From assembly GCA_036504895.1 (NCBI GenBank), contig DASXUJ010000065.1, positions 1 through 64,000 of the forward strand: 64,000 nt of DNA, read 5' to 3'. This DNA comes from Syntrophorhabdaceae bacterium (GTDB taxonomy: Bacteria > Desulfobacterota > Syntrophorhabdia > Syntrophorhabdales > Syntrophorhabdaceae). Positions within the stretch are counted from its first letter, which is position 1; the number at the start of each line of letters is the position of its first letter. Shown one piece after another: positions 1 through 64,000 of this stretch. The translations under genes were made by a program, and so were the position numbers. A model generated the notes under the pieces. It had not been told where the DNA came from, made no database searches, and saw only the letters and a program-made list of their open reading frames with translations.

Positions 1-2
1 CC

Positions 3-1862
3 GGATGGAACCATTATGCGGAAAAGGTATTCGGCTGGTCCTCATACGAGGCCGTGGGTAATGATTTCTTTATATTTACGGCTCCCCCTGCCCCATACGA
101 AACGCCTTCTCCCCTACCCGCCGCCGATGGCGTTCCCGTCCATGAGATAAGGACCCATTCGAATAAGCAAGGCAGCACGATCACTTGCGAGTGGAGCCAC
201 CACATCGGGAGAGATGGAAAAGGCACCATGACGGGCGCGGTCTCCGTGGGCAATGTTACCCGCGTTATGGGTGCAATCGAGCCGGCCGATGAGAGCTCCC
301 GTTTTCTTCAGGCCCTGATCGACTCTATTCCGGACCCTATCTATTATAAGGATGGGAACGGGAAGTACCTGAACTGCAACAAGGCCTTTGCCATGGTCCT
401 GGGGAAAGAGAGAGAGCAGATCGTGGGGAGGACCGTCTTCGATCTTCATCCCCTTGATCTTGCCCGCCATTACCAAGAAAAAGATTCCCAGCTTTTTCAG
501 AACCCGGGGGTGCAGACCTATGAGGCCTCTTTCATGTACGCCGACGGGATGAGGCACGACGTCATCTTTGTGAAGGGCACGTTCCTCGATAAAGAAGGTG
601 CGATCGGAGGGCTGATCGGGGTCATTCGCGACATTACCGAACGCAGAAGGGCGGAGACGAGACTCTCCGAATCGGAGGAGCGCTACCGTATCGCCATCGA
701 ACATTCCAACGACGGCGTCGGCATCCTGAAAGGGGACCACCATGTCTATGTAAATCAAAGGTATCTCGAGATATTCGGCTACGATAAGGTGGAAGAGCCG
801 CTCAAGAAAAATATATTCAATACCGTCCACCCCGATGATCGCGAGAAGGTGAGGGCAATAAATCGGGCGAGACAAAAGGGCGAGCCGGTTCCTTCCCGTT
901 ATGAATTCAAAGGCGTCCGAAAAGACGGGAGCCCCATCCACGTGGAAGTCTCGGCCACGGAAATCACGTACAGGGACGAGCCGGCGGGCCTCGTCTACTT
1001 AAGAGACGTCACGGAGCGCAAGATAGCCCTCGATAAGCTGCAGGAGAGCGAAAGCAAATACAGGACCCTCTTCGACCACGCCACCGCCGCGATCTTTATC
1101 GTAAAAGACGATCAATTCATAGACTGTAATCAAAAGGCGTTAACCGTGTTTGACTGTTCCAGGGAAGAAATAATGGCCCAAACCGCGTTTCGCTTTGCCC
1201 CTTCCGGTGAAGGTGAAGCCAAAGACCCTTCTCAAAGGTTACGGGAAAGATTTGCCGCGGCCCTCGCCGGTCAAACCCAGTTTTTCGAGTCAAAAGCCGT
1301 CAGATACGATGGGTCCCCTTTCGACGCAGAGATCAGCCTGAGCCGCATCGAGCTTGAGGGGGAGTATATGCTCCAGGTCATCATTCAGGATATTACCCAA
1401 CGGAAAGAGACCGAGCGGGAGCTCGAAACGAAATCCTTAAGCCTTGAAGAAGTGAACGTCGCCCTGAGGGTGCTTCTCCGGCAAAGGGAAAAGGATAAGA
1501 ATGAGGTCGGTGACCATATTCTGCGCAACGTCGAGGACCTCGTGCTCCCCTACATAGACATCTTGAAACAAAGAAGGATGGACGAGCAGCAGAACGCATA
1601 TCTGAATGTCCTCGAGATAAATCTGAAGAATATCATCTCTCCCTTTATGCACAGGCTGACGTCCGTGTTCGGTGGTTTTACCCCGGCTGAGATCAAAGTA
1701 GCAAACTTTATAAGGGAAGGTAAAACCATCAAGGAAATCGCCCGGATAATAGGGGTATCGGAGAGCTCCGTCAACACCCATCGGCAGCACATCAGGAATA
1801 AGCTCGGTCTCGCCAACCGAAAAACAAATCTGAGGACCTATCTCATGTCCCTCTCTAGATGA
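3..1862 (+). CDS. PAS-domain sensor with C-terminal LuxR-type HTH (5' partial)
   Basis: The frame is open to the left edge, and the first codons read like the end of a PAS domain (AEKVFGWSSYEAVG), so the gene starts outside the window and the ATG at 54 is internal. At least three more PAS domains follow, near residues 100-215, 222-335 and 347-460, each ending in a typical DITERK/DVTERK linker. The last about 60 residues form a LuxR/GerE helix-turn-helix (TPAEIKVANFIREGKTIKEI and a conserved SVNTHR-type recognition helix). No kinase domain is present, so it is probably a one-component, ligand- or redox-sensing transcription factor. The PAS ligand cannot be told from sequence. Confidence 0.9.
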   Translation, partial: GWNHYAEKVFGWSSYEAVGNDFFIFTAPPAPYETPSPLPAADGVPVHEIRTHSNKQGSTITCEWSHHIGRDGKGTMTGAVSVGNVTRVMGAIEPADESSRFLQALIDSIPDPIYYKDGNGKYLNCNKAFAMVLGKEREQIVGRTVFDLHPLDLARHYQEKDSQLFQNPGVQTYEASFMYADGMRHDVIFVKGTFLDKEGAIGGLIGVIRDITERRRAETRLSESEERYRIAIEHSNDGVGILKGDHHVYVNQRYLEIFGYDKVEEPLKKNIFNTVHPDDREKVRAINRARQKGEPVPSRYEFKGVRKDGSPIHVEVSATEITYRDEPAGLVYLRDVTERKIALDKLQESESKYRTLFDHATAAIFIVKDDQFIDCNQKALTVFDCSREEIMAQTAFRFAPSGEGEAKDPSQRLRERFAAALAGQTQFFESKAVRYDGSPFDAEISLSRIELEGEYMLQVIIQDITQRKETERELETKSLSLEEVNVALRVLLRQREKDKNEVGDHILRNVEDLVLPYIDILKQRRMDEQQNAYLNVLEINLKNIISPFMHRLTSVFGGFTPAEIKVANFIREGKTIKEIARIIGVSESSVNTHRQHIRNKLGLANRKTNLRTYLMSLSR

Positions 1863-1883
1863 TGATCTTTTATCATCATTTTC
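1859..1883 (+). terminator. weak AT-rich hairpin after the PAS/LuxR gene
   Basis: An 8-bp stem (ATGATGAT at 1859-1866, ATCATCAT at 1872-1879) with loop CTTTT overlaps the TGA stop codon and is followed by only four T residues. Its position fits a terminator, but the stem is AT-only apart from two pairs, so it may be weak. Confidence 0.4.
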
Positions 1884-2050
1884 TAATCATTTATTAATCG
1901 TCAATCCCCTGCTCTATCTGTGCTAGTATTATACTGAAAGGTCGAACGTGAACAAGGGATGGGTGTGAAGCGTGGTGTCTTTGCCGCTCGAAAAGATACG
2001 GGAAACATGGGGCGACAGGAGGCAAAGATAACGATGAGGGAGAGTGCATT

Positions 2051-2869
2051 ATGAAGAGCAGAATTATCGAGCGGGAAGAATTTTCATGGCCCGACAGGAG
2101 CACCCAACGGTACTGCACGGTCCGGGAGCGATATTTCCATGAAGGCAGGCCCGCGGGGCTTGCATCATCAGACAACGGGACCGGCTACACCGAAGGGATT
2201 CTGAATATTATGGATGTGAAACCGGAATGGACCGTGCTCGATATGGCCTGCGCCGACGGGGCACTTGCAATTGCCCTGGCAGAGCGGGTGAAACATGTGA
2301 CGGCCGTCGATTTTTCGGAAAACATGCTCGAAATCCTCAAGGCACGCCTTATCACCAAGTCCATCACAAACGTGAAACCTATTCACGGGCAATGGGAAGA
2401 CGACTGGAACGGCCTCGGGATCGGAATGCACGATGTTGCCGTGGCATCCCGTTCGGTCCGGGCGGACGACCTTCTCGACACGGTCCTCAAGCTCAATTCG
2501 TTTGCAAAAAAACGGGTATACCTCTCCACCGCGGTAGGGGACGGACCCTTTGACCGTGCAATTTATGAGGCGACAGGCAGAACACTGAATATGGGCCCCA
2601 GCTATACCTATGTCTATTACAACCTGATCTACCGGCGCATGGGCATCCTCGCCAATATCGCGTTCGTGAGAGAATCACGGGAGAATGAATGGTCCTCTCT
2701 CCAGGAGGCTCTGGACAGTCAAAAATGGATGTTCGGCGATCTGACCATGGAGGAAGACGAGAAGCTGAGACGCCATCTCGACCGCACCCTCATAGAGGCG
2801 GACGGCAGGTGGAGGCTTCCCTATGAGCGGGAATGCAGATGGGCCGTCATGTCGTGGGAGAAGGAGTAA
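2051..2869 (+). CDS. class I SAM-dependent methyltransferase
   Basis: 272 residues. The SAM-binding motif I sits near residue 60 (VLDMACADGALAIALAERV), followed by an acidic strand end (VTAVDFSENMLEILK) that would contact the ribose. This is the Methyltransf_11/25 arrangement. The GxGxG loop is degenerate (ACADGA), as in many small-molecule methyltransferases. The substrate cannot be inferred. It stands alone between the PAS/LuxR gene and convergent fabI. A TATTAT stretch near 1926 is a possible -10, without a convincing -35. Confidence 0.85.
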   Translation: MKSRIIEREEFSWPDRSTQRYCTVRERYFHEGRPAGLASSDNGTGYTEGILNIMDVKPEWTVLDMACADGALAIALAERVKHVTAVDFSENMLEILKARLITKSITNVKPIHGQWEDDWNGLGIGMHDVAVASRSVRADDLLDTVLKLNSFAKKRVYLSTAVGDGPFDRAIYEATGRTLNMGPSYTYVYYNLIYRRMGILANIAFVRESRENEWSSLQEALDSQKWMFGDLTMEEDEKLRRHLDRTLIEADGRWRLPYERECRWAVMSWEKE

Positions 2870-2894
2870 GGGTCCCGGGGACTCTCGCCGCACT

Positions 2895-3722
2895 TTAGCC
2901 CATGATGTGGTACCCTCCGTCTACGAAGTGAAGTCCCCCGGTGATGCTTCTCGACCGGTTGCTCACGAGGAAAGCCGCCAGGAACCCTACCTCTTCGATG
3001 GAGACGATGTGACGCTCGGGTGATACGGTCTCGGCCCGGGTGACAAGGTCGTCAAAATGGTCGATGCCCGAAGCGGCGCGCGTCCTGATCGGGCCGGGCG
3101 AGATGCTGTTGACCCTGATCCGCTCCGGACCCAACTCCGCAGCGAGGTACCTGACTACGCTCTCCAGGGCCGCCTTCACGGGCCCCATCACGTTGTAGTG
3201 CTCCACTACCTTTTCGGACCCGTAATAGGTGATCGTAAGCAGCGACCCTCCGTCGGTCATGAGAGGCTCACAGAGTCTCGCCATGCGGATGAACGAGTGG
3301 CATGACGTATCCATGGCAGTGAGAAAACCCTCGCGCGAGCTGTCCGCCACCCGTGCATGGAGGTCTTCCTTCGGCGCAAAGGCGATGGAGTGGAGGGCGA
3401 AATCGAGTTTCCCCCATGTTTCGTCTATCCTTTCGAATACCGCCTCAAGCTGGCCGGGGACCGTGACATCGCAGGGCATGATAATGGGACACCCCATTTC
3501 TTCGGCCAGGGGTCTCACATATCTTTCCGTCTTCTCATGAGAATAGGTAACGGCAAGTTCGGCCCCCAGGAGCCGGAACACGAGGCCGCATCCGTAAGCG
3601 ATGCTGTTTTCATTGGCCATGCCGAGGACCAGCCCCTTCTTCCCATTCAGAAAACTACTGAAGCCCGCCCCTATAATCTCCGCCAGTCCTTTTTTCCTCT
3701 CCTCCAAAGTGGTGCTCGTCAT
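2895..3722 (-). CDS. fabI: enoyl-[acyl-carrier-protein] reductase FabI
   Basis: 275 residues, an SDR-type enoyl-ACP reductase for the last step of fatty acid elongation. The FabI-specific nucleotide motif (GLVLGMANENSIAYG, residues 30-44) replaces the classic TGxxxGxG. The catalytic pair is Tyr176-x6-Lys183 (HYNVMGPVK), with the upstream aromatic at Tyr166/167 (TYYGSE). The ATG at 3722 is chosen because GGGAGGG lies about 5 bp upstream; the frame stays open further but has no better start. About 18 residues precede the Rossmann strand beyond the usual FabI length. It is monocistronic and convergent with the methyltransferase gene. Confidence 0.92.
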   Translation of the reverse strand: MTSTTLEERKKGLAEIIGAGFSSFLNGKKGLVLGMANENSIAYGCGLVFRLLGAELAVTYSHEKTERYVRPLAEEMGCPIIMPCDVTVPGQLEAVFERIDETWGKLDFALHSIAFAPKEDLHARVADSSREGFLTAMDTSCHSFIRMARLCEPLMTDGGSLLTITYYGSEKVVEHYNVMGPVKAALESVVRYLAAELGPERIRVNSISPGPIRTRAASGIDHFDDLVTRAETVSPERHIVSIEEVGFLAAFLVSNRSRSITGGLHFVDGGYHIMG

Positions 3723-3877
3723 AGGTCCCTCCCCGATTTTTTGTTGCCTTGATCCCGGGCCGATGAGGCACAACCGCCGCCGGTACGGACGAAGCAACGT
3801 CCCCGGTTGCCGGTGATGGAGCGCTTCCTGTTATCGATTCAAGGGCCGGTCCCTTGACTCGGCCGAAGGCCTTTATC

Positions 3878-3899
3878 ACTAACGACTAGCGACTGCCTT
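3878..3899. repeat. single GACTA-type repeat unit
   Basis: ACTAACGACTAGCGACTGCC matches the units at 51606-51692 and 52956-53083. It is intergenic, upstream of fabI. The function is unknown. Confidence 0.65.
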
Positions 3900-3975
3900 T
3901 ATTTAAATATAAGGCGAATGGTAGCCAATGTGTCGGCACATGTGAAGGTATTTTCGCGCTCGGCGGCCCTCCCAG

Positions 3976-4005
3976 TTGACAAGGGGCGGCCAAACCAATT
4001 ATTCT
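3976..4005 (+). promoter_or_regulatory. possible sigma70-type promoter
   Basis: TTGACA (3976-3981) and TATTCT (4000-4005) are separated by 18 bp and end 33 bp before the ATG at 4039. The -35 is perfect and the -10 matches four of six positions. Confidence 0.4.
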
Positions 4006-4038
4006 GATACCACTACTATATAATAAGAGGAGCGCCTC

Positions 4039-4392
4039 ATGATACGAGCGAAATTGTGGTTCCGGTGCGCGGCCATGCACGACCCCGTCACCCCGAAGGT
4101 GGTCCAGCCCGCGCTCGTGGGCTGGGAAGGCAAGCAGCGAAGGGTCGACCTCACGATCGAAAGGGCCTTCAACGGCGAAGAGCTGATCCGCCGGATGAAG
4201 GGGTGGGTGACTACCGATCCGGCAAAGGTCATTGCCGTGGTGAAGGAGCACGCCAAAATGAAGGTCCTCGACGATTCAGAGCTGGTCCTCGAGATGGAGG
4301 ACGAGGGGAATTATGAGGCACTTGAATCAGCCCTCAAAGCGGCCTTCGCCGGCGAGGTAGATATAGAGCGAATTCAAAAAAAGCGCCTCTAG
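4039..4392 (+). CDS. small protein of unknown function
   Basis: 117 residues, not recognised. AGAGGAG sits 8-10 bp upstream of the ATG at 4039. The protein looks soluble, mixed alpha/beta and highly charged, with no signal peptide or transmembrane segment. The second half is rich in Glu and Lys (VVKEHAKMKVLDDSELVLEM). A second in-frame ATG at 4075 (MHDPVTPKVV) lacks a ribosome-binding site. It stands alone before the MBOAT operon. Codon use resembles its neighbours, so it is probably a real gene. Confidence 0.6.
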   Translation: MIRAKLWFRCAAMHDPVTPKVVQPALVGWEGKQRRVDLTIERAFNGEELIRRMKGWVTTDPAKVIAVVKEHAKMKVLDDSELVLEMEDEGNYEALESALKAAFAGEVDIERIQKKRL

Positions 4393-4561
4393 GCGTGCAT
4401 ATTGTCCCTTCGACAGCTCGGGCACGTGGGGAAACGCGCCGCTCTTTGCCGGCCCACGGGGGTTTACCAAATATATCCGGAAGGGCCGGACCGCTCCTTC
4501 GCCTTCCGTGGCCGTTTCCTGCGGCAATTCACGCGTTCGATTTTGCATCTTCAATTTTGCG

Positions 4562-4589
4562 TTGACTTCTCCCCCTCATGTGATAAAAT
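4562..4589 (+). promoter_or_regulatory. sigma70-type promoter of the MBOAT/SGNH pair
   Basis: TTGACT (4562-4567), a 16-bp spacer and TAAAAT (4584-4589) lie 41 bp before the ATG at 4631. Confidence 0.65.
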
Positions 4590-4630
4590 GAAAGGCTTCA
4601 TCAATCCTTTTTCACTGACCTCACGAGGCT

Positions 4631-6097
4631 ATGTTATTTAATTCACTAGATTTTCTCATTTTTTTCGCCCTTACCGCCATCGGATTTTTTGCCATACCGG
4701 AACGTTTCCGGTGGGCCCTCCTGCTTCTTGCCAGCTATGTCCTCTATATGTCATGGGAGCCTGCTTATACGGTGCTTCTCGCCGCCCTTACCCTTTTCAA
4801 TTATTATGCGGCCCTCCGTATCGCGAGGGCGCAATCGGTGCGCGAGAAAAAGACGGCACTCATCCTCAGCCTCCTTTCGAATGCGGGCCTTCTCTTCCTC
4901 TTCAAATACCTAGGACTCTTCTCCCTTTCCGTTCAAGCCCTGTGCAGGTCTCTCAATATGACAGTGGCGATCCCGGTTGTCTCCCTGGCGCTCCCCGTGG
5001 GAATCTCCTTTTACACGCTCAAGATAATGAACTATACCGTCGATGTCTACCGGGGGAAGGTGGAGCCTGAAAGGAGACTCGGCTTTTTTGCCCTTTATGC
5101 GGCTTTCTTCCCCCAACTGCTTGCCGGGCCCATTGACCGGGCCGCCAAGCTCCTTCCCCAGTTCCATGAGAAGACCGGATTTGACTACCAGCGGGTAAGG
5201 GACGGGCTGGCCCTTATGCTGTGGGGATTCTTTCAAAAGATGGTCATCGCCGACAATCTGGCCGTCATGGTGGATAAGGTCTACGACAATCCCGCCCTCC
5301 ACGGGGCGCCGGTCCTTGCCCTCGCGAGCCTGTTATTCACCTTTCAGATATACTGCGATTTTTCCGGTTATTCCGATATTGCCATAGGGGCAGCAAGGGT
5401 CTTTGGCTACAAATCGATGCAGAATTTCGATCGTCCTTACTTCTCCGCCTCCATTCCGGAATTCTGGAGACGATGGCATATTTCCCTTTCCACCTGGTTC
5501 AGGGATTACCTCTATATCCCGCTGGGAGGCAATCGAGGCTCCCGTGCCCGCTGGTACATGAATCTCATGATCGTCTTTCTCGTGAGCGGCCTGTGGCATG
5601 GCGCCAACTGGACCTTTGTGGTATGGGGCGCCATCCATGGATGCTTCTACGTGATCTCTACCCTGACTCTGGGCGTGCGGGAGCGGATCGCGGTCCTTAC
5701 GGGCCTGGCGCGCGTACCATCGGTCCACAAAGGGCTGCGGGTGGCGATTACCTTCTGCCTCGTCACCTTTGCCTTCATATTCTTCAGGGCCCCCACCCTA
5801 TCTCATGGTGTGACGATCGTAGAGCGGCTCGTGACGGGATGGGGCGGCACATTCGGGCAAGACGGCGCAGGCGCCTTGATGGCCTTTATCCGGTCCAATT
5901 TTTTCGAATTTTCAGTCGGTCTCCTCTCCGTGGCGCTTATGGAGACGGTCCACCTGGTGCAGGACAGGCCGAAAGCGAGGGATATGTTCCGGAGCGGTCC
6001 GGCATGGGTACGCTGGCCCCTCTATTACGGCCTTATTGCGGCGGTCCTCCTTTTGGGCAGTTTCGGCTCCCGGCAATTTATATACTTTCAGTTCTAG
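4631..6097 (+). CDS. MBOAT-family O-acyltransferase (AlgI/DltB-like)
   Basis: 488 residues with about ten hydrophobic segments. It carries the AlgI-type signature STWFRDYLYIPLGGNRG near residue 290, followed by the MBOAT catalytic histidine in SGLWHGANWTF near residue 320. Family members move an acyl group from a cytoplasmic donor across the inner membrane for O-acylation of an exopolysaccharide, teichoic acid or similar glycan. It is followed directly by an SGNH/AlgX-like gene, the usual pairing. No polymer biosynthesis genes are nearby, so the glycan acceptor is unknown. GAGG lies just before the ATG. Confidence 0.93.
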   Translation: MLFNSLDFLIFFALTAIGFFAIPERFRWALLLLASYVLYMSWEPAYTVLLAALTLFNYYAALRIARAQSVREKKTALILSLLSNAGLLFLFKYLGLFSLSVQALCRSLNMTVAIPVVSLALPVGISFYTLKIMNYTVDVYRGKVEPERRLGFFALYAAFFPQLLAGPIDRAAKLLPQFHEKTGFDYQRVRDGLALMLWGFFQKMVIADNLAVMVDKVYDNPALHGAPVLALASLLFTFQIYCDFSGYSDIAIGAARVFGYKSMQNFDRPYFSASIPEFWRRWHISLSTWFRDYLYIPLGGNRGSRARWYMNLMIVFLVSGLWHGANWTFVVWGAIHGCFYVISTLTLGVRERIAVLTGLARVPSVHKGLRVAITFCLVTFAFIFFRAPTLSHGVTIVERLVTGWGGTFGQDGAGALMAFIRSNFFEFSVGLLSVALMETVHLVQDRPKARDMFRSGPAWVRWPLYYGLIAAVLLLGSFGSRQFIYFQF

Positions 6098-6106
6098 GTG
6101 GGCAGG

Positions 6107-7234
6107 ATGAAACGGTTCGTTCTTAGAATTTTGCTTTTCCTGGTCCCCTTCGCGGCCCTGCTTGCGATCGAGATTTTTCTGCTTCCTATCGACTTTTTTA
6201 CCTTCAGGGTATGGGAAGCCTTGAAAACGGACAGCATGAGCAAATACCTGCCGGGCTATTTCTACCCGGACATGAGCGTTACTAAAGTGGAGGAAGGAGA
6301 TCTCGGGCACCATTCAGTCAATGGAGTGAAACGAAGGGTAGAGTGGAGGACGGACCGGGGCGGCTACCGGAACTCGTGGCCCGCGAGCGAATGTGGGACG
6401 CTCATCATCGGCGATTCGAATGGCGTGGGCACCGGCCTTACCCAGGAAGATACGCCGGCCCGTGCCCTGGCGCGTGAGCTCGGGGCAAAGGTCTACAGCT
6501 TCGCCCCCGGCTCGGTGAATGCCTATTTGAAGGAGCAGCGTTTTCTCGATCACCCTCCCTCCCTCGTGATACTCCTGTCCATAGAGCGACAGGTCGTGAC
6601 GCTCAGGCCGGTAAAGAAAGAGCTCGTCTCCCCGTCCGCCTTCGAACGTCAACTCATCCGGGCACGCTCCCTCATGTCGGAAAACCGGATGGTCGAAAAG
6701 GTCGCCATACCCGTTGACAGGGCTTTCAAGGCGATCATGCTCCATTATGTACGGGCCGAGATCAGACGGAACCTCTCCTTATCCACCCCCGGCGGAGGAA
6801 AAGGGGAAGGGCAAAAGAGGGTACTCTTTCTCCCCCCGGGACTCTTCGGTCACGAGGTACCCGAGGCGCTCCTCAAGGAAAGCGTGAAAGTGATTGCAGG
6901 GTACCGGGACGCGTTCGAGCGGCGGGGAGTCCGCTTTCTCTTTCTTCCCATTCCGGATAAGGAGAATATCTACCATGACCTCGTTCCCCTGAAAGAGAAA
7001 CCTCTTTTTCTGACCCGCCTCGTACCGGCACTTCGAAAGGAAGGGATAGAGACGGTCGATGTCCTGAACGCCTTTGAGGGGACCTACCGTGAGAATGGTC
7101 CCGAACTCTACCTGTCGGACGATACCCATTGGGGTGCGGAAGGCGTAAGGATCGCGGCAAGGCTCATAAAACAGGAAATTGCCGGAAAGGCCCCGTTGGC
7201 AGGCGCGGCGGGCGGGATGTCGAAAACCCCCTGA
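6107..7234 (+). CDS. SGNH/AlgX-AlgJ-like acetyltransferase partner of MBOAT
   Basis: 375 residues. One N-terminal hydrophobic segment (FVLRILLFLVPFAALLAIEI) anchors or exports it. The SGNH nucleophile block is IIGDSNGVGTG near residue 100, with Ser in GDSN. The catalytic Asp-His pair is DDTHWGAEGVR near residue 345. Such proteins receive the acyl group from the MBOAT protein and transfer it to the glycan in the periplasm. A GTG at 6098 directly follows the MBOAT stop, but the ATG at 6107 behind GGGCAGG is the better start. It is translationally coupled to the preceding gene. Confidence 0.85.
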   Translation: MKRFVLRILLFLVPFAALLAIEIFLLPIDFFTFRVWEALKTDSMSKYLPGYFYPDMSVTKVEEGDLGHHSVNGVKRRVEWRTDRGGYRNSWPASECGTLIIGDSNGVGTGLTQEDTPARALARELGAKVYSFAPGSVNAYLKEQRFLDHPPSLVILLSIERQVVTLRPVKKELVSPSAFERQLIRARSLMSENRMVEKVAIPVDRAFKAIMLHYVRAEIRRNLSLSTPGGGKGEGQKRVLFLPPGLFGHEVPEALLKESVKVIAGYRDAFERRGVRFLFLPIPDKENIYHDLVPLKEKPLFLTRLVPALRKEGIETVDVLNAFEGTYRENGPELYLSDDTHWGAEGVRIAARLIKQEIAGKAPLAGAAGGMSKTP

Positions 7235-7267
7235 AAAACTAATATTTATTCGTACCCGTGGGAGATG

Positions 7268-8593
7268 TTACTTCCCCGTGATATGCTCGTAAAACTCTTT
7301 GAGGTTTTTGAGAGTCACTATGTCCATACCGTCCATTTTCTCCATGCTCCTCGGACAGAATATCTTGGTGATGCCCAGCCGCTCGCACTCCTTCACCCTC
7401 GCCTCGATACCCGCCACCCTTCTCACCTCTCCCGTGAGGCCCACCTCTCCGACCAGGGCCGTATCTTTGCCGAGGCTCCGGTCAAGAAAGCTCGACAAAA
7501 TCGCGGCGGCCACAGCGAGGTCTATGGCCGTCTCGGTGACCTTCATGCCGCTCGTCACGTTGACGTAGATATCCCTGTCGAAAAGGGTCTTGCCGAGTAC
7601 CTTCTCGATTACGGCAATGAGGATGTAGAGCCGGTTCATATCGTATCCCAGGGAGAGTCGCTTGGGCATGGCGAAATTGGTCTTCGGCGTGATGGCCTGC
7701 ACTTCCAGTATAAGGGGCCTCGATCCCGAGATATAGGGGAAAAGCGTACTGCCCGGGCCGATCTCGCCCCTCTCGGCAACGAAAAACTGGGAGGCGTTCT
7801 CCACGCTGATGAGCCCTTCCTTTTGCATCTGAAATATGCCGACTTCATCGACGGAGCCATACCTGTTCTTTATCGCCCGGAGCATTCTGTATGGCAGGGT
7901 CTTGTCCCCCTCGAAATAGAGCACCGTGTCGACCATGTGCTCGAGGATCTTCGGCCCTGCGATGGCCCCTTCTTTCGTGACATGGCCGATGAAGACGTGG
8001 GCCGTTTCCTTCCGTTTCATCTCCCGAATGAGTCTGGACGAAACGTCCTTGATCTGGCTCGGGCTGCCCGGAAGCATGGGCAGTCTTGGATTATAGATCG
8101 ACTGGATGGAGTCGATGATGACGAGGCCGTAGGAGGCCTCCTCGATGGCCGTGAGGATATCTTCCATGCTGCTCGTGGTGAGCATGGGGAAAGGATGGGA
8201 GAGCATGAGTCTTCGTCTTCGCGAGGAGAGCTGCCTTAAGGACTCCTCCCCCGACACGTAGAGAACCCCATGTCCGAGCTCCACCATCTTCGATGCGATT
8301 TCGAAACAGAGGGTGGTTTTGCCTATTCCCGGGTCTCCCCCGAGGAGGATCGATGAGCCCCGGGTGAGACCGCCTCCCAAGACGCGGTCCATCTCCTCGA
8401 TACCGAGGACCACCCGCTCCTCGATAAAATCCTCTTCCCTTACCAGTACGGGCTTCTCCGGGGCTTCGATCGACCCGCTCTCGGCCCTGAACTCCTTGAC
8501 CGTCTCCCAATTCCCGCACCGCGGGCATCTGCCGAGCCATTTCGAGGTCTCATACCCGCACTCGTCGCACATAAAGGCGGTTTTTTTAGCCAT
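7268..8593 (-). CDS. radA: DNA repair protein RadA
   Basis: 441 residues, full length. A zinc finger (Cys9, Cys12, Cys23, Cys26), a Walker A box (GGDPGIGKTT, residues 85-94), the RadA-specific KNRYG motif (242-246) and a C-terminal Lon-protease-like domain are all present. RadA is a RecA-like branch-migration helicase in recombinational repair. The ATG at 8593 is chosen because the zinc finger starts directly after it. The start overlaps the end of the upstream isomerase gene by 8 bp, so the two are co-transcribed. It is the last gene of the long minus-strand run starting with the benzoyl-CoA genes. Confidence 0.97.
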   Translation of the reverse strand: MAKKTAFMCDECGYETSKWLGRCPRCGNWETVKEFRAESGSIEAPEKPVLVREEDFIEERVVLGIEEMDRVLGGGLTRGSSILLGGDPGIGKTTLCFEIASKMVELGHGVLYVSGEESLRQLSSRRRRLMLSHPFPMLTTSSMEDILTAIEEASYGLVIIDSIQSIYNPRLPMLPGSPSQIKDVSSRLIREMKRKETAHVFIGHVTKEGAIAGPKILEHMVDTVLYFEGDKTLPYRMLRAIKNRYGSVDEVGIFQMQKEGLISVENASQFFVAERGEIGPGSTLFPYISGSRPLILEVQAITPKTNFAMPKRLSLGYDMNRLYILIAVIEKVLGKTLFDRDIYVNVTSGMKVTETAIDLAVAAAILSSFLDRSLGKDTALVGEVGLTGEVRRVAGIEARVKECERLGITKIFCPRSMEKMDGMDIVTLKNLKEFYEHITGK

Positions 8594-9428
8594 TGCGCGA
8601 TACGCCCAGGTGAAGTTTGAGAAGAGATGCCTGATATTCGAGCATTTTGACGAGCCATGGCCTCGTCTTCGGCAGCTCATGGGGGGCCAGCTCCAGGGTC
8701 ACGTATTCGTCGTACCCGAGCCTTCGGGCCGTATTCAGCAGCTTGGCCACGGGAAGGTCCCCTCTGCCGAGAAAAAGGTGGCTTTTGTAGCCGCCATAAT
8801 CGCTTATATGAATATTTTTCAGCCGCCCGGTGGAGAAGAATTTGAGAAAGGCCGCCACCACATCACCCCCGAAAGTGCCGAGATGGGTCGTATCGAAGGT
8901 GAAATAGAGGTTCCTCTCCATCCCGAAGGAGATGAGGTCTTCGTAGGCATTGAGCACGTAAGGGGCAAGCATGAGCCGCTTGCCCAGAAGGGGCATATTC
9001 TCGACTGCAAGGGAACACCCCCGGCATTCGAATTCCTCCTGAAAATCCTTTACTTTTTTGAACCAGCGGAAGAATTTCATCTCCATACTGTACCACGAAG
9101 GGGGATGGAAGTTCACTACCCCGGCCCCGAGAATGGAGCCTATTTCAAGGGTGCGGGAAAGGATCTCCTGTGATGAGCCCCAGGACCTCATTTTCGCGAA
9201 GGGTGCGTGCACCGAATATACGGGGAGTATGTCAAGACATTCCCGGACTTTGTCGATAAAGCGCGGATCGTTGAAACGGCTGTCGATCACGAGGTCGCAG
9301 CCCTCGAAGCCCGCTTCCCCGGCTATGGTGAAGATATCCCTGATCGGCAGGTAATAGAGACAGCCGGTAGAGAAGAGTATCTTCACTTTGGCGCTTTTAC
9401 CCGACTCGTGACGCAGGGAGGTAGGCAA
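8586..9428 (-). CDS. sugar phosphate isomerase/epimerase-like TIM barrel protein
   Basis: 280 residues of the AP endonuclease 2/xylose isomerase-like TIM barrel family. Recognisable blocks are VYSVHAPFAKMRSWG, VNFHPPSW, LAVENMP, LYFTFDTTHLG and YVTLELAP, which supply the His, Glu and Asp metal ligands. The substrate is unknown; relatives act on sugars, inosose or nucleic acid abasic sites. The start is uncertain: the frame opens with TTG at 9428, and a GTG at 9386 (VKILFST) is where the barrel begins. Neither has a strong ribosome-binding site. It lies between the M24 peptidase and radA, overlapping radA by 8 bp. Confidence 0.8.
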   Translation of the reverse strand: MPTSLRHESGKSAKVKILFSTGCLYYLPIRDIFTIAGEAGFEGCDLVIDSRFNDPRFIDKVRECLDILPVYSVHAPFAKMRSWGSSQEILSRTLEIGSILGAGVVNFHPPSWYSMEMKFFRWFKKVKDFQEEFECRGCSLAVENMPLLGKRLMLAPYVLNAYEDLISFGMERNLYFTFDTTHLGTFGGDVVAAFLKFFSTGRLKNIHISDYGGYKSHLFLGRGDLPVAKLLNTARRLGYDEYVTLELAPHELPKTRPWLVKMLEYQASLLKLHLGVSRNG

Positions 9429-9458
9429 TACTGCCGCGGAGGGACGCGCAATGAACCG

Positions 9459-10631
9459 TCATAGGATCATTATTCTTTCGTCGATATCGGTAAGGATCCT
9501 GTATTTCCCGTTTTCGATGACGACCGTGTTCTCGATGCCGCACGCGCCTTTCTTCGGAAAGACGATCTTGGGCTCGATCGCAAAGACCATGCCCTCCTCG
9601 AGGGGATAATCATGGGTTGCGGAGATGAAGGGAAATTCGGCAAGCTCGATGCCTATGCCGTGGGCGAGGAAGCGTACTTTGTGAGGTTTATAGCCGAGAT
9701 AAACATCGCCAAAGCCGAGCTCATCGGCAAGGTCGACCGAATATTCGAAGAGGTCGCGGCTTACCATGCCGGTCAGGGCCTTCTCGAGGACACGGTAATG
9801 GATCTCGCGGCATGCCTCGTAGGCGAGGATGTATAGATCGGGCATGGAGCCGATGGCATACATGCGGGTCTGGTCTACCTGGTATCCATGGTAACAGATG
9901 CCGAAATCGATGAGAATGGGCTCGTTCTTCCTCACCTTCTTCATGCTTGCCCCCACCGGAAAAGCGGGCGACAAGCCGAGACCGCCCATGGGGGAATCGG
10001 ACTGGCTCACGATGCTTCCCGTCCGTCCGCTTATTATATGCCACGTGTAAGCTTCGTAATTGAGGGACCTGGTCCGGAGAAGCCCCTCGTGGCCCAGCTT
10101 CTTGGCATGAGCTTCGAGTATCCCGCCGATCTCGATCTCCGTCATTCCCTCCTTCAGTATGGAGGGAATGATCCCGTATACCTCTTTTTGAATGGCCGCC
10201 GCCCTTTCCATCAGTCCGATCTCGAAAGGTGATTTGATCTTCCTGAGCTCCTTGGTGAGAGGCGATACGTTGATGAGCTCGGCGTCGTCGATTATCTCTT
10301 GAAACTTCACTACATCATTGTAGGGGATCACGTCGAGCTGAAGCCCCACCCTCTTCATGGGGCTTATGTGGGTCTTGATATCCTTATGCGACCGGATGGG
10401 GATGATTGCAGAGAGGGGAGATTCTCGTCTTGCCCGGTTGATTTCCTGCTTTACGAACAGGATGGGCTCGCCGTCGAGGGGCACGAAGAGGAGGCTGTCC
10501 TGCATGGTGCCTGAAAGGTAAAAATAATCGATTTTATAATGGAAGAAGGCCCCATCGAGAGAGGCCTTTTCCATCAACGGCTTCAGTTTTGCGATCCTGC
10601 TGCCGATCTCTTCTTTTGAAGCGTATTGCAT
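9459..10631 (-). CDS. M24 family metallopeptidase (Xaa-Pro aminopeptidase-like)
   Basis: 390 residues, a pita-bread fold protein with an N-terminal creatinase-like domain. The five metal ligands are visible: two Asp in DFGICYHGYQVDQTR, His in AHGIGIE, Glu in FAIEPK and Glu in GIENTV. It is expected to be a soluble dinuclear-metal aminopeptidase or a related hydrolase. It starts 8 bp downstream of the dienoyl-CoA hydratase stop, so it is probably in the same transcript. AGGACGG precedes the ATG. A specific link to aromatic degradation is not evident. Confidence 0.9.
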   Translation of the reverse strand: MQYASKEEIGSRIAKLKPLMEKASLDGAFFHYKIDYFYLSGTMQDSLLFVPLDGEPILFVKQEINRARRESPLSAIIPIRSHKDIKTHISPMKRVGLQLDVIPYNDVVKFQEIIDDAELINVSPLTKELRKIKSPFEIGLMERAAAIQKEVYGIIPSILKEGMTEIEIGGILEAHAKKLGHEGLLRTRSLNYEAYTWHIISGRTGSIVSQSDSPMGGLGLSPAFPVGASMKKVRKNEPILIDFGICYHGYQVDQTRMYAIGSMPDLYILAYEACREIHYRVLEKALTGMVSRDLFEYSVDLADELGFGDVYLGYKPHKVRFLAHGIGIELAEFPFISATHDYPLEEGMVFAIEPKIVFPKKGACGIENTVVIENGKYRILTDIDERIMIL

Positions 10632-10639
10632 AGACCGTC

Positions 10640-11410
10640 CTACTTATCCTTCCACACTGCCTTTCTCTTCTCCATGAATGCGCTTATGCCTTCATTGGCA
10701 TCTTCCGTCTTCATGCAGTCGTGGAGGTAGATCATCTCCGATGCCTTGAGGGCTTCCATGAAGTCCACATTGAGCCCGGCCTTGATGGCCCGTCTCGTCC
10801 ACATGGCCACCGGACGGCTCTTGTTCAGGAACTCGGCGAGGAACTTGTCCACCCCTTCCTTGAAATTTTCAACGGGAATGACTGCGTTCACGAGGCCGAT
10901 CGCCTCGGCTTCCTTCGCGCTGATCACTTTGCCCGTGAGCAGCAGCTCATAGGTTTTTTTAAGTCCGATGATCTTGGGGAACCATGCAGCCGCCACGGGA
11001 GGGAATACGCCCACGGCGATCTCAGGCTGACCGATCCTCGATTTCTCCGACGCGATCACGATATCGCAGAAGGCCATAAGCTCGCACCCTCCACCCAGGG
11101 ACCTCCCATTCACTACCGCCACGGTCGTCACATCGAGCTCCGCCATGAGTCGGAACATGCGATGGAAGACTTCGATCATCTCGTTCACTTTGTCAGGGGT
11201 ATGGTCCGCTACGTCGACGCCGTCACAGAACGCCTTTTCTCCTGCGTGGTCAAAGACGAGGAGCTGTACGGTAGGATCCTTTTTCACTTCCATAATTACC
11301 TGGTTGATCTCTTTCATCATCGAGATAGTGAGCCAGTTGGAAGGAGGCGTATTCAGGGTGATCCGTGCTACTTTATTCTTATTCTCATATGTGATGGAAT
11401 TGAAGCTCAT
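10640..11410 (-). CDS. dch: cyclohexa-1,5-diene-1-carbonyl-CoA hydratase
   Basis: 256 residues, crotonase fold. It adds water to the cyclic dienoyl-CoA formed by benzoyl-CoA reductase, giving 6-hydroxycyclohex-1-ene-1-carbonyl-CoA. The oxyanion-hole segments are KAFCDGVDVADHTPDKV near residue 65 and NGRSLGGGCELMAFCDIVIA near residue 105. The former is characteristic of Dch/BamR and unlike ordinary enoyl-CoA hydratases. The ATG at 11410 has GAAGGGAG 7-8 bp upstream; the longer frame to 11467 is non-coding. It is separated from the hydrolase gene by an intrinsic terminator but sits next to the other two enzymes of the same pathway. Confidence 0.92.
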   Translation of the reverse strand: MSFNSITYENKNKVARITLNTPPSNWLTISMMKEINQVIMEVKKDPTVQLLVFDHAGEKAFCDGVDVADHTPDKVNEMIEVFHRMFRLMAELDVTTVAVVNGRSLGGGCELMAFCDIVIASEKSRIGQPEIAVGVFPPVAAAWFPKIIGLKKTYELLLTGKVISAKEAEAIGLVNAVIPVENFKEGVDKFLAEFLNKSRPVAMWTRRAIKAGLNVDFMEALKASEMIYLHDCMKTEDANEGISAFMEKRKAVWKDK

Positions 11411-11525
11411 GATAATTCTCCCTTCTTTCCCGCCCCACCTTGTGCGGCGCCGATGACGGGCCTTCATTCGAGAGGGGCTGGTCTTGTTTTATTCCTGCGC
11501 CCGCAATACCCTCATAGGGTGAATA

Positions 11526-11550
11526 AAAAAGGGGGGGATATACCCCCCCT
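11526..11550 (-). terminator. intrinsic terminator or attenuator between oah and dch
   Basis: On the minus strand a 7-bp G/C stem (seven G, loop TATAT, seven C) is followed by TTTTTT. It lies just after the oah stop and 116 bp before dch, so it should end or reduce readthrough into the downstream genes. Confidence 0.8.
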
Positions 11551-11564
11551 TCGTAATGCGCGTC

Positions 11565-12704
11565 TTACTTGGGTTTGCCCATAACAGCGCCCATGAAATT
11601 GTCGTCCACCAGTGCGCCCTCTGCGATGAGCTGGCGATACTTGATGAAATCGATTGTATCCATACCGGTGATCTTCTTGGTGTTGAATGCGCCGAAACCG
11701 AGATAGGCTTCGCCCATCATGTTCGTGGCCAGCCAGTATCTGTGGTCGTTCTTCATGGTATCCCAGAAGAATTTCTTTTTCTGACGGATGCCGTCGATTG
11801 ACTTGTTCAGGCATCCCGGGAAGAGGTTCGCGAAGGTCCAGACGACCTTGTTGACCTCTGCGTCGAGGAGTGCGAAATCGTAGTCGTTGTTTTTCAGTTT
11901 CTCGTTGACCCAGCCTCTGGCCTGTTTGCCCTCGTCGCCGGTCTTGTTCTCGCCGTAAACGATCTCGCCGTCTTTGACGTATGACTCGGTGATTACCTGC
12001 GGGTTCCTTACCCATTTGCCGCTGTCGTCTTTCAGGACGGGGACTGCCTTGGAGATGAGGTTTTTCGCCTTCATCTTATATGCGGACCACATCTCGCAGC
12101 TTACGCAGTTCCACATTGCATCTTCTGCGGTCAGGAACCACGGGAGGAAATCGGAGGAGCCGCCCACAGGGGCTGAACCATGACGCGGACCGGCCTGGCC
12201 GTAGATGGCGAGGTCGGAAGAGATAGCGAGGTCACAGGCAAGGCCGATTTCCTGGCCGCCGGCGACTCTCATGCCGTTTACGCGGGAGATAACGGGTTTC
12301 TTGCACATAAGGATGGCATCGACCATGTTGTTGAAGAGTTCCATGTATGAGCCGTACTCTTCCGGACGCATGCTGTAATATTCTGAATATTCTTTCGTGT
12401 TGCCGCCCGTGCAGAAGGCCATCGGGCCTGTGCCGGTGAAAACGACGGCCACGACCGAGCGGTCGGTGGAGGAGTTCTCGAAGCCTGCGATTACGCCCTT
12501 CACCATCTCGGTGGTGTAGGAGTTATACTGGCCAGGGTTGTTCAGCCTGATCCATGCGACATAAAGACCCGGAACTACATTGCCCTTCGGGTCCGTGAGG
12601 GGTTTCTTTTCGTATACGGTGCAGGGAGCTTCCGTTCCCCAATGGTTTTCGCCGTGCCTGCTGTGATCCTTCATCGATTCTTCTCTGGGCATCCAACTCA
12701 GCAT
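11565..12704 (-). CDS. bamA: 6-oxocyclohex-1-ene-1-carbonyl-CoA hydrolase
   Basis: 379 residues. This ring-opening enzyme (Oah/BamA) adds two waters to 6-oxocyclohex-1-ene-1-carbonyl-CoA to give 3-hydroxypimelyl-CoA. It belongs to the crotonase superfamily. Diagnostic segments are WIRLNNPGQYNSYTTEMVKG, AFCTGGNTKEYSEYYS, RVAGGQEIGLACDLAISSDL and GQAGPRHGSAPVGGSSDFLP, all typical of the BamA marker protein used to detect anaerobic aromatic degraders. AAGGAGG lies 7 bp before the ATG at 12704. It is 33 bp downstream of the dehydrogenase gene. This is the gene that most firmly ties the organism to benzoyl-CoA metabolism. Confidence 0.96.
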   Translation of the reverse strand: MLSWMPREESMKDHSRHGENHWGTEAPCTVYEKKPLTDPKGNVVPGLYVAWIRLNNPGQYNSYTTEMVKGVIAGFENSSTDRSVVAVVFTGTGPMAFCTGGNTKEYSEYYSMRPEEYGSYMELFNNMVDAILMCKKPVISRVNGMRVAGGQEIGLACDLAISSDLAIYGQAGPRHGSAPVGGSSDFLPWFLTAEDAMWNCVSCEMWSAYKMKAKNLISKAVPVLKDDSGKWVRNPQVITESYVKDGEIVYGENKTGDEGKQARGWVNEKLKNNDYDFALLDAEVNKVVWTFANLFPGCLNKSIDGIRQKKKFFWDTMKNDHRYWLATNMMGEAYLGFGAFNTKKITGMDTIDFIKYRQLIAEGALVDDNFMGAVMGKPK

Positions 12705-12737
12705 AAATTTCCTCCTTATAAGGTTTATTAGACGTCG

Positions 12738-13847
12738 TTAAAAATCAGGTGTCAAAACAACTCTCTTTGCGGGAGAGCCGGCCTTGTGAATCTCTTCGAA
12801 GGTGGCCGCGATCGTGCTCATGGGCCGAACCTCGACGAAGGGATCGATCGTGATCTTCTTGGAGAGGACCATGTCGAGAACGATCGGATAATACTCGGGC
12901 AGGCAGCCCCAGGTCCCGATGACTTCCGCGTCGAAAGCCATGAGCTTGGAGAACATATACTCGCTCTTCGCCATGCCGAAACCGACGAGGACCAGTTTGC
13001 CTACGAATGAAAGAAGGTCGAGGGCCAGTTCCTGGCCGGCTTTCGAGCCTGTTACTTCGAAGATCTTCCAGCCCGTGTTATCGACGGCTTTGGATTTGCA
13101 GAACGCTCTCCATTCGCCCACTACATCTTTATTCGTCTTGTCGATGGTGCTTATTACCGCGTCGCACCCATATTCCAGGGCTCTTTTGAGTTTATCGGGA
13201 TTCCGGGCGATGCCGATGACGTTCTTCGCGCCGAGGGCTTTCGCGGTCTGGGCCATATAGACGCCTACGCCGCCTGTCGCTCCGATGATAATTACATTGT
13301 CGCCCGGTTGCAGGTCGGCTCTCTTGGCCGCCTGATAGGGAGTCGTTACCGCATCAGCCACCACGGCGAGCTGCTCGAGGGCATAGCTTCCCCTGTTCTT
13401 GACTTCGCAGAGGTCTACCGTAGGGACAGGTATATAGTTCGCGAAACCGCCGTACACGCCGATAGAGTTTCCCGGCATCTTCTGGGCGAGGCACCTGTTG
13501 CCCCTGCCTGTCTTGCAAAGGATGCATTTTCTGCACGGCATAACCGCGGGAATGATTACCTCTTTACCGATCCATGCGGCATCGCCTGCCACGACCGTGC
13601 CGGCAATCTCATGACCCAGTGCCAGCGGTGGCTTGCTTACCGTGGGAACGCCGTCAAAGAAATACCCGAGGTCCGTATGGCACACGCCGCAGCCGGCCAC
13701 TTTCACCAGTACTTCGCCTTCCTTCAATTCCGGTACGGGAATCTCGGCCACTGCGAGCTTGCCGGGAGTAACCTCTTTCGTTTCCCTGTTCACGGACGTC
13801 GGTTGAACCATCTGCCACTGCTTTATCACATTTGGTACATCAGCCAT
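12738..13847 (-). CDS. had: 6-hydroxycyclohex-1-ene-1-carbonyl-CoA dehydrogenase
   Basis: 369 residues, a zinc-dependent medium-chain alcohol dehydrogenase. It oxidises the product of Dch to the 6-oxo compound with NAD. Catalytic zinc ligands lie in CGVCHTD (Cys56) and GHE (His79). The structural zinc site is Cys104, Cys107, Cys110 and Cys118, and the Rossmann motif is GATGGVG. Identity as Had/BamQ rather than a general alcohol dehydrogenase rests on overall resemblance and on the adjacent oah and dch genes. It lies 48 bp downstream of the SDR gene, in one apparent operon. Confidence 0.93.
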   Translation of the reverse strand: MADVPNVIKQWQMVQPTSVNRETKEVTPGKLAVAEIPVPELKEGEVLVKVAGCGVCHTDLGYFFDGVPTVSKPPLALGHEIAGTVVAGDAAWIGKEVIIPAVMPCRKCILCKTGRGNRCLAQKMPGNSIGVYGGFANYIPVPTVDLCEVKNRGSYALEQLAVVADAVTTPYQAAKRADLQPGDNVIIIGATGGVGVYMAQTAKALGAKNVIGIARNPDKLKRALEYGCDAVISTIDKTNKDVVGEWRAFCKSKAVDNTGWKIFEVTGSKAGQELALDLLSFVGKLVLVGFGMAKSEYMFSKLMAFDAEVIGTWGCLPEYYPIVLDMVLSKKITIDPFVEVRPMSTIAATFEEIHKAGSPAKRVVLTPDF

Positions 13848-13895
13848 GTAACACCTCCCATTTTAGTGGAATATTAAACTATCACCCCCCTGATT

Positions 13896-14648
13896 TTACG
13901 TCATTCCGTAACCGCCATCCACGGCCAGAAGTTGACCCGTAATGTATCGTGAGTCATCAGAGGCAAAAAACACAAAGGCTGGTGACACATCTTCCGGTTC
14001 CGCATATCGGCCAAGGAGTATTCTTCGCACGTAGATCTCCTTGAGCTTTTCATCAGTCGAGATCGTATGGGTCATCTCCGTGGTCACGATGCCCAATGAA
14101 ATGACATTCGCCGTGACGTTGAACTTTGCCAGCTCTCTTGCCACCGACTTGGTCAGGGAGATCACCCCGCCCTTTGCGGCCGCGTAGTTGATCTGACCGA
14201 TGGTGCCCGCCACCCCGGCGACCGAGGTGACATTGATGATCCTGCCGTATTTCTGTTCCATGAAATATTTCGATGCTGCTTTGGTGGTGAGCCAGGGGCC
14301 CCTCATCTGCACGTTTACCACCTCATCCCAGGTGGGCACCGACAGCTTGTGAAGCATGCCCGGCTTGGAAATGCCCGCGTTGTTTACGAGAATGTGGATG
14401 GTCCCGAAATTCTCCGCACACGCGTCAATTACCTTCTTCGCATCCTCTTCCTGCCCCACATCCCCCTTTACTGCAACTGCCTTCCTGCCCATATCCTGGA
14501 TCATTTTCACAACTTCGTCGGCTGCCTTCTGGTTTCCTGCGTAATTCACCACGACATTTGCGCCTTCTTTGGCAAACTCAAGGCTGATAGCTCTTCCTAC
14601 CCCCCTTCCACCACCAGTGACAACGGCGTTCTTGCCCTCTAGCTTCAT
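13896..14648 (-). CDS. short-chain dehydrogenase/reductase (FabG-like)
   Basis: 250 residues, a classical SDR: TGGGRGVG at residues 11-18, NNAG at 89-92 and the catalytic Ser142, Tyr155 and Lys159 (NYAAAKGG). It is annotated by family as 3-oxoacyl-ACP/3-hydroxyacyl-CoA reductase-like. As the first gene of the benzoyl-CoA operon it may act on a downstream beta-hydroxyacyl-CoA such as 3-hydroxypimelyl-CoA. That role is inferred from position only. A strong promoter lies 48-76 bp upstream. Confidence 0.88.
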   Translation of the reverse strand: MKLEGKNAVVTGGGRGVGRAISLEFAKEGANVVVNYAGNQKAADEVVKMIQDMGRKAVAVKGDVGQEEDAKKVIDACAENFGTIHILVNNAGISKPGMLHKLSVPTWDEVVNVQMRGPWLTTKAASKYFMEQKYGRIINVTSVAGVAGTIGQINYAAAKGGVISLTKSVARELAKFNVTANVISLGIVTTEMTHTISTDEKLKEIYVRRILLGRYAEPEDVSPAFVFFASDDSRYITGQLLAVDGGYGMT

Positions 14649-14695
14649 AAGGTACCTCTCTTGGTATTTAATTGTGAAAAAATGTATTTGTAATA

Positions 14696-14724
14696 ATATT
14701 ATATATGAACAAAGTCCGTGTCAA
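14696..14724 (-). promoter_or_regulatory. strong sigma70-type promoter of the benzoyl-CoA operon
   Basis: On the minus strand, perfect TTGACA (14719-14724) is followed by TATAAT at 14698-14703 (15-bp spacer) or TAATAT at 14696-14701 (17-bp spacer). It reads into the SDR gene starting at 14648. The surrounding 30 bp are very AT-rich. Confidence 0.75.
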
Positions 14725-14822
14725 GACAAAAAGATAAAGAAGGTGGTTCAATAATACCTTTTTCTCCCTCCCTGTTGCCCGGGAAATGAAATCGCCTTTC
14801 TCCCGGAAACGGTAACTGTTAA

Positions 14823-15266
14823 CTATAGAGAGAGGCGGAAGTTAACCATGTCTCCCCTCCGGAAGCCCATGTTATCGAAAAATTTGAGGATATCCCACTT
14901 CTTCCAGTCCACGAAGACATATATTTTGTCCACGCCGACTGTCTTGAAAATTTCATATATTTTTTGAAAAAGGAGCTGAGATACCCCCTTGTCCTGCCAC
15001 TCCCCGGCTACCCCCATGCTGTCGATCCATCCCACATTCTCCGGCACGCCGTATTCCCATCCGCTCGAGCTGCCGATAATGAAGCCTATTACCGTGCCGT
15101 CAACTTCAGCCGCCAGGGAAGGTAATCCCGACACCTCTGCCTTCTCGAGCCTGTTTTCCCAGTACACATCCCTTTTTTTTCCCAGGAGTGAATAGTCGAT
15201 CCGGCAGACCGCTTCCAGGTCAGTGAATTTAAGCGGTCGTATCACGATATTTTCCGATGGTTCCAT
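14823..15266 (-). CDS. GNAT family N-acetyltransferase (copy 1 of a tandem pair)
   Basis: 147 residues. The GNAT fold is visible: N-terminal IRPLKFTDLEAVCRIDY, central strand VIGFIIGSSSGWEYG, a degenerate acetyl-CoA loop (EWQDKGVSQLLFQKI in place of RxxGxG/A) and C-terminal KFFDNMGFRRGD. It resembles RimI-type protein acetyltransferases. The next gene upstream is a paralogue of identical length, so the pair arose by tandem duplication. The substrate is unknown; a protein lysine or N-terminus is plausible. Confidence 0.88.
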   Translation of the reverse strand: MEPSENIVIRPLKFTDLEAVCRIDYSLLGKKRDVYWENRLEKAEVSGLPSLAAEVDGTVIGFIIGSSSGWEYGVPENVGWIDSMGVAGEWQDKGVSQLLFQKIYEIFKTVGVDKIYVFVDWKKWDILKFFDNMGFRRGDMVNFRLSL

Positions 15267-15301
15267 GCCCTGCCTTACCCCCGCGTGGTGAGATCGAAGA
15301 A

Positions 15302-15745
15302 CTAAATATCCAGCTCGAGGTTTATCATATCTCCCCGCCTGAACCCCATTTTATCGAAGAACTGGAGAAGACCCCAATCCTTCCAGTTGACGAATACATA
15401 GACCGTTTCAATTCCGGTCTTTTTGAACATGGAAGTCATCTCGTGAAAGAGAAGCCGCGCGACGCCTTGATTCTGATAGTCCTTGACCACTCCGATGGTA
15501 TCTATACAGGCCACATTTTCCGGAATGCCGTATTCCCATCCGCTCGCGGTCCCCATGATGAACCCGATTACACGGCCGTCCTTCTCGGCCGCAAGGGACG
15601 GCACCCCGGAGACTGCCGAGTGCTCGAGCCTGCTCTCCCAGTATTCTCTCCTCTTTTTTCCCAACAGATCATAATCGATCTCGGAAAGTGCTTCGAGATC
15701 CTTCAGGTTCAGGGTCCGTAATTTTACGGATTCCTTCAGATCCAT
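15302..15745 (-). CDS. GNAT family N-acetyltransferase (copy 2 of a tandem pair)
   Basis: 147 residues, colinear with the adjacent gene. Shared blocks include LLGKKR-x2-YWE, SGxPSLAAE, SGWEYGxPENV and FFDxMGFRRGDM. The acetyl-CoA loop is more canonical here (DYQNQGVARLLFHEM). The ATG at 15745 is chosen because the paralogue begins at the equivalent residue; the open frame upstream is spurious and overlaps the helicase gene. The two genes are 35 bp apart and likely co-transcribed. Confidence 0.88.
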   Translation of the reverse strand: MDLKESVKLRTLNLKDLEALSEIDYDLLGKKRREYWESRLEHSAVSGVPSLAAEKDGRVIGFIMGTASGWEYGIPENVACIDTIGVVKDYQNQGVARLLFHEMTSMFKKTGIETVYVFVNWKDWGLLQFFDKMGFRRGDMINLELDI

Positions 15746-15845
15746 GACAGCTACCCCCTTTTGACGGCAAGTAATATCACTACCAAGTATAGCAGCGGAT
15801 AGACCCATGTCAATCAAGTGAAAAAAAGTATTTGCTCTTTCCCCT

Positions 15846-17807
15846 TTACCTGCCCCTGCGCGTCGACCGCCGCGAATTACGGCCCACTGCCTTTTTCGTG
15901 GAGCCGACCGCCCGCTCCTCAAAGGTCTTTTTCACGTCCGGCGCATTGAGGAACCGTGACGGCTTGACGCCTTTCTCGCCGACTCCGTCTTTTGCGCAGT
16001 AGCTGAGGTAAAGCTCGTCCTTTGCCCTTGTGACGGCCACGTAAAAAAGCCTCTTCTCCTCTTCGATCTCGTTGCCGTCTCCGTCGAAAAAAGCCCTCGC
16101 AGAAGGGAAGACGCCATCCATGAGGCTGATGAGGAACACCCTGCCCCATTCAAGGCCCTTTGCCGAATGGACCGTGGAAAGGGTGAGATATTCGAGGTCC
16201 CCGTCTTTCGCGTCTTTATCGGGATCAACTGCCACGTCCGCGAGAAAATCCCTGAGCGACCCGTACCGCCGGGCCATGCCCTGAAGCATCACAAGCTCCT
16301 TCACCTTCCCCGGCTCCTTCTTATATTTTGCGGTCAAAATCGGATCGTAGTACGCGATCACTGTGTCGAGAAGGGCCCCGGGAGAGAGGGAGGGGCGGGA
16401 AATGGACAGGAGGAGGTCACGTAAGCGCGCGAAGACCTCCGATTGGGTGCGGCCGGAGGCAAAAGGCGCGAATACCTTTTCCACGATCTCGCCCATGGCG
16501 GCGTAATGGGCGATCAGGCCGAGGAGCCTCTCCACGGTCTTGACGCCGATGCCGGGCAAAAGGAGCAGGACCCGGTGCCACGCGAGCTCGTCCGTGGGAT
16601 TCGCCACCAGCCTGAGAAAGGAGATCACATCTCTCACGTGGGCCGTCTCATAAAATTTCCTGCCGCCGAAGAGCTTGAATCGCACCCCCCATTTCACCAG
16701 CTCGGCTTGAAGCTGCATCGAAGCGAAGGCGGTTCTGAAGAGGACCGCCGCCTCCCTCATATCGATGCCCTCGGCCTTCAGGCTCTGGACCTTCCGAACC
16801 ACCCATGCGGCCTCATCGTAGGGGTCTTCGAAGCGGCGAAGCATCGGCTTTTCGCCGGTATAGCCGGTCGCGGACAGGAGTTTCTTCTCGAACTTTCGGG
16901 TCATGGTGCCGAGTACCGCGTTGCCCATATCGAGGATCGATTGGGTGCTGCGGTAGTTCGCCTCGAGCTTCACGACCCTGCAGCCCGTAAAGTTATCGGG
17001 AAAATCGAGAATATTACGGTGGTTGGCGCCCCTGAAGCCGTAGATGGACTGCCCGTCGTCCCCCACCACCATCACGTTTCCAAATTTCTTCGCGAGGAGG
17101 CGCACGATGTCGGCCTGGACCCCGTTGGTATCCTGGTATTCATCCACCATGAGGTAGCGGTATTGCTCGGAGAGCTTCTCCCGCACCTCGTCTATCTCCA
17201 GGACCACCTTGAGATAGACGAGAAGGTCGTCATAGTCGACGCAGTTGCTGCGAAGCTTATAGTCCGTATATTCCTTCTGCACCGAGCGGATCTCGTCCAC
17301 ACGGTCGTCATAATCGCGAAAGGACTTGCCCACCGCATCGTCCACCTCCATGCCCTTATTGACGCAAAGGCTGAAGACGTTCTTGAGCTCGTTCTTTTTC
17401 GGAAATTCCTTGTCCCCGTCAAAGCCCATCTTGTTGCAGCACCGCCTGATCGCCTCCTCCGCATCACCTTCGTCATAGATGGTAAAACTGGACGATATCC
17501 CGAGGCCCCGGCAGTAGCGGCGCAGCACCTTGGAAGCAAAGGAATGAAAGGTGCCCCCCTCGATGCGGGAGCAGCGCGGGTCATTGCGCGAAGCCCTCTC
17601 GATCATCTCATGGGCGCTCCGGCGAGTAAAGGTAAGGAGCAGGATCGATTCAGGCTCGACACCGTTTTGCACGAGGTGGAGGCAGCGGTATTCGATCACC
17701 CGGGTCTTGCCGCTCCCCGCCCCCGCAATCACGAGCACCGGTCCTTCAGTGGCGGTTACCGCCTCGAATTGAGACGGGTTAAGCTGACTCTTAAGATCTT
17801 CGGGCAA
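15846..17807 (-). CDS. UvrD/Rep-type ATP-dependent DNA helicase
   Basis: 653 residues, superfamily 1A. Walker A is AGAGSGKTRV (residues 28-37), the Walker B/motif II is MVDEYQDTN, motif III is GDDGQSIYGFRGA, and motifs V and VI are TVHSAKGLEW and VAVTRAKDELY. It unwinds DNA 3'-5' in repair or replication restart. The TTG at 17807 is preceded by AGGAGAGG 3-5 bp upstream, which supports that start. The C-terminus is very basic (RRSTRRGR). It could be PcrA/UvrD or a shorter accessory paralogue; synteny gives no clue. Confidence 0.93.
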   Translation of the reverse strand: MPEDLKSQLNPSQFEAVTATEGPVLVIAGAGSGKTRVIEYRCLHLVQNGVEPESILLLTFTRRSAHEMIERASRNDPRCSRIEGGTFHSFASKVLRRYCRGLGISSSFTIYDEGDAEEAIRRCCNKMGFDGDKEFPKKNELKNVFSLCVNKGMEVDDAVGKSFRDYDDRVDEIRSVQKEYTDYKLRSNCVDYDDLLVYLKVVLEIDEVREKLSEQYRYLMVDEYQDTNGVQADIVRLLAKKFGNVMVVGDDGQSIYGFRGANHRNILDFPDNFTGCRVVKLEANYRSTQSILDMGNAVLGTMTRKFEKKLLSATGYTGEKPMLRRFEDPYDEAAWVVRKVQSLKAEGIDMREAAVLFRTAFASMQLQAELVKWGVRFKLFGGRKFYETAHVRDVISFLRLVANPTDELAWHRVLLLLPGIGVKTVERLLGLIAHYAAMGEIVEKVFAPFASGRTQSEVFARLRDLLLSISRPSLSPGALLDTVIAYYDPILTAKYKKEPGKVKELVMLQGMARRYGSLRDFLADVAVDPDKDAKDGDLEYLTLSTVHSAKGLEWGRVFLISLMDGVFPSARAFFDGDGNEIEEEKRLFYVAVTRAKDELYLSYCAKDGVGEKGVKPSRFLNAPDVKKTFEERAVGSTKKAVGRNSRRSTRRGR

Positions 17808-18038
17808 CGGTCCTCTCCTGTTTCTTTTTTCCCGGGTGTAGTGCGGGTTGCATCAGAAGGGATATTAAAGTACGGATGGGAGGCTTTTGTAAAGAAGAGT
17901 GAATGTTGAAGAACCGTCGGGCGTCTATTCGCTGTCAAGCCATAAGTGATTATAGTCTTTGTAATTGCGGAGGATGGATGGCCGGCAAACCCGAGGAAGA
18001 CCGCACCTCCACTGTACGATAAGGAGAGGGCAGGATAC

Positions 18039-20705
18039 ATGAAACCTCCGGGAGATATTGAACAAGGGGCCCCTTTAACGGAAGAGCAAAAGGCGCTTTA
18101 CGCGGAGCAAGTCACGCAATTATACGGTAATTCCTATGTGGGTCTGTGTGCATCGGCAATCAATTCTGTCGTTCTCGTTATCATCCAAAGAAATGTCACT
18201 TCACCCACTGTCCTGATCGCATGGGTTGCGGTGCTGGCGGGGATAAGCCTTTTGCGATTCCGTGATGTCCATATATTTTTCAGGAGATCGCCGGAGATAT
18301 CAGAGGCCGGCTATTGGGGCACGCGGTTCATCGCAGGTTTAACGTTGTCAGGTATGGCATGGGGCTCCTCAGCCGTCTTCCTCTTTCCAATCGAATCACT
18401 TGCCCATCAGACCTTCCTTGCTTTTGTGACCGGTGGCATGGTGGCTGGTGCTGCTGCGGCATTCTCCAGTATAGTCATAGCCTTTCTCGCCTATAGTGTG
18501 CCTGCCCTGACTCCAATCATCATCCGCTTTGTACTGCTTGGCGACGAGTTACATCTGGCCATGGGAGGGATGGCCCTTCTCTTCGGGCTGATGATGTTCC
18601 TCACCGCGAAACAAATTTATGCCGTGAGAATTGCGTCCGTGAAGCTGCGATTCGAAAACACCGGTCTGGTGACTCATCTTGCGGAACGCAGGCGGATGGA
18701 GGCGGCACTGCAGGAAAGCGAGCAGCGCTATCGCACACTCTTCGAAAAGAGCCTCGATGCAGTCATTCTCGCTGACCCCTCCGGAAAAGATACTATTCTC
18801 TCAGCCAACCCTGCTGCCTGCCGCATGTTTGGGCGAACCGAAGAGGAGATGATCGGTCTGTCACAGGATGAAATATTAGCCTCCCCCACGCCCGAACCGG
18901 CCGCTATGCTCAGGGAACGGGAGACAGGCCGGTACAGCAGAGAGTTAATGTACAGACGAGCGGATGGCACGATCTTTCCCGGTGAAGTCTCCACGAGTCT
19001 CTTCACCGACAGTAACGGGAGTTTAAGATCCGTCGCAATCGTGCGTGACATCACGGAGCGTAAGCGCGCCGAGGATATGCTTCAAAAAGCCCATGATGAG
19101 CTTGATCTTCGCGTGCAGAAAAGGACGGCCGACCTGAGCGAGGCAGTCGATGCACTCCATGAAGAAATCGATCGGCGCCGAAAGATCGAAGAGGACTTAG
19201 CGAGGCAGGCGGAGTTACTGAATCTCACCCACGATGCCATTATCGCCCATGACCTCGACAATAGAATCTTCTTCTGGAATAGGGGCGCGGAGGAGCGGTA
19301 CGGCTGGACGAGCGCTGAGGTGAAGGGAAAAGTGACTGATAGCCTCCTTCAGACCGTATTTACCCAGCCGCGGGAGGAAATAGACAAGGAACTCCTCCTC
19401 CACGGCCGATGGGAAGGGGAGGTCGTACACACGACCCGGGAAGGCAGGAAAATTATCGTGGCGAGCAGGCGGGCATTACGGCGGGACAATCAGGGGAAGC
19501 CAATCGCTTTGCTTGAGATCAACAGTGACATCACGGATAGGAAACGCATTGAGGAGCAGCTCCGGCAGTCACAGAAGATGGAGGCGGTAGGAACCCTTGC
19601 CGGCGGCATCGCCCACGATTTCAATAATATCCTTGCCGCCATCCTCGGGTTTGGGGAAATGGTCGAAGAAGATCTCCCTCCGGGTAGCCCGAGCCTCTCC
19701 CATATGCACAGGGTAATCAGTGCGGCTCTCCGGGGACGGGACCTGGTGCAGCAGATTCTCGCCTTTTCCCGGAAGGCCAAAGTAGCAAGAACACCGGTAT
19801 CACTATCTGCGCTGGTCAAGGAGACGGTCCAGCTCCTGCGGGCCTCGATCCCCGCCACGATCGATATCAGGCTCAATTTGAAGGCTTCCAGAGACATGGT
19901 CGTTGCCTCTCCCACTGAACTCCAGCAGATCGTCATGAACCTCGCCACCAATGCGTCCTTTGCCATGAGGGGGAAAGGCGGAATCCTGGGTATAGGCACT
20001 ACCGATATCGATTTTGGACCCGATTCTCCGGTTCCGGATGAGGATTTAGAACCGGGCGAGTATGTCCAGCTCATAGTGTCGGATACCGGACGCGGCATAG
20101 AACCCCAAGTTATACAACGGGTTTTCGAACCCTTCTTTACCACGAAGAAGACCGGCGAGGGGACCGGTATGGGCCTGGCGGTCGTCTACGGAATAGTGCA
20201 AAGCCTCGACGGCACTATCACTGTTGAAAGCGAGCCGGGAGAGGGCTCCACGTTCCGAGTATGTCTTCCTGCAGCACGGACCGGCGAGCCGGTGGAAGAG
20301 GCTGAAAGAGGGCCAATTCCCAGGGGTTCTGAGCGCATCCTCTTTGTCGACGACGAGGAGGCCCTGACGGAATGGGGGCAGACCACACTGGAACGTCTCG
20401 GATACATAGTGACAGCCCTGACTGACAGCATGGAGGCGCTTACGCTTTTTTCCGATGATCCATCCCGTTTTGACGCGGTGATCCTCGACCAGACTATGCC
20501 GGCGCTCACCGGCCTCAATCTGGCCCTGAACCTTCTGGAGATAAGGCCCGACATCCCCATCATCCTTTGCACGGGACACAGCGCCAGCGTGTCTCCGAAA
20601 ATAGCAAAAGAAGCCGGAATCAAGGGATTCCTCATGAAACCCCTCAGCAAACAGGAACTTGCAGTTGCGATCAGACGAGTACTCGATACAAAGTCCGAAG
20701 CTTAG
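18039..20705 (+). CDS. membrane hybrid histidine kinase (PAS-PAS-HK-REC)
   Basis: 888 residues. About six hydrophobic segments (residues 35-200) form an integral membrane sensor. PAS domains follow at about 225-345 and 395-505. The kinase core has the phosphoacceptor His in LAGGIAHDFNNILAAILGF and an HATPase domain with DTGRGIEP and GTGMGLAVVYGIV. A C-terminal receiver carries the phospho-Asp in VILDQTMP. This NtrB/HisKA-4-like arrangement is common in deltaproteobacteria. The start at 18039 is preceded by AAGGAGAGG; the open frame to 17946 is unlikely to be coding. No output regulator is adjacent. Confidence 0.9.
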   Translation: MKPPGDIEQGAPLTEEQKALYAEQVTQLYGNSYVGLCASAINSVVLVIIQRNVTSPTVLIAWVAVLAGISLLRFRDVHIFFRRSPEISEAGYWGTRFIAGLTLSGMAWGSSAVFLFPIESLAHQTFLAFVTGGMVAGAAAAFSSIVIAFLAYSVPALTPIIIRFVLLGDELHLAMGGMALLFGLMMFLTAKQIYAVRIASVKLRFENTGLVTHLAERRRMEAALQESEQRYRTLFEKSLDAVILADPSGKDTILSANPAACRMFGRTEEEMIGLSQDEILASPTPEPAAMLRERETGRYSRELMYRRADGTIFPGEVSTSLFTDSNGSLRSVAIVRDITERKRAEDMLQKAHDELDLRVQKRTADLSEAVDALHEEIDRRRKIEEDLARQAELLNLTHDAIIAHDLDNRIFFWNRGAEERYGWTSAEVKGKVTDSLLQTVFTQPREEIDKELLLHGRWEGEVVHTTREGRKIIVASRRALRRDNQGKPIALLEINSDITDRKRIEEQLRQSQKMEAVGTLAGGIAHDFNNILAAILGFGEMVEEDLPPGSPSLSHMHRVISAALRGRDLVQQILAFSRKAKVARTPVSLSALVKETVQLLRASIPATIDIRLNLKASRDMVVASPTELQQIVMNLATNASFAMRGKGGILGIGTTDIDFGPDSPVPDEDLEPGEYVQLIVSDTGRGIEPQVIQRVFEPFFTTKKTGEGTGMGLAVVYGIVQSLDGTITVESEPGEGSTFRVCLPAARTGEPVEEAERGPIPRGSERILFVDDEEALTEWGQTTLERLGYIVTALTDSMEALTLFSDDPSRFDAVILDQTMPALTGLNLALNLLEIRPDIPIILCTGHSASVSPKIAKEAGIKGFLMKPLSKQELAVAIRRVLDTKSEA

Positions 20706-20775
20706 GCGACCGCCGTCCTCTCAAAAACCTTAATTCAGCAGCCCCACGGGCGATAACATTTAAGGGAGGACAATT

Positions 20776-21768
20776 ATGTCCCAACTTGATGAATGGGAAG
20801 AGGAAAAGATACGCAGGCTCCAGGGGTCCGGCACCGGGAAGGAGGAGACCGCGGTCCCGGCCGAGGCGGATGAGCCGCCCCCCAAAGGGTCTGACGGCCC
20901 CGGATCGGGTGGAGACGAGGGCAACTCCTGCCCTTCTTTCGAAGAAATTCCTCCTGCGGAAAATCTCAAGGAAACATTCACCCTAAAACTGTCTTCAATT
21001 ATCGCATTTCAGATCTCCGCCCTTGTGGTGGCGCCCCTCTGTCTCGGTATGATCGGGTGGTTATTTCAGGGTGAAACGGCCCGATGGGCGTCAGTCCTGG
21101 TGGCATTTTTAGCCCTCCATCCCATACGGAGTGCGCTGGAAAGGAGCAGCTGGCCCGGCGACCGGAGCATTAACGTGATCACCACGGCCATCGTTCTCGT
21201 CGGGGGAGGCTTTGTCGCGGTGGTTCTTTTCATCTTTGTCTGGGGTCTCACCGGTATCGTAACGACCCAGAGAGAAGCTGCAAAGGCGGTGGAGCGAAGA
21301 AATATAATTTCCGAGAAGCAGCTTCCCCTTGCAGGTTACGAGCATGAGAAAGAGACCGCGAAATATCTCCAAATGGTCGCGCAATTGCGGGCATCCATCG
21401 ATCCCCCGGTCCGGGAGGATAGGCAGAGGTGGTATGCCGATTACCGTCGCATCTATGTAGAGCCCCTCACGGAGATGGGATATGAATTCGACGTCACCCT
21501 GAGCAAGGCCCTCGATCGCTATATGGTGAGACAACTGCATCGCAGAACCGGCGACGACCTGGAGCTTCTGGTCTTCAATGGGGTCTGCTTCAGGGAGGAT
21601 CTTTTCAGGGACGGCCTTATATCCTCCGACACGGGCGTCAGGCTCGCCCAGGTCGGCATCGAATGGGGCAAGGAACAGTCCGGAGGAGCCGAGATCCCCT
21701 ATGGTAAACCCACCGTGTTCGAGAGCCGCTGCCCCATAACCGACGTAGCCCTCTTCTTTCACAGATAG
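20776..21768 (+). CDS. membrane protein of unknown function
   Basis: 330 residues, not recognised. GGGAGGA lies 6 bp before the ATG. The first 70 residues are polar, Glu/Gly/Pro-rich and probably disordered. Two to three transmembrane segments follow (about 78-100, 105-118 and 132-160). The C-terminal half is soluble and charged (ETAKYLQMVAQLRASI, YADYRRIYVEPLTEMGYEF). It follows the hybrid kinase by 70 bp on the same strand and may be co-transcribed. There is no motif from which to assign a function. Confidence 0.75.
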   Translation: MSQLDEWEEEKIRRLQGSGTGKEETAVPAEADEPPPKGSDGPGSGGDEGNSCPSFEEIPPAENLKETFTLKLSSIIAFQISALVVAPLCLGMIGWLFQGETARWASVLVAFLALHPIRSALERSSWPGDRSINVITTAIVLVGGGFVAVVLFIFVWGLTGIVTTQREAAKAVERRNIISEKQLPLAGYEHEKETAKYLQMVAQLRASIDPPVREDRQRWYADYRRIYVEPLTEMGYEFDVTLSKALDRYMVRQLHRRTGDDLELLVFNGVCFREDLFRDGLISSDTGVRLAQVGIEWGKEQSGGAEIPYGKPTVFESRCPITDVALFFHR

Positions 21769-22176
21769 CATTTGTTCGTGTATAGTCAAATCGGCTATAT
21801 CCTCCCGGCATCCTTCTGCAATGCTTTCGACGCCGTACTGTATTCATTCACACCTCTGCCTGCGAGGATATGAGCAACCCGGACGGGGGCCGGCCTTTTA
21901 ATCCCTGTTCCCGGCGTATTGATATATGCATGGTCCGGGAGATAGTGAAGAGGCTTAAACGCACTCGGGCTCGCGGGGGGAGGTTTTTCACGCGGAAATT
22001 CACACTATCAAAACGAGCGAGGAGGAGGATATCGCCGCCCGTCGGCGTGTATGGACGCCAAAGCCCGGCGACCGGAGCATGGGCGGCGAAGATGGGACAT
22101 TTTTCCGCCTCAAGGCGCCCACTTCCGGCCGATTCAGCGGCCGTCCAGGTAAACGCGCCTTGCCTTACGCTTCTGT
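21769..22176. other. 408-bp intergenic region, no gene seen
   Basis: The gap lies between convergent genes. Reading frames across it show no family resemblance or good starts. It shares an 18-nt exact match (22063-22080) with the upstream membrane gene (21153-21170). No hairpin with a T run was found. Confidence 0.5.
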
Positions 22177-23295
22177 TTATGCCACAGGCAGATCGAACCA
22201 GAAGGTGCTCCCCTTGCCTTCCTCGCTTTCTACTCCTATCCTGCCCCCATGTGTCTCCACAGCCAGTTTGCAGAAGGCCAGGCCCAGGCCGGTGGAATAT
22301 TTGCCTTTGCCGAAGCCCAGGTCCGCCTGGCCGAATTTCTCGAAGATCCTTTCCTGATCCTCCTTCCTTATTCCCGGTCCATTGTCCTGCACGGTCATGC
22401 GAACGCAGCCGTCCTCCTGCTCCACATTGACACGGACCGCACCACCGGCCGGAATCGCTTTCAGCGCGTTATCCACCAAGTTTTGCAATACTCTTCTTAT
22501 CAGCTCCCGGTCCGCGCTTGCATAATAATCGCCGGAAGGCGGGTCGAATTGCAGCTCCCCCTGCCCCTGAAGGGCCTCCATATCCGATAATACCGCCTTT
22601 ATGAGCGCCGCGACATCGAACCTGATAGGCATGAGCTTCAGGACCCCCGCCTCCATCCTGCTCACGTCGAGCATGGTCGAGATCATGGAGACCGTGGTGG
22701 CCAGGGACTGGGCGCCTTTGCGCACATATCCCAGGGTTTTCTGCGAAAGAGTCTTCTTCCCAGTCATCTCGATGAGGCCAAGATATCCGGAGACGGCGGT
22801 AAGGGAGTTCCTTAAGTCGTGGGCGAGCATGTGGACGAGGTTATCCCGCAGTCTCTCCGCTTCACGGAGCTGTTCGTAACTGCGCTCCAGCTCCCGCCCC
22901 CGGGCGCGAAGCTCGAGGTGAGTTTTCACACGGGCCTCCACCTCCTCGAACTGGAAAGGCTTCGTGATATAATCGACGCCGCCTGTCTGAAAGGCCTTGA
23001 TCTTGTCTACAGTTTCGTTGAGGGCGCTTATAAAGATTATAGGAATCTCTCTCAAGGCGCTGTCGGCCTTCAGCCGCTCGCACACCTCGTAACCGCTCAT
23101 CTCCGGCATGTTTATATCCAGGAGGACGAGGTCCGGTGGATTGTTCTGCACTGCCTGAATGGCCAGTTTTCCACTGAGGGCGGCTCTCGCCTTGAATCCC
23201 CCTTTTTTAAGCATTCCCGTCAAAAGCTGCACGTTCACGGGGTTATCGTCTACAATAAGAATACTTTGTTGCTGCCCTGCCTTTTCAGTCGTCAT
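22177..23295 (-). CDS. response regulator-histidine kinase hybrid (REC-HK)
   Basis: 372 residues. An N-terminal receiver (IVDDNPVNVQLL, phospho-Asp in LVLLDINMPEMSG, Lys in YITKPF) is followed by a coiled-coil linker and a HisKA domain with His in HMLAHDLRNSL. The HATPase domain has NLVDNALKAIP, DNGPGI and STGLGLAFCKLAVE. It is cytoplasmic. It begins 3 bp after the stop of the large hybrid kinase, so the two form a phosphorelay operon in which this protein likely receives phosphate from the upstream kinase. Confidence 0.92.
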   Translation of the reverse strand: MTTEKAGQQQSILIVDDNPVNVQLLTGMLKKGGFKARAALSGKLAIQAVQNNPPDLVLLDINMPEMSGYEVCERLKADSALREIPIIFISALNETVDKIKAFQTGGVDYITKPFQFEEVEARVKTHLELRARGRELERSYEQLREAERLRDNLVHMLAHDLRNSLTAVSGYLGLIEMTGKKTLSQKTLGYVRKGAQSLATTVSMISTMLDVSRMEAGVLKLMPIRFDVAALIKAVLSDMEALQGQGELQFDPPSGDYYASADRELIRRVLQNLVDNALKAIPAGGAVRVNVEQEDGCVRMTVQDNGPGIRKEDQERIFEKFGQADLGFGKGKYSTGLGLAFCKLAVETHGGRIGVESEEGKGSTFWFDLPVA

Positions 23296-23298
23296 ATG

Positions 23299-25410
23299 TC
23301 ACCTTTTCTCGATCATTTTAAGGAGGCTCTTCATATCGAATATCTCCGCGAGGCCCCTCAGCTTCCGGGCGAGGCCGAGGTCCAGGGTTTCGACTTCGGC
23401 AGCGAGCTCGAGAATGTGCTCGAAATCCCCGTCTATGGCCGCTTCCTTTATCCGTCCGATCATCTCCTCCGGGATGTGGCCCGCGAGCGGCCTGTCGGCG
23501 TCCTCCGTGCCGGCAAAGCCTTCTTCCTCTTTCTCGCCCCCGTATATATACTCCACCTCCAGAAGCCGCCCCATCTTCTCCAGCAGGTCGGTCTCCCTGA
23601 AGGGTTTGCTTACGAAGTCGTCGGAGCCGGCAATAAGCGCCTCTTGTGCATTCGACCCTAAAGAACTGGCCGTGAGGGTGATGATCCGTGGCTGATCGAT
23701 CCGGGGACTGGAACGGATACGGCGAATCGCCTCATACCCGTCCATAAGGGGCATGCGCAGGTCCATGAGCACAAGGTGCGGTTGCCATTGCAGGACCTCA
23801 TCGACCGCCTGGATGCCGTTCACTGCCTGGCGGATTTCAAACCCCACGTGCCCCAGAAGGCTCGCGATGAGAAGACGGTTATCATCGTTATCGTCTGCAA
23901 CGAGGATACGAGGGGCAGGCACGTGGGACTTGAGTCCTTCGATCCTGCCCGGTTTTGCTTCAATCTGTGCGATCTCCGACCCTTCACTGAAAGGCACCCG
24001 AAAATAGAAGAGCGCCCCCTTGCCTTTCTCGCTCCTCACCCCGATCTCTCCTTCCATGAGCCGGATGAATTCACGACTGATCGCAAGACCCAACCCCGTT
24101 CCCCCGCCCGTTTTGATCCCCACGTCCGTCTGTTCGAAAGGCCGGAAGAGGCGTGCCCTGTCCTCTTCCCCGATGCCGTGACCCGTATCTTCCACTTCTA
24201 CGGAGAGCAGCCCAGGTCCTTCAGTACTGATGCGCACGGCGATCTCTCCTTCCTCCGTGAATTTGACTGCATTGCCCAGGAGGTTCACGAGTACCTGCCG
24301 CAATTTGCCCTCGTCGGTGACAATAAAGCGTGGCACCTCGTCTGTGCGTTGCATGGTAAAATTGAGACCTTTCCCGTCCGTCCGAAGGCCGAACATCCGC
24401 TCGAGGTCGTCAAGAAGGGCATGAAAGTCAAAAACACCGGGGTTCAGCACGACTCTGCCCGCCTCTATCTTGCTCATTTCCAGAATATCGTTAATAAGGG
24501 CGAGAAGGTGCTCCCCGCTGCGGTTGATAATATCGAGGCGCTGCTTCTGGAGGGGCGTTACCGCCGTCTCCCGTTCGATGAGCTGGGAGAAACCCAGAAT
24601 GGCGTTCATGGGTGTTCTGATCTCGTGAGACATATTCGCGAGGAACCGGCTTTTTGCCAGGTTCGCCGCGTCAGCAACCTGCTTGGCGTCTCTCAGCCGC
24701 TCCTCCATCTGCTTGAGCTGGGTGATATCGACGAAACTTTCAAGGAGGTGAGGACGTCCGTCCAGGATGACAGGCACGACCGTCTTGATGATGGGCACCC
24801 TCTTTCCCCCTTTCGTGACAAGGGTGCGCTCGGCATTATCGGTCACCTGGCCCAGGTCTGTGACGGGACATTCCCCTTTCCGGGCAAGGCTCGTGAATTC
24901 GTGACATACATGACCTACAATATCCTCTTTCGCCATTCCGATAAGTTTAGCTGCCACCGGGTTTACGTCGACTATCATATGGGTTTCCGGATCAATAACC
25001 ATAATGCCCGCAAAAACCGATTCGAGTATAGTCCTTGCTTTCAGCTCGCTTTGCCGGACCGTTTCTTCCATTTTCTTCCGTTCCGTAATGTCGAGGATCA
25101 CCCCCACGAGACCAATTGCCGCCCCATCGGCATCATGGAAAGTGGCCTTATTGAAGATCACGTCCCGCAACTCGCCGGTAGCGGGAAAAATGGTTTTCGT
25201 CTCGTAGGCCTGGGCGCCTCCGTGAAGAAAAAGGTCCCTGTCCATGTTTTCATATTCAACGGCAAGGTCCGGGCGCGCCCATTCATACACGGTTTTACCC
25301 ATGATCTCATCGGTCGCCATACCGACATATTTTTCAAAGGAGGAGTTGGCCCCAAGGTATTTTCCCTCCCGGTCCTTGATAAAGATGGGGTTGGGGATAG
25401 CATCGATCAC
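23299..25410 (-). CDS. C-terminal part of a split hybrid kinase (PAS-PAS-HK-REC)
   Basis: 703 residues if started at the GTG at 25410. PAS domains lie at about 1-125 and 130-255. HisKA has His in ANMSHEIRTPMNAILGFSQ, the HATPase has NLLGNAVKFTEEG and GGGTGLGLAISREF, and a receiver (about 505-625) has phospho-Asp in VLMDLRMPLMDG. The frame is identical to that of the gene upstream (25444-26643), and the codons between the TAA at 25444-25446 and the GTG continue the protein sensibly (EVQNQYAFLQTVIDAIPNP). So this is the rest of one long kinase cut by a nonsense codon. No ribosome-binding site precedes the GTG. Confidence 0.85.
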   Translation of the reverse strand: MIDAIPNPIFIKDREGKYLGANSSFEKYVGMATDEIMGKTVYEWARPDLAVEYENMDRDLFLHGGAQAYETKTIFPATGELRDVIFNKATFHDADGAAIGLVGVILDITERKKMEETVRQSELKARTILESVFAGIMVIDPETHMIVDVNPVAAKLIGMAKEDIVGHVCHEFTSLARKGECPVTDLGQVTDNAERTLVTKGGKRVPIIKTVVPVILDGRPHLLESFVDITQLKQMEERLRDAKQVADAANLAKSRFLANMSHEIRTPMNAILGFSQLIERETAVTPLQKQRLDIINRSGEHLLALINDILEMSKIEAGRVVLNPGVFDFHALLDDLERMFGLRTDGKGLNFTMQRTDEVPRFIVTDEGKLRQVLVNLLGNAVKFTEEGEIAVRISTEGPGLLSVEVEDTGHGIGEEDRARLFRPFEQTDVGIKTGGGTGLGLAISREFIRLMEGEIGVRSEKGKGALFYFRVPFSEGSEIAQIEAKPGRIEGLKSHVPAPRILVADDNDDNRLLIASLLGHVGFEIRQAVNGIQAVDEVLQWQPHLVLMDLRMPLMDGYEAIRRIRSSPRIDQPRIITLTASSLGSNAQEALIAGSDDFVSKPFRETDLLEKMGRLLEVEYIYGGEKEEEGFAGTEDADRPLAGHIPEEMIGRIKEAAIDGDFEHILELAAEVETLDLGLARKLRGLAEIFDMKSLLKMIEKR

Positions 25411-25443
25411 GGTCTGGAGAAAGGCATACTGGTTTTGGACCTC

Positions 25444-26643
25444 TTAGCTGAGTCTCCTCTTCTCCGTGATATCTTCCTTCACCGCCACGAAGTGAGAGAT
25501 TTCCCCCGTGCTGCTTCTTACCGGCGAGATGGATGCCAACTCCCAGTAAAGGGTGCCGTTCTTCCTTTTGTTGCACATCTCCCCTTCCCACACGTTCCCG
25601 GCGAGGATTGTGTTCCACATGGTTTCATAGAATTCAGGGGGGTGAACACCGGACTTGAGGACCCTCGGGTTCCGGCCGAGGGCTTCTTCGAGGGTATATC
25701 CGGTAATCCAGGTGAAGGCGGGGTTCGCATATTCGATCGCGCCGTCCATATCCGTAATGACTACCGTTGCCCGGCTCGCCTCGATAGCCCGGGACAGGTT
25801 CCGGAGATTGGCCGCCGCCCGTTTCCGCTCTCCTATATCCCTCATAACGACCATAATTGCGTCCGTCCCGCCGAAGCTTACAGGAACCCCATGGGCTTCG
25901 ACCTCAACCGTGGAACCATCCATACGGAGGAGTTTCTGCTCGATCAAAGGGTTTTGCTCTTTTCCCTGTGCAAAATTCGTGATCTTCTCCTGCACGAGTT
26001 CAAGTGAATCAGGATGGACGAGGGACAAAGGCGTCAGCCCGTACAGGTCTTCCGGCTCCTTCGCCCCCACCAGATTTGCAAAGGACCTGTTCGCGAATTG
26101 GATGGAACCGTGCACGTGGATAAAGACACCGTCGGGAGACGCCTGAACCGCGATTCGGTACCGCTCCTCGCTCTCTCTGAGCTTCTCCTCCGATTTCCTC
26201 CTCTCGAGGATCTCGGATTTAAGCTGGGAATTTTTGGTCTCAAGCTCGGTCGTTCGCTCGATGACCAGCTCTTCGAGAAGGGCGCGATGTCTCCACAGCT
26301 CTTCTTCCGCCGAGGCTTTTTCCTGAATCTCCCGCGTCAGGCGTTCGTTTGCGTTCCGAAGGGCTTCGGTACGCTCTTCAACCCTGGCCTCCAGATCTTC
26401 CCTAACCCGGAGAAGGCTCTTCCTGGTGAGGTCGAGAGCGAGGGATGCCCTCAGGAGAATGATGCAGATTGGGGGAGCGACAAGGGCCGGGGTAATGAGG
26501 GAGGCCATTATGCCGAAGGGTCGGAGTGAGCCGACAGAGAAGCCCACTATCAAATACATGAAAAAGGAGGCGAGAACAGACAGACTGCTCAGTATGAGGG
26601 TGCTTCCTCCCACTCCAAAATGTGTAATCAGACGGCGAGCCAC
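25444..26643 (-). CDS. N-terminal part of a split hybrid kinase (TM-PAS-PAS)
   Basis: 399 residues. Two hydrophobic segments (about 13-35 and 40-65) are followed by a long coiled coil (residues 75-150, LEARVEERTEALRNANERL) and two PAS domains (about 155-270 and 285-395). It ends in the PAS linker AVKEDITEKRRLS, immediately followed by an in-frame TAA, after which the frame continues into more PAS domains and a kinase. On its own this product has no catalytic domain. The original codon was probably CAA (Gln), one C-to-T change from TAA. The start is GTG at 26643 behind AAAGGGG. Confidence 0.8.
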   Translation of the reverse strand: MARRLITHFGVGGSTLILSSLSVLASFFMYLIVGFSVGSLRPFGIMASLITPALVAPPICIILLRASLALDLTRKSLLRVREDLEARVEERTEALRNANERLTREIQEKASAEEELWRHRALLEELVIERTTELETKNSQLKSEILERRKSEEKLRESEERYRIAVQASPDGVFIHVHGSIQFANRSFANLVGAKEPEDLYGLTPLSLVHPDSLELVQEKITNFAQGKEQNPLIEQKLLRMDGSTVEVEAHGVPVSFGGTDAIMVVMRDIGERKRAAANLRNLSRAIEASRATVVITDMDGAIEYANPAFTWITGYTLEEALGRNPRVLKSGVHPPEFYETMWNTILAGNVWEGEMCNKRKNGTLYWELASISPVRSSTGEISHFVAVKEDITEKRRLS

Positions 26644-26890
26644 GAGAAACCCCTTTCTCGTCCCGGGAAAGGGAAAGATATCATCACCACGGCAATCTTG
26701 ATTGCGGTATAGGTCTTCAACACACAGAGTCCTTACGGGAGCCGGCGCTCGATACCGGACCCTTAAAGGTTATCATCCATAGGGCCGATTCACTTAAGTC
26801 CGCCCTATGTCCTCGCAATTTCCGGGCAATGCCTTAGTTGACCGGAGGGGGAGTTTGGTCTAAAATTGGAGTCCCTATGGGTATTCTGCC

Positions 26891-28429
26891 ATGATCCTCA
26901 TCCATCCCCCCATCGTCAAACCGTCCGAGCCCCCTCCGGGCCTGGCCAGGCTCGCAGGTGCATTACTCGCCCACGGGGTCGAATGCCAACTTGTGGACGC
27001 CAACCTGGAAGGCATCCTCTGGCTTCTGGGGCAGGAATGGAAACCGGGAGATACGTGGAGCAATAGGGCGGTCCGTAACAGAGGCAGAAATCTGACAGCC
27101 CTGAGGAAGGGAACAACTTATCTTTCCCCTGACCGCTACAGAAGGGCCGTGAATGACGTAGACCGGGTCCTCAGGCTGGCCGGAGCCCCCGGAATACAGA
27201 TCGGGCTCGGAAATTACCGGCACACGCTCCTCTCCCCGGTTAAGAGCGGGGATTTGATACGGGCTGCGGAAGAAGAGTCCCTCAACCCTTTCTATCCCTA
27301 TTTTCGCGAGAGGCTCGAGAATCTTTTGGAAAAATCCCCATCACAGATCGTCGGCTTCTCCCTCAATTATCTGAGCCAGGCCCTCACTACCTTCGCCATG
27401 GCCGGCTTCCTGAAAAAAAAGTTTCCCGAGAAGAAGATCGTGCTGGGAGGGGGGCTCGTCACCTCATGGATGAGAAGACCGGGGTGGAGTAACCCTTTTA
27501 GAGGCCTGGTCGACTATCTCGTGGCAGGGCCCGGAGAAGAGGCCCTTCTCGCGCTCGCCGGGATCGAACTAAAACCGGACCTCCATTGCATGCCTGAATA
27601 TAGTCTGTTGCCCGTAGACCTTTATCTGGCGCCCGGGCTCATCCTTCCCTACAGCGCGTCCACCGGGTGCTACTGGAGCGGGTGCGCCTTTTGTCCGGAG
27701 AGGGCGGAGGGGAGCCCCTATGATAAGACGCCCGATCCCGTGGCGGCAAAAGATCTTCGCGACCTTACCCGAAAGCTTAAGCCATCTCTGATCCATATAG
27801 TAGATAATGCGTTGAGCCCGTCGCTGATGAAGGGATTGGCCCTCGATCCACCGGGCGCCCCGTGGTATGGCTTTGCCCGGATCACTCCACACCTCACGGA
27901 TCCCGGGTTTTGCGCGGCCCTCAGGAAATCGGGCTGTGTCATGTTGAAGGTGGGATTGGAATCGGGCGACCAGGCCGTCCTCGACGCCATGCACAAGGGC
28001 ACCGATCTCACCGTTTCCTCGGACGCGTTAAAAGCCTTGAAAAAGGCGGGAATCGCCACCTATGTGTATCTCCTTTTCGGGACGCCTACGGAGACGGAGG
28101 AGACGGCAGGGAAGACCCTTTCCTATACCGCCGCCCATGCGGACCTCATCGACTTCCTCAATGTCGCCGTATTCAACCTTCCCGTGAACTCGCAGGAAGC
28201 AGGCGTCTTGGAGACGGTCGATTTCTACGAAGGGGACCTCTCCCTCTATCGCGATTTCACCCATCCCGAAGGGTGGGGAAGAAAGCAGGTGAGGACCTTC
28301 CTCGCGAAGGAATTCAGAAAGAATGCCGCGATTCAGGCCATCATAAGGAGAGACCCTCCCGTATTCACGTCGAACCACGCTGCTTTTTTGTGTGACTTCT
28401 CTTTTGACAACTTCCCTTGCAGGATATAG
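26891..28429 (+). CDS. radical SAM protein with N-terminal B12-binding-like domain
   Basis: 512 residues. The N-terminus (ILIHPPIVKPSEPPPGLARL) resembles the cobalamin-binding domain start of B12-radical SAM enzymes, and FSLNYLSQ and IVLGGGLVTSWM continue that fold. The iron-sulfur motif is C-x4-C-x2-C (TGCYWSGCAFCPE) near residue 260. A SAM-contact segment follows (GCVMLKVGLESGDQAVLDAM), as does YVYLLFGTPTETEE. The substrate is unknown. A CAP-domain lipoprotein gene starts 4 bp after its stop, so the two are co-transcribed. Confidence 0.88.
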   Translation: MILIHPPIVKPSEPPPGLARLAGALLAHGVECQLVDANLEGILWLLGQEWKPGDTWSNRAVRNRGRNLTALRKGTTYLSPDRYRRAVNDVDRVLRLAGAPGIQIGLGNYRHTLLSPVKSGDLIRAAEEESLNPFYPYFRERLENLLEKSPSQIVGFSLNYLSQALTTFAMAGFLKKKFPEKKIVLGGGLVTSWMRRPGWSNPFRGLVDYLVAGPGEEALLALAGIELKPDLHCMPEYSLLPVDLYLAPGLILPYSASTGCYWSGCAFCPERAEGSPYDKTPDPVAAKDLRDLTRKLKPSLIHIVDNALSPSLMKGLALDPPGAPWYGFARITPHLTDPGFCAALRKSGCVMLKVGLESGDQAVLDAMHKGTDLTVSSDALKALKKAGIATYVYLLFGTPTETEETAGKTLSYTAAHADLIDFLNVAVFNLPVNSQEAGVLETVDFYEGDLSLYRDFTHPEGWGRKQVRTFLAKEFRKNAAIQAIIRRDPPVFTSNHAAFLCDFSFDNFPCRI

Positions 28430-28432
28430 AAT

Positions 28433-29080
28433 ATGGTCGCCATGAAAACCGTCATCACCAGATCCCTTGCACTCCTTGTCGCCACCCTTCTGGCGAGCGC
28501 CGCGCTCTGGTCCTGCGCCGGCCCCGTGATGAGAAGCGCGGCCCCCGCCGATAACGGGCTTCCTCTTAATGAAGGCGCACGAAGTGTCACCCTCTCCGAT
28601 ATGGAAAGGGATGTGGTGAGGCAGATCAACGATCTGAGGGCCAATCCAAAAAAACGGGCTGCCGGCCTGAAGGGCGGGGAGGAAACGGAGGAAGCGGCTC
28701 TCTTTCTCAATAAAATAACCCCCCTGCCCCCTCTCAAGGTCTCCCGCGGCCTTTGCCTTGCGGCGCGGGAGCTTCTCATCGATCACGGCCCCAGGGGGCT
28801 CACCGGCCATAAAGGGAGCGACGGCAGCACGTCTTTCGTGCGGATGAACAAGTATGGCCAGTGGGATGGCAAGGCAGGGGAGAACCTCTACTATGGCTAC
28901 GGGGACGCCCACAGGCTGATGCAGGCGGCCCTTACCGAGGGAGGCTCTCAGGGATGGGAGCAGAGGAACAATCTCGTCAGCCCCAATTTTAACGTAATCG
29001 GCATCGCATGCGGTCCCCACCATGTCTATCGGACCATGTGCGTCATCGATTTTGCCGAATCATATCTCGAAATGCCCTGA
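28433..29080 (+). CDS. CAP/SCP-like domain lipoprotein
   Basis: 215 residues. A signal peptide ends in a lipobox-like LWSC near residue 27. The mature part is a CAP-superfamily (cysteine-rich secretory/SCP, YkwD-type) domain: VVRQINDLRANPKK, ARELLIDHGP, GENLYYGYG and FNVIGIACGPH. YkwD-like proteins are extracytoplasmic and of uncertain activity. An ATG at 28442 (MKTVITRS) is an equally good start. It is coupled to the radical SAM gene. Confidence 0.8.
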   Translation: MVAMKTVITRSLALLVATLLASAALWSCAGPVMRSAAPADNGLPLNEGARSVTLSDMERDVVRQINDLRANPKKRAAGLKGGEETEEAALFLNKITPLPPLKVSRGLCLAARELLIDHGPRGLTGHKGSDGSTSFVRMNKYGQWDGKAGENLYYGYGDAHRLMQAALTEGGSQGWEQRNNLVSPNFNVIGIACGPHHVYRTMCVIDFAESYLEMP

Positions 29081-29156
29081 TTAACGGCCCCCGGGAAATA
29101 GGGGAAGGCTGTGAATAAGGAAAGTCTCGCATAAAAAAAGGGGAGGTTTTTTCGGA

Positions 29157-29561
29157 ATGAATGAGGAAGAAATAAAGAAGCGGACCCAGGAGACAGCCAG
29201 GAAGCTCTTCGGTAAAGGCATAAAAATGGACCCTCCTTACGTAATGTGGAAACAGTTCGACAGGGACCTGGCAAATGACCTCTCGAAGCATATTACGGGC
29301 AATCTCTATTCCAGGACCGTCCTCACCCTGCCTGAGAGGCAGATGGCTGCCTGCGCCATGCTCGCGGCCTTAGGCGCGGCGGACGAGCTGAAGCTCCACG
29401 TGAATGCGGCCCTCAATGTGGGCTGCGATCCCAAAAAGCTGGCCGAGGTCTTCTTCCAGCTGGCGCCCTACGGCGGAATGCCCCTGGTCAACAAGGCCCT
29501 GGAAGTCTACAGGGATGTGCTTAAAGAGCGGGGGGAATGGGAGGCATTTCAGGCGCTTTAG
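29157..29561 (+). CDS. carboxymuconolactone decarboxylase family protein
   Basis: 134 residues, alpha-helical AhpD-like fold. DRDLANDLSKHITGNLYSR and LPERQMAACAMLAALGA match the CMD family core, and HVNAALNVGCDPKKLAEVF matches its second half. The catalytic CxxC of peroxidase-type AhpD is absent, so it is closer to PcaC-type proteins. GGGGAGG precedes the ATG by about 9 bp. Its last 4 bp overlap the end of the convergent HIT gene. Confidence 0.88.
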   Translation: MNEEEIKKRTQETARKLFGKGIKMDPPYVMWKQFDRDLANDLSKHITGNLYSRTVLTLPERQMAACAMLAALGAADELKLHVNAALNVGCDPKKLAEVFFQLAPYGGMPLVNKALEVYRDVLKERGEWEAFQAL

Positions 29562-29899
29562 GCCCTTTCGCGGTCCCAGCCTCCGATTAGGTGGAGGTGA
29601 AGATGGAAAATCACCTGCCCCGCGCCGCGCTCGACATTAAAAAGCAGCTTATAGCCGGAGCGTGAAATATGGAATCGCTCCGCCAGTTCCCGGGCTTTCA
29701 TGACCAGGGTGGAGACGACGGCCCAGTCTGAATCGGCAAGATCGTTGATGCTCCTGATGTGCTTCCGGGGCACCAGGAGAAGGTGGACCGGCGCGTGGGG
29801 AAACCTGTCCTTGAAGGCCACGATCGTATCATCTTCATAGACGATCTCGGCAGGCCTCTCTTTCCGTACGATCCGGCAGAAAATGCACTCTTCTTCCAT
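29558..29899 (-). CDS. HIT family nucleotide-binding protein
   Basis: 113 residues, full length for the Hint branch. N-terminal ECIFCRIVRKERPAEIVYED carries the Cys pair, followed by HLLLVPRKHI. The histidine triad is HLHLHL, in VIFHLHLHLIGGW. Such proteins hydrolyse adenosine phosphoramidates or similar nucleotides in the cytoplasm. It is a single gene on the minus strand. Confidence 0.95.
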   Translation of the reverse strand: MEEECIFCRIVRKERPAEIVYEDDTIVAFKDRFPHAPVHLLLVPRKHIRSINDLADSDWAVVSTLVMKARELAERFHISRSGYKLLFNVERGAGQVIFHLHLHLIGGWDRERA

Positions 29900-30019
29900 T
29901 GTACTAAGCTAATCAGAGGGCAAGGCGGTTTTCAAGGCACCTTATTGAAGAGAAGGATAAGAGATATTCTCCGTTGCGGACTGCTCCGCGGAGTTATTCC
30001 ATTCCAGAAGGAGAGACGT

Positions 30020-30367
30020 ATGAAGATCACGGACCTTACAAAAGTTGAAAAGAAAAAAATGGAGCTGGAGGGAGCCGACAAGGTCTTCAAACAGGTCCCT
30101 ATCGGAAAGGATGACGGCACTCCCCTGATGTCGCTCAGGGTCTTCACCTTCGAACCGGGAGGGCACACGCCCTATCATACCCATCCCTTCGAACACGTAA
30201 ATTACATCATAGAGGGAAGCGGCGTCCTGGTCACCGGGAGTGGAGAAGAGAGACCAGTGAAGAAGGGAGATTTCGTCCTGGTCCTCCCTCACGAGAAACA
30301 CCAATACCGGAATACTTCGGACGGATCGATGGTAATGATATGCGGCGCTCCGAAAGAGTATGAGTAA
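30020..30367 (+). CDS. cupin domain protein
   Basis: 115 residues, one cupin-2 barrel. Metal-binding residues are in GGHTPYHTHPFEHVNYIIEG (motif 1) and the motif 2 region KKGDFVLVLPHEKHQYRN. The ATG at 30020 is chosen because AGAAGGAGAG lies just upstream; the longer open frame overlaps the HIT gene antisense. It may be a metal-dependent isomerase, dioxygenase or sensor. Confidence 0.88.
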   Translation: MKITDLTKVEKKKMELEGADKVFKQVPIGKDDGTPLMSLRVFTFEPGGHTPYHTHPFEHVNYIIEGSGVLVTGSGEERPVKKGDFVLVLPHEKHQYRNTSDGSMVMICGAPKEYE

Positions 30368-30439
30368 TTGGATCTCCATCAGTAGACTGCACGGAGTGTA
30401 GCCTCGCGTTGAGGGCAGCCTTGTCCCGTTTGCCCTTTA

Positions 30440-30913
30440 TTACTGCCTATATGCCTGCTCCAATGTTCGAATATCGATTTTTTCCATCTTCAGCATTGCC
30501 CGCATGACCCTGTGTACCTTTTCTTTGTCTTCATCGGCTAGCATTTCCATCAGAACCTCCGGTACCACCTGCCAGGAGATCCCGAATTTGTCTCTGTTGA
30601 TCCAGCCGCACTGGCCTTTTTCTCCCCCTTCCGATAATTTTTCCCAGTAATAATCTACTTCGGCCTGCGTTTCGCAGTATATGACAAATGATATGGCGGG
30701 AGAGAACCGGAAGACCGGACCGCCGTTGAGGGCCACAAAATCCTGGCCGTTGAGAGTGAAGCTCAGCATCATTACCGCTCCTTGAGGACCGGGACCCGCC
30801 TCGCCGTAGCGGGTGATGCGATCGAGTTTCGAATTTTTGAAGACGGAGGTATAGAATTTCACCGCCTCCTCGGCATTGTCATCGAACCATAAGAAGGGTG
30901 AGATCTTTTGCAT
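30440..30913 (-). CDS. VOC family protein (PhnB-like)
   Basis: 157 residues from the ATG at 30913. ISPFLWFDDNAEEAVKFYTSVF is the conserved start of the PhnB/3-demethylubiquinone methyltransferase-like VOC group, with VALNGGPVF and CGWINRDKFGISWQVVPEVL further on. The biochemical role of this group is largely undefined. The 78 bp of open frame upstream is not conserved-looking. Confidence 0.9.
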   Translation of the reverse strand: MQKISPFLWFDDNAEEAVKFYTSVFKNSKLDRITRYGEAGPGPQGAVMMLSFTLNGQDFVALNGGPVFRFSPAISFVIYCETQAEVDYYWEKLSEGGEKGQCGWINRDKFGISWQVVPEVLMEMLADEDKEKVHRVMRAMLKMEKIDIRTLEQAYRQ

Positions 30914-31118
30914 GATGGCTGTCCCCGTAATTTGTAATTTGTCGATAAATGGAATGTAAGAAGGCGATGGGCATCGCGCAAGCCCGGCCAAAAGAAAATG
31001 GTCGCGCCATTTTTTTGATTGGCAACGCCTCAGGCACCTAATTAAAATTATGATTCAATAGGGGATTGTCTTCGATAGGACGGGTTATTGAAAAGAGGGT
31101 TGCCTGCCTCCGGTCCGA

Positions 31119-31889
31119 TCACGTCAAGCTGCCCAGAAGATCCCGGGCTTCATTACTGCCGAGTTTGACGGCCTTTCTCAGGTCTTTTACCGCGGCAAGG
31201 TGGTCGCCCTTTTTTTTGAGTATCCTGCCGCGGCAAAAATACGCCTCCGCCAGGTCCGGGCTCAGGGCTATGGCCAGGGTAAAGTCCTTTATCCCTTCTT
31301 CTTCGTCTCCGCGACTGCAATAGGCCTTTCCTCTGTTTACGTATGGCTGGGCCTGATCCGGTCTCATACCGATAAATTTCGTATAGTCCGCGATCGCGTC
31401 GTCATGGGCGCCGAGGGCTTCACGGGCATCCCCTCGTATTACATAGGCCCAATCGAAATCCGGCTTCAGATTCATAAGCCTGGTGTAGTCATGTATCGCC
31501 TGCAGGTACTCGCCCTTTTTCATCGAGACCATGCCCCGCTTACCGTAGGCCGCGGCATCGCCGGGCTTGAGACGTATAATGGCGGTATAATCGGCGATCT
31601 CTTTCTCGTAGTCCTGAAGGCTCCCGTAGGCGCTCGCCCGGTAGGCATAGAAATCGGCGCACTCCGGCTTCAATTCTATGGCCCTGGAATAATAGGCGAC
31701 CGCTTCTTCATAATGTCCATTTTTTCTGAACGTGTCGCCGAGATTGATAAATGCCTCCACGTACTCCGGATCGAATTCTATGGCGCGTAAATAATTGACG
31801 ATGGCCTGCGCATAATTTCCAAGCTTACGGCAGTTGTCGCCCCTTTTGTTGTAAGCCAATGCAAATTCTGAGCTTTTTACCTTTGCCAT
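31119..31889 (-). CDS. TPR-repeat protein
   Basis: 256 residues made almost entirely of seven tandem tetratricopeptide repeats, each about 34 residues with the pattern AYxNRGxxxxxxGxYxxAIxDYxxAIxLxP. No signal peptide or catalytic domain is present, so it is a cytoplasmic scaffold. It is divergent from the PIF1-like helicase gene and shares a short promoter region with it. Confidence 0.92.
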   Translation of the reverse strand: MAKVKSSEFALAYNKRGDNCRKLGNYAQAIVNYLRAIEFDPEYVEAFINLGDTFRKNGHYEEAVAYYSRAIELKPECADFYAYRASAYGSLQDYEKEIADYTAIIRLKPGDAAAYGKRGMVSMKKGEYLQAIHDYTRLMNLKPDFDWAYVIRGDAREALGAHDDAIADYTKFIGMRPDQAQPYVNRGKAYCSRGDEEEGIKDFTLAIALSPDLAEAYFCRGRILKKKGDHLAAVKDLRKAVKLGSNEARDLLGSLT

Positions 31890-31975
31890 AGCATCAATTT
31901 TACAGGGTGACGGCAGAAAAAATCCAGTGCAAATTTCGGTTTTTATCTCACAAAGCAGTGTATAATTGTCCTTAC

Positions 31976-33544
31976 GTGAAAAAACAGGCGCCCATCGAGA
32001 TAAACCCGGGATTCCAACGTGCCTTGAGCGCGATGGAAGAATCGGCCCGGCATGTCTTCATTACAGGCAGGGCGGGCACGGGAAAATCGACACTTCTCGA
32101 CTGCTTCCGCAGTTCCACCCGCAAACAGGTGGTGGTCCTTGCCCCGACGGGCGTGGCGGCCCTCAATGTGCAGGGCCAGACCATACATTCCTTTTTCGGG
32201 TTCAAACCGGGCATCACCCCCGATAAGGTGAAGAAGGTCCCTGACTGGCAAGCCGATATCTTCAAGGGTCTCGACACTATTATTATCGATGAGGTCTCCA
32301 TGGTGCGCGCGGACCTCCTCGATTGCGTGGAGAAATTCCTCCGCCTCAACGGGCCGCGCCATAACGATTGGTTCGGGGGCATCCAGATGATCTTCATAGG
32401 GGACCTCTACCAGCTCCCTCCCGTGGTGAGCACCGGGGAAAGGGAGATATTCACCCACCGCTACGAGACCCCTTATTTTTTCTCGTCCCTCGTCTTTAAG
32501 GAGCCGGGCTTTGAGATGGAGTTCATCGAGCTTACCACCGTCTACCGCCAGACTGAGCCGGAATTCATCGACCTTCTCTCCGCCATCAGGAACAGGTCCT
32601 GCACGGAACGCGACCTCGAGAAGCTGAACGAGCGCTGGGCGCCTGGATTTGTTCCGCCCGAGCATGAATTCTACATCACCCTCACCAGTACCAACGACCT
32701 GGCCCACACGAGAAACCTCGAAAAGCTCCAATCTCTCCCCGGGACCCCGCTGCGCTACGAATGCACGGTGAGCGGCTCGATAGACCAGTCGAGTCTGCCC
32801 ACCGAAGAGACCCTTGTGCTCAAAAAAGGCGCCCAGGTCATGCTGGTCAATAACGACAAGGGCGGCCAATGGGTAAACGGCTCTATCGGGCGGATCAGGT
32901 CCATCGAAAAAGGGCCCGAGGTCGACGACGTTCTCATCGTCGCCCTCAATGACGGAGTCGTCGCAGAGGTGATCCCCCATACGTGGGAGCTTTTCGAGTA
33001 TGAATATGACAGGGCGACGAAGCGCATATCGACGAGGAAGACCGGCGCCTTTACCCAGTATCCCGTCCGCCTCGCGTGGGCCGTGACCATCCATAAAAGC
33101 CAGGGAAAGACCTTCGACAGGGTGGTGATAGATATAGGACGGGGCGCCTTCGCCCACGGCCAGGTCTATGTCGCGCTCAGCCGGTGCACGAGCTTTGGCG
33201 GCATCACCCTCCTTAAGAAGATCACCAAAGGCCATATCAGGATGGACTGGCGGGTGGCGGCCTTTCTCACCCAATTCCAGTACGAGAAGGCGCTGCAGAG
33301 GGTCGGATACGATGAAAGAAGGCGGATCATAGAGGATGCCATGAAGCGTGGGGTAGGCCTTGAAATTCTCTACCTCAAGCCTGATGACACCAAATCGCTT
33401 CGTACCATAGTGCCCCTCTCGATCGAGCAGATGGAGTTCAAAGGCAAGACCTTCGAGGGGTTGAGGGCCTACTGCCGGCTGAGAAAGAGCGAGCGATCCT
33501 TCAGGATCGACAGAATTCTCGAAATCACCTATGGGGTGGGCTAG
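31976..33544 (+). CDS. PIF1-like SF1 helicase / AAA ATPase
   Basis: 522 residues from the GTG at 31976. Walker A is ITGRAGTGKST (29-39), Walker B is IIIDEVSMVRADLLD, and the sensor block is QMIFIGDLYQLPPV. The C-terminal UvrD_C-2-like domain has VTIHKSQGKTFDRVVID and YVALSRC. It is related to PIF1/RecD2 5'-3' helicases. The frame stays open to 31907, but that part does not look coding. TATAAT at 31961-31966 lies 9 bp before the GTG and no Shine-Dalgarno is present, so the transcript may be nearly leaderless. Confidence 0.9.
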   Translation: MKKQAPIEINPGFQRALSAMEESARHVFITGRAGTGKSTLLDCFRSSTRKQVVVLAPTGVAALNVQGQTIHSFFGFKPGITPDKVKKVPDWQADIFKGLDTIIIDEVSMVRADLLDCVEKFLRLNGPRHNDWFGGIQMIFIGDLYQLPPVVSTGEREIFTHRYETPYFFSSLVFKEPGFEMEFIELTTVYRQTEPEFIDLLSAIRNRSCTERDLEKLNERWAPGFVPPEHEFYITLTSTNDLAHTRNLEKLQSLPGTPLRYECTVSGSIDQSSLPTEETLVLKKGAQVMLVNNDKGGQWVNGSIGRIRSIEKGPEVDDVLIVALNDGVVAEVIPHTWELFEYEYDRATKRISTRKTGAFTQYPVRLAWAVTIHKSQGKTFDRVVIDIGRGAFAHGQVYVALSRCTSFGGITLLKKITKGHIRMDWRVAAFLTQFQYEKALQRVGYDERRRIIEDAMKRGVGLEILYLKPDDTKSLRTIVPLSIEQMEFKGKTFEGLRAYCRLRKSERSFRIDRILEITYGVG

Positions 33545-33685
33545 GAGGGTCGCACGCTCCCCCTTATGAGGAGACGGGCAGATGAAAAGTATATAAATTT
33601 AAAGTCTCATTTTCATTTTTCCGGAGATATGATATTGTATGGCTCAGGGGGGAATTTCGGATTGATTGCCCAGTTTCACCACGAT

Positions 33686-34327
33686 ATGGAATGTCCTAAA
33701 TGCAGAAGTGAAGAGATAACGCGCTCCCATCGGATTCGGGGAGAGCGGCTCATTCTGTTTCTTACCGCCTCCTTGCCTTATCGGTGCGCAAACTGCCGTC
33801 ACCGGTTCCTGGTCCGGGACCGCCGTCTTATGGCCGAGCTTTATGCCGTATGGGGCGTGGTATTTCTTGCGGTGATCGGGATTGTATTCTATTTTTCTTA
33901 TCGAGGGGACAGTAAGGGAGATGTGGTCTCTGCCCGGGCTCCCGCTAAATCGATAACCGCCTCCATCTTAATGGAAGCTCTGCCCCAGCCTGTCACGCCA
34001 AAAGATTCAAAGGCCCCCCCGGACGCGTCACCGCCAAAGGGAAAAGATAACCCGCCCGCGGCAGTCATACAATTAGGCTCCCGCGCAAAGTTCGGCGTCA
34101 AATGGAATGAGGTGGAGGGGGGCTTGAAAATAGTCCAGGTAAAGGCGGGGCCTCTCAAGAACGCAGGGCTCAGGAAGGACGATCTCATTGCCGCAATAGA
34201 CGGTGAAACCGCAACCGACGAAAGGCTGCTCAAAGCCAGGGACAATATCGTATCGGGCGCCACGGAGGGCGCAAAACTCATCGTGTTGAGAGATAAGGAG
34301 AGGCTCTATTTCGAGCTTAGAAAATAG
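33686..34327 (+). CDS. zinc-ribbon, transmembrane, PDZ-domain protein
   Basis: 213 residues from the ATG at 33686. An N-terminal zinc ribbon (CPKC and CANC pairs) is followed by one transmembrane helix (residues 53-72). A Pro/Ala/Lys-rich linker leads to a PDZ-like domain (GLKIVQVKAGPLKNAGLRKD, DLIAAIDGE). The zinc ribbon would face the cytoplasm and the PDZ the periplasm. Upstream in-frame ATGs exist at 33566 and 33629, but the zinc-ribbon family normally begins with M-x-C-P-x-C. The function is unknown. Confidence 0.75.
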   Translation: MECPKCRSEEITRSHRIRGERLILFLTASLPYRCANCRHRFLVRDRRLMAELYAVWGVVFLAVIGIVFYFSYRGDSKGDVVSARAPAKSITASILMEALPQPVTPKDSKAPPDASPPKGKDNPPAAVIQLGSRAKFGVKWNEVEGGLKIVQVKAGPLKNAGLRKDDLIAAIDGETATDERLLKARDNIVSGATEGAKLIVLRDKERLYFELRK

Positions 34328-34450
34328 CTCCTGTGGGTATATGCTTTTTCTCCGGCAAAGGCCGATCCTTCGCCCGGCCGATGTGATTTTTCGCAACCAT
34401 GATTATAATGCAAGAGAAGAGAATATTTTCTATTTTGAGGGGAGGAGTGG

Positions 34451-35035
34451 ATGAAGCGATACGTCATGTCTGTTCTTATTCTGGCGGTCATACTCACCGC
34501 ATCGGGCTGCGGCTATAACGTGATGCAGGCAAACGAAGAAGCGGTCAAAGCCGCATGGGGCAACGTCGAGGCTGCATACCAGCGGCGGGCGGACCTCATT
34601 CCTAATCTCGTAGAGGTAGTAAAAGCCTATGCCAAACACGAGAAGGAGACCCTTCAGGCAGTCACCGAAGCTCGGGCCCGGGTAGGCAGTATCCAGGTGT
34701 CGAAAGATATGCTCGACGACCCTAAGGCCGTCGCACAATTCCAGCAAGCCCAGGGCGCCATGAGCAGCGCCCTTTCGAGGCTCATGGTGGTAGTGGAGAA
34801 ATATCCCGACCTCAAGGCGAACCAGAATTTCCGGGACCTTCAACATCAGCTCGAAGGCACGGAAAACAGGATTAATGTGGCCCGTGTCCGCTATAATGAA
34901 GCGGTGCAACAGTTCAATGTCTCCATAAGAACCTTTCCGAACAGCCTCACCAACAGCATGCTCCTTCACCTGAAGCCGAAAGAATCATTCAAGGCCGAAG
35001 CGGGAGCCGAAAAGGCGCCCCGGGTGAAATTCTAG
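34451..35035 (+). CDS. LemA family lipoprotein
   Basis: 194 residues. A lipobox TASGC near residue 19 replaces the usual uncleaved N-terminal helix. The LemA core is [33 protein letters not shown] and NPxFRDLQ-like [20 protein letters not shown]. It is first in a LemA-TPM-TPM operon, 9 bp before the next gene. GGGGAGGAG precedes the ATG. LemA proteins are often encoded with TPM proteins; their function is not well defined. Confidence 0.95.
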
Positions 35036-35044
35036 TCTTTTCCC

Positions 35045-36028
35045 ATGGGCACGCTACCGGAGGGTACACGGGAGAACGCTTCCAGGAGAGGAGCCATCGC
35101 GTTCCTCATCCTGTCTTTTTTCTTCTTCTTTCTCCTCTTCAATAGCTCCCTTCACCTCTCCACCTCTTCTTCTGCCTTTATCTCTCGCAGCTCGGCCTTT
35201 GCTCCGGCTCATGCCCTCGATGTGCCGCCTTTAAAAGGGTACGTGAACGACTACGGGGGCATGATATCGAAACCGGCGCAGACGAAAATTGAATCGGAGC
35301 TCAAGGCCTTCGAGCAGTCCGATTCGACCCAGGTCTTCATCCTCACCATTCCGAGCCTCCAGGGGGAGGCGCTCGAAGATTATTCCATCAAAGTGGTGGA
35401 ACAATGGAAGATCGGGCAGAAAGGGAAAGACAACGGCGTACTGCTCCTCGTGGCGAACCAGGACAGGAAGATCCGGGTAGAGGTAGGACGAGGCCTGGAA
35501 GGGAAACTCACGGACCTCACCGCGGGTCAGATCGTGGACCTCGTCATAAAACCCCGGTTCAAGAGGGGCGACTTTGACGGGGGCTTTATCGCGGGCGTCT
35601 CCGCAATCGTGGACGCAAGCCGTGGAGAATTTAAAGCCGAGAGGCCGAAGCCCGGAAAAAAAGGTGTATCCTTTTCCGCCTTCATCACGTTCCTGATCCT
35701 GGGAGGGGCCTTTCTCCTCTTCATGGGCGGTATCTCAAAAATCCTCGGTGGCTTGGGCGGTGCGGTCGGTTTGCCGGCCCTCGTAAATTTCGCACTCTTT
35801 CCCGTGGGTTTAATACCCATGGTTCTCCTTGGTGTTGTGGGGCTCGGTATCGGTCTGGTACTGCCCCTTCTTTTTTCCGGAAGGGGTCCCGGGGGAGGAT
35901 GGTTCTTCTGGGGCGGAGGCTTTGGAGGAGGAGGCGGCGGCGGAGATAGCGGCGGCTTTGGCGGCGGGGGCTTCGGAGGAGGCGGCGGCGGTGACTTTGG
36001 AGGCGGCGGCGCTTCGGGGGACTGGTAA
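35045..36028 (+). CDS. TPM-domain membrane protein with Gly-rich C-terminus (YgcG-like)
   Basis: 327 residues. A signal anchor (about 18-40) leads to a TPM domain (VNDYGGMISKPAQTKIESEL, VFILTIPSL, GVLLLVANQDRKIRVEVG). Two transmembrane helices follow (about 217-235 and 245-275), and a glycine-rich tail of about 45 residues ends in the GGGGASGDW-type terminus usual for this family. It lies between LemA and a second TPM gene, whose ATG overlaps its stop by 1 bp (TAATG). Confidence 0.93.
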   Translation: MGTLPEGTRENASRRGAIAFLILSFFFFFLLFNSSLHLSTSSSAFISRSSAFAPAHALDVPPLKGYVNDYGGMISKPAQTKIESELKAFEQSDSTQVFILTIPSLQGEALEDYSIKVVEQWKIGQKGKDNGVLLLVANQDRKIRVEVGRGLEGKLTDLTAGQIVDLVIKPRFKRGDFDGGFIAGVSAIVDASRGEFKAERPKPGKKGVSFSAFITFLILGGAFLLFMGGISKILGGLGGAVGLPALVNFALFPVGLIPMVLLGVVGLGIGLVLPLLFSGRGPGGGWFFWGGGFGGGGGGGDSGGFGGGGFGGGGGGDFGGGGASGDW

Positions 36029-36693
36029 TGAGACATCCGGTAAAGGCAGATAAATTTTTCACCGCGAAAGAAAAAGAGAAGATACAACGTACCGCGACTC
36101 ACGCTGAAGCAGGCACCATCGGCCAGATCGCGGTCGCAATTGTCGATCAAAGCAGCCAATATCGCGAGGCGGAGCTTCTCGGGTCCATATTCCTCGGGAG
36201 CGCCCTCTCCCTCGCACTTACCACCATCTTTTTCCACGGCTCGGTCTGGTTCTTTATCCCCATGGCCTTTCTCTTCTTCTTCCCTTTCCACCTGCTCTTC
36301 AAGGCCGCTCCCATGCTGAAGGCTGTGTTCGCGGGTCCCGGCAGAATGGCAAAGGCGGTGAGGGAGAGGGCGATCAGGACATTTTACGAGAAGGGTCTCT
36401 ATAAGACAAAAGAGAGTACAGGCGTTCTCTTTTTTCTCTCCCTTCTCGAAAGAAAGGTGTGGGTGTTGGCGGATAAGGGCATTCACGGCAAGATCCACCA
36501 GCCCACGCTCAATAAACTGGCGGACATGGTGTCACGGGGGATTCAGGCAGGACGGGCTTCTGATGCGCTTTGTGAGGCCATTGCCGAAATGGGCGCCCTT
36601 CTCGCCGCCCACTATCCCGCAAAGGGCGTACCCGTGGATGAGCTTCCCGACGAGATCATATGCGAGCCCGGCGCCACGTGCGACACGGAATGA
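36028..36693 (+). CDS. TPM-domain membrane protein
   Basis: 221 residues. A TPM domain at the N-terminus (ADKFFTAKEKEKIQRTATHA, GQIAVAIVDQS) is interrupted by two transmembrane segments (about 48-88) before the second half (GVLFFLSLLERKVWVLADKG). The order resembles the DUF5130/YqfB-like TPM branch. It is translationally coupled to the upstream gene and likely works with it and LemA at the membrane. Confidence 0.9.
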   Translation: MRHPVKADKFFTAKEKEKIQRTATHAEAGTIGQIAVAIVDQSSQYREAELLGSIFLGSALSLALTTIFFHGSVWFFIPMAFLFFFPFHLLFKAAPMLKAVFAGPGRMAKAVRERAIRTFYEKGLYKTKESTGVLFFLSLLERKVWVLADKGIHGKIHQPTLNKLADMVSRGIQAGRASDALCEAIAEMGALLAAHYPAKGVPVDELPDEIICEPGATCDTE

Positions 36694-36723
36694 GATAGAC
36701 ATAAGAATGTATCCGGAGGCACG

Positions 36724-37089
36724 ATGAAGCGCTCTTTCTTTCTCCCCCATCTCCTGCTCGCCGCTCTCTTTTTTCTTCCCCTCCCATGCGTTGCCTGGGA
36801 AAATTCATGTTACGCGGGCTCTTTGACGCCCGCACCTTTTCCCCGGGAAAATCGTTCCATGTTGAACCTCGAGGCCCGGAGGGTCGTATCCGTTGAAGGG
36901 AGCCTCATGACTTATGATCTGGGAGGAGAAAGGATTATCATCAGGCTTGAGGGCATGGCCGGCCGGGAGTTCCTCAAGGAGCTACAGAAAGGCAAGTGCG
37001 GGGCAAAGGGCTTCGTGACCATAGAAACGGAGAAGAAGAGCTTTTCCGACACGGGTAGATATAAGGCAGTCGTACCCAGCCCCCGGTGA
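36724..37089 (+). CDS. exported protein of unknown function
   Basis: 121 residues. It has a clear Sec signal peptide (MKRSFFLPHLLLAALFFLPL, cleavage near CVA-W). The rest is a small beta-rich domain with three Cys in the mature form; none forms a recognised motif. CGGAGG lies 6 bp before the ATG. It may be the fourth gene of the LemA operon (30 bp after the preceding stop). Confidence 0.7.
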   Translation: MKRSFFLPHLLLAALFFLPLPCVAWENSCYAGSLTPAPFPRENRSMLNLEARRVVSVEGSLMTYDLGGERIIIRLEGMAGREFLKELQKGKCGAKGFVTIETEKKSFSDTGRYKAVVPSPR

Positions 37090-37123
37090 TCTACCGCTCC
37101 CATCCTCCGGCTCGTGATGCGTC

Positions 37124-37969
37124 CTAGCGCTCGATGGTAAACTCGTCTTTCTCTCCCCCTCCCATATCCTTCACGATAAAAGAGTAGCCCCCGTTCTTTC
37201 TCGTTACCAGAACATAACGGAAGAAATCGGCGTCCTTGGGGAAATGGCTCAGGTTCCCCCCGGCCGCGGCCACGATGATGTAGGTGATGCCGCTCTTCTC
37301 ACGCCTGAGATAGAGATGGTCGTGGCCCGACACCACGAGAGAGACCCCTTTACGCACGAAAAGCTGGTGGAGCCGGTCCCTCTCCTCCTTATACCGGTCA
37401 AGGCCATGGCCGAAGAGGAGTGAAAAAAGGGGCTCATGGAGGAAGACGAATTTATATTTAAAAGGCCGGTTAAGCTCCGCCTTGAGCCAGTCGAACTGCT
37501 CCCCCGTGATCCTGCCCGCCTCGCCGGGAAGCTCCGTGTTGAGGAGCACGAAGAGGGTATCCCGGTCCGTAAAAGAATAGTAAGGCTTCGGAAAATACTT
37601 GAGATAGACCTGGAGGGACTGCTTTCCATGGAGATCATGGTTTCCCGGGGCAAGGTGAAGGGTCTTCCCCGCTCCGGTAATATCGAACAATTTTGTCCAT
37701 TGCCGCTGGTTTCCAGGATTATGGATCGCGTCGCCCGCGTGCAAGATGACGTCTATCTTCTGCTCTTCCATAAGACGAATGAATTCGGGGTACACCGAAT
37801 CAGGGGAGCCGACGTGGGTATCGCTCACAATTGCGAAACGGTTCAGGTCCGCCCGGACGAGAAGAGGAAGGAGCAGAAGAAATAAGGCAACGAGGAGAAC
37901 AAGCCCTCTCCTCCCCTTGGTTGGAGGGGGCTTGGAAGTCGCGGGGTCCATTCTTCTAATATACATCAT
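37124..37969 (-). CDS. calcineurin-like metallophosphoesterase, exported
   Basis: 281 residues. An N-terminal hydrophobic segment (LVLLVALFLLLLPLLVRA) directs it to the periplasm or anchors it. The five metallophosphoesterase motifs are present: SDTHVG, HAGDAIHNPG, PGNHDLHG, FLHEPLF and SGHDHLYLR. It is a dinuclear-metal phosphoesterase with unknown substrate. It is convergent with the exported unknown gene. Confidence 0.92.
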   Translation of the reverse strand: MMYIRRMDPATSKPPPTKGRRGLVLLVALFLLLLPLLVRADLNRFAIVSDTHVGSPDSVYPEFIRLMEEQKIDVILHAGDAIHNPGNQRQWTKLFDITGAGKTLHLAPGNHDLHGKQSLQVYLKYFPKPYYSFTDRDTLFVLLNTELPGEAGRITGEQFDWLKAELNRPFKYKFVFLHEPLFSLLFGHGLDRYKEERDRLHQLFVRKGVSLVVSGHDHLYLRREKSGITYIIVAAAGGNLSHFPKDADFFRYVLVTRKNGGYSFIVKDMGGGEKDEFTIER

Positions 37970-38242
37970 GATGAGGAAAAAAAGAAACCGGCTATTCCGG
38001 GGCTAGTGCGCCAAACCTCGGGTCGGGGATCAACCACGTTGTCGATATCTGACTACTCGCCGATGTACTGATATCTGTGGCATTATAAATCTTTTTTATC
38101 CAAATAGGGCTAAATGTCGTATAATGAGAATCGTAGTGCAAATATTCCCGTTTCCGGCGCGGATAGATGCCGATGAGAGCCGATCGGGAATATAAAATCG
38201 CGTTTGACTAAGAGAATCGACAATGTCACTGAGGAGGGGGCT

Positions 38243-39826
38243 GTGAAGAAAATCTTACTTACTCTGTGTGCGGTACTGGTTGCGATCGGCTTTTCCACGA
38301 TCGCATATTCGGCGGAGGTTCTGGTGAGCGGAGCTGAGTCTTCTTCCTATGCCGTCATGCGTCCCGATTTTGAGACCATGGTTCGATGGAAACAAGCTTA
38401 TGAGAAAGCTCCTAAAGCGTATATCGATGAAGATGTGGGGGCAGCGCTGACGAATGCGAGAAAAGCGGGACGCTCGTCCTCGTTGAGCCTGCTTAACCAT
38501 CTCGACTATATCCCGGCCCAAAGAAACCAGGGCTCTTGCGGGAACTGCTGGGCATGGGCGTCTACCGGCGTCCTGGAAATTGCCCAAAGCGTGCAGGAGA
38601 TCGCCAGAAACCGCAATTCCCTACAGTTTCTAAATTCATGCTATACAGATTTTTACCCGTGCCAAGGTGGGACTATCTTTGATTTTGCGGGATGGTACGG
38701 CGAGACCGGATATTCAATCCCGTGGAGCAACAGTCATGCGTCGTGGCAGGATGGGTCCGCAAGCTGCGGCGGAGGGTCCTCTTCGTGCGTCTCCTGCAAC
38801 TCGATCGCCACCAGCCCTAATTATCGTATGAACACTATCGGAGCAGAGCAGATCGCCACCCAGGACATATCACAAGAGACGGCTATCAGCAATATCAAGA
38901 ACGTGTTGAATCAGAATAAGGCCATGTATTTCGGCTTCTACCTGACCGATGATGCCTCGTGGAACGCTTTTTACGACTTTTGGGGTAATCACACGGAAGC
39001 AACCTTATGGACCCCCGACGCCTACTGCGGGAGGACCTGGGTGGAAGGTGAGGGCGCGGGTCATGCCGTATTGATCGTGGGATATAACGACGACGACGCT
39101 GATACGAGCAAGCATTATTGGATCGTCCTGAACAGCTGGGGCACCACTACAGGGCGGCGTACCGGGCTCTTTCGCATGCCCATATATATGAATTATGCCT
39201 GTTCCATGGACTACTATGGGGGTCCTTACGGGACCAGGGAATTCTGGACTTTGAATGTAACTTTCCCCAACTGCAGCTATACGGTGACCTCCACCAGTCC
39301 GGTGATCTACAACTTTGGAGGGGGAACGGCGACCGTGAGAATACAGGCATCCTCCACATCCTGCCCCGCCCCCACGGTAACACCGAACGGGGCATGGCTC
39401 ACCGCCTCCGGCCTCACCTGGAGGAACGGCAGGGGAACGGTAAAGATCAAGGCCGCGGCCAACACCAGCTCTCTGGAAAGAGCTGCTGACGTATCCATAA
39501 ATGGCACCCCCCTCCCTACCAACCAAAAGGCCAAACCATGCACGTTCGGAGCCTTTGTTCCTCCCCGCGCCACTGTCACGAAAGCGGGTGAGAATGGTAA
39601 AACCTTCAGCATCGTGACCAATCCGTCCGATTGTGCATGGACGGCAACAGCCGACGCGGCGGCCCCGTGGCTCCAGGTTACGTCCGGCGCCGGCATCAGC
39701 GGGGGCCAGGTAACCTATAACGTCCCGGCCAATCCGGGCAGGACAAGAACGGGCAGGATCAACGTGATCATGGACCTCAGAACCACCATGAAGAAGGTAT
39801 TTAACGTAACCCAGACGAATAGATAG
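38243..39826 (+). CDS. secreted papain-like (C1) cysteine protease with BACON-type C-terminal domains
   Basis: 527 residues from the GTG at 38243, which follows GAGGAGGGGG. The signal peptide ends near IAYSA. The catalytic Cys102 is in QGSCGNCWAWAS, His is in GAGHAVLIVGY and Asn is in IVLNSWGTT. An extra Cys-rich insertion (CGGGSSSCVSC) lies between Cys and His. Two C-terminal beta domains follow; the last (NPSDCAWTATADAAAPWLQV) has the BACON pattern. BACON domains usually bind carbohydrate or mucin. A good terminator follows. It is next to two S8 proteases, suggesting a secreted protein-degradation locus. Confidence 0.9.
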   Translation: MKKILLTLCAVLVAIGFSTIAYSAEVLVSGAESSSYAVMRPDFETMVRWKQAYEKAPKAYIDEDVGAALTNARKAGRSSSLSLLNHLDYIPAQRNQGSCGNCWAWASTGVLEIAQSVQEIARNRNSLQFLNSCYTDFYPCQGGTIFDFAGWYGETGYSIPWSNSHASWQDGSASCGGGSSSCVSCNSIATSPNYRMNTIGAEQIATQDISQETAISNIKNVLNQNKAMYFGFYLTDDASWNAFYDFWGNHTEATLWTPDAYCGRTWVEGEGAGHAVLIVGYNDDDADTSKHYWIVLNSWGTTTGRRTGLFRMPIYMNYACSMDYYGGPYGTREFWTLNVTFPNCSYTVTSTSPVIYNFGGGTATVRIQASSTSCPAPTVTPNGAWLTASGLTWRNGRGTVKIKAAANTSSLERAADVSINGTPLPTNQKAKPCTFGAFVPPRATVTKAGENGKTFSIVTNPSDCAWTATADAAAPWLQVTSGAGISGGQVTYNVPANPGRTRTGRINVIMDLRTTMKKVFNVTQTNR

Positions 39827-39861
39827 GCATCTGCCGGGATAGTCTTCGCAGCCTTTTATGA

Positions 39862-39895
39862 GGGGGCGGCCCTTCCGGGCCGTCCCCATTTTTTT
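39862..39895 (+). terminator. intrinsic terminator of the papain-like protease gene
   Basis: An 11-bp stem (GGGGGCGGCCC, loop TTCC, GGGCCGTCCCC, one G-T pair) is followed by ATTTTTTT. Confidence 0.9.
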
Positions 39896-40031
39896 GGGAT
39901 ACCGATTTTCCGTTTTTAAATTTTTTGGTGTGAAACTGAAGTGTTAATCCTGTATTACATCCCACTTCAACGGACTATGTGGTAGAATTGATCCTGCCGA
40001 AGGATCTCGCATAAAGGAGAGAAAATTTTCT

Positions 40032-42494
40032 TTGATTCCAGCACAGGATGATATTCGCCGAAACAGGATCAAGGCGGCTGCCCTCATTGGGCTCCTCGTC
40101 CTGCTTTCCTGCTCCGGCTATGCCTTCGGCCTTGATACATGGGAAAAGAAGGCGGCAAGCCCCGGGGGCTACAGCGGCCTCATCCGCAAAATACAGGAAA
40201 GAGGCAAGATCAAGATCCTTGCCGGGGTCAAGGTGGAATATGCCCTGGAGACGCAGTTGTCCGGAACCGCGCGCAAGATCCAGCGCGACAGGATCAAATC
40301 CGCACAGAAGAAGGTGATGGAGGATCTCGGGCTCCGGGGACTCGCACCGGAGCGGGCCCGGGCCTATACTTATGTGCCGTACCTTGCCCTTACGGTGGAC
40401 AGGGCCGCCCTCGATACTCTCCTCGCGTCCGAGGGGATTACGCATGTGGAGGAAGATATTCCGGTCCCCCCCACCCAGCCGGGGTGGGATATTGCCTTAA
40501 TCGACGCCCCTGCGCTTCATGCCGCCGGTATTACGGCGAATGGGATTACCGTCGCGGTTCTCGATACGGGCATTGAAAAAAACCACCCTTATCTAAGCGG
40601 TGCAATCGTGGAAGAGGCATGCTATTCGAGTAACGGCTCCGATGGGGACGGCTCATGGTCCTCCCTTTGCCCCGGAGGCGCTCTGTCCTCCACGGCGCCG
40701 GACTCCGCCTTACCCTATGCCACGGGGGTCTGCCCCGCGGGCGAGTGCGATCACGGGACCCATGTATCGGGCACCGTGGCCGGCAGGGCCGGGGTCTCCG
40801 GCAGTCCCGGTCCCGGTGTGGCGCCCGGCGCTTCGATTGTCGCAATCCAGGTATTCTCCCGCTTCGAGAGTGCCCTCTATTGCGGAGGCGCCGGTTATAC
40901 CCCGTGCGTCCTCTCCTATACCTCCGATCAGATCGCCGGGCTTGAGAGGGTTTACGCTCTCAGGGATACTTATGCGATTGCCTCCGTCAATATGAGCCTC
41001 GGTGGGGGGCAGTATGCCACGCCCGCCGAATGCGACGCGGGTAACTCCTCCATAAAAACGATTATAGATAATCTGAGGGCAGCGGGCATTGCCACAATAG
41101 GGGCGAGTGGAAATGACGCATTCTGCGGCTCCATGTCGGCCCCTGCATGCATCTCTACTGCAATCAGCGTGGGGGCCACGGAAAGCAGCGACACCGTGGC
41201 GGCCTATTCCAACAGCGCCTCTTTCCTTACCCTTCTGGCGCCGGGTTCGCAGATCACCTCTTCTCTTCCCGGGAACGGCTGGGGAACCTGGAGCGGTACC
41301 TCCATGGCAGCACCCCATGTATCCGGCTCCTGGGCCCTGCTCAAAAGTAAAAAGGCCGACGCAACAGTGGAGGAGATTCTGTCTGCTCTCACATCGACAG
41401 GAAGAAGGGTCGTTGATTCAGGAAAGTGCTCCCTCGTCACGAAGCCGAGGATCGATGTGAATAAGGGCTATGGCGTCCTTGGCGGCGGCATCTCTCTCAC
41501 CCTTTCCACGTCCGGAAGCGGCGCCGGAACGGTAGCCAGCTCGCCCGCGGGGATCGATTGCGGCTCCTCCTGCTCGGCGAGCTATGGCGCCAACGCGCAG
41601 GTCACCCTCATAGCCACGCCCGCCCTCGGCTCCGTATTTACCGGCTGGAGCGGCGGGGAATGCAGCGGCACGGGCACATGTACCATCACCATGGACCGCA
41701 GCAAATTCATAGGCGCCACTTTCAACCTCGGAAATATCATCACCGTGAGCAGAAAAGGGAGCGGATCGGGAACCGTGGCGAGCAGGCCCTCGGGTATAAG
41801 CTGCCCTGCCGTCTGTTCGGCCACATTTCCGGGGGGCCGGCCGATCACCCTGACGCCCGTAGCCGCCCTCGGCTCCACCTTCGCCTACTGGACAGGGGCG
41901 TGCAACGACGCATTGCCTTCCTGCACGGTCAGCATGGATGCCAATACGACTGTGGCCGCGGCTTTTTTTCTTACGAAAAATGCGAAGGTCAGGCTTACCA
42001 CATCGAAAAAAAGGGTGAGCGCAGGGGACGGCGCCATCTTCTCATCGGATGGCGGAATCGACTGCGGGATCGCCTGCGGCTATAATTATTATCCCCGCAC
42101 GCCCGTCACACTCACCGCCGCCGCCACGGGAGATGCGGTCTTTACGGGCTGGAGCGGGGCCTGCTCGGGCACCGGGGCTACATGTATTGTTACGATGGAT
42201 AAGGCAAAAACAGCGATCGCCGCCTTCGCGGGTCCCCAAAAGCTGACGGTGACGAAGCGCAGGGCAAGAGGGGGCGACGGGACCGTGACGAGCGAGCCCG
42301 CGGGGATCGACTGCGGTACTACGTGCCGCTCCTTCTTCACCGTCAATACACCGGTCACCCTCTACGCCGTCCCATCGGAGAATACGGTTTTCACGGGCTG
42401 GAGGGGTGCATGCGCCGGAACGGAGAGGGCTTGCACGCTCACCATGGACAAGGCAAAAACGGTGAGTGCTTCCTTTACCCGCATAAACCCTTGA
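40032..42494 (+). CDS. secreted S8 subtilisin-like protease with four C-terminal Cys-rich repeats (copy A)
   Basis: 820 residues. A signal peptide (about 11-32) is followed by an I9-type inhibitory propeptide (ending near EDIPVPP). The S8 triad is Asp178 (VAVLDTG), His241 (CDHGTHVSG) and Ser424 (GTSMAAPH). Four repeats of about 80 residues follow from about residue 490, each with IDCG-x2-C, a VTLTA strand, FTGWSG-x-C and C-x2-TMD. These are divergent InlB B-type repeats with four Cys each. The start is TTG at 40032, 11 bp after AAGGAGA; no in-frame ATG is available. It is a tandem paralogue of the next gene. Confidence 0.93.
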   Translation: MIPAQDDIRRNRIKAAALIGLLVLLSCSGYAFGLDTWEKKAASPGGYSGLIRKIQERGKIKILAGVKVEYALETQLSGTARKIQRDRIKSAQKKVMEDLGLRGLAPERARAYTYVPYLALTVDRAALDTLLASEGITHVEEDIPVPPTQPGWDIALIDAPALHAAGITANGITVAVLDTGIEKNHPYLSGAIVEEACYSSNGSDGDGSWSSLCPGGALSSTAPDSALPYATGVCPAGECDHGTHVSGTVAGRAGVSGSPGPGVAPGASIVAIQVFSRFESALYCGGAGYTPCVLSYTSDQIAGLERVYALRDTYAIASVNMSLGGGQYATPAECDAGNSSIKTIIDNLRAAGIATIGASGNDAFCGSMSAPACISTAISVGATESSDTVAAYSNSASFLTLLAPGSQITSSLPGNGWGTWSGTSMAAPHVSGSWALLKSKKADATVEEILSALTSTGRRVVDSGKCSLVTKPRIDVNKGYGVLGGGISLTLSTSGSGAGTVASSPAGIDCGSSCSASYGANAQVTLIATPALGSVFTGWSGGECSGTGTCTITMDRSKFIGATFNLGNIITVSRKGSGSGTVASRPSGISCPAVCSATFPGGRPITLTPVAALGSTFAYWTGACNDALPSCTVSMDANTTVAAAFFLTKNAKVRLTTSKKRVSAGDGAIFSSDGGIDCGIACGYNYYPRTPVTLTAAATGDAVFTGWSGACSGTGATCIVTMDKAKTAIAAFAGPQKLTVTKRRARGGDGTVTSEPAGIDCGTTCRSFFTVNTPVTLYAVPSENTVFTGWRGACAGTERACTLTMDKAKTVSASFTRINP

Positions 42495-42618
42495 AGTGTA
42501 AGAAGAGGTCGAGCTTCGCCCAATATAGAAGAGGATCTATGGCAGAACAATACCGTTTTTGACGACATTATGGTAGCATTTCGATGACAATAATTGAAAA
42601 CTTCCCAGGGGGAAACAA

Positions 42619-45057
42619 ATGATCAAAAAACTTCATTTTTGGAAAGAGATGGCAATGGCATGTGCGGTTGCAATTGCAGTCTTGTCTGTCCTGCCCGGTG
42701 CAGGCTACGCCCTTACCGTGGATAACCTTCAGAAAAAAGTCGTAAGCCCCGGCGGCTACGACGCCCTCTTATCACGGGCCCAGGAGCTCGGCAGGGTGAA
42801 GGTCCTGGTGCGGGTCGCCACAGAGTATGCACCGGAAAAAAGCCTTTCCCCGGCAGCCGTTCAGTCCCAGCGCTCCGCCATCAGGACGGCCCAGGACCGG
42901 GTAATAGCCGACCTTTCGGGGCGTGGCTTGAAACCCACGCAAACCCACAAGTATACCTATGTCCCCTATCTTGCCATGGATGTGGATCGCGCGACCCTGG
43001 ACACCCTTCTCGCGTCAGGCAGCGTGGCTGACGTTCAGGAAGATATCCCCGTCCCTCCCACGGCTGATCCGGGTTGGGATATTACCCTCATGGGCGCGAA
43101 CAGCCTCCATACGGCAGGGGTCAAGGGGAGCGGGATTACGGTCGCGGTCCTCGATACGGGGGTGGACAAGAACCATCCTTACCTCAGCGGCGCGGTAGTC
43201 TCGGAGGCATGTTACTCTACCACCAATGGTACCTACGGCAGTACTTCTTTGTGTCCGGGGGGTGCATCCGAATCGACTGCCCTGGGTTCGGCCCTTCCCT
43301 ACGGCACCAATTGCCCTGCGGGTGAATGCGACCATGGAACCCACGTGGCCGGCACCATTGCGGGACGGGAGTCAATAGCCGGCAGTCCCGGCCCGGGTGT
43401 GGCGCCCGCAGCCAACATAATCGCCATACAGGTCTTCTCTCTTTTTCCCGGCACTTATTCCTCATGCAACGGAACTCCCTGCGTTCTCTCCTATACGTCG
43501 GATCAAATAAAGGGTCTCGAGCGAGTGTACGCACTGAGGAGCACCTATACCGTTGCTTCTTCGAATATGAGCCTCGGCGGTGGCCAATTTACGTCTAACT
43601 GCGACAACGACTCAAGAAAGCCAATAATAGATAGTTTAAAAGCAGCCGGCATTGCGACGGTAATCGCAAGCGGCAACAGTTACTACTGCGGCTCAATGGG
43701 GGCTCCGGGCTGCATTTCGTCTGCCGTGAGCGTGGGGGCAACCGACAGTGGCGACGCAGTTGCTGCTTATTCCAACAGCGTCTCTTTCCTCAACCTCTTT
43801 GCGCCGGGATCGGGGATCACCTCCTCCATCCCCAACAGCGGATGGGGCACATGGAACGGCACTTCCATGGCAACTCCTCACGTGGCAGGTGCCTGGGCGC
43901 TCATGAAGAGCAAGAGCAGCGCGCTGACTGTCGACCAGATCCTTGCAGCCTTTACCTCCACGGGAACGAGCGTCACCGATACGGGCAAGTGTCCGGATGT
44001 TACAAAGAAAAGAATTAATGTTTATCAGGCCTACTCCTCCCTGGGCGACACCTTTACCCTCACCGTCACCAAGCCGGGACCCGGCGCCGGAACGGTGAGC
44101 AGCTCGCCCTCGGGAATAGATTGCGGCTCCACGTGCGCCGGGGGTTTCGCACCGGGCACTGCCGTAACCCTTACGCCCACGGCAGCATCCGGCTCCGCCT
44201 TCGCCTACTGGACAGGCGCGTGCAGCGGGGCGCTGCCTGCCTGCACCGCGACCATGACCGCCGATACCAGCGTGGCAGCGGTATTCTACCCTACCAATAA
44301 TAAAAAATTCAGACTGGGCGTGACAAAGAGGAGAACGAGCGCAGGGGACGGGACCGTGACGTCATCCGATACCATGATCAACTGCGGCTCCACGTGCGCC
44401 AAAAATTATTATCCCGGTGCGCCTGTCACTCTCACGGCGGTTGCAACGGGTAACGCCGTATTCACCGGATGGAGCGGCCCCTGCAGCGGGACGGGCACGT
44501 GCAGCGTCACCATGGACGCGGCAAAACCGGTAACCGCTAATTTCGCAGGTCCCCAGAAGCTGACCGTGACAAAGCGGAAGGTAAACAGGGGCGACGGGAC
44601 CGTGACGAGCGCTCCGGCGGGAATAGACTGCGGGACCACGTGCCAGTATGCGTTTACGGTGAACACTTCCGTGACCCTTACCGCCGTTCCCGCGGCAGGC
44701 TCGATCTTCACGGGATGGAGCGGGAGCGCAGGCTGCACCGGGACAGGGACGTGCACGGTCACCATGGACAAGGTGAAAACCGCAATCGCCTCCTTTACCG
44801 GGCCCTACAATCTCAGGGTGGTAAAAGTAAGCAGGAAGGCCGGTACGGGCACCGTGACGAGCGCTCCCGCGGGGATCGACTGCGGGACCACGTGCGTGAA
44901 CACCTTTACGGCGAATTCATCGGTGACCCTGACTGCGGCAGCAAGCGGCACTTCCACCTTCACGAACTGGGCCGGCTCCTGCACGGGGACTGCGACCACG
45001 TGTACACTCACCATGGACAAGGTAAGAACAACGCAGGCAATATTCACCGGACCATGA
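42619..45057 (+). CDS. secreted S8 subtilisin-like protease with four C-terminal Cys-rich repeats (copy B)
   Basis: 812 residues. The signal peptide ends near GAGYA and the propeptide ends in EDIPVPPTADPG. The triad is Asp in VAVLDTGVDKNHP, His in CDHGTHVAGT and Ser in GTSMATPHVAG. Four repeats of the same kind as in copy A follow, but the register is shifted: B repeats 1-3 match A repeats 2-4, and B has an extra terminal repeat with GIDCGTTC. GGGGGAAAC precedes the ATG. A strong terminator follows. Confidence 0.94.
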   Translation: MIKKLHFWKEMAMACAVAIAVLSVLPGAGYALTVDNLQKKVVSPGGYDALLSRAQELGRVKVLVRVATEYAPEKSLSPAAVQSQRSAIRTAQDRVIADLSGRGLKPTQTHKYTYVPYLAMDVDRATLDTLLASGSVADVQEDIPVPPTADPGWDITLMGANSLHTAGVKGSGITVAVLDTGVDKNHPYLSGAVVSEACYSTTNGTYGSTSLCPGGASESTALGSALPYGTNCPAGECDHGTHVAGTIAGRESIAGSPGPGVAPAANIIAIQVFSLFPGTYSSCNGTPCVLSYTSDQIKGLERVYALRSTYTVASSNMSLGGGQFTSNCDNDSRKPIIDSLKAAGIATVIASGNSYYCGSMGAPGCISSAVSVGATDSGDAVAAYSNSVSFLNLFAPGSGITSSIPNSGWGTWNGTSMATPHVAGAWALMKSKSSALTVDQILAAFTSTGTSVTDTGKCPDVTKKRINVYQAYSSLGDTFTLTVTKPGPGAGTVSSSPSGIDCGSTCAGGFAPGTAVTLTPTAASGSAFAYWTGACSGALPACTATMTADTSVAAVFYPTNNKKFRLGVTKRRTSAGDGTVTSSDTMINCGSTCAKNYYPGAPVTLTAVATGNAVFTGWSGPCSGTGTCSVTMDAAKPVTANFAGPQKLTVTKRKVNRGDGTVTSAPAGIDCGTTCQYAFTVNTSVTLTAVPAAGSIFTGWSGSAGCTGTGTCTVTMDKVKTAIASFTGPYNLRVVKVSRKAGTGTVTSAPAGIDCGTTCVNTFTANSSVTLTAAASGTSTFTNWAGSCTGTATTCTLTMDKVRTTQAIFTGP

Positions 45058-45108
45058 GCCTGTAAAAAGAGGCGGGACAACATGATCCCGTCTTTCCATG
45101 TCAATAGG

Positions 45109-45138
45109 ATCGGGGGCTTTTCAGCCCCCGATTTTTTC
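45109..45138 (+). terminator. intrinsic terminator after S8 copy B, overlapping the imuC stop
   Basis: A 10-bp stem (ATCGGGGGCT, loop TTTC, AGCCCCCGAT) is followed by TTTTT on the plus strand. The right arm and T run are also the last codons of convergent imuC. On the minus strand there is no T run, so it terminates only the protease transcript. Confidence 0.85.
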
Positions 45139-48100
45139 GTTCGCCCCGGGTCCCGTCTCTCCCCATAAGGTGTGGACCTCTTTTCTCAGGTCGGCGATCC
45201 TTTTTACCATGACGTTTATGATGCCGTCTTTCTTTTCCATCGTGCCTTCGACAAAGAGAAAGGGCTCGAGGCGGACGAGGGGTTTGAATCTCTTGTACAG
45301 GGCCGGCTTCAGTATAACGTTCATCAGACCTTCTTCGTCTTCGAGGGTGAGAAAGGCAAAGCCTTTCGCGGTGGGCGGCACCTGAAAACAGACGCAATAG
45401 CCCCCGATCCTCACCTGCTCGCCTGTAGAAAAATTCGGAAGGTCGGAACTTTTTACGGCCCCGAGATTGTCGAGCCTCTTCCTGAAGAGGGTGAGGAGAT
45501 GTCCTGATGCGGAGAAGCCCTGGACGGCATAATCGGCGATCAGCTCCTCTCCGGGCGTCATCTCGTCAAGGGGGATTTTCTCTTTGGACTTCAGCCCCAT
45601 CCCGTATGAGCCGGATGCGTCCATGACGCCCGCATCCCAGAGGAGCTGCCTCCTCGACCTTTTGATGTCGTCGAAGGCCCCGGCAGTGATGAGATGGCGC
45701 AGCGATTCCCTGTCGAGGCCCGTGCGGATATAAAAATCATCGAGGGAAAGGAAAGGGCCCTTTCCCCGCTCTTCTAAAATGGGAAGGGTCTTCTCCTCCC
45801 CCATCTCCTTCACGTACCTGAACCCGATCCTTATGCCCCCTGCCTCGATCGAGCATTCCCACAGGCTCTTATTGATATGGGCGGGGAGCACAGCCACCCC
45901 GTGCCGCTTCGCGTCGCCCGTCACCACCTCGGGGATGTAAAAACCCATGGGCTGGTTATTGAGGAGGGCGCAGAAGAACTCCGGGGCGTAATACAGTTTG
46001 TAATAGGCCGAGGCATAGCAGAGGATCGCGAAGCTCGCCGCGTGGCTCTTGCAGAAGCCGAAGTCGGCAAAACCGCATATATGGGCGAATATCTTGTGGG
46101 CCGTCTCCTCGCCCACCTCTCTTTCCTTCGCCCCCGCGATGAAGCGCACGTGCCACTTCTCGAGCTCTTCCCGCGCGTTCTTCCGGCCCATCGCCTTTCT
46201 CAGCTTGTTCGCCTCGCCCGTGGTGAATCCGGCGATCTCGCAGGCCACCTGGAGGATCTGCTCCTGGAAGAGGATGACCCCCATGGTCTCGCCGAGAATG
46301 GACGAGAGGCGGGGATGGAAATGCTCGACCGGCTCGACGCCCTGCCTTCTCCTGATATAGGGATGGATCATATTCCCCTGAAGGGGGCCCGGTCTCACGA
46401 TGGCCACCTCTATTGCGAGGTCTTCGATGGACCGCGGCCTGACCTTCGGCAGGGTCTGCATCTGGGCCCTGCTCTCCACCTGGAATATGCCGATCGTATC
46501 CGCGTCGGAGATCATGCGGTAGACTTCAGGGTCGTCGGGGGGAAGGGCGTCATACCTCATCTCTTTCCCGTGGCGCTCGCGGATGAGCCGGGTGATCTCA
46601 TCGATCATGGAGAGCATGCGGAGCCCCAGAAGGTCCACCTTCACGAGCCCCGCGTCATCCACCGAATCCTTGTCCCACTGGCAGACGACCCTTCCTTCCG
46701 CCCTCGCCCGTTCCAAGGGCACGATTTCCGATATGGGCTTCGAGGTAATGAGCATGCCGCCCACGTGGATCGAAAGGTGCCGCGGGAAATCGGCGATCCG
46801 GCCGCAGAGGTCCCGGAAATGGCGCCATGACTCCGTATTGAGATAGCCCCTGAACTCGGGGAAATCCATGAGGTCCTCCATGGCATGGCGGCTGCCGTAG
46901 GAGGAGACGGACTTCGCCATTCTGTCGAGCACATGGGCGGGGAGACCCAGGGTCTTGCCCACCTCCCTGATGGCGTTTTTCGACTGGAAGGTCACGTAGG
47001 TGCAGACCATGGCCGCGTGCTCCACGCCGTATTTCTCATAGACATACTGGATCACCTCCTCTCTCCTCCTGGTCCCGATATCTATGTCGATATCAGGGAC
47101 CGCCGACTCATTGAGGAACCTGCCCACGAAGAGCTGGTGCCTTATGGGGTCGACCGGCGTGATCCCGAGGACATAGGCCGCCACGGAGCTTGCCGCAGAT
47201 CCCCTTCCCTGGGCAAGGATGCCCGCCTTACGGGCGAATTCCATGATATCCCAGACAATGAGAAAATAGCCTGAAAGGCCCTTCCCTTCGATGAGCTCGA
47301 GCTCATGGCAAAGCCTCTCCCTGATAGCCTCCGAAAGCTCCCCGTATCGCCGCCTCGCCCCTTCGAAGGCGAGCCTCTTGAGGTAGGGCACGGTCTTTTC
47401 CCCTTCCGGCAGGGGATAATCGGGGAAAGAATAAGAGGAAAACTGAAGCTCGAAATCGCATCGCTCGGCGATCTCGACGGAATGGCGTATCGCCTCTTCG
47501 GTGATCCCGGGGAGGCGCGCCATCTCGTCATACCCTTTGAGGAAGTATTCGGAATTCGCCTTCCGGAAGGCGGACGAGTTGTCGAGGGTTACCCGGTTTT
47601 TAAGGCAGACGAGGACGTCGTGGAGCCTCACATTCTCCCTCACCCCATAGTGGACGTTATTCGTCGCTACTGCGCCCACCTCGAGCCTCTTTGCGAGGGC
47701 TGCAAGCCGGGCGCATTGCTTCATGTCGCCGGGATTGAGATGGCTCTGAAGCTCGATAAAAAACCGGTCCTTTCCGAAAAGGGCGCGGTACCTTTGTCCC
47801 GCACGGTATGCCCTCTCCTCCTCTTCCCTCTCCAGAAGTCGGGCGACCTCCCCTTTGGCGCACCCCGAGAGGCAGATAAGCCCCTCCGTATGGCCTTCCA
47901 GATCGATGGAAGAGAGATGGGGCTCACCCTTGGCCCCTGAAAGCTGGGATTTCGTGACGAGGCGGGAGAGGTTCATATAGCCGGTCCCGTTCTCCGCCAA
48001 AAGGGTGATATGGAAGCCCCCTTCAAGGGTAAGCTCCGCGCCGGTTATGGGCTTGATGCCCGCCCCTTTTGCCGCCTTATAAAATATGCAGGCCCCGTAG

Positions 48101-48246
48101 AGGCCGTCGTGGTCCGTGACGGCGAGGGCGGCCATGCCTATCTCCGATGCCCTCGCCACGAGCTCTCCCGGATGGGCCGCGCCGTCGAGGAGGGAAAAAT
48201 TGGAATGGCTGTGAAGCTCCGCGTAAAAGCCGCCTTTTTTCTTCAT
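45121..48246 (-). CDS. dnaE2: error-prone DNA polymerase III alpha subunit ImuC/DnaE2
   Basis: 1041 residues, shorter than replicative DnaE and matching DnaE2. The N-terminal PHP domain starts FYAELHSHSNFSLLDGAAHP. The catalytic aspartates are in VPDIDIDIG (384-389). QGRGSAASS, the thumb region and a C-terminal OB-fold (EQVRIGGYCVCFQVPPTAKG) follow. DnaE2 works with catalytically dead ImuB in SOS translesion synthesis, and imuB lies two genes upstream on the same strand. It ends within the convergent terminator hairpin. Confidence 0.95.
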   Translation of the reverse strand: MKKKGGFYAELHSHSNFSLLDGAAHPGELVARASEIGMAALAVTDHDGLYGACIFYKAAKGAGIKPITGAELTLEGGFHITLLAENGTGYMNLSRLVTKSQLSGAKGEPHLSSIDLEGHTEGLICLSGCAKGEVARLLEREEEERAYRAGQRYRALFGKDRFFIELQSHLNPGDMKQCARLAALAKRLEVGAVATNNVHYGVRENVRLHDVLVCLKNRVTLDNSSAFRKANSEYFLKGYDEMARLPGITEEAIRHSVEIAERCDFELQFSSYSFPDYPLPEGEKTVPYLKRLAFEGARRRYGELSEAIRERLCHELELIEGKGLSGYFLIVWDIMEFARKAGILAQGRGSAASSVAAYVLGITPVDPIRHQLFVGRFLNESAVPDIDIDIGTRRREEVIQYVYEKYGVEHAAMVCTYVTFQSKNAIREVGKTLGLPAHVLDRMAKSVSSYGSRHAMEDLMDFPEFRGYLNTESWRHFRDLCGRIADFPRHLSIHVGGMLITSKPISEIVPLERARAEGRVVCQWDKDSVDDAGLVKVDLLGLRMLSMIDEITRLIRERHGKEMRYDALPPDDPEVYRMISDADTIGIFQVESRAQMQTLPKVRPRSIEDLAIEVAIVRPGPLQGNMIHPYIRRRQGVEPVEHFHPRLSSILGETMGVILFQEQILQVACEIAGFTTGEANKLRKAMGRKNAREELEKWHVRFIAGAKEREVGEETAHKIFAHICGFADFGFCKSHAASFAILCYASAYYKLYYAPEFFCALLNNQPMGFYIPEVVTGDAKRHGVAVLPAHINKSLWECSIEAGGIRIGFRYVKEMGEEKTLPILEERGKGPFLSLDDFYIRTGLDRESLRHLITAGAFDDIKRSRRQLLWDAGVMDASGSYGMGLKSKEKIPLDEMTPGEELIADYAVQGFSASGHLLTLFRKRLDNLGAVKSSDLPNFSTGEQVRIGGYCVCFQVPPTAKGFAFLTLEDEEGLMNVILKPALYKRFKPLVRLEPFLFVEGTMEKKDGIINVMVKRIADLRKEVHTLWGETGPGANEKIGG

Positions 48247-48256
48247 GATCCGGTCC

Positions 48257-48508
48257 TCACGCCCCGTAGTTCTGCCTGTACCATATGCCGCTCATCATAT
48301 CCCTGAACAGGGTCGTACGCTTCCCGCTCTCGAGCTCCAGCGAGAGGTAGAGCCTCGAGACGGGGCATCGCCACCAATCCTCGTCTATGCGCCACATATT
48401 GAGCACCCGAAGGACCCTGACGCTTCTTTTCCCGATCCTGATCGCCTTCGGCATTCCATCCTCCACCAGGAGGTCGACTGCTTCCGGCTCGTAAGGAGAG
48501 GCTTTCAT
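48257..48508 (-). CDS. small DUF6504-like protein of the mutasome operon
   Basis: 83 residues. The block WRIDEDWWRCPVSRLYLSLE with a final RDMMSGIWYRQNYG resembles the DUF6504 family, which I recall being found next to or fused with DinB/ImuB-like polymerases. It lies between imuB (4-bp overlap with its stop) and imuC (10 bp), so all three are one operon. The function is unknown; a mutasome accessory role is inferred from position. It has no Cys-rich, membrane or DNA-binding motif. Confidence 0.8.
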   Translation of the reverse strand: MKASPYEPEAVDLLVEDGMPKAIRIGKRSVRVLRVLNMWRIDEDWWRCPVSRLYLSLELESGKRTTLFRDMMSGIWYRQNYGA

Positions 48509-49695
48509 GCTTCTACGAAGACGAATCTCCTTTCCGGCAGGCGCGAATGGGGGTCTGTCTCCTTTACCTTCACCAGCGGGAGGCTTCCGTATTTTGCCCT
48601 CAGGTAATCTTTCACGCCCTTGAGCCCCTCCCGCTCACGCGCTTTTTCAATGAAGAGCCCGTCGTTGGCAGGCTCGCGCCGCGTGAGTCCCCGGACATAT
48701 ACGATAAATCCCCTTATGGGGCTCTCAAGGCTCATTGTGACGAGTCCGTCCATGATCCTGCGGACCATCTCCTCCTTCGAGGACGTGGGCGCATGCATAA
48801 TCCATTGTCTCTCAATAGTCTTGTTGCTCATAAGATGGAGGACGAGCCTTACCACGCGGCACGACCTCCTCCCCTTCGCCATCTCTGCCGTAATCTCATT
48901 GAGGGCCTCATCGAGAGAGGCCCTCAAATAGCCCATCGCCTCTATGGGCGCCTCGCATACCACTTCCTTCTCAAGACAGGTCCCGCCTTCCATCCGGGGG
49001 ATGGGACGGACCTCTCCGGCCCCGCGGGAGATCTCGTGGATCACCTTCCCCGGCCGGCCGAACTGGGCGACAAGGGCCTCCATGGAGAGGGCGGCAATCT
49101 TTTCGAGCCTGTCGAGCCCCAGAAGGGCAAGGCGCTCCTTGATCTCCCCGTCCACGGGAAGCTCTTCCACGGAAAGGGGGGCCAGAAACTCCCTTTCCCT
49201 ACCGGAAGGGACTATGTGGACATGGGGCCGCGCCAGGAATGCGGCGCTACGGGCCACGAACATGGAGTTGCCGACGCCCACCCTCGCCTCCAGGCAGCAG
49301 GCCCCTTTGATCTCCCGGACCATGCGCGCGGCAAGGGAGCGCTCGCTCCCGTAGATATTAAGGGTTCTCGTGATATCGAGGCAGGCGGTCCCCATCTCAA
49401 GGGCCTCGATCCTCATACTGAAAGACTGGAGCATTGAGATCGCCTCTTCCCACACAACCTCCGCCTCCTCTTTGTCGGGACAGACAAAGCACGCACCGGG
49501 GCAGAGGTGATACGCCTCTTTCACGGTAAGGGAGGGACGCACTCCCCTTTCCCCGGCCTCTTCCGAACAATCAAGCACAAGGGCCCGCTCGTCGGGGCGG
49601 CCCCCCACCACCACCGGCCGCCCCTTAAGCCCGGGACGCTTCAATCTCTCCACCTGGACATAGAACCGTGGGATATGGACGCAGGCAATCCTCAT
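48505..49695 (-). CDS. imuB: Y-family-like polymerase protein ImuB
   Basis: 396 residues from the ATG at 49695. It is colinear with DinB/ImuB (RIACVHIPRFYVQVERL, VVVGGRPDERALVLDCSEEA, RVGVGNSMFVARSAA). The polymerase carboxylates are missing: the first Asp pair of HVDMDCF is replaced (VHIPRF), and the SIDEAYLD block reads MGTACLD. This is the hallmark of ImuB, which serves as a beta-clamp-binding adaptor for ImuC instead of synthesising DNA. The upstream region has a sigma70-type promoter with a LexA box inside it. Confidence 0.92.
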   Translation of the reverse strand: MRIACVHIPRFYVQVERLKRPGLKGRPVVVGGRPDERALVLDCSEEAGERGVRPSLTVKEAYHLCPGACFVCPDKEEAEVVWEEAISMLQSFSMRIEALEMGTACLDITRTLNIYGSERSLAARMVREIKGACCLEARVGVGNSMFVARSAAFLARPHVHIVPSGREREFLAPLSVEELPVDGEIKERLALLGLDRLEKIAALSMEALVAQFGRPGKVIHEISRGAGEVRPIPRMEGGTCLEKEVVCEAPIEAMGYLRASLDEALNEITAEMAKGRRSCRVVRLVLHLMSNKTIERQWIMHAPTSSKEEMVRRIMDGLVTMSLESPIRGFIVYVRGLTRREPANDGLFIEKAREREGLKGVKDYLRAKYGSLPLVKVKETDPHSRLPERRFVFVEA

Positions 49696-49701
49696 ATCGT
49701 C

Positions 49702-49730
49702 ACTATAGAACATGTGTTCTACTTTAGCAA
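49702..49730 (-). promoter_or_regulatory. imuB-imuC operon promoter
   Basis: On the minus strand, TTGCTA (49725-49730), a 17-bp spacer and TATAGT (49702-49707). The start point would fall at or within a few bases of the ATG at 49695, so the transcript is nearly leaderless. Confidence 0.7.
49707..49720. promoter_or_regulatory. LexA operator (SOS box)
   Basis: AGAACATGTGTTCT has perfect 5-bp arms (AGAAC/GTTCT) and matches the GAAC-N4-GTTC pattern of Gram-positive and several deltaproteobacterial LexA boxes. It fills the spacer between the -35 and -10 of imuB and lies 68 bp upstream of lexA, so it can silence the mutasome operon directly. Confidence 0.75.
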
Positions 49731-49747
49731 CATATTTCTAAAAGTGC

Positions 49748-49777
49748 TTGACATTAATACCTTTTATCTAGTACATT
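49748..49777 (+). promoter_or_regulatory. possible lexA promoter
   Basis: TTGACA (49748-49753), an 18-bp spacer and TACATT (49772-49777). The ATG at 49788 is only 11 bp after the -10 and has no Shine-Dalgarno, so the transcript would be nearly leaderless. The LexA box is 27 bp upstream of the -35. Confidence 0.55.
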
Positions 49778-49787
49778 TATTCTAACA

Positions 49788-50417
49788 ATGGGAAAAACCT
49801 CTCCCACAAGGGACAATATCCTCGCCTTCATCCAGGAATTCAAAACAGGGAAAGATTATGCCCCCACCGTCAGGGAGATCGCCGAGCACTGCGCCATAAA
49901 GAGCACCTCCGTAGTCCAGTACCACCTCGACAAGCTCGAAGAAGCAGGGCTCATCACGAGGGCAAAAAAGAATTTCAGGAGCATATCACTGCCCGCTGCC
50001 GAGACAAGGCAGCTCGTGGAAGTACCGATCCTGGGGACCATCTCCGCGGGCCGGCCCATATGGGTCCCCTCAGCCGACAGGTGGAGCGGCATTACGGAAA
50101 GGACGGTGGAGGTATCGCCTGTTGTCACCAAGGGTAAAAAGAATATCTTCGCCCTGGAAGTAAAGGGAAATTCCATGGTGGACGCCATGATCGCCGATTC
50201 GGATATCGTCATAATAGAGCAGACCCCGGACATAAAAAACGGCGACGTCGCAGCCTGCTGGCTCAAAAACGAGCAGGAAGTAACCCTAAAGAAAATCTAC
50301 TACGAAAACGAGAGAATTCGCCTCCAGCCATGCAACCCGTACATGATGCCCCTCTACTATGACGCATCGAACGTAGAGCCTCAGGGGAAGGTCATCGCGG
50401 TGATACGAATTGTTTGA
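49788..50417 (+). CDS. lexA: LexA repressor
   Basis: 209 residues. The N-terminal winged helix-turn-helix is VREIAEHCAIKSTSVVQYHL (residues 28-47). The self-cleavage site is Ala87-Gly88 (GTISAGRP). The catalytic dyad is Ser129 (GNSMVDAMI) and Lys168 (EVTLKKIYY). LexA represses SOS genes until RecA filaments stimulate its cleavage. It is transcribed divergently from imuB-imuC with the LexA box between, so it likely controls that operon. It may be a second, mutasome-associated LexA. Confidence 0.95.
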   Translation: MGKTSPTRDNILAFIQEFKTGKDYAPTVREIAEHCAIKSTSVVQYHLDKLEEAGLITRAKKNFRSISLPAAETRQLVEVPILGTISAGRPIWVPSADRWSGITERTVEVSPVVTKGKKNIFALEVKGNSMVDAMIADSDIVIIEQTPDIKNGDVAACWLKNEQEVTLKKIYYENERIRLQPCNPYMMPLYYDASNVEPQGKVIAVIRIV

Positions 50418-50430
50418 TTCTGAATAAAAT

Positions 50431-50470
50431 CGGAAACGGAAATCGGATAACGGATAACGATAACGAAATT
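50431..50470. repeat. short imperfect direct repeat (CGGATAA/CGGAAA units)
   Basis: The 40 bp just after lexA consist of CGGAAA, CGGATAA and CGATAA units in a row. It is probably slippage-type simple sequence; no hairpin. Confidence 0.5.
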
Positions 50471-50483
50471 AGATTTTGCTTTA

Positions 50484-51335
50484 TCAGAGCGGCGGCAGAG
50501 GGTACTCCCCGGGTTTCACCTCATCCAATATCTGACGAAAAAGCTCCTGCCCCTCTTCATTCAAATAGGATGCAGCTAATTCGTTCAGCTTTGAAGCCTC
50601 TTCTTTTTTCTCACAATATTTGGCAATCACGGCATTTGAAATGATAAGCGCCGACAATATGGGGTCTCTTATCGAGGCCTTTAGAGATTTGTCGGCCATA
50701 ACGGCATCGATCTTTGCTGCCTTTTTCTTGAACATAGATTGATTGTGAAGCCAGGTGCGGGGCAGGTCAGCCTCCAGCCGTCCGTCCTGCTCGTACAGAA
50801 CAAGCTCGAATATGGGCGCAGAGGCATGATCTGTCATGCGATTGTTCTCGAACTTATCGTAGATATCATAAAAAAATCCATTTCTCCCGGATTTCTTGAA
50901 TGAGTCCCGTTCCCCGGCGGCGACCTCGCCAAGACGCTGGAGACGGCCCGATCTGAGGCTAAACACTACATTCCGATCACAACGCGAGGCATTCCCGCCC
51001 CCACATTCGATCCTTACAAAAAGATAGCCGTCTCTCCGGTAAGTATGTCTTTCTTGAACTTCAAAGGCCTCTTTAACATTCGCCACCGCAATAATATTCG
51101 TTTCAATTGCAAATCTCTCCTGTGCGCTTTGCACCAGTAGCTCGATATTGAATGGCCGCTCGAATTCCTCTCTCAGTTTCGCCGTCACTTGAACCGAGCC
51201 GTCGGCAAAGACCGTCACTCCCTCTTGCCCGATCCGCTCTTTCCTGGCTCCTTCAAAATTTTGAGCGATGGCGGGATAAAAAACTCCTACATAAATAGGG
51301 ACCATGATAAGAAGGAAAATCATTCGGCACTTCAT
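50484..51335 (-). CDS. exported protein of unknown function
   Basis: 283 residues. The signal peptide (MKCRMIFLLIMVPIYVGVFY) probably ends after PAIA. The mature protein is polar, with two Cys (GGGNASRCDRNVV and IAKYCEKK) and a helical C-terminal third (SKLNELAASYLNEEGQELF). I do not recognise a family. The reading frame is long and well formed, and no other frame competes. Confidence 0.7.
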   Translation of the reverse strand: MKCRMIFLLIMVPIYVGVFYPAIAQNFEGARKERIGQEGVTVFADGSVQVTAKLREEFERPFNIELLVQSAQERFAIETNIIAVANVKEAFEVQERHTYRRDGYLFVRIECGGGNASRCDRNVVFSLRSGRLQRLGEVAAGERDSFKKSGRNGFFYDIYDKFENNRMTDHASAPIFELVLYEQDGRLEADLPRTWLHNQSMFKKKAAKIDAVMADKSLKASIRDPILSALIISNAVIAKYCEKKEEASKLNELAASYLNEEGQELFRQILDEVKPGEYPLPPL

Positions 51336-51695
51336 GACAAGGTGAGCCCTTCCTGCGGTCTTATCCGCCGCTAGTTATGCCCTCTCCCTCCATAATTTTG
51401 CCAATCTCTCCGCCTCTCCTCATCTTATAACCATCGCCGGTACTCATATCAATAATTTCTTTTCTCAATGGATGACCTTAAGGAGGAACCTGCAACAACT
51501 CGCGCAGGGGCGCACTAAAAAGAAGAGGCGACACCCGTCGCCTCTTCCGCAATCTTCCTGACCCTCTTTCCCTTTTCCGCTCTTTCGCTGCTTCTAAGCC
51601 TTTGCCATTACTATCGACTATCGACTGCCTCTAAGCTATCGACTGCCTCTAATCCCTTGCCGTTACTAACGACTAGAGACTAGAGACTGTCTTTG
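51336..51695. other. 360-bp intergenic region with GACTA repeats
   Basis: No coding sequence was seen. The last 87 bp are a GACTA repeat cluster that abuts the stop codon of the ABC substrate-binding gene. The rest is unremarkable. Confidence 0.6.
51606..51692. repeat. GACTA repeat cluster 1
   Basis: Units of CTATCGACTATCGACTGCCT and TACTAACGACTAGAGACTAG-type sequence are repeated imperfectly, separated by CTCTAAG and CTCTAATCCCTTGCC. The cluster ends 4 bp before the stop codon of the substrate-binding gene. Confidence 0.75.
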
Positions 51696-52922
51696 TCATT
51701 TTCCCTTCGCCCGCGCCTTCGCTATGTCCTCACACGTAGGCGCCGCATCTCTCGCGGAGACAGTCGCTATATCCGTGCCGATGAGGAAGTCTTTATACTC
51801 GGGCACCTTTTTCGTGACGCCGAAGAATGTGGGGTGCATGACCTGATGGTCACATGCCCGGAGTTCGAGCCTGCCTACAGGGCTCCTCTCAAGGACCGCC
51901 CCTTCCAGGGCATCGATGAATTTTTCCTTGTCCACCTTGCCCGCCTTTTTATACGCCTCCGCGATAAAGTGGCCGGTGATGTAGCCGAAATAAGAGGGCA
52001 TGGTGGGATAAGAATTGTAGGCCTTTCGGTAGGTCTCCACGAATGCCTTGTTCTCCGGTGTCTGGGGATAGTAGAAGAGGTAATGGGCCGTCCCATATAC
52101 CCCTTCCGGCGCGTTGAGCCCGAGGGCATTGAGGATCGCGTAGTCGATCGCCGTATGCTGGTACTCAGGCACCGCTTTTGAGAGACCGGTGGCCTTGGCC
52201 GCTTTCTGGAAGGCGATGACCGTGGCCCCGCTCGAGCCCATGATGAGGCAGTCGGGCTTTGCCGACATGATCTGGGTGATATAGGGTGTAAAGTCTATCT
52301 CCCCCATTTTCCAGAAGGTCTTCCCCAGGAGCTGGACCTTCGGGTTTAGCGCCTTGAGGTGGTTCCATACCGAGTCGGTCAGGGCATGGCCGAATTCGAA
52401 ATCGTCGCCCGCGATCCAGTATTTCGTATAGGGCTTCTTTGCGAGTACCGCTGCCGCGGCCTTGCCGGGCATGACGGTAGTCTCATCCATGAGAAAGACA
52501 TACCGGTGGCCGAACTGGCCGGTAATCCTCTCGCTCTTTGCACCCGTGACGAGGAAGGGGATTTTTTCCTTCTTTGCGAATTCGGAGATGGCAAGGGCGA
52601 TGGCGCTGTTGTAGGTGCCCACGAGGAGGTCCACACCCTCTTTGAGTACGAGATCTCTCGCCTGGGGAAGGCCGGTGCCCGGCTGAAATTTGTCATCCCG
52701 CGTCATTATTTCGATCTTCTTCCCGAGAACGCCACCTTTGGCGTTTACCTCTCCGATAGCCAGCTTCAGACCTTTAAGGTTATCGTTGGCCAGTGAGGCG
52801 GCGCCCCCCGAATAACTGTCGACCACGCCCACCTTGATCGCATCGGCGGCAAAGGCCGAAGGTGCAAGAAAAAGGATACTCACCAGTACGACGATCGCCA
52901 CTTGCATCTTCTTTCTTCTCAT
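51696..52922 (-). CDS. ABC transporter substrate-binding protein (Leu/Ile/Val-type)
   Basis: 408 residues, periplasmic-binding-protein fold type I. The signal peptide (VAIVVLVSILFLAPSAFA) precedes KVGVVDSYSGGAASLANDNL, KGGVLGKKIEIMTRDD and LLVGTYNSAIALAISEFAKK, all typical of LivK/branched-chain-type receptors. Deltaproteobacteria use such proteins for many aromatic and carboxylic substrates. No permease or ATPase gene is in the window. Upstream is a UroD-like gene and downstream a GACTA cluster. Confidence 0.93.
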   Translation of the reverse strand: MRRKKMQVAIVVLVSILFLAPSAFAADAIKVGVVDSYSGGAASLANDNLKGLKLAIGEVNAKGGVLGKKIEIMTRDDKFQPGTGLPQARDLVLKEGVDLLVGTYNSAIALAISEFAKKEKIPFLVTGAKSERITGQFGHRYVFLMDETTVMPGKAAAAVLAKKPYTKYWIAGDDFEFGHALTDSVWNHLKALNPKVQLLGKTFWKMGEIDFTPYITQIMSAKPDCLIMGSSGATVIAFQKAAKATGLSKAVPEYQHTAIDYAILNALGLNAPEGVYGTAHYLFYYPQTPENKAFVETYRKAYNSYPTMPSYFGYITGHFIAEAYKKAGKVDKEKFIDALEGAVLERSPVGRLELRACDHQVMHPTFFGVTKKVPEYKDFLIGTDIATVSARDAAPTCEDIAKARAKGK

Positions 52923-52955
52923 TGGTACCCCCTGTCTGTAATGTAGTGCGTTAAG

Positions 52956-53083
52956 CCTTGCTGTTACTATCGACTATTGACTGCCTTTAAGCTATTCACT
53001 GCCCTTTTGCCCTTGTCGCTACTATCGACTAGAGACTATCGACTAGAGACTATCGACTAGAGACTAGCGACTAGAGACTGCCC
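52956..53083. repeat. GACTA repeat cluster 2, with four tandem 14-bp units
   Basis: Units of ACTATCGACTAGAG run in exact tandem at 53021-53034, 53035-53048 and 53049-53062, with a fourth (ACTAGCGACTAGAG) at 53063-53076. Degenerate copies precede them. It lies directly after the UroD-like gene stop and before the ABC gene start. Confidence 0.9.
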
Positions 53084-54334
53084 CTAATAGATTCCGTATT
53101 CCCGCGTTGCCTCGAACATGGCTTTTATATTGTCATAATGCGCATCATCGAGACCCGTGGATGCGTCCATAATGAACCCCCCGTCTTTCCCCGCAGTATC
53201 GATGAGCCTCTTTACCGATTCCCTCACCTGCTCCGGTGTACCGGTGGCGAGTATGGAGAGGGGCAGGTTGCCCCTGATCGCGACCGTCTCCCTCAATATC
53301 TCCTTGGCCTTTACCATATCGGTGGCCTCGAATTTGTAGCACGCCTTTCCCGGCGGGATATCCTTTATCACTTCCAGGCGGGTCGTGCAGTTGCCTTCCC
53401 AGAAGGGACAGGGCGTGAGCCCCGCGTCGATGAGGGCAACCATAAGGTCCTTAAGAGTGGGCCAGAAGAACTTCTTGAACTGCTCGATGGACATGAAGCC
53501 GTCGAGCCCCTTGTGGATCGGGATGAAGACCCGCGGGTTTCCCGAGGCCTTCGAGCCCCGTACCGCCATATCGAACATGATGGGGAGAAGCTTCTCGCAT
53601 GCGGCAAGGACTTTTGCGGGCCTCCTGTACATATCGAGCATGAGGCCTTTTGTTCCCCTGAAATAGTCCCCTAATGTATCGAAGGGCGCCTGGGTCATGG
53701 CGCCTGTCTGGATGGGGATGCCCAGCTCCCGCGCCTCTTCGGAAAAGCGCCGGGTATAGGATGCGATACGAAGCGACTCCTTTCCCGCCTTTACCATCGC
53801 TTCAAGTGTTGCAATGACTTCCGGCGTGGTGAAGGGTATGAAGCCGAAGGGCAGGCCCATGGCATAGGTGACAAGGCCGGTGAAGGCAGGGAAGCTCTCG
53901 AGCCCTTTCAAGGAGCCGCATATGCGGGGCAGGTATCGCCTCATCATGAAATCCGACGGATCTGCGAGAAAATGGTCGTATTCTTCCGCCGCCATATACT
54001 CGCCCTCAACGAACTGGTACGTCACGTCCGGTGGCAGGCCACGGCCCGGCCATTTAAGCTGCCTGAAATCAAGAACGTCGAGCAGGGGACCCAGAAACCT
54101 CAGGGCATAAGGGTTCTGCTCCATGTCCTGGTTGAATTCGAGGGTGATCTTCCACTGGGACTCCCACATCTTCTCCGGGTCGTACATGGCCTCTTCAATC
54201 GTCATGCCGCAATGGAGGGCAGGGAAAAATCCGAAGGAGACCATGATAGGAACCTTCTCCGGCTTCCGAAGGGCCACCACGTCTTCAAAGAGTTTTTCCC
54301 GTTTCCGGTATAGCTCGGCTCTATCTTCCGCCAC
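53084..54334 (-). CDS. uroporphyrinogen decarboxylase family protein
   Basis: 416 residues, URO-D TIM-barrel fold. Relatives include MtaA/CmuA/MtvA-type methylcobamide:CoM or corrinoid methyltransferases. Blocks are RKPEKVPIMVSFGF, GAMTQAPFDTLGDYFRG, FIPIHKGLDGFMSIEQFKK and CPFWEGNCTTRLEV. No heme pathway neighbours are present. Its place between TRAP and ABC binding-protein genes suggests a catabolic O-demethylation or corrinoid role, which is inference. The stop abuts the GACTA cluster. Confidence 0.85.
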   Translation of the reverse strand: MAEDRAELYRKREKLFEDVVALRKPEKVPIMVSFGFFPALHCGMTIEEAMYDPEKMWESQWKITLEFNQDMEQNPYALRFLGPLLDVLDFRQLKWPGRGLPPDVTYQFVEGEYMAAEEYDHFLADPSDFMMRRYLPRICGSLKGLESFPAFTGLVTYAMGLPFGFIPFTTPEVIATLEAMVKAGKESLRIASYTRRFSEEARELGIPIQTGAMTQAPFDTLGDYFRGTKGLMLDMYRRPAKVLAACEKLLPIMFDMAVRGSKASGNPRVFIPIHKGLDGFMSIEQFKKFFWPTLKDLMVALIDAGLTPCPFWEGNCTTRLEVIKDIPPGKACYKFEATDMVKAKEILRETVAIRGNLPLSILATGTPEQVRESVKRLIDTAGKDGGFIMDASTGLDDAHYDNIKAMFEATREYGIY

Positions 54335-54384
54335 TTCAACCTCCCGTCATTATCCTAAATGCCTCTGGTTTTGGATATACCTTC

Positions 54385-54407
54385 GCGGGCCGGGATTCCC
54401 GGCCCGC
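54385..54407 (-). other. perfect GC-rich hairpin in the intergenic region
   Basis: A 10-bp perfect stem (GCGGGCCGGG, 3-bp loop, CCCGGCCCGC) lies 9 bp after the DctP stop on the minus strand. No T run follows, so it is more likely an mRNA-stabilising or processing hairpin than an intrinsic terminator. Confidence 0.6.
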
Positions 54408-54415
54408 AGTGTAAA

Positions 54416-55417
54416 CTATTTTCCTTTCGTGAGGAGCTTCTTCAGTTCGGGGCCTGTCTGGGGGTTTTTCTGGAGCACATCCTTCCAGCCCTCCTCGTAG
54501 GCCACCCTCAGAAACTTCTCTTTTTCCGCGGCAGGCAGATCGATTACCTGGATGCCTTCCTTTATGAGGAGCGGTCTCTCCTTTTTCGCCAGGTCCTCGA
54601 AATAGGCGACCACGGTCTTCTCCGCCTCGATTGCCGCTTCGTTCAGGAGGTCCTGGAACTTCCTGGGCAGTTTATTCCACGTGGCGAGATTAAAGAGTAT
54701 GGGGTTGGGGCCGCGGTAGAAGCCCGGCTCCACGATATACTTCGTCACCCTCTGCCAACCCCAGTCGCGGATGCCCACCGAGACCCAGCAATAGCCGTCG
54801 ACCACGTTTCTCTCCAGGGCAGCGTATACCTCCGTGGGAGGTATAACCACCGGGTTTCCGCCGAGACCTTTGATTACCTGAAGGTACATGGGCGAGACGC
54901 GGATATTGAGGCCCCTTAAATCAGCTGCTTTGATGGGCTTATTCAGGTAAAGGTAAAACTTCATATCATGGCCCAGGCGGCCGAGATAATGGATCTTCAG
55001 CTTCTTTTCGTGGAGGTCGTTCCAGAACGCCCAGGCGCCTTTCGCCCTCTCTTCCGCCGGAGCGAATTCGGAGAGCTTCATGGCGTCAACCTCAGGCAGG
55101 ACCGAGACATAGTAGGCGTTCGTGGTATAGCAGATATCTACCATACCCCGCTGCAGGGCCTGGACCTGGTCCTGGGTCTTTACCGCTTCAGGACCACCCA
55201 CGTAATTGATCTTCAGTTCGCCCGGATATTTCTTCGCCACGAGCCGCTCCACCGTCTCCGAAAAGATCTGAAACGGCTTATTATCGGGTGCGGTTTTGGG
55301 CCATGCGGTGATCGCCTTTAAGGTAATGGTCTCGGCCCCTCCCGAAGCGGGCAGGGTCAGCATCAGGGCAAGGGCCATAAAAACCCCGCATACAACTAAG
55401 GCTTTGATCTTTTTCAT
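54416..55417 (-). CDS. TRAP transporter substrate-binding protein (DctP-type)
   Basis: 333 residues, periplasmic. The signal peptide ends near LPASGG. The DctP core is visible: KYPGELKINYVGGPEAVKTQ, GLNIRVSPMYLQVIKGLGG, PPTEVYAALERNVVDGYC with the ligand-binding Arg in NIRVSP. TRAP receptors bind organic acids. No membrane (DctQ/DctM) genes are present in the window. It is the second of two DctP genes in one minus-strand run. Confidence 0.93.
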   Translation of the reverse strand: MKKIKALVVCGVFMALALMLTLPASGGAETITLKAITAWPKTAPDNKPFQIFSETVERLVAKKYPGELKINYVGGPEAVKTQDQVQALQRGMVDICYTTNAYYVSVLPEVDAMKLSEFAPAEERAKGAWAFWNDLHEKKLKIHYLGRLGHDMKFYLYLNKPIKAADLRGLNIRVSPMYLQVIKGLGGNPVVIPPTEVYAALERNVVDGYCWVSVGIRDWGWQRVTKYIVEPGFYRGPNPILFNLATWNKLPRKFQDLLNEAAIEAEKTVVAYFEDLAKKERPLLIKEGIQVIDLPAAEKEKFLRVAYEEGWKDVLQKNPQTGPELKKLLTKGK

Positions 55418-55447
55418 CTTTTCAATGCCTCCTTCTCGTTCTCCTCT

Positions 55448-56464
55448 TTATTTCTGGTGAGCCTTGACATAGTCCTGGCAGAATTTCAGGGCTTCATCCG
55501 CGGGCAGGCCCTTTGACTTCATCTCTTTTACGTGCTCTTCGATAATAGGCTTCACCCTCTGGGCCCATCGGGCGTCCTCCTCTTTGGAAAGGGTGACAAA
55601 TTTATTCCCCCTCGCCAGGGCGAATTCCCGGCCCTCTTTATCGATCTCGTCCCAGAGCCTGCCCTGTTTCTCGATCCACTCTTCATTCACTTTTTCGATT
55701 ATGGCCTTGATATCGGCAGGCAGGGCGTTCCATCTCGCCTTGTTCATCACGTAAAACATGCCGCTCGAATAACAGGCGCCGTAATCCTCGGTCGTGTATT
55801 TCACCACTTCTCCGAGTTTCCACCCTTTCAGGGCCTCAATGGGTACCATGACCCCTTCGACCACGCCTTTCATCAGGGCGTCGTAGGTCTCGGGTATGGG
55901 CATGCCCACCGGCGCCGCCCCAAGGGCCTGGACAATCTTTGAATTGATGCCGGAGGAGCGTATCTTCATTCCCTTCACCTCTTCGAGCTTGGTGACCGGT
56001 TTTTTCGTGGTATGGAGGAGACCCGGACCGTGGGCGTGGAGGAGGAGGACCTTCACGTCATCGAATTCTTTGGGTTTGAATTTCTGGTAAAACTGGTTGA
56101 TCAGTTTCGTCGCCAGATAGCCTGTCTTCATGTTGAGCGGCAGATCGAGCATCTCCGTCATGGGGAATTTCCCCCTCGTGTAACTCAGGACGCTCGCGCC
56201 GATATCCGATATGCCTTTTACCGTGCTGTCATATATCTGGGCGCCGGGACTCAAGGTGCCGCCGGGGAAATAATCGATCTTTACCCTGTTGTTGGTCCTC
56301 TTCTCCACCTCCCTGCACCACTGTTCCGCAAGTATCCCATTTTTGTGCAGGTTATTGTAGACGTTCGAGAACCTGAGGGTGATGACTTTCTCTTCCGCGG
56401 CACTGCAGGGAAGAGAGAAAAGGGACGTAAAGACCAGGATCATTACGGCGACGATACCTTTCAT
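55448..56464 (-). CDS. TRAP transporter substrate-binding protein (DctP-type)
   Basis: 338 residues from the ATG at 56464. The signal peptide (MKGIVAVMILVFTSLFSLPC) precedes the mature DctP-fold protein, with TIxLRFSNVY-like start, KMKIRSSGINSKIVQALG, PIPETYDALMKGVVEGV and a conserved Arg in KIRSSG. The ATG is preceded by GGAGGCTGCC; the longer frame upstream is not coding. It shares only modest similarity with the next DctP gene 30 bp downstream, so the two probably bind different acids. Confidence 0.92.
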   Translation of the reverse strand: MKGIVAVMILVFTSLFSLPCSAAEEKVITLRFSNVYNNLHKNGILAEQWCREVEKRTNNRVKIDYFPGGTLSPGAQIYDSTVKGISDIGASVLSYTRGKFPMTEMLDLPLNMKTGYLATKLINQFYQKFKPKEFDDVKVLLLHAHGPGLLHTTKKPVTKLEEVKGMKIRSSGINSKIVQALGAAPVGMPIPETYDALMKGVVEGVMVPIEALKGWKLGEVVKYTTEDYGACYSSGMFYVMNKARWNALPADIKAIIEKVNEEWIEKQGRLWDEIDKEGREFALARGNKFVTLSKEEDARWAQRVKPIIEEHVKEMKSKGLPADEALKFCQDYVKAHQK

Positions 56465-56601
56465 GGCAGCCTCCTTTGATGATTCTATGTGCGCTTTACA
56501 AACTTCTCTATATAACTGTACCAAGATAGTAAGAAAACAAATGGACCTTGTCAAGAAGTTTGTATACACAATTTAAATTTTGGAAGTCTACTCCGGTAAG
56601 G

Positions 56602-58020
56602 CTAAAGGTTCTCGAGGTCCGCGCGGCTTATCTCGCGAAGATTGAGTTTCTTTCCCGGCCGTCTGAAATAGTGAAGTATTATTTTGTAGATGTCGTGATC
56701 GAAAGCAGGGGCGCTCTGATACGTAGGTCTTCTGCCTTGTTCGTCATATTCAAAGGAAGCGAGGAGACACCATTGATCGATGATGAAGGCTTCTCCCCTT
56801 TCCGCGCCTTCGGCCCGCTCTTCGATGAGTATGGGCCCGGCAAAGGGCCATGTCCTGATGCTGCGCCCTTCCAAGGCCTCAATAAACCTCATATTGTAGC
56901 GCAAAGGCGTCTCCACGCCCTCGCATGGGCCTTCGCATTTTTCGAGCTGCCGATAAGAGCAGGGGCCTTTGCCTTTTTCAAGCCCCAAAACACAGGGACA
57001 GAGCCGGTGCTCCGAGGCTGCGTGCCAGAGGTACTCCTTCGCCTGTTTCAGGGTCTTGAAAATGCCTGCCGTCTGCCTGACCGCCTCCGGACTGAGATCC
57101 GATGCAGGCTTGAGCAGTATGGTCCCATATCCTGAAGCATCCTCCGTCTTCACCGCCGCGATGAGGCCCTTTCCTCCCTTGGAGCGCCGATTGTAAAGAG
57201 GCTGAAGTTCCTTGATAAGACGCGCCTCGAGCAGCAGCGCCCCCAGCTCGCCCGCGGTAGGAACGGCCTTTATGTCAGCCACCTGCCGGTGGATGTGGGC
57301 CTCTTTCACGAAGCCATGGCCGTCGGAGAAGTGGCCCAGTACGCGACCCTTGATGTTGGTGCTCTTGCCCACGTAGAGGGGCGTGCCTTCCTGGCTGTAA
57401 AACATGTAGACCCCCGCAGTCTCAGGGAGATTTCTGATCTGGTATTCCTCGACAAGGGGCGGGTATATGGGAGTCTTGCAGAGCTTCGCGACCGCCTGGG
57501 TCAACTCCTCCTTCTGAAACCGGTCGTGAAGGGTCTTCATGAAATCCCAGACCACGGTTGCATCGCCCAACGCCCGGTGGCGCTCCGTGCAGGTAATCCC
57601 GAAACGCTCCATGATGCGGTCCAGGCTATGCCTCCGACATTCGGGAAAGAGCAGGCGTGAAAGGCGCAGAGTGCAGAGGCAACGGGGACTGAAGCCGACC
57701 CCCTCGCGACGGAATTCCTCCCGCAGAAAGCCGTAGTCGAACCGGGCATTATGGGCAACGAAAAGCGCCCCGTCCAGGAGTCCCATGAGGTCGTCCCTGA
57801 TGGTCGCAAAGGTGGGTGCCCCCCGCAGGTCCTCGTTGGTGATCCCGGTCAAGGTTTCGATGTAAGGAGAGACGATCATCTCAGGGTCCACGAGGGTGGA
57901 GTAGGATTCCACGAGCTCGGCGCCCCGAACCTTCAGAATTGCGATCTCGATTATACGGTTAAATCGTGCCGAAAGACCGGTAGTTTCAATATCAACAATG
58001 GCTAAATCAGAATCATACAT
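56602..58020 (-). CDS. DEDDh exonuclease fused to GIY-YIG endonuclease domain
   Basis: 472 residues from the ATG at 58020. The N-terminal half is a DnaQ-type 3'-5' exonuclease (LAIVDIETTGLSA, HNARFDYGFLREEF, HRALGDATVVWD supply the DEDDh residues). A UvrC/Cho-like GIY-YIG domain follows (AGVYMFYSQEGTPLYVGKST, Arg in IKGRVLGHF). A UvrC-type C-terminal region with several Cys (CPCVLG, CEGPCEG) ends the protein. This fusion is known in other bacteria and is thought to act in repair. It is transcribed alone. Confidence 0.9.
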   Translation of the reverse strand: MYDSDLAIVDIETTGLSARFNRIIEIAILKVRGAELVESYSTLVDPEMIVSPYIETLTGITNEDLRGAPTFATIRDDLMGLLDGALFVAHNARFDYGFLREEFRREGVGFSPRCLCTLRLSRLLFPECRRHSLDRIMERFGITCTERHRALGDATVVWDFMKTLHDRFQKEELTQAVAKLCKTPIYPPLVEEYQIRNLPETAGVYMFYSQEGTPLYVGKSTNIKGRVLGHFSDGHGFVKEAHIHRQVADIKAVPTAGELGALLLEARLIKELQPLYNRRSKGGKGLIAAVKTEDASGYGTILLKPASDLSPEAVRQTAGIFKTLKQAKEYLWHAASEHRLCPCVLGLEKGKGPCSYRQLEKCEGPCEGVETPLRYNMRFIEALEGRSIRTWPFAGPILIEERAEGAERGEAFIIDQWCLLASFEYDEQGRRPTYQSAPAFDHDIYKIILHYFRRPGKKLNLREISRADLENL

Positions 58021-58126
58021 AAGCAAACATTCATCGATATTTAAGCAGGTTTAGGGCGAGAAGTAAAGGCCGGCAAAGCGCGTCGGGAGGAGCCCATTTG
58101 GGTAACGGACCCTCCCGGCCATGATT

Positions 58127-58930
58127 TCATTTTTTCTCCCGGCCTCTTTCGGCAGACGGGCCCGCCCTGCGAAGCAACCAATCACGGTGGCTGTCAAAAT
58201 AGTAGAGCTTCGCTATCTCTATTCGTTTTGCCAAAAGACTGCACGCGAGGGTCGCCACGAAGGCACCGATAATCGGGCCAACCCAGTAAATCCACCATCC
58301 CTGCCATTGTCCACCCAGGATCGCCGGACCGAGGCTACGGGCGGGATTCGTGCTGGTCCCCGACACAGGAGCCTCGGCATACACCAGGACGGCATAGATG
58401 AATGGAAGGATTGCCGGCGTGAATGGACGAAGGTTTCTGAAACCGAGGAATATTGCCAATAGGGAAATCACGGTGAAGGTGGCCACAACTTCGCCCAGCA
58501 ATACGGTCCCGATGGTATATCCTTGGCCCGGCAGGGTGGCGCCGAAGTCCACACTCCGGCCCATAGCACCCCAGGCCAGGAGTGGCAGACAACCGATAAC
58601 GGCACCGGCTGACTGCGCGAGGACGTAGCCGACGACGATCTTCACATCCAGCTTGCGCATCAGCCAGAACGCGAGGGTCACGACTGGGTTGAGGTGCGCT
58701 CCGCTTACCTTTCCAACAGGGGAGACCGCAATGAGCGCGGCCGTCGTGCCGAAGAAAAAACCGGTAATGAGCCTGCGCAACCCTTCATGCGGCACGAGGC
58801 CCACGATAGGACTGCCGGCGCCGAACATCACAATGACCAGCGACAGGCCTACCAATACCAGCAGAGCCGTACCGACAAACTCGGAAAAGAAGAGCTGTCG
58901 AGGGAACTGGTAATCCATCGAGTTTGTCAT
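58127..58930 (-). CDS. MIP family channel (aquaporin-type)
   Basis: 267 residues, six transmembrane helices. The two half-helix motifs are NPV (SGAHLNPVVTLAFW) and NPA (SGTSTNPARSLGPA). The absence of the Asp after the second Arg (ARS, not ARD) favours a water channel over a glycerol facilitator. The first motif is NPV in place of NPA. A start at 58930 (MTNSMDYQF) or 58918 (MDYQF) fits; the open frame to 59038 is too hydrophilic. It is divergent from a small unknown gene. Confidence 0.9.
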   Translation of the reverse strand: MTNSMDYQFPRQLFFSEFVGTALLVLVGLSLVIVMFGAGSPIVGLVPHEGLRRLITGFFFGTTAALIAVSPVGKVSGAHLNPVVTLAFWLMRKLDVKIVVGYVLAQSAGAVIGCLPLLAWGAMGRSVDFGATLPGQGYTIGTVLLGEVVATFTVISLLAIFLGFRNLRPFTPAILPFIYAVLVYAEAPVSGTSTNPARSLGPAILGGQWQGWWIYWVGPIIGAFVATLACSLLAKRIEIAKLYYFDSHRDWLLRRAGPSAERGREKK

Positions 58931-59061
58931 CGCAAGAGTCCTCACCAAGTCCTGGTATGTCGCCCATTGCAACGCCGACCTGTTTGACGGGGCAATAGTG
59001 TATAGAACTTCTATAGTAACTAAAGCCCGATTGGTCAAGGAAGGGGCAGAATCAGTGATCT

Positions 59062-59442
59062 ATGGATCGGGTTGTGAAGCACGTATGCATCCAGCATAAC
59101 CCGAAGGTCAGGGTCGATGATTTTCTGGATGTTTTGAAGAAGGGCTTTGACCGCCACCAAATTTCTTCGGAGGTCTTCTCGGGCGAGGCACCCGCACAAT
59201 GCGAGTATATTCTCACCTACACGGCTTTACGTTCATGGGATTGGAGTCCATACCTGGCTCACGCGGAACTAAGCCTGAAAGACAAAAACCGGGAGGTTGC
59301 ACGGGCTGTATATAACCACGAAGGTGGTCTTTCTCTCATGAAATGGCAACAAACAAAGACAAAAATGGACCCTGTAATCGACGAGTTGCTCGGCGCATAC
59401 GGTCAACCACAGCGCGGCGGTGAGCCGGCCACAGGAAGTTGA
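59062..59442 (+). CDS. Sbal_3080-like protein lacking its lipoprotein signal
   Basis: 126 residues. The blocks HVCIQHNPKVRVDDFLDVL, CEYILTYTALRSWDWSPYL and SLMKWQQTKTKMDPVIDELL match, from memory, the Sbal_3080 family of small lipoproteins of unknown function. Members normally begin with a lipobox. Here the ATG is directly followed by the conserved domain and in-frame stops lie immediately upstream, so the signal part is missing. It may be a truncated gene. Confidence 0.6.
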   Translation: MDRVVKHVCIQHNPKVRVDDFLDVLKKGFDRHQISSEVFSGEAPAQCEYILTYTALRSWDWSPYLAHAELSLKDKNREVARAVYNHEGGLSLMKWQQTKTKMDPVIDELLGAYGQPQRGGEPATGS

Positions 59443-60111
59443 GCGCTTTCTCCTCTATAGATCCGGCTTCTCCCCCGGTCAAGGGTTGATCATTAATGCA
59501 CCGGCCTGAGTCGGCATACTATTCACTGCAACTAGAATCGACCGTTCCGGCATGCTTCGCGGATTTTGCAACCGTCGAGTCGATAGTAGAGAAGCTCTCC
59601 CATTGCAGACAAACTTTGGAAAAGATACAACCTGGCTGCACGACGCCGCGTTCTCGAAGGAAGAAGAAAAATAACTCCAGTCGTTTATGAGACACTACAT
59701 ATAGCAGCCAGGGCCATTGGTATGGAATTATGCCGTCTCCTTCATGTCCGAGGCCCCGATTGATCCTTGGCGGCCATTATTACCGCTCGAAAACTGATAG
59801 AGACAAAAATTGGGTCGGATAACGGACTACAGGAAGCTATACAGACTGCCCTCCTTCAAAATCTACCCTTTCCCCGATCTCAGTCCACGGGGACGGGAGG
59901 GCTTTATCCTCGTAGCGCCTTGCGAGCACCGTTGGTCACCCGTTCGGTGAGGAGAAACGCTCCGAAGGACGGCCACCCGTGTGCGAGGAGGTACGACGAG
60001 TTGGGTGGCTGAGTGCCGGACGAACCGTCTTTTAGCGGGTAATGGGCACAGCCGAAGCGGAGAGGACAGAGCCCTCCCGGCCCCGTAGTCCCCCGGTCGG
60101 CAATCCGTAAC
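59443..60111. other. 669-bp region with gene debris and palindromic element A
   Basis: No intact gene was seen. A 64-residue frame at 59496-59690 runs into a second frame near 59620-59763 (VVYETLHIAARAIGMELCRL) that ends at TGA, as if a frameshifted gene remnant. The second half is palindromic element A. Confidence 0.45.
59855..60095. repeat. palindromic element, copy A (long form)
   Basis: About 240 bp. The outer inverted repeat is at 59889-59903 and 60070-60084 (14 of 15 bp pair). An inner stem (GCCACCC 59972-59978, GGGTGGC 60003-60009) lies in a segment of about 104 bp (59932-60036) that is absent from copy B. Left flank (TTC-x-AAATC-x-ACCC) and both arms match copy B at 62171-62306. No transposase or coding potential. 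Confidence 0.75.
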
Positions 60112-60897
60112 TCAGCTTTTAAGAAACTCTTCTATTGCCTTTGTCGAAGGCAAGGCGAAGGTGGAGGCCCGGCTTGCGCCGGTGCCTGTGAGCCTCAAGA
60201 GCTTCACCGCCATTTCGGTCATTTTTACTACCACTGCGATGCCGTTGAGAACGGTCGCTTTATCCAGAGTAAAGGATCTCTCCTGGGCGAAGAGGAGCGT
60301 GGGCAGACCGCCTGCGGGAATAATCACTTCTACGCCTTGTTCGATCAACGGCCTGGCCTCTTCGAGGAATTGGCGCTCTATATCTTTGCGTTTTTGAGGA
60401 TCGCTGAAGGCGGCATTGAAATCGGCAACGCTCGTCTTGATCGCCTTGATCGCCACTACCCTTTCCCTTAAACCATATCGTGAAACCTGTTCTTCATGCA
60501 TGGGGATGAAATAGGGGTCGATGGTGATGAGGCCGATCTTTCGACCGAGGGTGCAGCCGAAGAGCATGCTGCTTTCCCCCAGGCTGAGGACGGGGATCTT
60601 TACGGCAGACCTTAATTCATAGAGGCCCGGGTCCTGGTAATGGCCTTGTATAAATGCATCGTACCCCTGCCGCTCCGCTTCGAGCACGTTCCGGACGGCC
60701 TGCACCGAGCACCTGAACTCGGTAAGCCTGTGAAGCTCACGGTCAGGCGGCGAGATGCCGTAGACGTCGTATGTTACGCCGGGGTCGGCAATCGAGGCAA
60801 GATACCCGCCCAGGTGGTCGATATATCCTGCCTGCTCCACGGGGTCCACGTAGCTCTGATACCAAATCCTGATTGCCTTTCCCTGCCCTTTTGCCAT
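60112..60897 (-). CDS. aspartate/glutamate (hydantoin) racemase family protein
   Basis: 261 residues. ASP/GLU racemase fold: IRIWYQSYVDPVEQAG, the first catalytic-type region FIQGHYQDPGLYELRSAV, GESSMLFGC (Cys) and VEVIIPAGGLPTLLF. The second catalytic Cys expected near GC is replaced (PAGG), so racemase activity is doubtful. Members of this group include decarboxylases. It is a single gene next to the palindromic element. Confidence 0.78.
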   Translation of the reverse strand: MAKGQGKAIRIWYQSYVDPVEQAGYIDHLGGYLASIADPGVTYDVYGISPPDRELHRLTEFRCSVQAVRNVLEAERQGYDAFIQGHYQDPGLYELRSAVKIPVLSLGESSMLFGCTLGRKIGLITIDPYFIPMHEEQVSRYGLRERVVAIKAIKTSVADFNAAFSDPQKRKDIERQFLEEARPLIEQGVEVIIPAGGLPTLLFAQERSFTLDKATVLNGIAVVVKMTEMAVKLLRLTGTGASRASTFALPSTKAIEEFLKS

Positions 60898-60987
60898 GAC
60901 GGAAATTAATCTCGGCCTCTTTCGTTGTCAAGGCAACGGGGGTCCGGCAAGACAATTTTATTCATAGTATTCCGACAAAACCCTCCT

Positions 60988-61812
60988 CTAACCTTCCGAT
61001 CTTCTCTTCACCACATCGCGCAAAAGTTGAATGCCTTTCGGGGAAAGGCCGAGAAGGCCGGCCTCTTTGTCGAAGGAGGCAAGGTTCCCATATCCCCCGA
61101 TATAGCCGTTCACCCTTGCCGTTGCCGTGGAATCGGTGAAATCCTTGTCGGCCGGATAGACGGCCCTGTACTCGCGGGCAATCTCTTTCCTGTTCTGCAG
61201 GTAATATTTCTGATGGTACCCTTCCGCACGATAGAACATAGTATAAGGAGCGATCTCGGTCATTATCCTGGTCCCCAACTTTCTTTCCAGGCTTTCTTTT
61301 GACGCGAAGGCGAGTCTCTTCTGCTCCTCGTTGTGAAACAAGATAAGGGACGCATACTGCCGCGACCACGAGCGACTCACGGGATCATGGCTCGTCCAGT
61401 AAATCTCGAGCAGTTTTTCGTAAGTGACACGTGACGGGTCAAAATCTATCTGAAGGGTCTCCGAATGGTCTCCGAGGCTATGGTAACCAGGGTTTTCTTT
61501 TGTCCCTCCTGCATACCCCACACGGGTGCGGACCACGCCGGGAACGAGCCCGAACCGGGCATCAGGTCCCCAAAATCACCCAAGAGCGAAGGTTGCCGTC
61601 TCGACTCGTGCCGGAGCCGATGCATCGATGGGCGGTATTACTGCTTTTTCCTGTATTTGTGTGGCCGTCTGAGCCATATTTGTCCCCTCCTTTGGCAAGG
61701 ACCTCTGGGTTTCCCCCGAATCTTGTTTCCGGCAGCCCCCGAAAAGAAAGATAGCTATAAAAGCGATGACGACAGTACCGGAAACTATGAGAAAAGGGCG
61801 TCTCTTAATCAC
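60988..61812 (-). CDS. msrA: selenocysteine-containing MsrA lipoprotein (peptide-methionine (S)-S-oxide reductase)
   Basis: 274 residues when the in-frame TGA at 61576-61578 is read as Sec (residue 79). The two open halves (61812-61579 and 61575-60988) share one frame. The sequence across the TGA is TFALG-U-FWGPDARFGLVPG followed by VVRTRVGYAGG, so U replaces the catalytic Cys of GCFWG. Other MsrA hallmarks are intact (GYHQKYY). The N-terminus has a lipobox (FGGC) after a transmembrane signal, so it is an exported lipoprotein. No Cys exists downstream, which fits a Sec-dependent enzyme without a resolving Cys. Start is GTG at 61812 with a weak ribosome-binding site. Confidence 0.88.
61540..61571 (-). 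promoter_or_regulatory. candidate bacterial SECIS stem-loop of msrA
   Basis: Directly downstream of the TGA on the minus strand: lower stem GGGGAC/GTTCCC (61566-61571 with 61540-61545, one G-T pair), an internal loop (CTGAT and TC), and an apical stem GCCC/GGGC with loop GGTTC. The loop begins with GG, 20 nt after the UGA, the geometry expected for SelB binding. Confidence 0.78.
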
Positions 61813-62533
61813 TTTTCAACATCTTATTTTTCATGATATATTCAACTATAAGCACGATCACGCCCCATTCAAGGCAAGAAGGGAACTCCTCCGGGACGCT
61901 CGTGAAATTTTGACATTTGATTTCTCCCGGCGCATCATGCGTGCATATAGGCCTCGAAGAGATCCTTCCAGGGCAGATCAATACGGGAAAGTCCGACAAG
62001 ACCCGGGTGATTGGGGAGTTGCGTTCCCTGTCAAAAGTGCTGTGTGTTCCATTGCGCGTCGGTGCTGTCCGGGTCATCTCTCCCTCCTTTTTCTGAAGAA
62101 GAACCAGTTAGATGATGACCTTCAAAGCGCCGGCGGCCAATCAAATCAGGAGCTTAGCCAGAGAACCCTTTTTCGAAATCAACCCCCTCCTCGATCTCAA
62201 TTCACGGGGTCGGGAGGGCTCTACCCTCGGAGCGCCCTGCGAGCATCGGCGGGTAACGGGTGCAGCCGAAGCGGAGATGATAGAGCCCTCCCGACCCCAT
62301 ATCCCCCAACTCGCATGATTTTACCTTTTTCATTGCCCAAAACTGTTTTTGACTCACCGCTGCATGTCGCCCAAAAGTGTGTGTCGCTCCGGGTTGGCGA
62401 CATTCCAGATTTCTTCTTATACGCGTTCTCAAGAGTGCCCCCTTTCGTTACCGTACTCATCGCGTCCTCTTGATTTTCGCCTTCCCGCGTATAACTCTTC
62501 CTGTATGAGAGAATCTCTGCCGGGAGACAAGGG
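61813..62533. other. 721-bp intergenic region with palindromic element B
   Basis: No gene was recognised. Open frames that cross it read into element B and share an identical-looking peptide with those of element A, showing they are read-through of the repeat. Element B occupies 62171-62306. The rest shows nothing notable. Confidence 0.5.
62171..62306. repeat. palindromic element, copy B (short form)
   Basis: About 135 bp. A perfect 18-bp inverted repeat is at 62205-62222 and 62280-62297, enclosing 57 bp. The core (GCCGAAGCGGA, GCGAGC, GGGTAA) matches copy A. It would form a long stable hairpin as DNA or RNA. Confidence 0.85.
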
Positions 62534-62989
62534 ATGAAAAGAAGAATCTCGATACTGGCTATCGCTCTTATATGCGGTACGGTCAGTTCCGTGCAGTCCC
62601 AGTCGTACAACCCGAATCAGGGATGGGGACCGGTCGAACCCCCGTCATACAATACAGGTCGGGGACCAAGTCCGCAATCCCCGATCAATCCGGGCATGAT
62701 GGACGATACTTGCGGTCCGGGCATGGAGTCCGGATACGGGTTACAGGGTGGCGCGGGAAGAGACCTGTGGAGGGCCCGCTATGGCGCCCGCCTGACAAGT
62801 ATTTGCAGTAAATTTCTCGACGAGACGGTGCGGCTCAGGAAAGACCTCTCCAGAAAGCGCTTCGACTATTACGAGGCCTTAAGGAGCCCGGAGACAAGTT
62901 CCGATACATTAGATCGGATGGAAAGGGAGATGAGCGAGTTAAATCGGAAAATATCGGCTCAAAATCCCCGTAGCTGCTGGTGGTACTAG
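62534..62989 (+). CDS. exported small protein, Spy/ZraP-like helical part
   Basis: 151 residues. A signal peptide (MKRRISILAIALICGTVSSV) is cleaved near QSQ. A Pro/Gly/Asn-rich segment follows, then a helical region (about 90-145, ETVRLRKDLSRKRFDYYEAL and REMSELNRKI) that resembles Spy/CpxP/ZraP periplasmic chaperones or metal sensors. The resemblance is only in pattern. It ends CWWY. GGGAGACAAGGG precedes the ATG. Confidence 0.6.
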   Translation: MKRRISILAIALICGTVSSVQSQSYNPNQGWGPVEPPSYNTGRGPSPQSPINPGMMDDTCGPGMESGYGLQGGAGRDLWRARYGARLTSICSKFLDETVRLRKDLSRKRFDYYEALRSPETSSDTLDRMEREMSELNRKISAQNPRSCWWY

Positions 62990-63165
62990 CGGAAACGGCC
63001 TTTTCCGGCCTCAGAGGGTAAAAACGGAACATCGCGAGGTACGGGCTCTCTTTCCCGGGGTATATCCCGGGTCCATTTGAATACCACATGAACACGCGAC
63101 CGCGTACCGCCACACACCCCACATAGCCCTTGCAAACCACACCCGTTCTTATTAGAATAGTCCCT

Positions 63166-63942
63166 ATGGACAAATTACTCGAATTTGCGATCGATCTGGC
63201 CTATGAATCAGGGAACATTCAGCGGGATTTCTACGGGAAGCGGTTTGAGATACGCCATAAGGGAGAGATCAATCTGGTCACAGAGGTGGACATAGCCTGC
63301 CAGGAGCGGATCATCGCCCTCATCAGTGAAAAATTTCCTGATGACGAGGTGATCGCCGAGGAGAAGGCGAATAGTTTTGACGGCAAAAAGAACCGCTGGA
63401 TCGTCGATCCCCTCGACGGCACCACCAACTATGCTCACGGCTACCCCTTCTTCTGCACTTCCATAGGCTATGAAGTGGATGGGGAGATTATCGTGGGTGT
63501 GGTATATAACCCCGTATTTCGCGAGCTTTTCTATGCCCGGAAGGGTCAGGGCGCCTTTTTCAACGGCGACCCCATTCACGTCTCGGCCATCGCCGACCTC
63601 AGGCAATCTCTCGTCTGCACCGGTTTCCCTTATGATATGGCCGTGAAGGGCAGGAACAATATCGACCATTTCACCAATTTTCTCTTTGCATCCCAGGCGG
63701 TGCGCAGAGACGGCTCCGCCGCCCTTAACCTCGGCTATATCGCCGCGGGCAGGTTCGACGGCTATTGGGAGCTCAAGCTCCACCCCTGGGATGTTGCCGC
63801 CGGCGTCCTTATCGTCCGGGAAGCAGGGGGCGTGGTAACCGATTTCAAAGGCGTCGACTATTCCATCTACTCTGATGAGATCCTTGTAACCAACGGACTC
63901 ATCCACGAACAGATGAAAGACGTGCTTAAGGGGCTTCCATGA
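63166..63942 (+). CDS. suhB: inositol monophosphatase family protein
   Basis: 258 residues from the ATG at 63166. IMPase signatures: EEKAN (Glu), WIVDPLDGTTNYAHGYP (metal-binding Asp residues) and ELKLHPWDVAAGVLIVREAG (second Asp site). SuhB-type enzymes hydrolyse inositol-1-phosphate or fructose-1,6-bisphosphate; the substrate cannot be separated by sequence. Its last 4 bp overlap the next gene's ATG (ATGA), indicating an operon. Confidence 0.93.
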   Translation: MDKLLEFAIDLAYESGNIQRDFYGKRFEIRHKGEINLVTEVDIACQERIIALISEKFPDDEVIAEEKANSFDGKKNRWIVDPLDGTTNYAHGYPFFCTSIGYEVDGEIIVGVVYNPVFRELFYARKGQGAFFNGDPIHVSAIADLRQSLVCTGFPYDMAVKGRNNIDHFTNFLFASQAVRRDGSAALNLGYIAAGRFDGYWELKLHPWDVAAGVLIVREAGGVVTDFKGVDYSIYSDEILVTNGLIHEQMKDVLKGLP

Positions 63943-64000
63943 AAGAGTACGGGCTCGAAGAGATCAGCCGCGTCGTGAGACCGGAACTTGGCCAGGATAT
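63939..64000 (+). CDS. 3' truncated gene at window edge
   Basis: An ATG overlaps the suhB stop (ATGA) and the frame stays open for the remaining 20 codons (MKEYGLEEISRVVRPELGQD). Not enough sequence to identify. Confidence 0.5.
   Translation, partial: MKEYGLEEISRVVRPELGQD

Follow-up and report, generated by a model that had tools for sequence, protein, structure and literature searches.

The 64,000 nt stretch of DNA analysed here (the window) contains a gene for a methionine-S-sulfoxide reductase A (MsrA) that is read through an in-frame TGA, and it is well supported that its product is a true selenoprotein with selenocysteine (Sec) at the UGA. Judged from its sequence, the protein is of the 1-Cys selenoprotein MsrA type, the PF20939 domain included; Sec in an MsrA is thus not new, and the window gene represents the known type in an exported variant, probably with a dual start. 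The explanation that best covers the observations as a whole, a Sec-MsrA of the 1-Cys type with Sec insertion, two starts and two compartments, is put forward with high confidence. For the part that concerns actual usage of both starts, GTG-1 and Met46, our preference is a modest one. The features of the locus are listed in Table 1.

Table 1. Features of the msrA locus in window coordinates, in order of translation.
Feature	Position	Strand	Details
msrA gene, read through TGA	60988..61812	minus	274 aa, GTG start, TAG stop
Export leader VIKRRPFLIVSGTVVIAFIAIFLFGGC, predicted, lipobox LFGG-C27	61732..61812	minus	n-region KRR; 12-residue hydrophobic mean 3.1
Shine-Dalgarno sequence (SD) AAGGAGG, 8 nt before the Met46 ATG	61686..61692	minus	duplex -12.6 kcal/mol
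In-frame ATG (Met46), at which a cytoplasmic form of 229 aa is proposed to start	61675..61677	minus	linker position and SD
PF01625 (PMSR) catalytic domain	61183..61599	minus	Pfam, residues 72-210
In-frame TGA, Sec79, catalytic position (GUFWG)	61576..61578	minus	corresponds to Cys/Sec16 in the alignment with C. oremlandii MsrA
SECIS-like hairpin GCCCG-GUU-CGGGC, predicted	61548..61560	minus	begins 18 nt past the first base of the TGA
PF20939 (MsrA_helical) domain	61009..61149	minus	Pfam, residues 222-268

In the first-pass annotation, two segments of the same frame separated by one TGA at the position of the catalytic Cys of MsrA had been described, and this arrangement was confirmed on the minus strand. 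The ORF halves on either side of the TGA comprise 78 aa and 182 aa, and with the TGA read as U the complete product contains this single TGA as residue 79 in the context FALG-U-FWGPDARFG. The PF01625 match spans the U (E 2.7e-41, 141.8 bits vs. a gathering score of 23.7), and the PF20939 match is situated behind the catalytic domain (E 4.9e-8, 33.1 bits vs. 23.7). Among solved structures, MsrA entries match best (4u66, 7c13, 4lwj and others; E 3e-58); the three entries named are taken to be the MsrA of Clostridium oremlandii (CoMsrA), going by PMC4333827 and PMC4479559. In the alignment with this known Sec-MsrA, a check proposed in the first pass, Sec79 falls on position 16 and the active-site residues Y47, E55, Q89, Y90, H137, and Y140 of CoMsrA are all kept. 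The gene is surrounded by genes for an exonuclease/GIY-YIG protein, an aquaporin, an Asp/Glu racemase, and an inositol phosphatase, and no redox partner for MsrA was found among these neighbours.

The catalytic TGA is present in all 13 matches with E below 1e-70 in a search of 60 relatives and in all 27 matches with E<=1e-50 in a search of 395 genomes of the phylum, the window being included in both cases. The close loci L029 and L031 belong to Syntrophorhabdus MAGs, which makes Syntrophorhabdaceae the most likely family. Since it is shared by every close orthologue, the occurrence of TGA at this codon is beyond chance. Another stop codon at the site in close homologues had been named beforehand as a finding that would count against Sec; only TGA or Cys codons were observed there, neither TAA nor TAG was seen among the homologues, and the stop is TGA in 49 of 49 distinct stop-bearing homologues, which stem from several phyla and have kept the catalytic residues. 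A pseudogene, a sequencing error or a TGA read as another residue would be in line with there being just one in-frame stop and with the draft state of the assembly (4.35 Mb in 138 contigs), but to these readings we assign next to no probability, considering the 49 homologues with the same codon, the full Sec machinery of the genome and, with regard to another residue, the three neighbouring genes that end in TGA. Conservation of the TGA in dozens of genomes excludes the sequencing error considered in the first pass, and pseudogene, sequencing error and alternative code were all rejected as refuted by the homologues.

All four genes of the Sec pathway for which a genome search had been suggested are present. 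The genome encodes a tRNA-Sec (selC) with anticodon UCA (69 bits), selA, and selB, as well as two selD copies (L020 and L021 on contigs C108 and C96), one with Sec (UGA in GAGUASK) and one with Cys (KSGCASK). A further selenoprotein, a glutaredoxin with the motif UPYC and without a leader (L157:1450-1760), is encoded on contig C128, which also carries selC; its gene is located directly after the frame of an ACR3/ArsB-like transporter.

Sec had also been argued for on the grounds of a missing resolving Cys. The absence itself is correct, as there is no Cys downstream of the U and the only Cys besides it is Cys27 of the lipobox, and a Sec-MsrA without a resolving Cys was rightly called a known type, for it matches the 1-Cys selenoprotein MsrA of C. 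oremlandii. As proof of Sec the argument does not hold by itself, because 42 of 62 Cys homologues of the same type likewise lack a second Cys in their first 210 residues. Among the Sec homologue records, 33 of 53 have no resolving Cys, similar to the window MsrA. On the tree of the homologues the Sec label requires seven changes, three of which are forced by starred branches. Two homologues deviate in their architecture: L148 reads GUFU, with the conserved Trp codon also changed to TGA, which reflects either a sequencing error or a second Sec, and in L070, a frame from Bacillota, a Sec-MsrA is fused to an N-terminal part resembling MsrB.

Downstream of the UGA, all five pairs of the hairpin are formed in 21 of 28 Sec genes vs. 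2 of 61 Cys genes in the first set of homologues (Fisher p 2e-12, a value that overstates independence, the orthologues being related) and in 38 of 49 Sec genes of the larger set. The apical G, i.e., the base preceding UU, occurs in 49 of 49 Sec genes vs. 20 of 61 Cys genes. Pair 1 alternates between G-C (21) and U-A (21) and pair 5 between G-C (34) and A-U (8); across the alignment 92% of the cells pair, and changes on both sides were counted in 30 cells vs. 14.5 in shuffles, none of 500 shuffles being as high. The folding energy after the UGA in individual genes is not unusual compared to synonymous recoding, and RNAalifold on the alignment did not choose the hairpin, preferring a different, weak and nearly unstructured fold; support for the hairpin is therefore comparative. 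An Rfam scan of the window gave no match at all, SECIS included. Altogether, the alignment points to a conserved and covarying SECIS-like stem-loop with an apical G located 3' of the UGA. Of the two exceptional Cys genes, L027 of a Syntrophobacterales MAG has kept the full hairpin as well as a linker ATG with AAGGAGG, and a recent change from Sec to Cys is likely in this case.

With respect to the N-terminus, the gene had been described as encoding an exported lipoprotein. The lipobox leader is indeed real, albeit with the less usual Phe at -3, but the description is incomplete, since the lipobox is followed by a much stronger start, Met46, and the ribosome site at GTG-1 is weak. According to a simple test (hydrophobic leader plus upstream start), leaders are present in 44 of 49 Sec homologues. 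Lipobox leaders occur in the window gene, L105, L115, L112, L028, L032, and L037, a Tat motif with lipobox in L106, L107, L110, and L145, and Tat-like or plain signal leaders in L139, L144, and L149-L152. Going by these predictions, export leaders, with a lipobox or of the Tat or Sec type, are a genuine and general feature of the Sec-MsrAs in the clade, and the exported window MsrA is probably lipid-anchored, as predicted from its lipobox. The combination of Sec and export, considered unusual in the first pass, turned out to be the rule in the clade, with leaders in nearly all Sec-MsrAs found in Desulfobacterota. An upstream frame (MKNKMLKSD, 61805-61834, minus strand) ends across the GTG of the leader, and translational coupling is possible.

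The contrast between the strong SD at Met46 and the weak one at GTG-1 would also be explained if only the cytoplasmic form were made in this species and the lipobox leader remained untranslated; a homologue from Tindallia (L034) likewise has a leader without a convincing start. This is nevertheless improbable in our estimation: almost all relatives carry in-frame lipobox, Tat or Sec leaders, and amino acid changes in the leader are mostly rarer than synonymous ones, as shown by 12 close pairs, of which 10 have dN/dS values of 0.02-0.66, one reaches 1.08 and one is saturated.

Met46 is situated between the lipobox and the catalytic domain, 33 codons ahead of the U. An in-frame ATG at -37 to -20 was found in 27 of 46 leader-bearing Sec genes; due to the lack of a linker ATG in 15 to 19 leader-bearing Sec homologues, a dual start is not universal. 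Met accounts for 4.2% of the linker residues vs. 1.0% of those in the stretch that follows and 1.3% of those in the protein body. Ribosome sites at linker ATGs have a mean energy of -7.3 kcal/mol vs. -5.5 kcal/mol in synonymous recodings and are lower in 30 of 35 cases (Wilcoxon 8e-6), and a linker ATG with an SD of -7 or below occurs in 20 of 44 Sec-MsrAs (counting L108 at its Tat motif) vs. 8 of 68 controls (p 1e-4), both p-values being optimistic because the orthologues are related and their independence is overstated. The 68 controls are other exported-type genes of the same genome, picked by a simple ORF rule.

That only the exported lipoprotein is made, with the linker ATG and its SD as a chance occurrence or a relic of a cytoplasmic ancestor, is possible, though we rate it as rather unlikely. 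The leaderless homologues of haloarchaea apparently begin close to -34, the position expected for an ancestral start, and a moderate linker site is present in the eight controls mentioned above as well. On the other hand, none of the 68 control genes reaches the SD strength of the window site, and SD strength exceeds the synonymous expectation across many families although the residues encoding the linker SD vary (KEG, KEE, KER, RKE, KEN, EGGE); good linker sites are spread over roughly nine families of the phylum and also occur in Bacillota. For body ATGs the trend is reversed, their SDs being weaker than synonymous recoding predicts. We thus lean slightly towards one gene giving rise to both an exported and a cytoplasmic Sec-MsrA, an arrangement that selection on linker ribosome sites would have conserved in Desulfobacterota and Bacillota.

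In L106, L107, L108, and L110, the twin arginines of the Tat motif are encoded by AGG AGG, followed at a distance of exactly 6 nt by an in-frame ATG (RRSFMK), and the ribosome site thus lies inside the Tat motif, with an SD of -11.5 in L107, L108, and L110. Furthermore, in the exported Cys MsrAs L122, L124, L125, L132, and L133 (GCFWC) of the phylum, a strong ribosome site accompanies an in-frame ATG at -16. The dual start may therefore extend beyond Sec enzymes to ordinary exported Cys MsrAs.

Sec-MsrAs constitute an experimentally known family with the motif GUFWG/H (PMC13188914). CoMsrA, a 1-Cys enzyme, exceeds its Cys form 20-fold in activity and is recycled by glutaredoxin, not by thioredoxin (PMC4333827, which also refers to a 2011 study of a selenoprotein glutaredoxin). 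The MsrA of Clostridium (Alkaliphilus) oremlandii shares with the window protein the Sec at GUFWG, the absence of a resolving Cys, the helical domain and the active-site residues, but it is leaderless, comprises 209 aa and carries its Sec at residue 16 (PDB 4lwj, 4u66, 7c13; PMC4333827, PMC4479559); export leader, linker and putative second start set the window MsrA apart from it. An ordinary Cys MsrA that this genome also encodes in exported form (L001, contig C134) likewise combines PF01625 with an N-terminal signal sequence, but differs in its GCFWC motif, additional Cys residues, and the lack of both the helical domain and a linker ATG. A resemblance in expression is given by Neisseria PilB, an Msr reported to occur as a secreted form and as a cytoplasmic form initiated at an internal AUG (Wu et al. 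2005, as cited in PMC2907840). Here, such a pair of forms from one Msr gene is predicted from sequence. According to the same citation, PilB combines MsrA and MsrB activities and drops an N-terminal thioredoxin domain in its short form, whereas in the window MsrA only the leader would be dropped and the active site carries Sec. Neither an exported or lipoprotein Sec-MsrA nor one with a dual start was found in the literature searched, outside of which most subscription journals lie, and there was no direct match in it for lipoprotein NiFeSe hydrogenase as a precedent or, PilB apart, for dual localization through an internal start.

In the proposed mechanism, Sec79 would be inserted at the UGA by SelB and Sec-tRNA(UCA) with the aid of the hairpin just downstream. 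The Sec would attack methionine sulfoxide with release of Met, and because of the missing resolving Cys the resulting selenenic acid would be reduced directly by an outside thiol or selenol partner. Initiation at GTG-1 would yield the exported, probably lipid-anchored enzyme, and initiation at the strong Met46 site the cytoplasmic one. As its likely reductant we infer the UPYC Sec-glutaredoxin of the same genome; the exported form would presumably need a different one.

The msrA product is a protein-repair enzyme in which selenium replaces sulphur at the active site. Sec-MsrA is known from the leaderless clostridial enzyme, and here it appears as an exported enzyme that is widespread in anaerobic Desulfobacterota. 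This poses the question of how the selenenic acid is reduced outside the cytoplasm when no resolving Cys is present. Should both starts be in use, a single UGA-decoding gene would serve protein repair in two compartments, and both points would escape gene callers that terminate at UGA or settle on one start.
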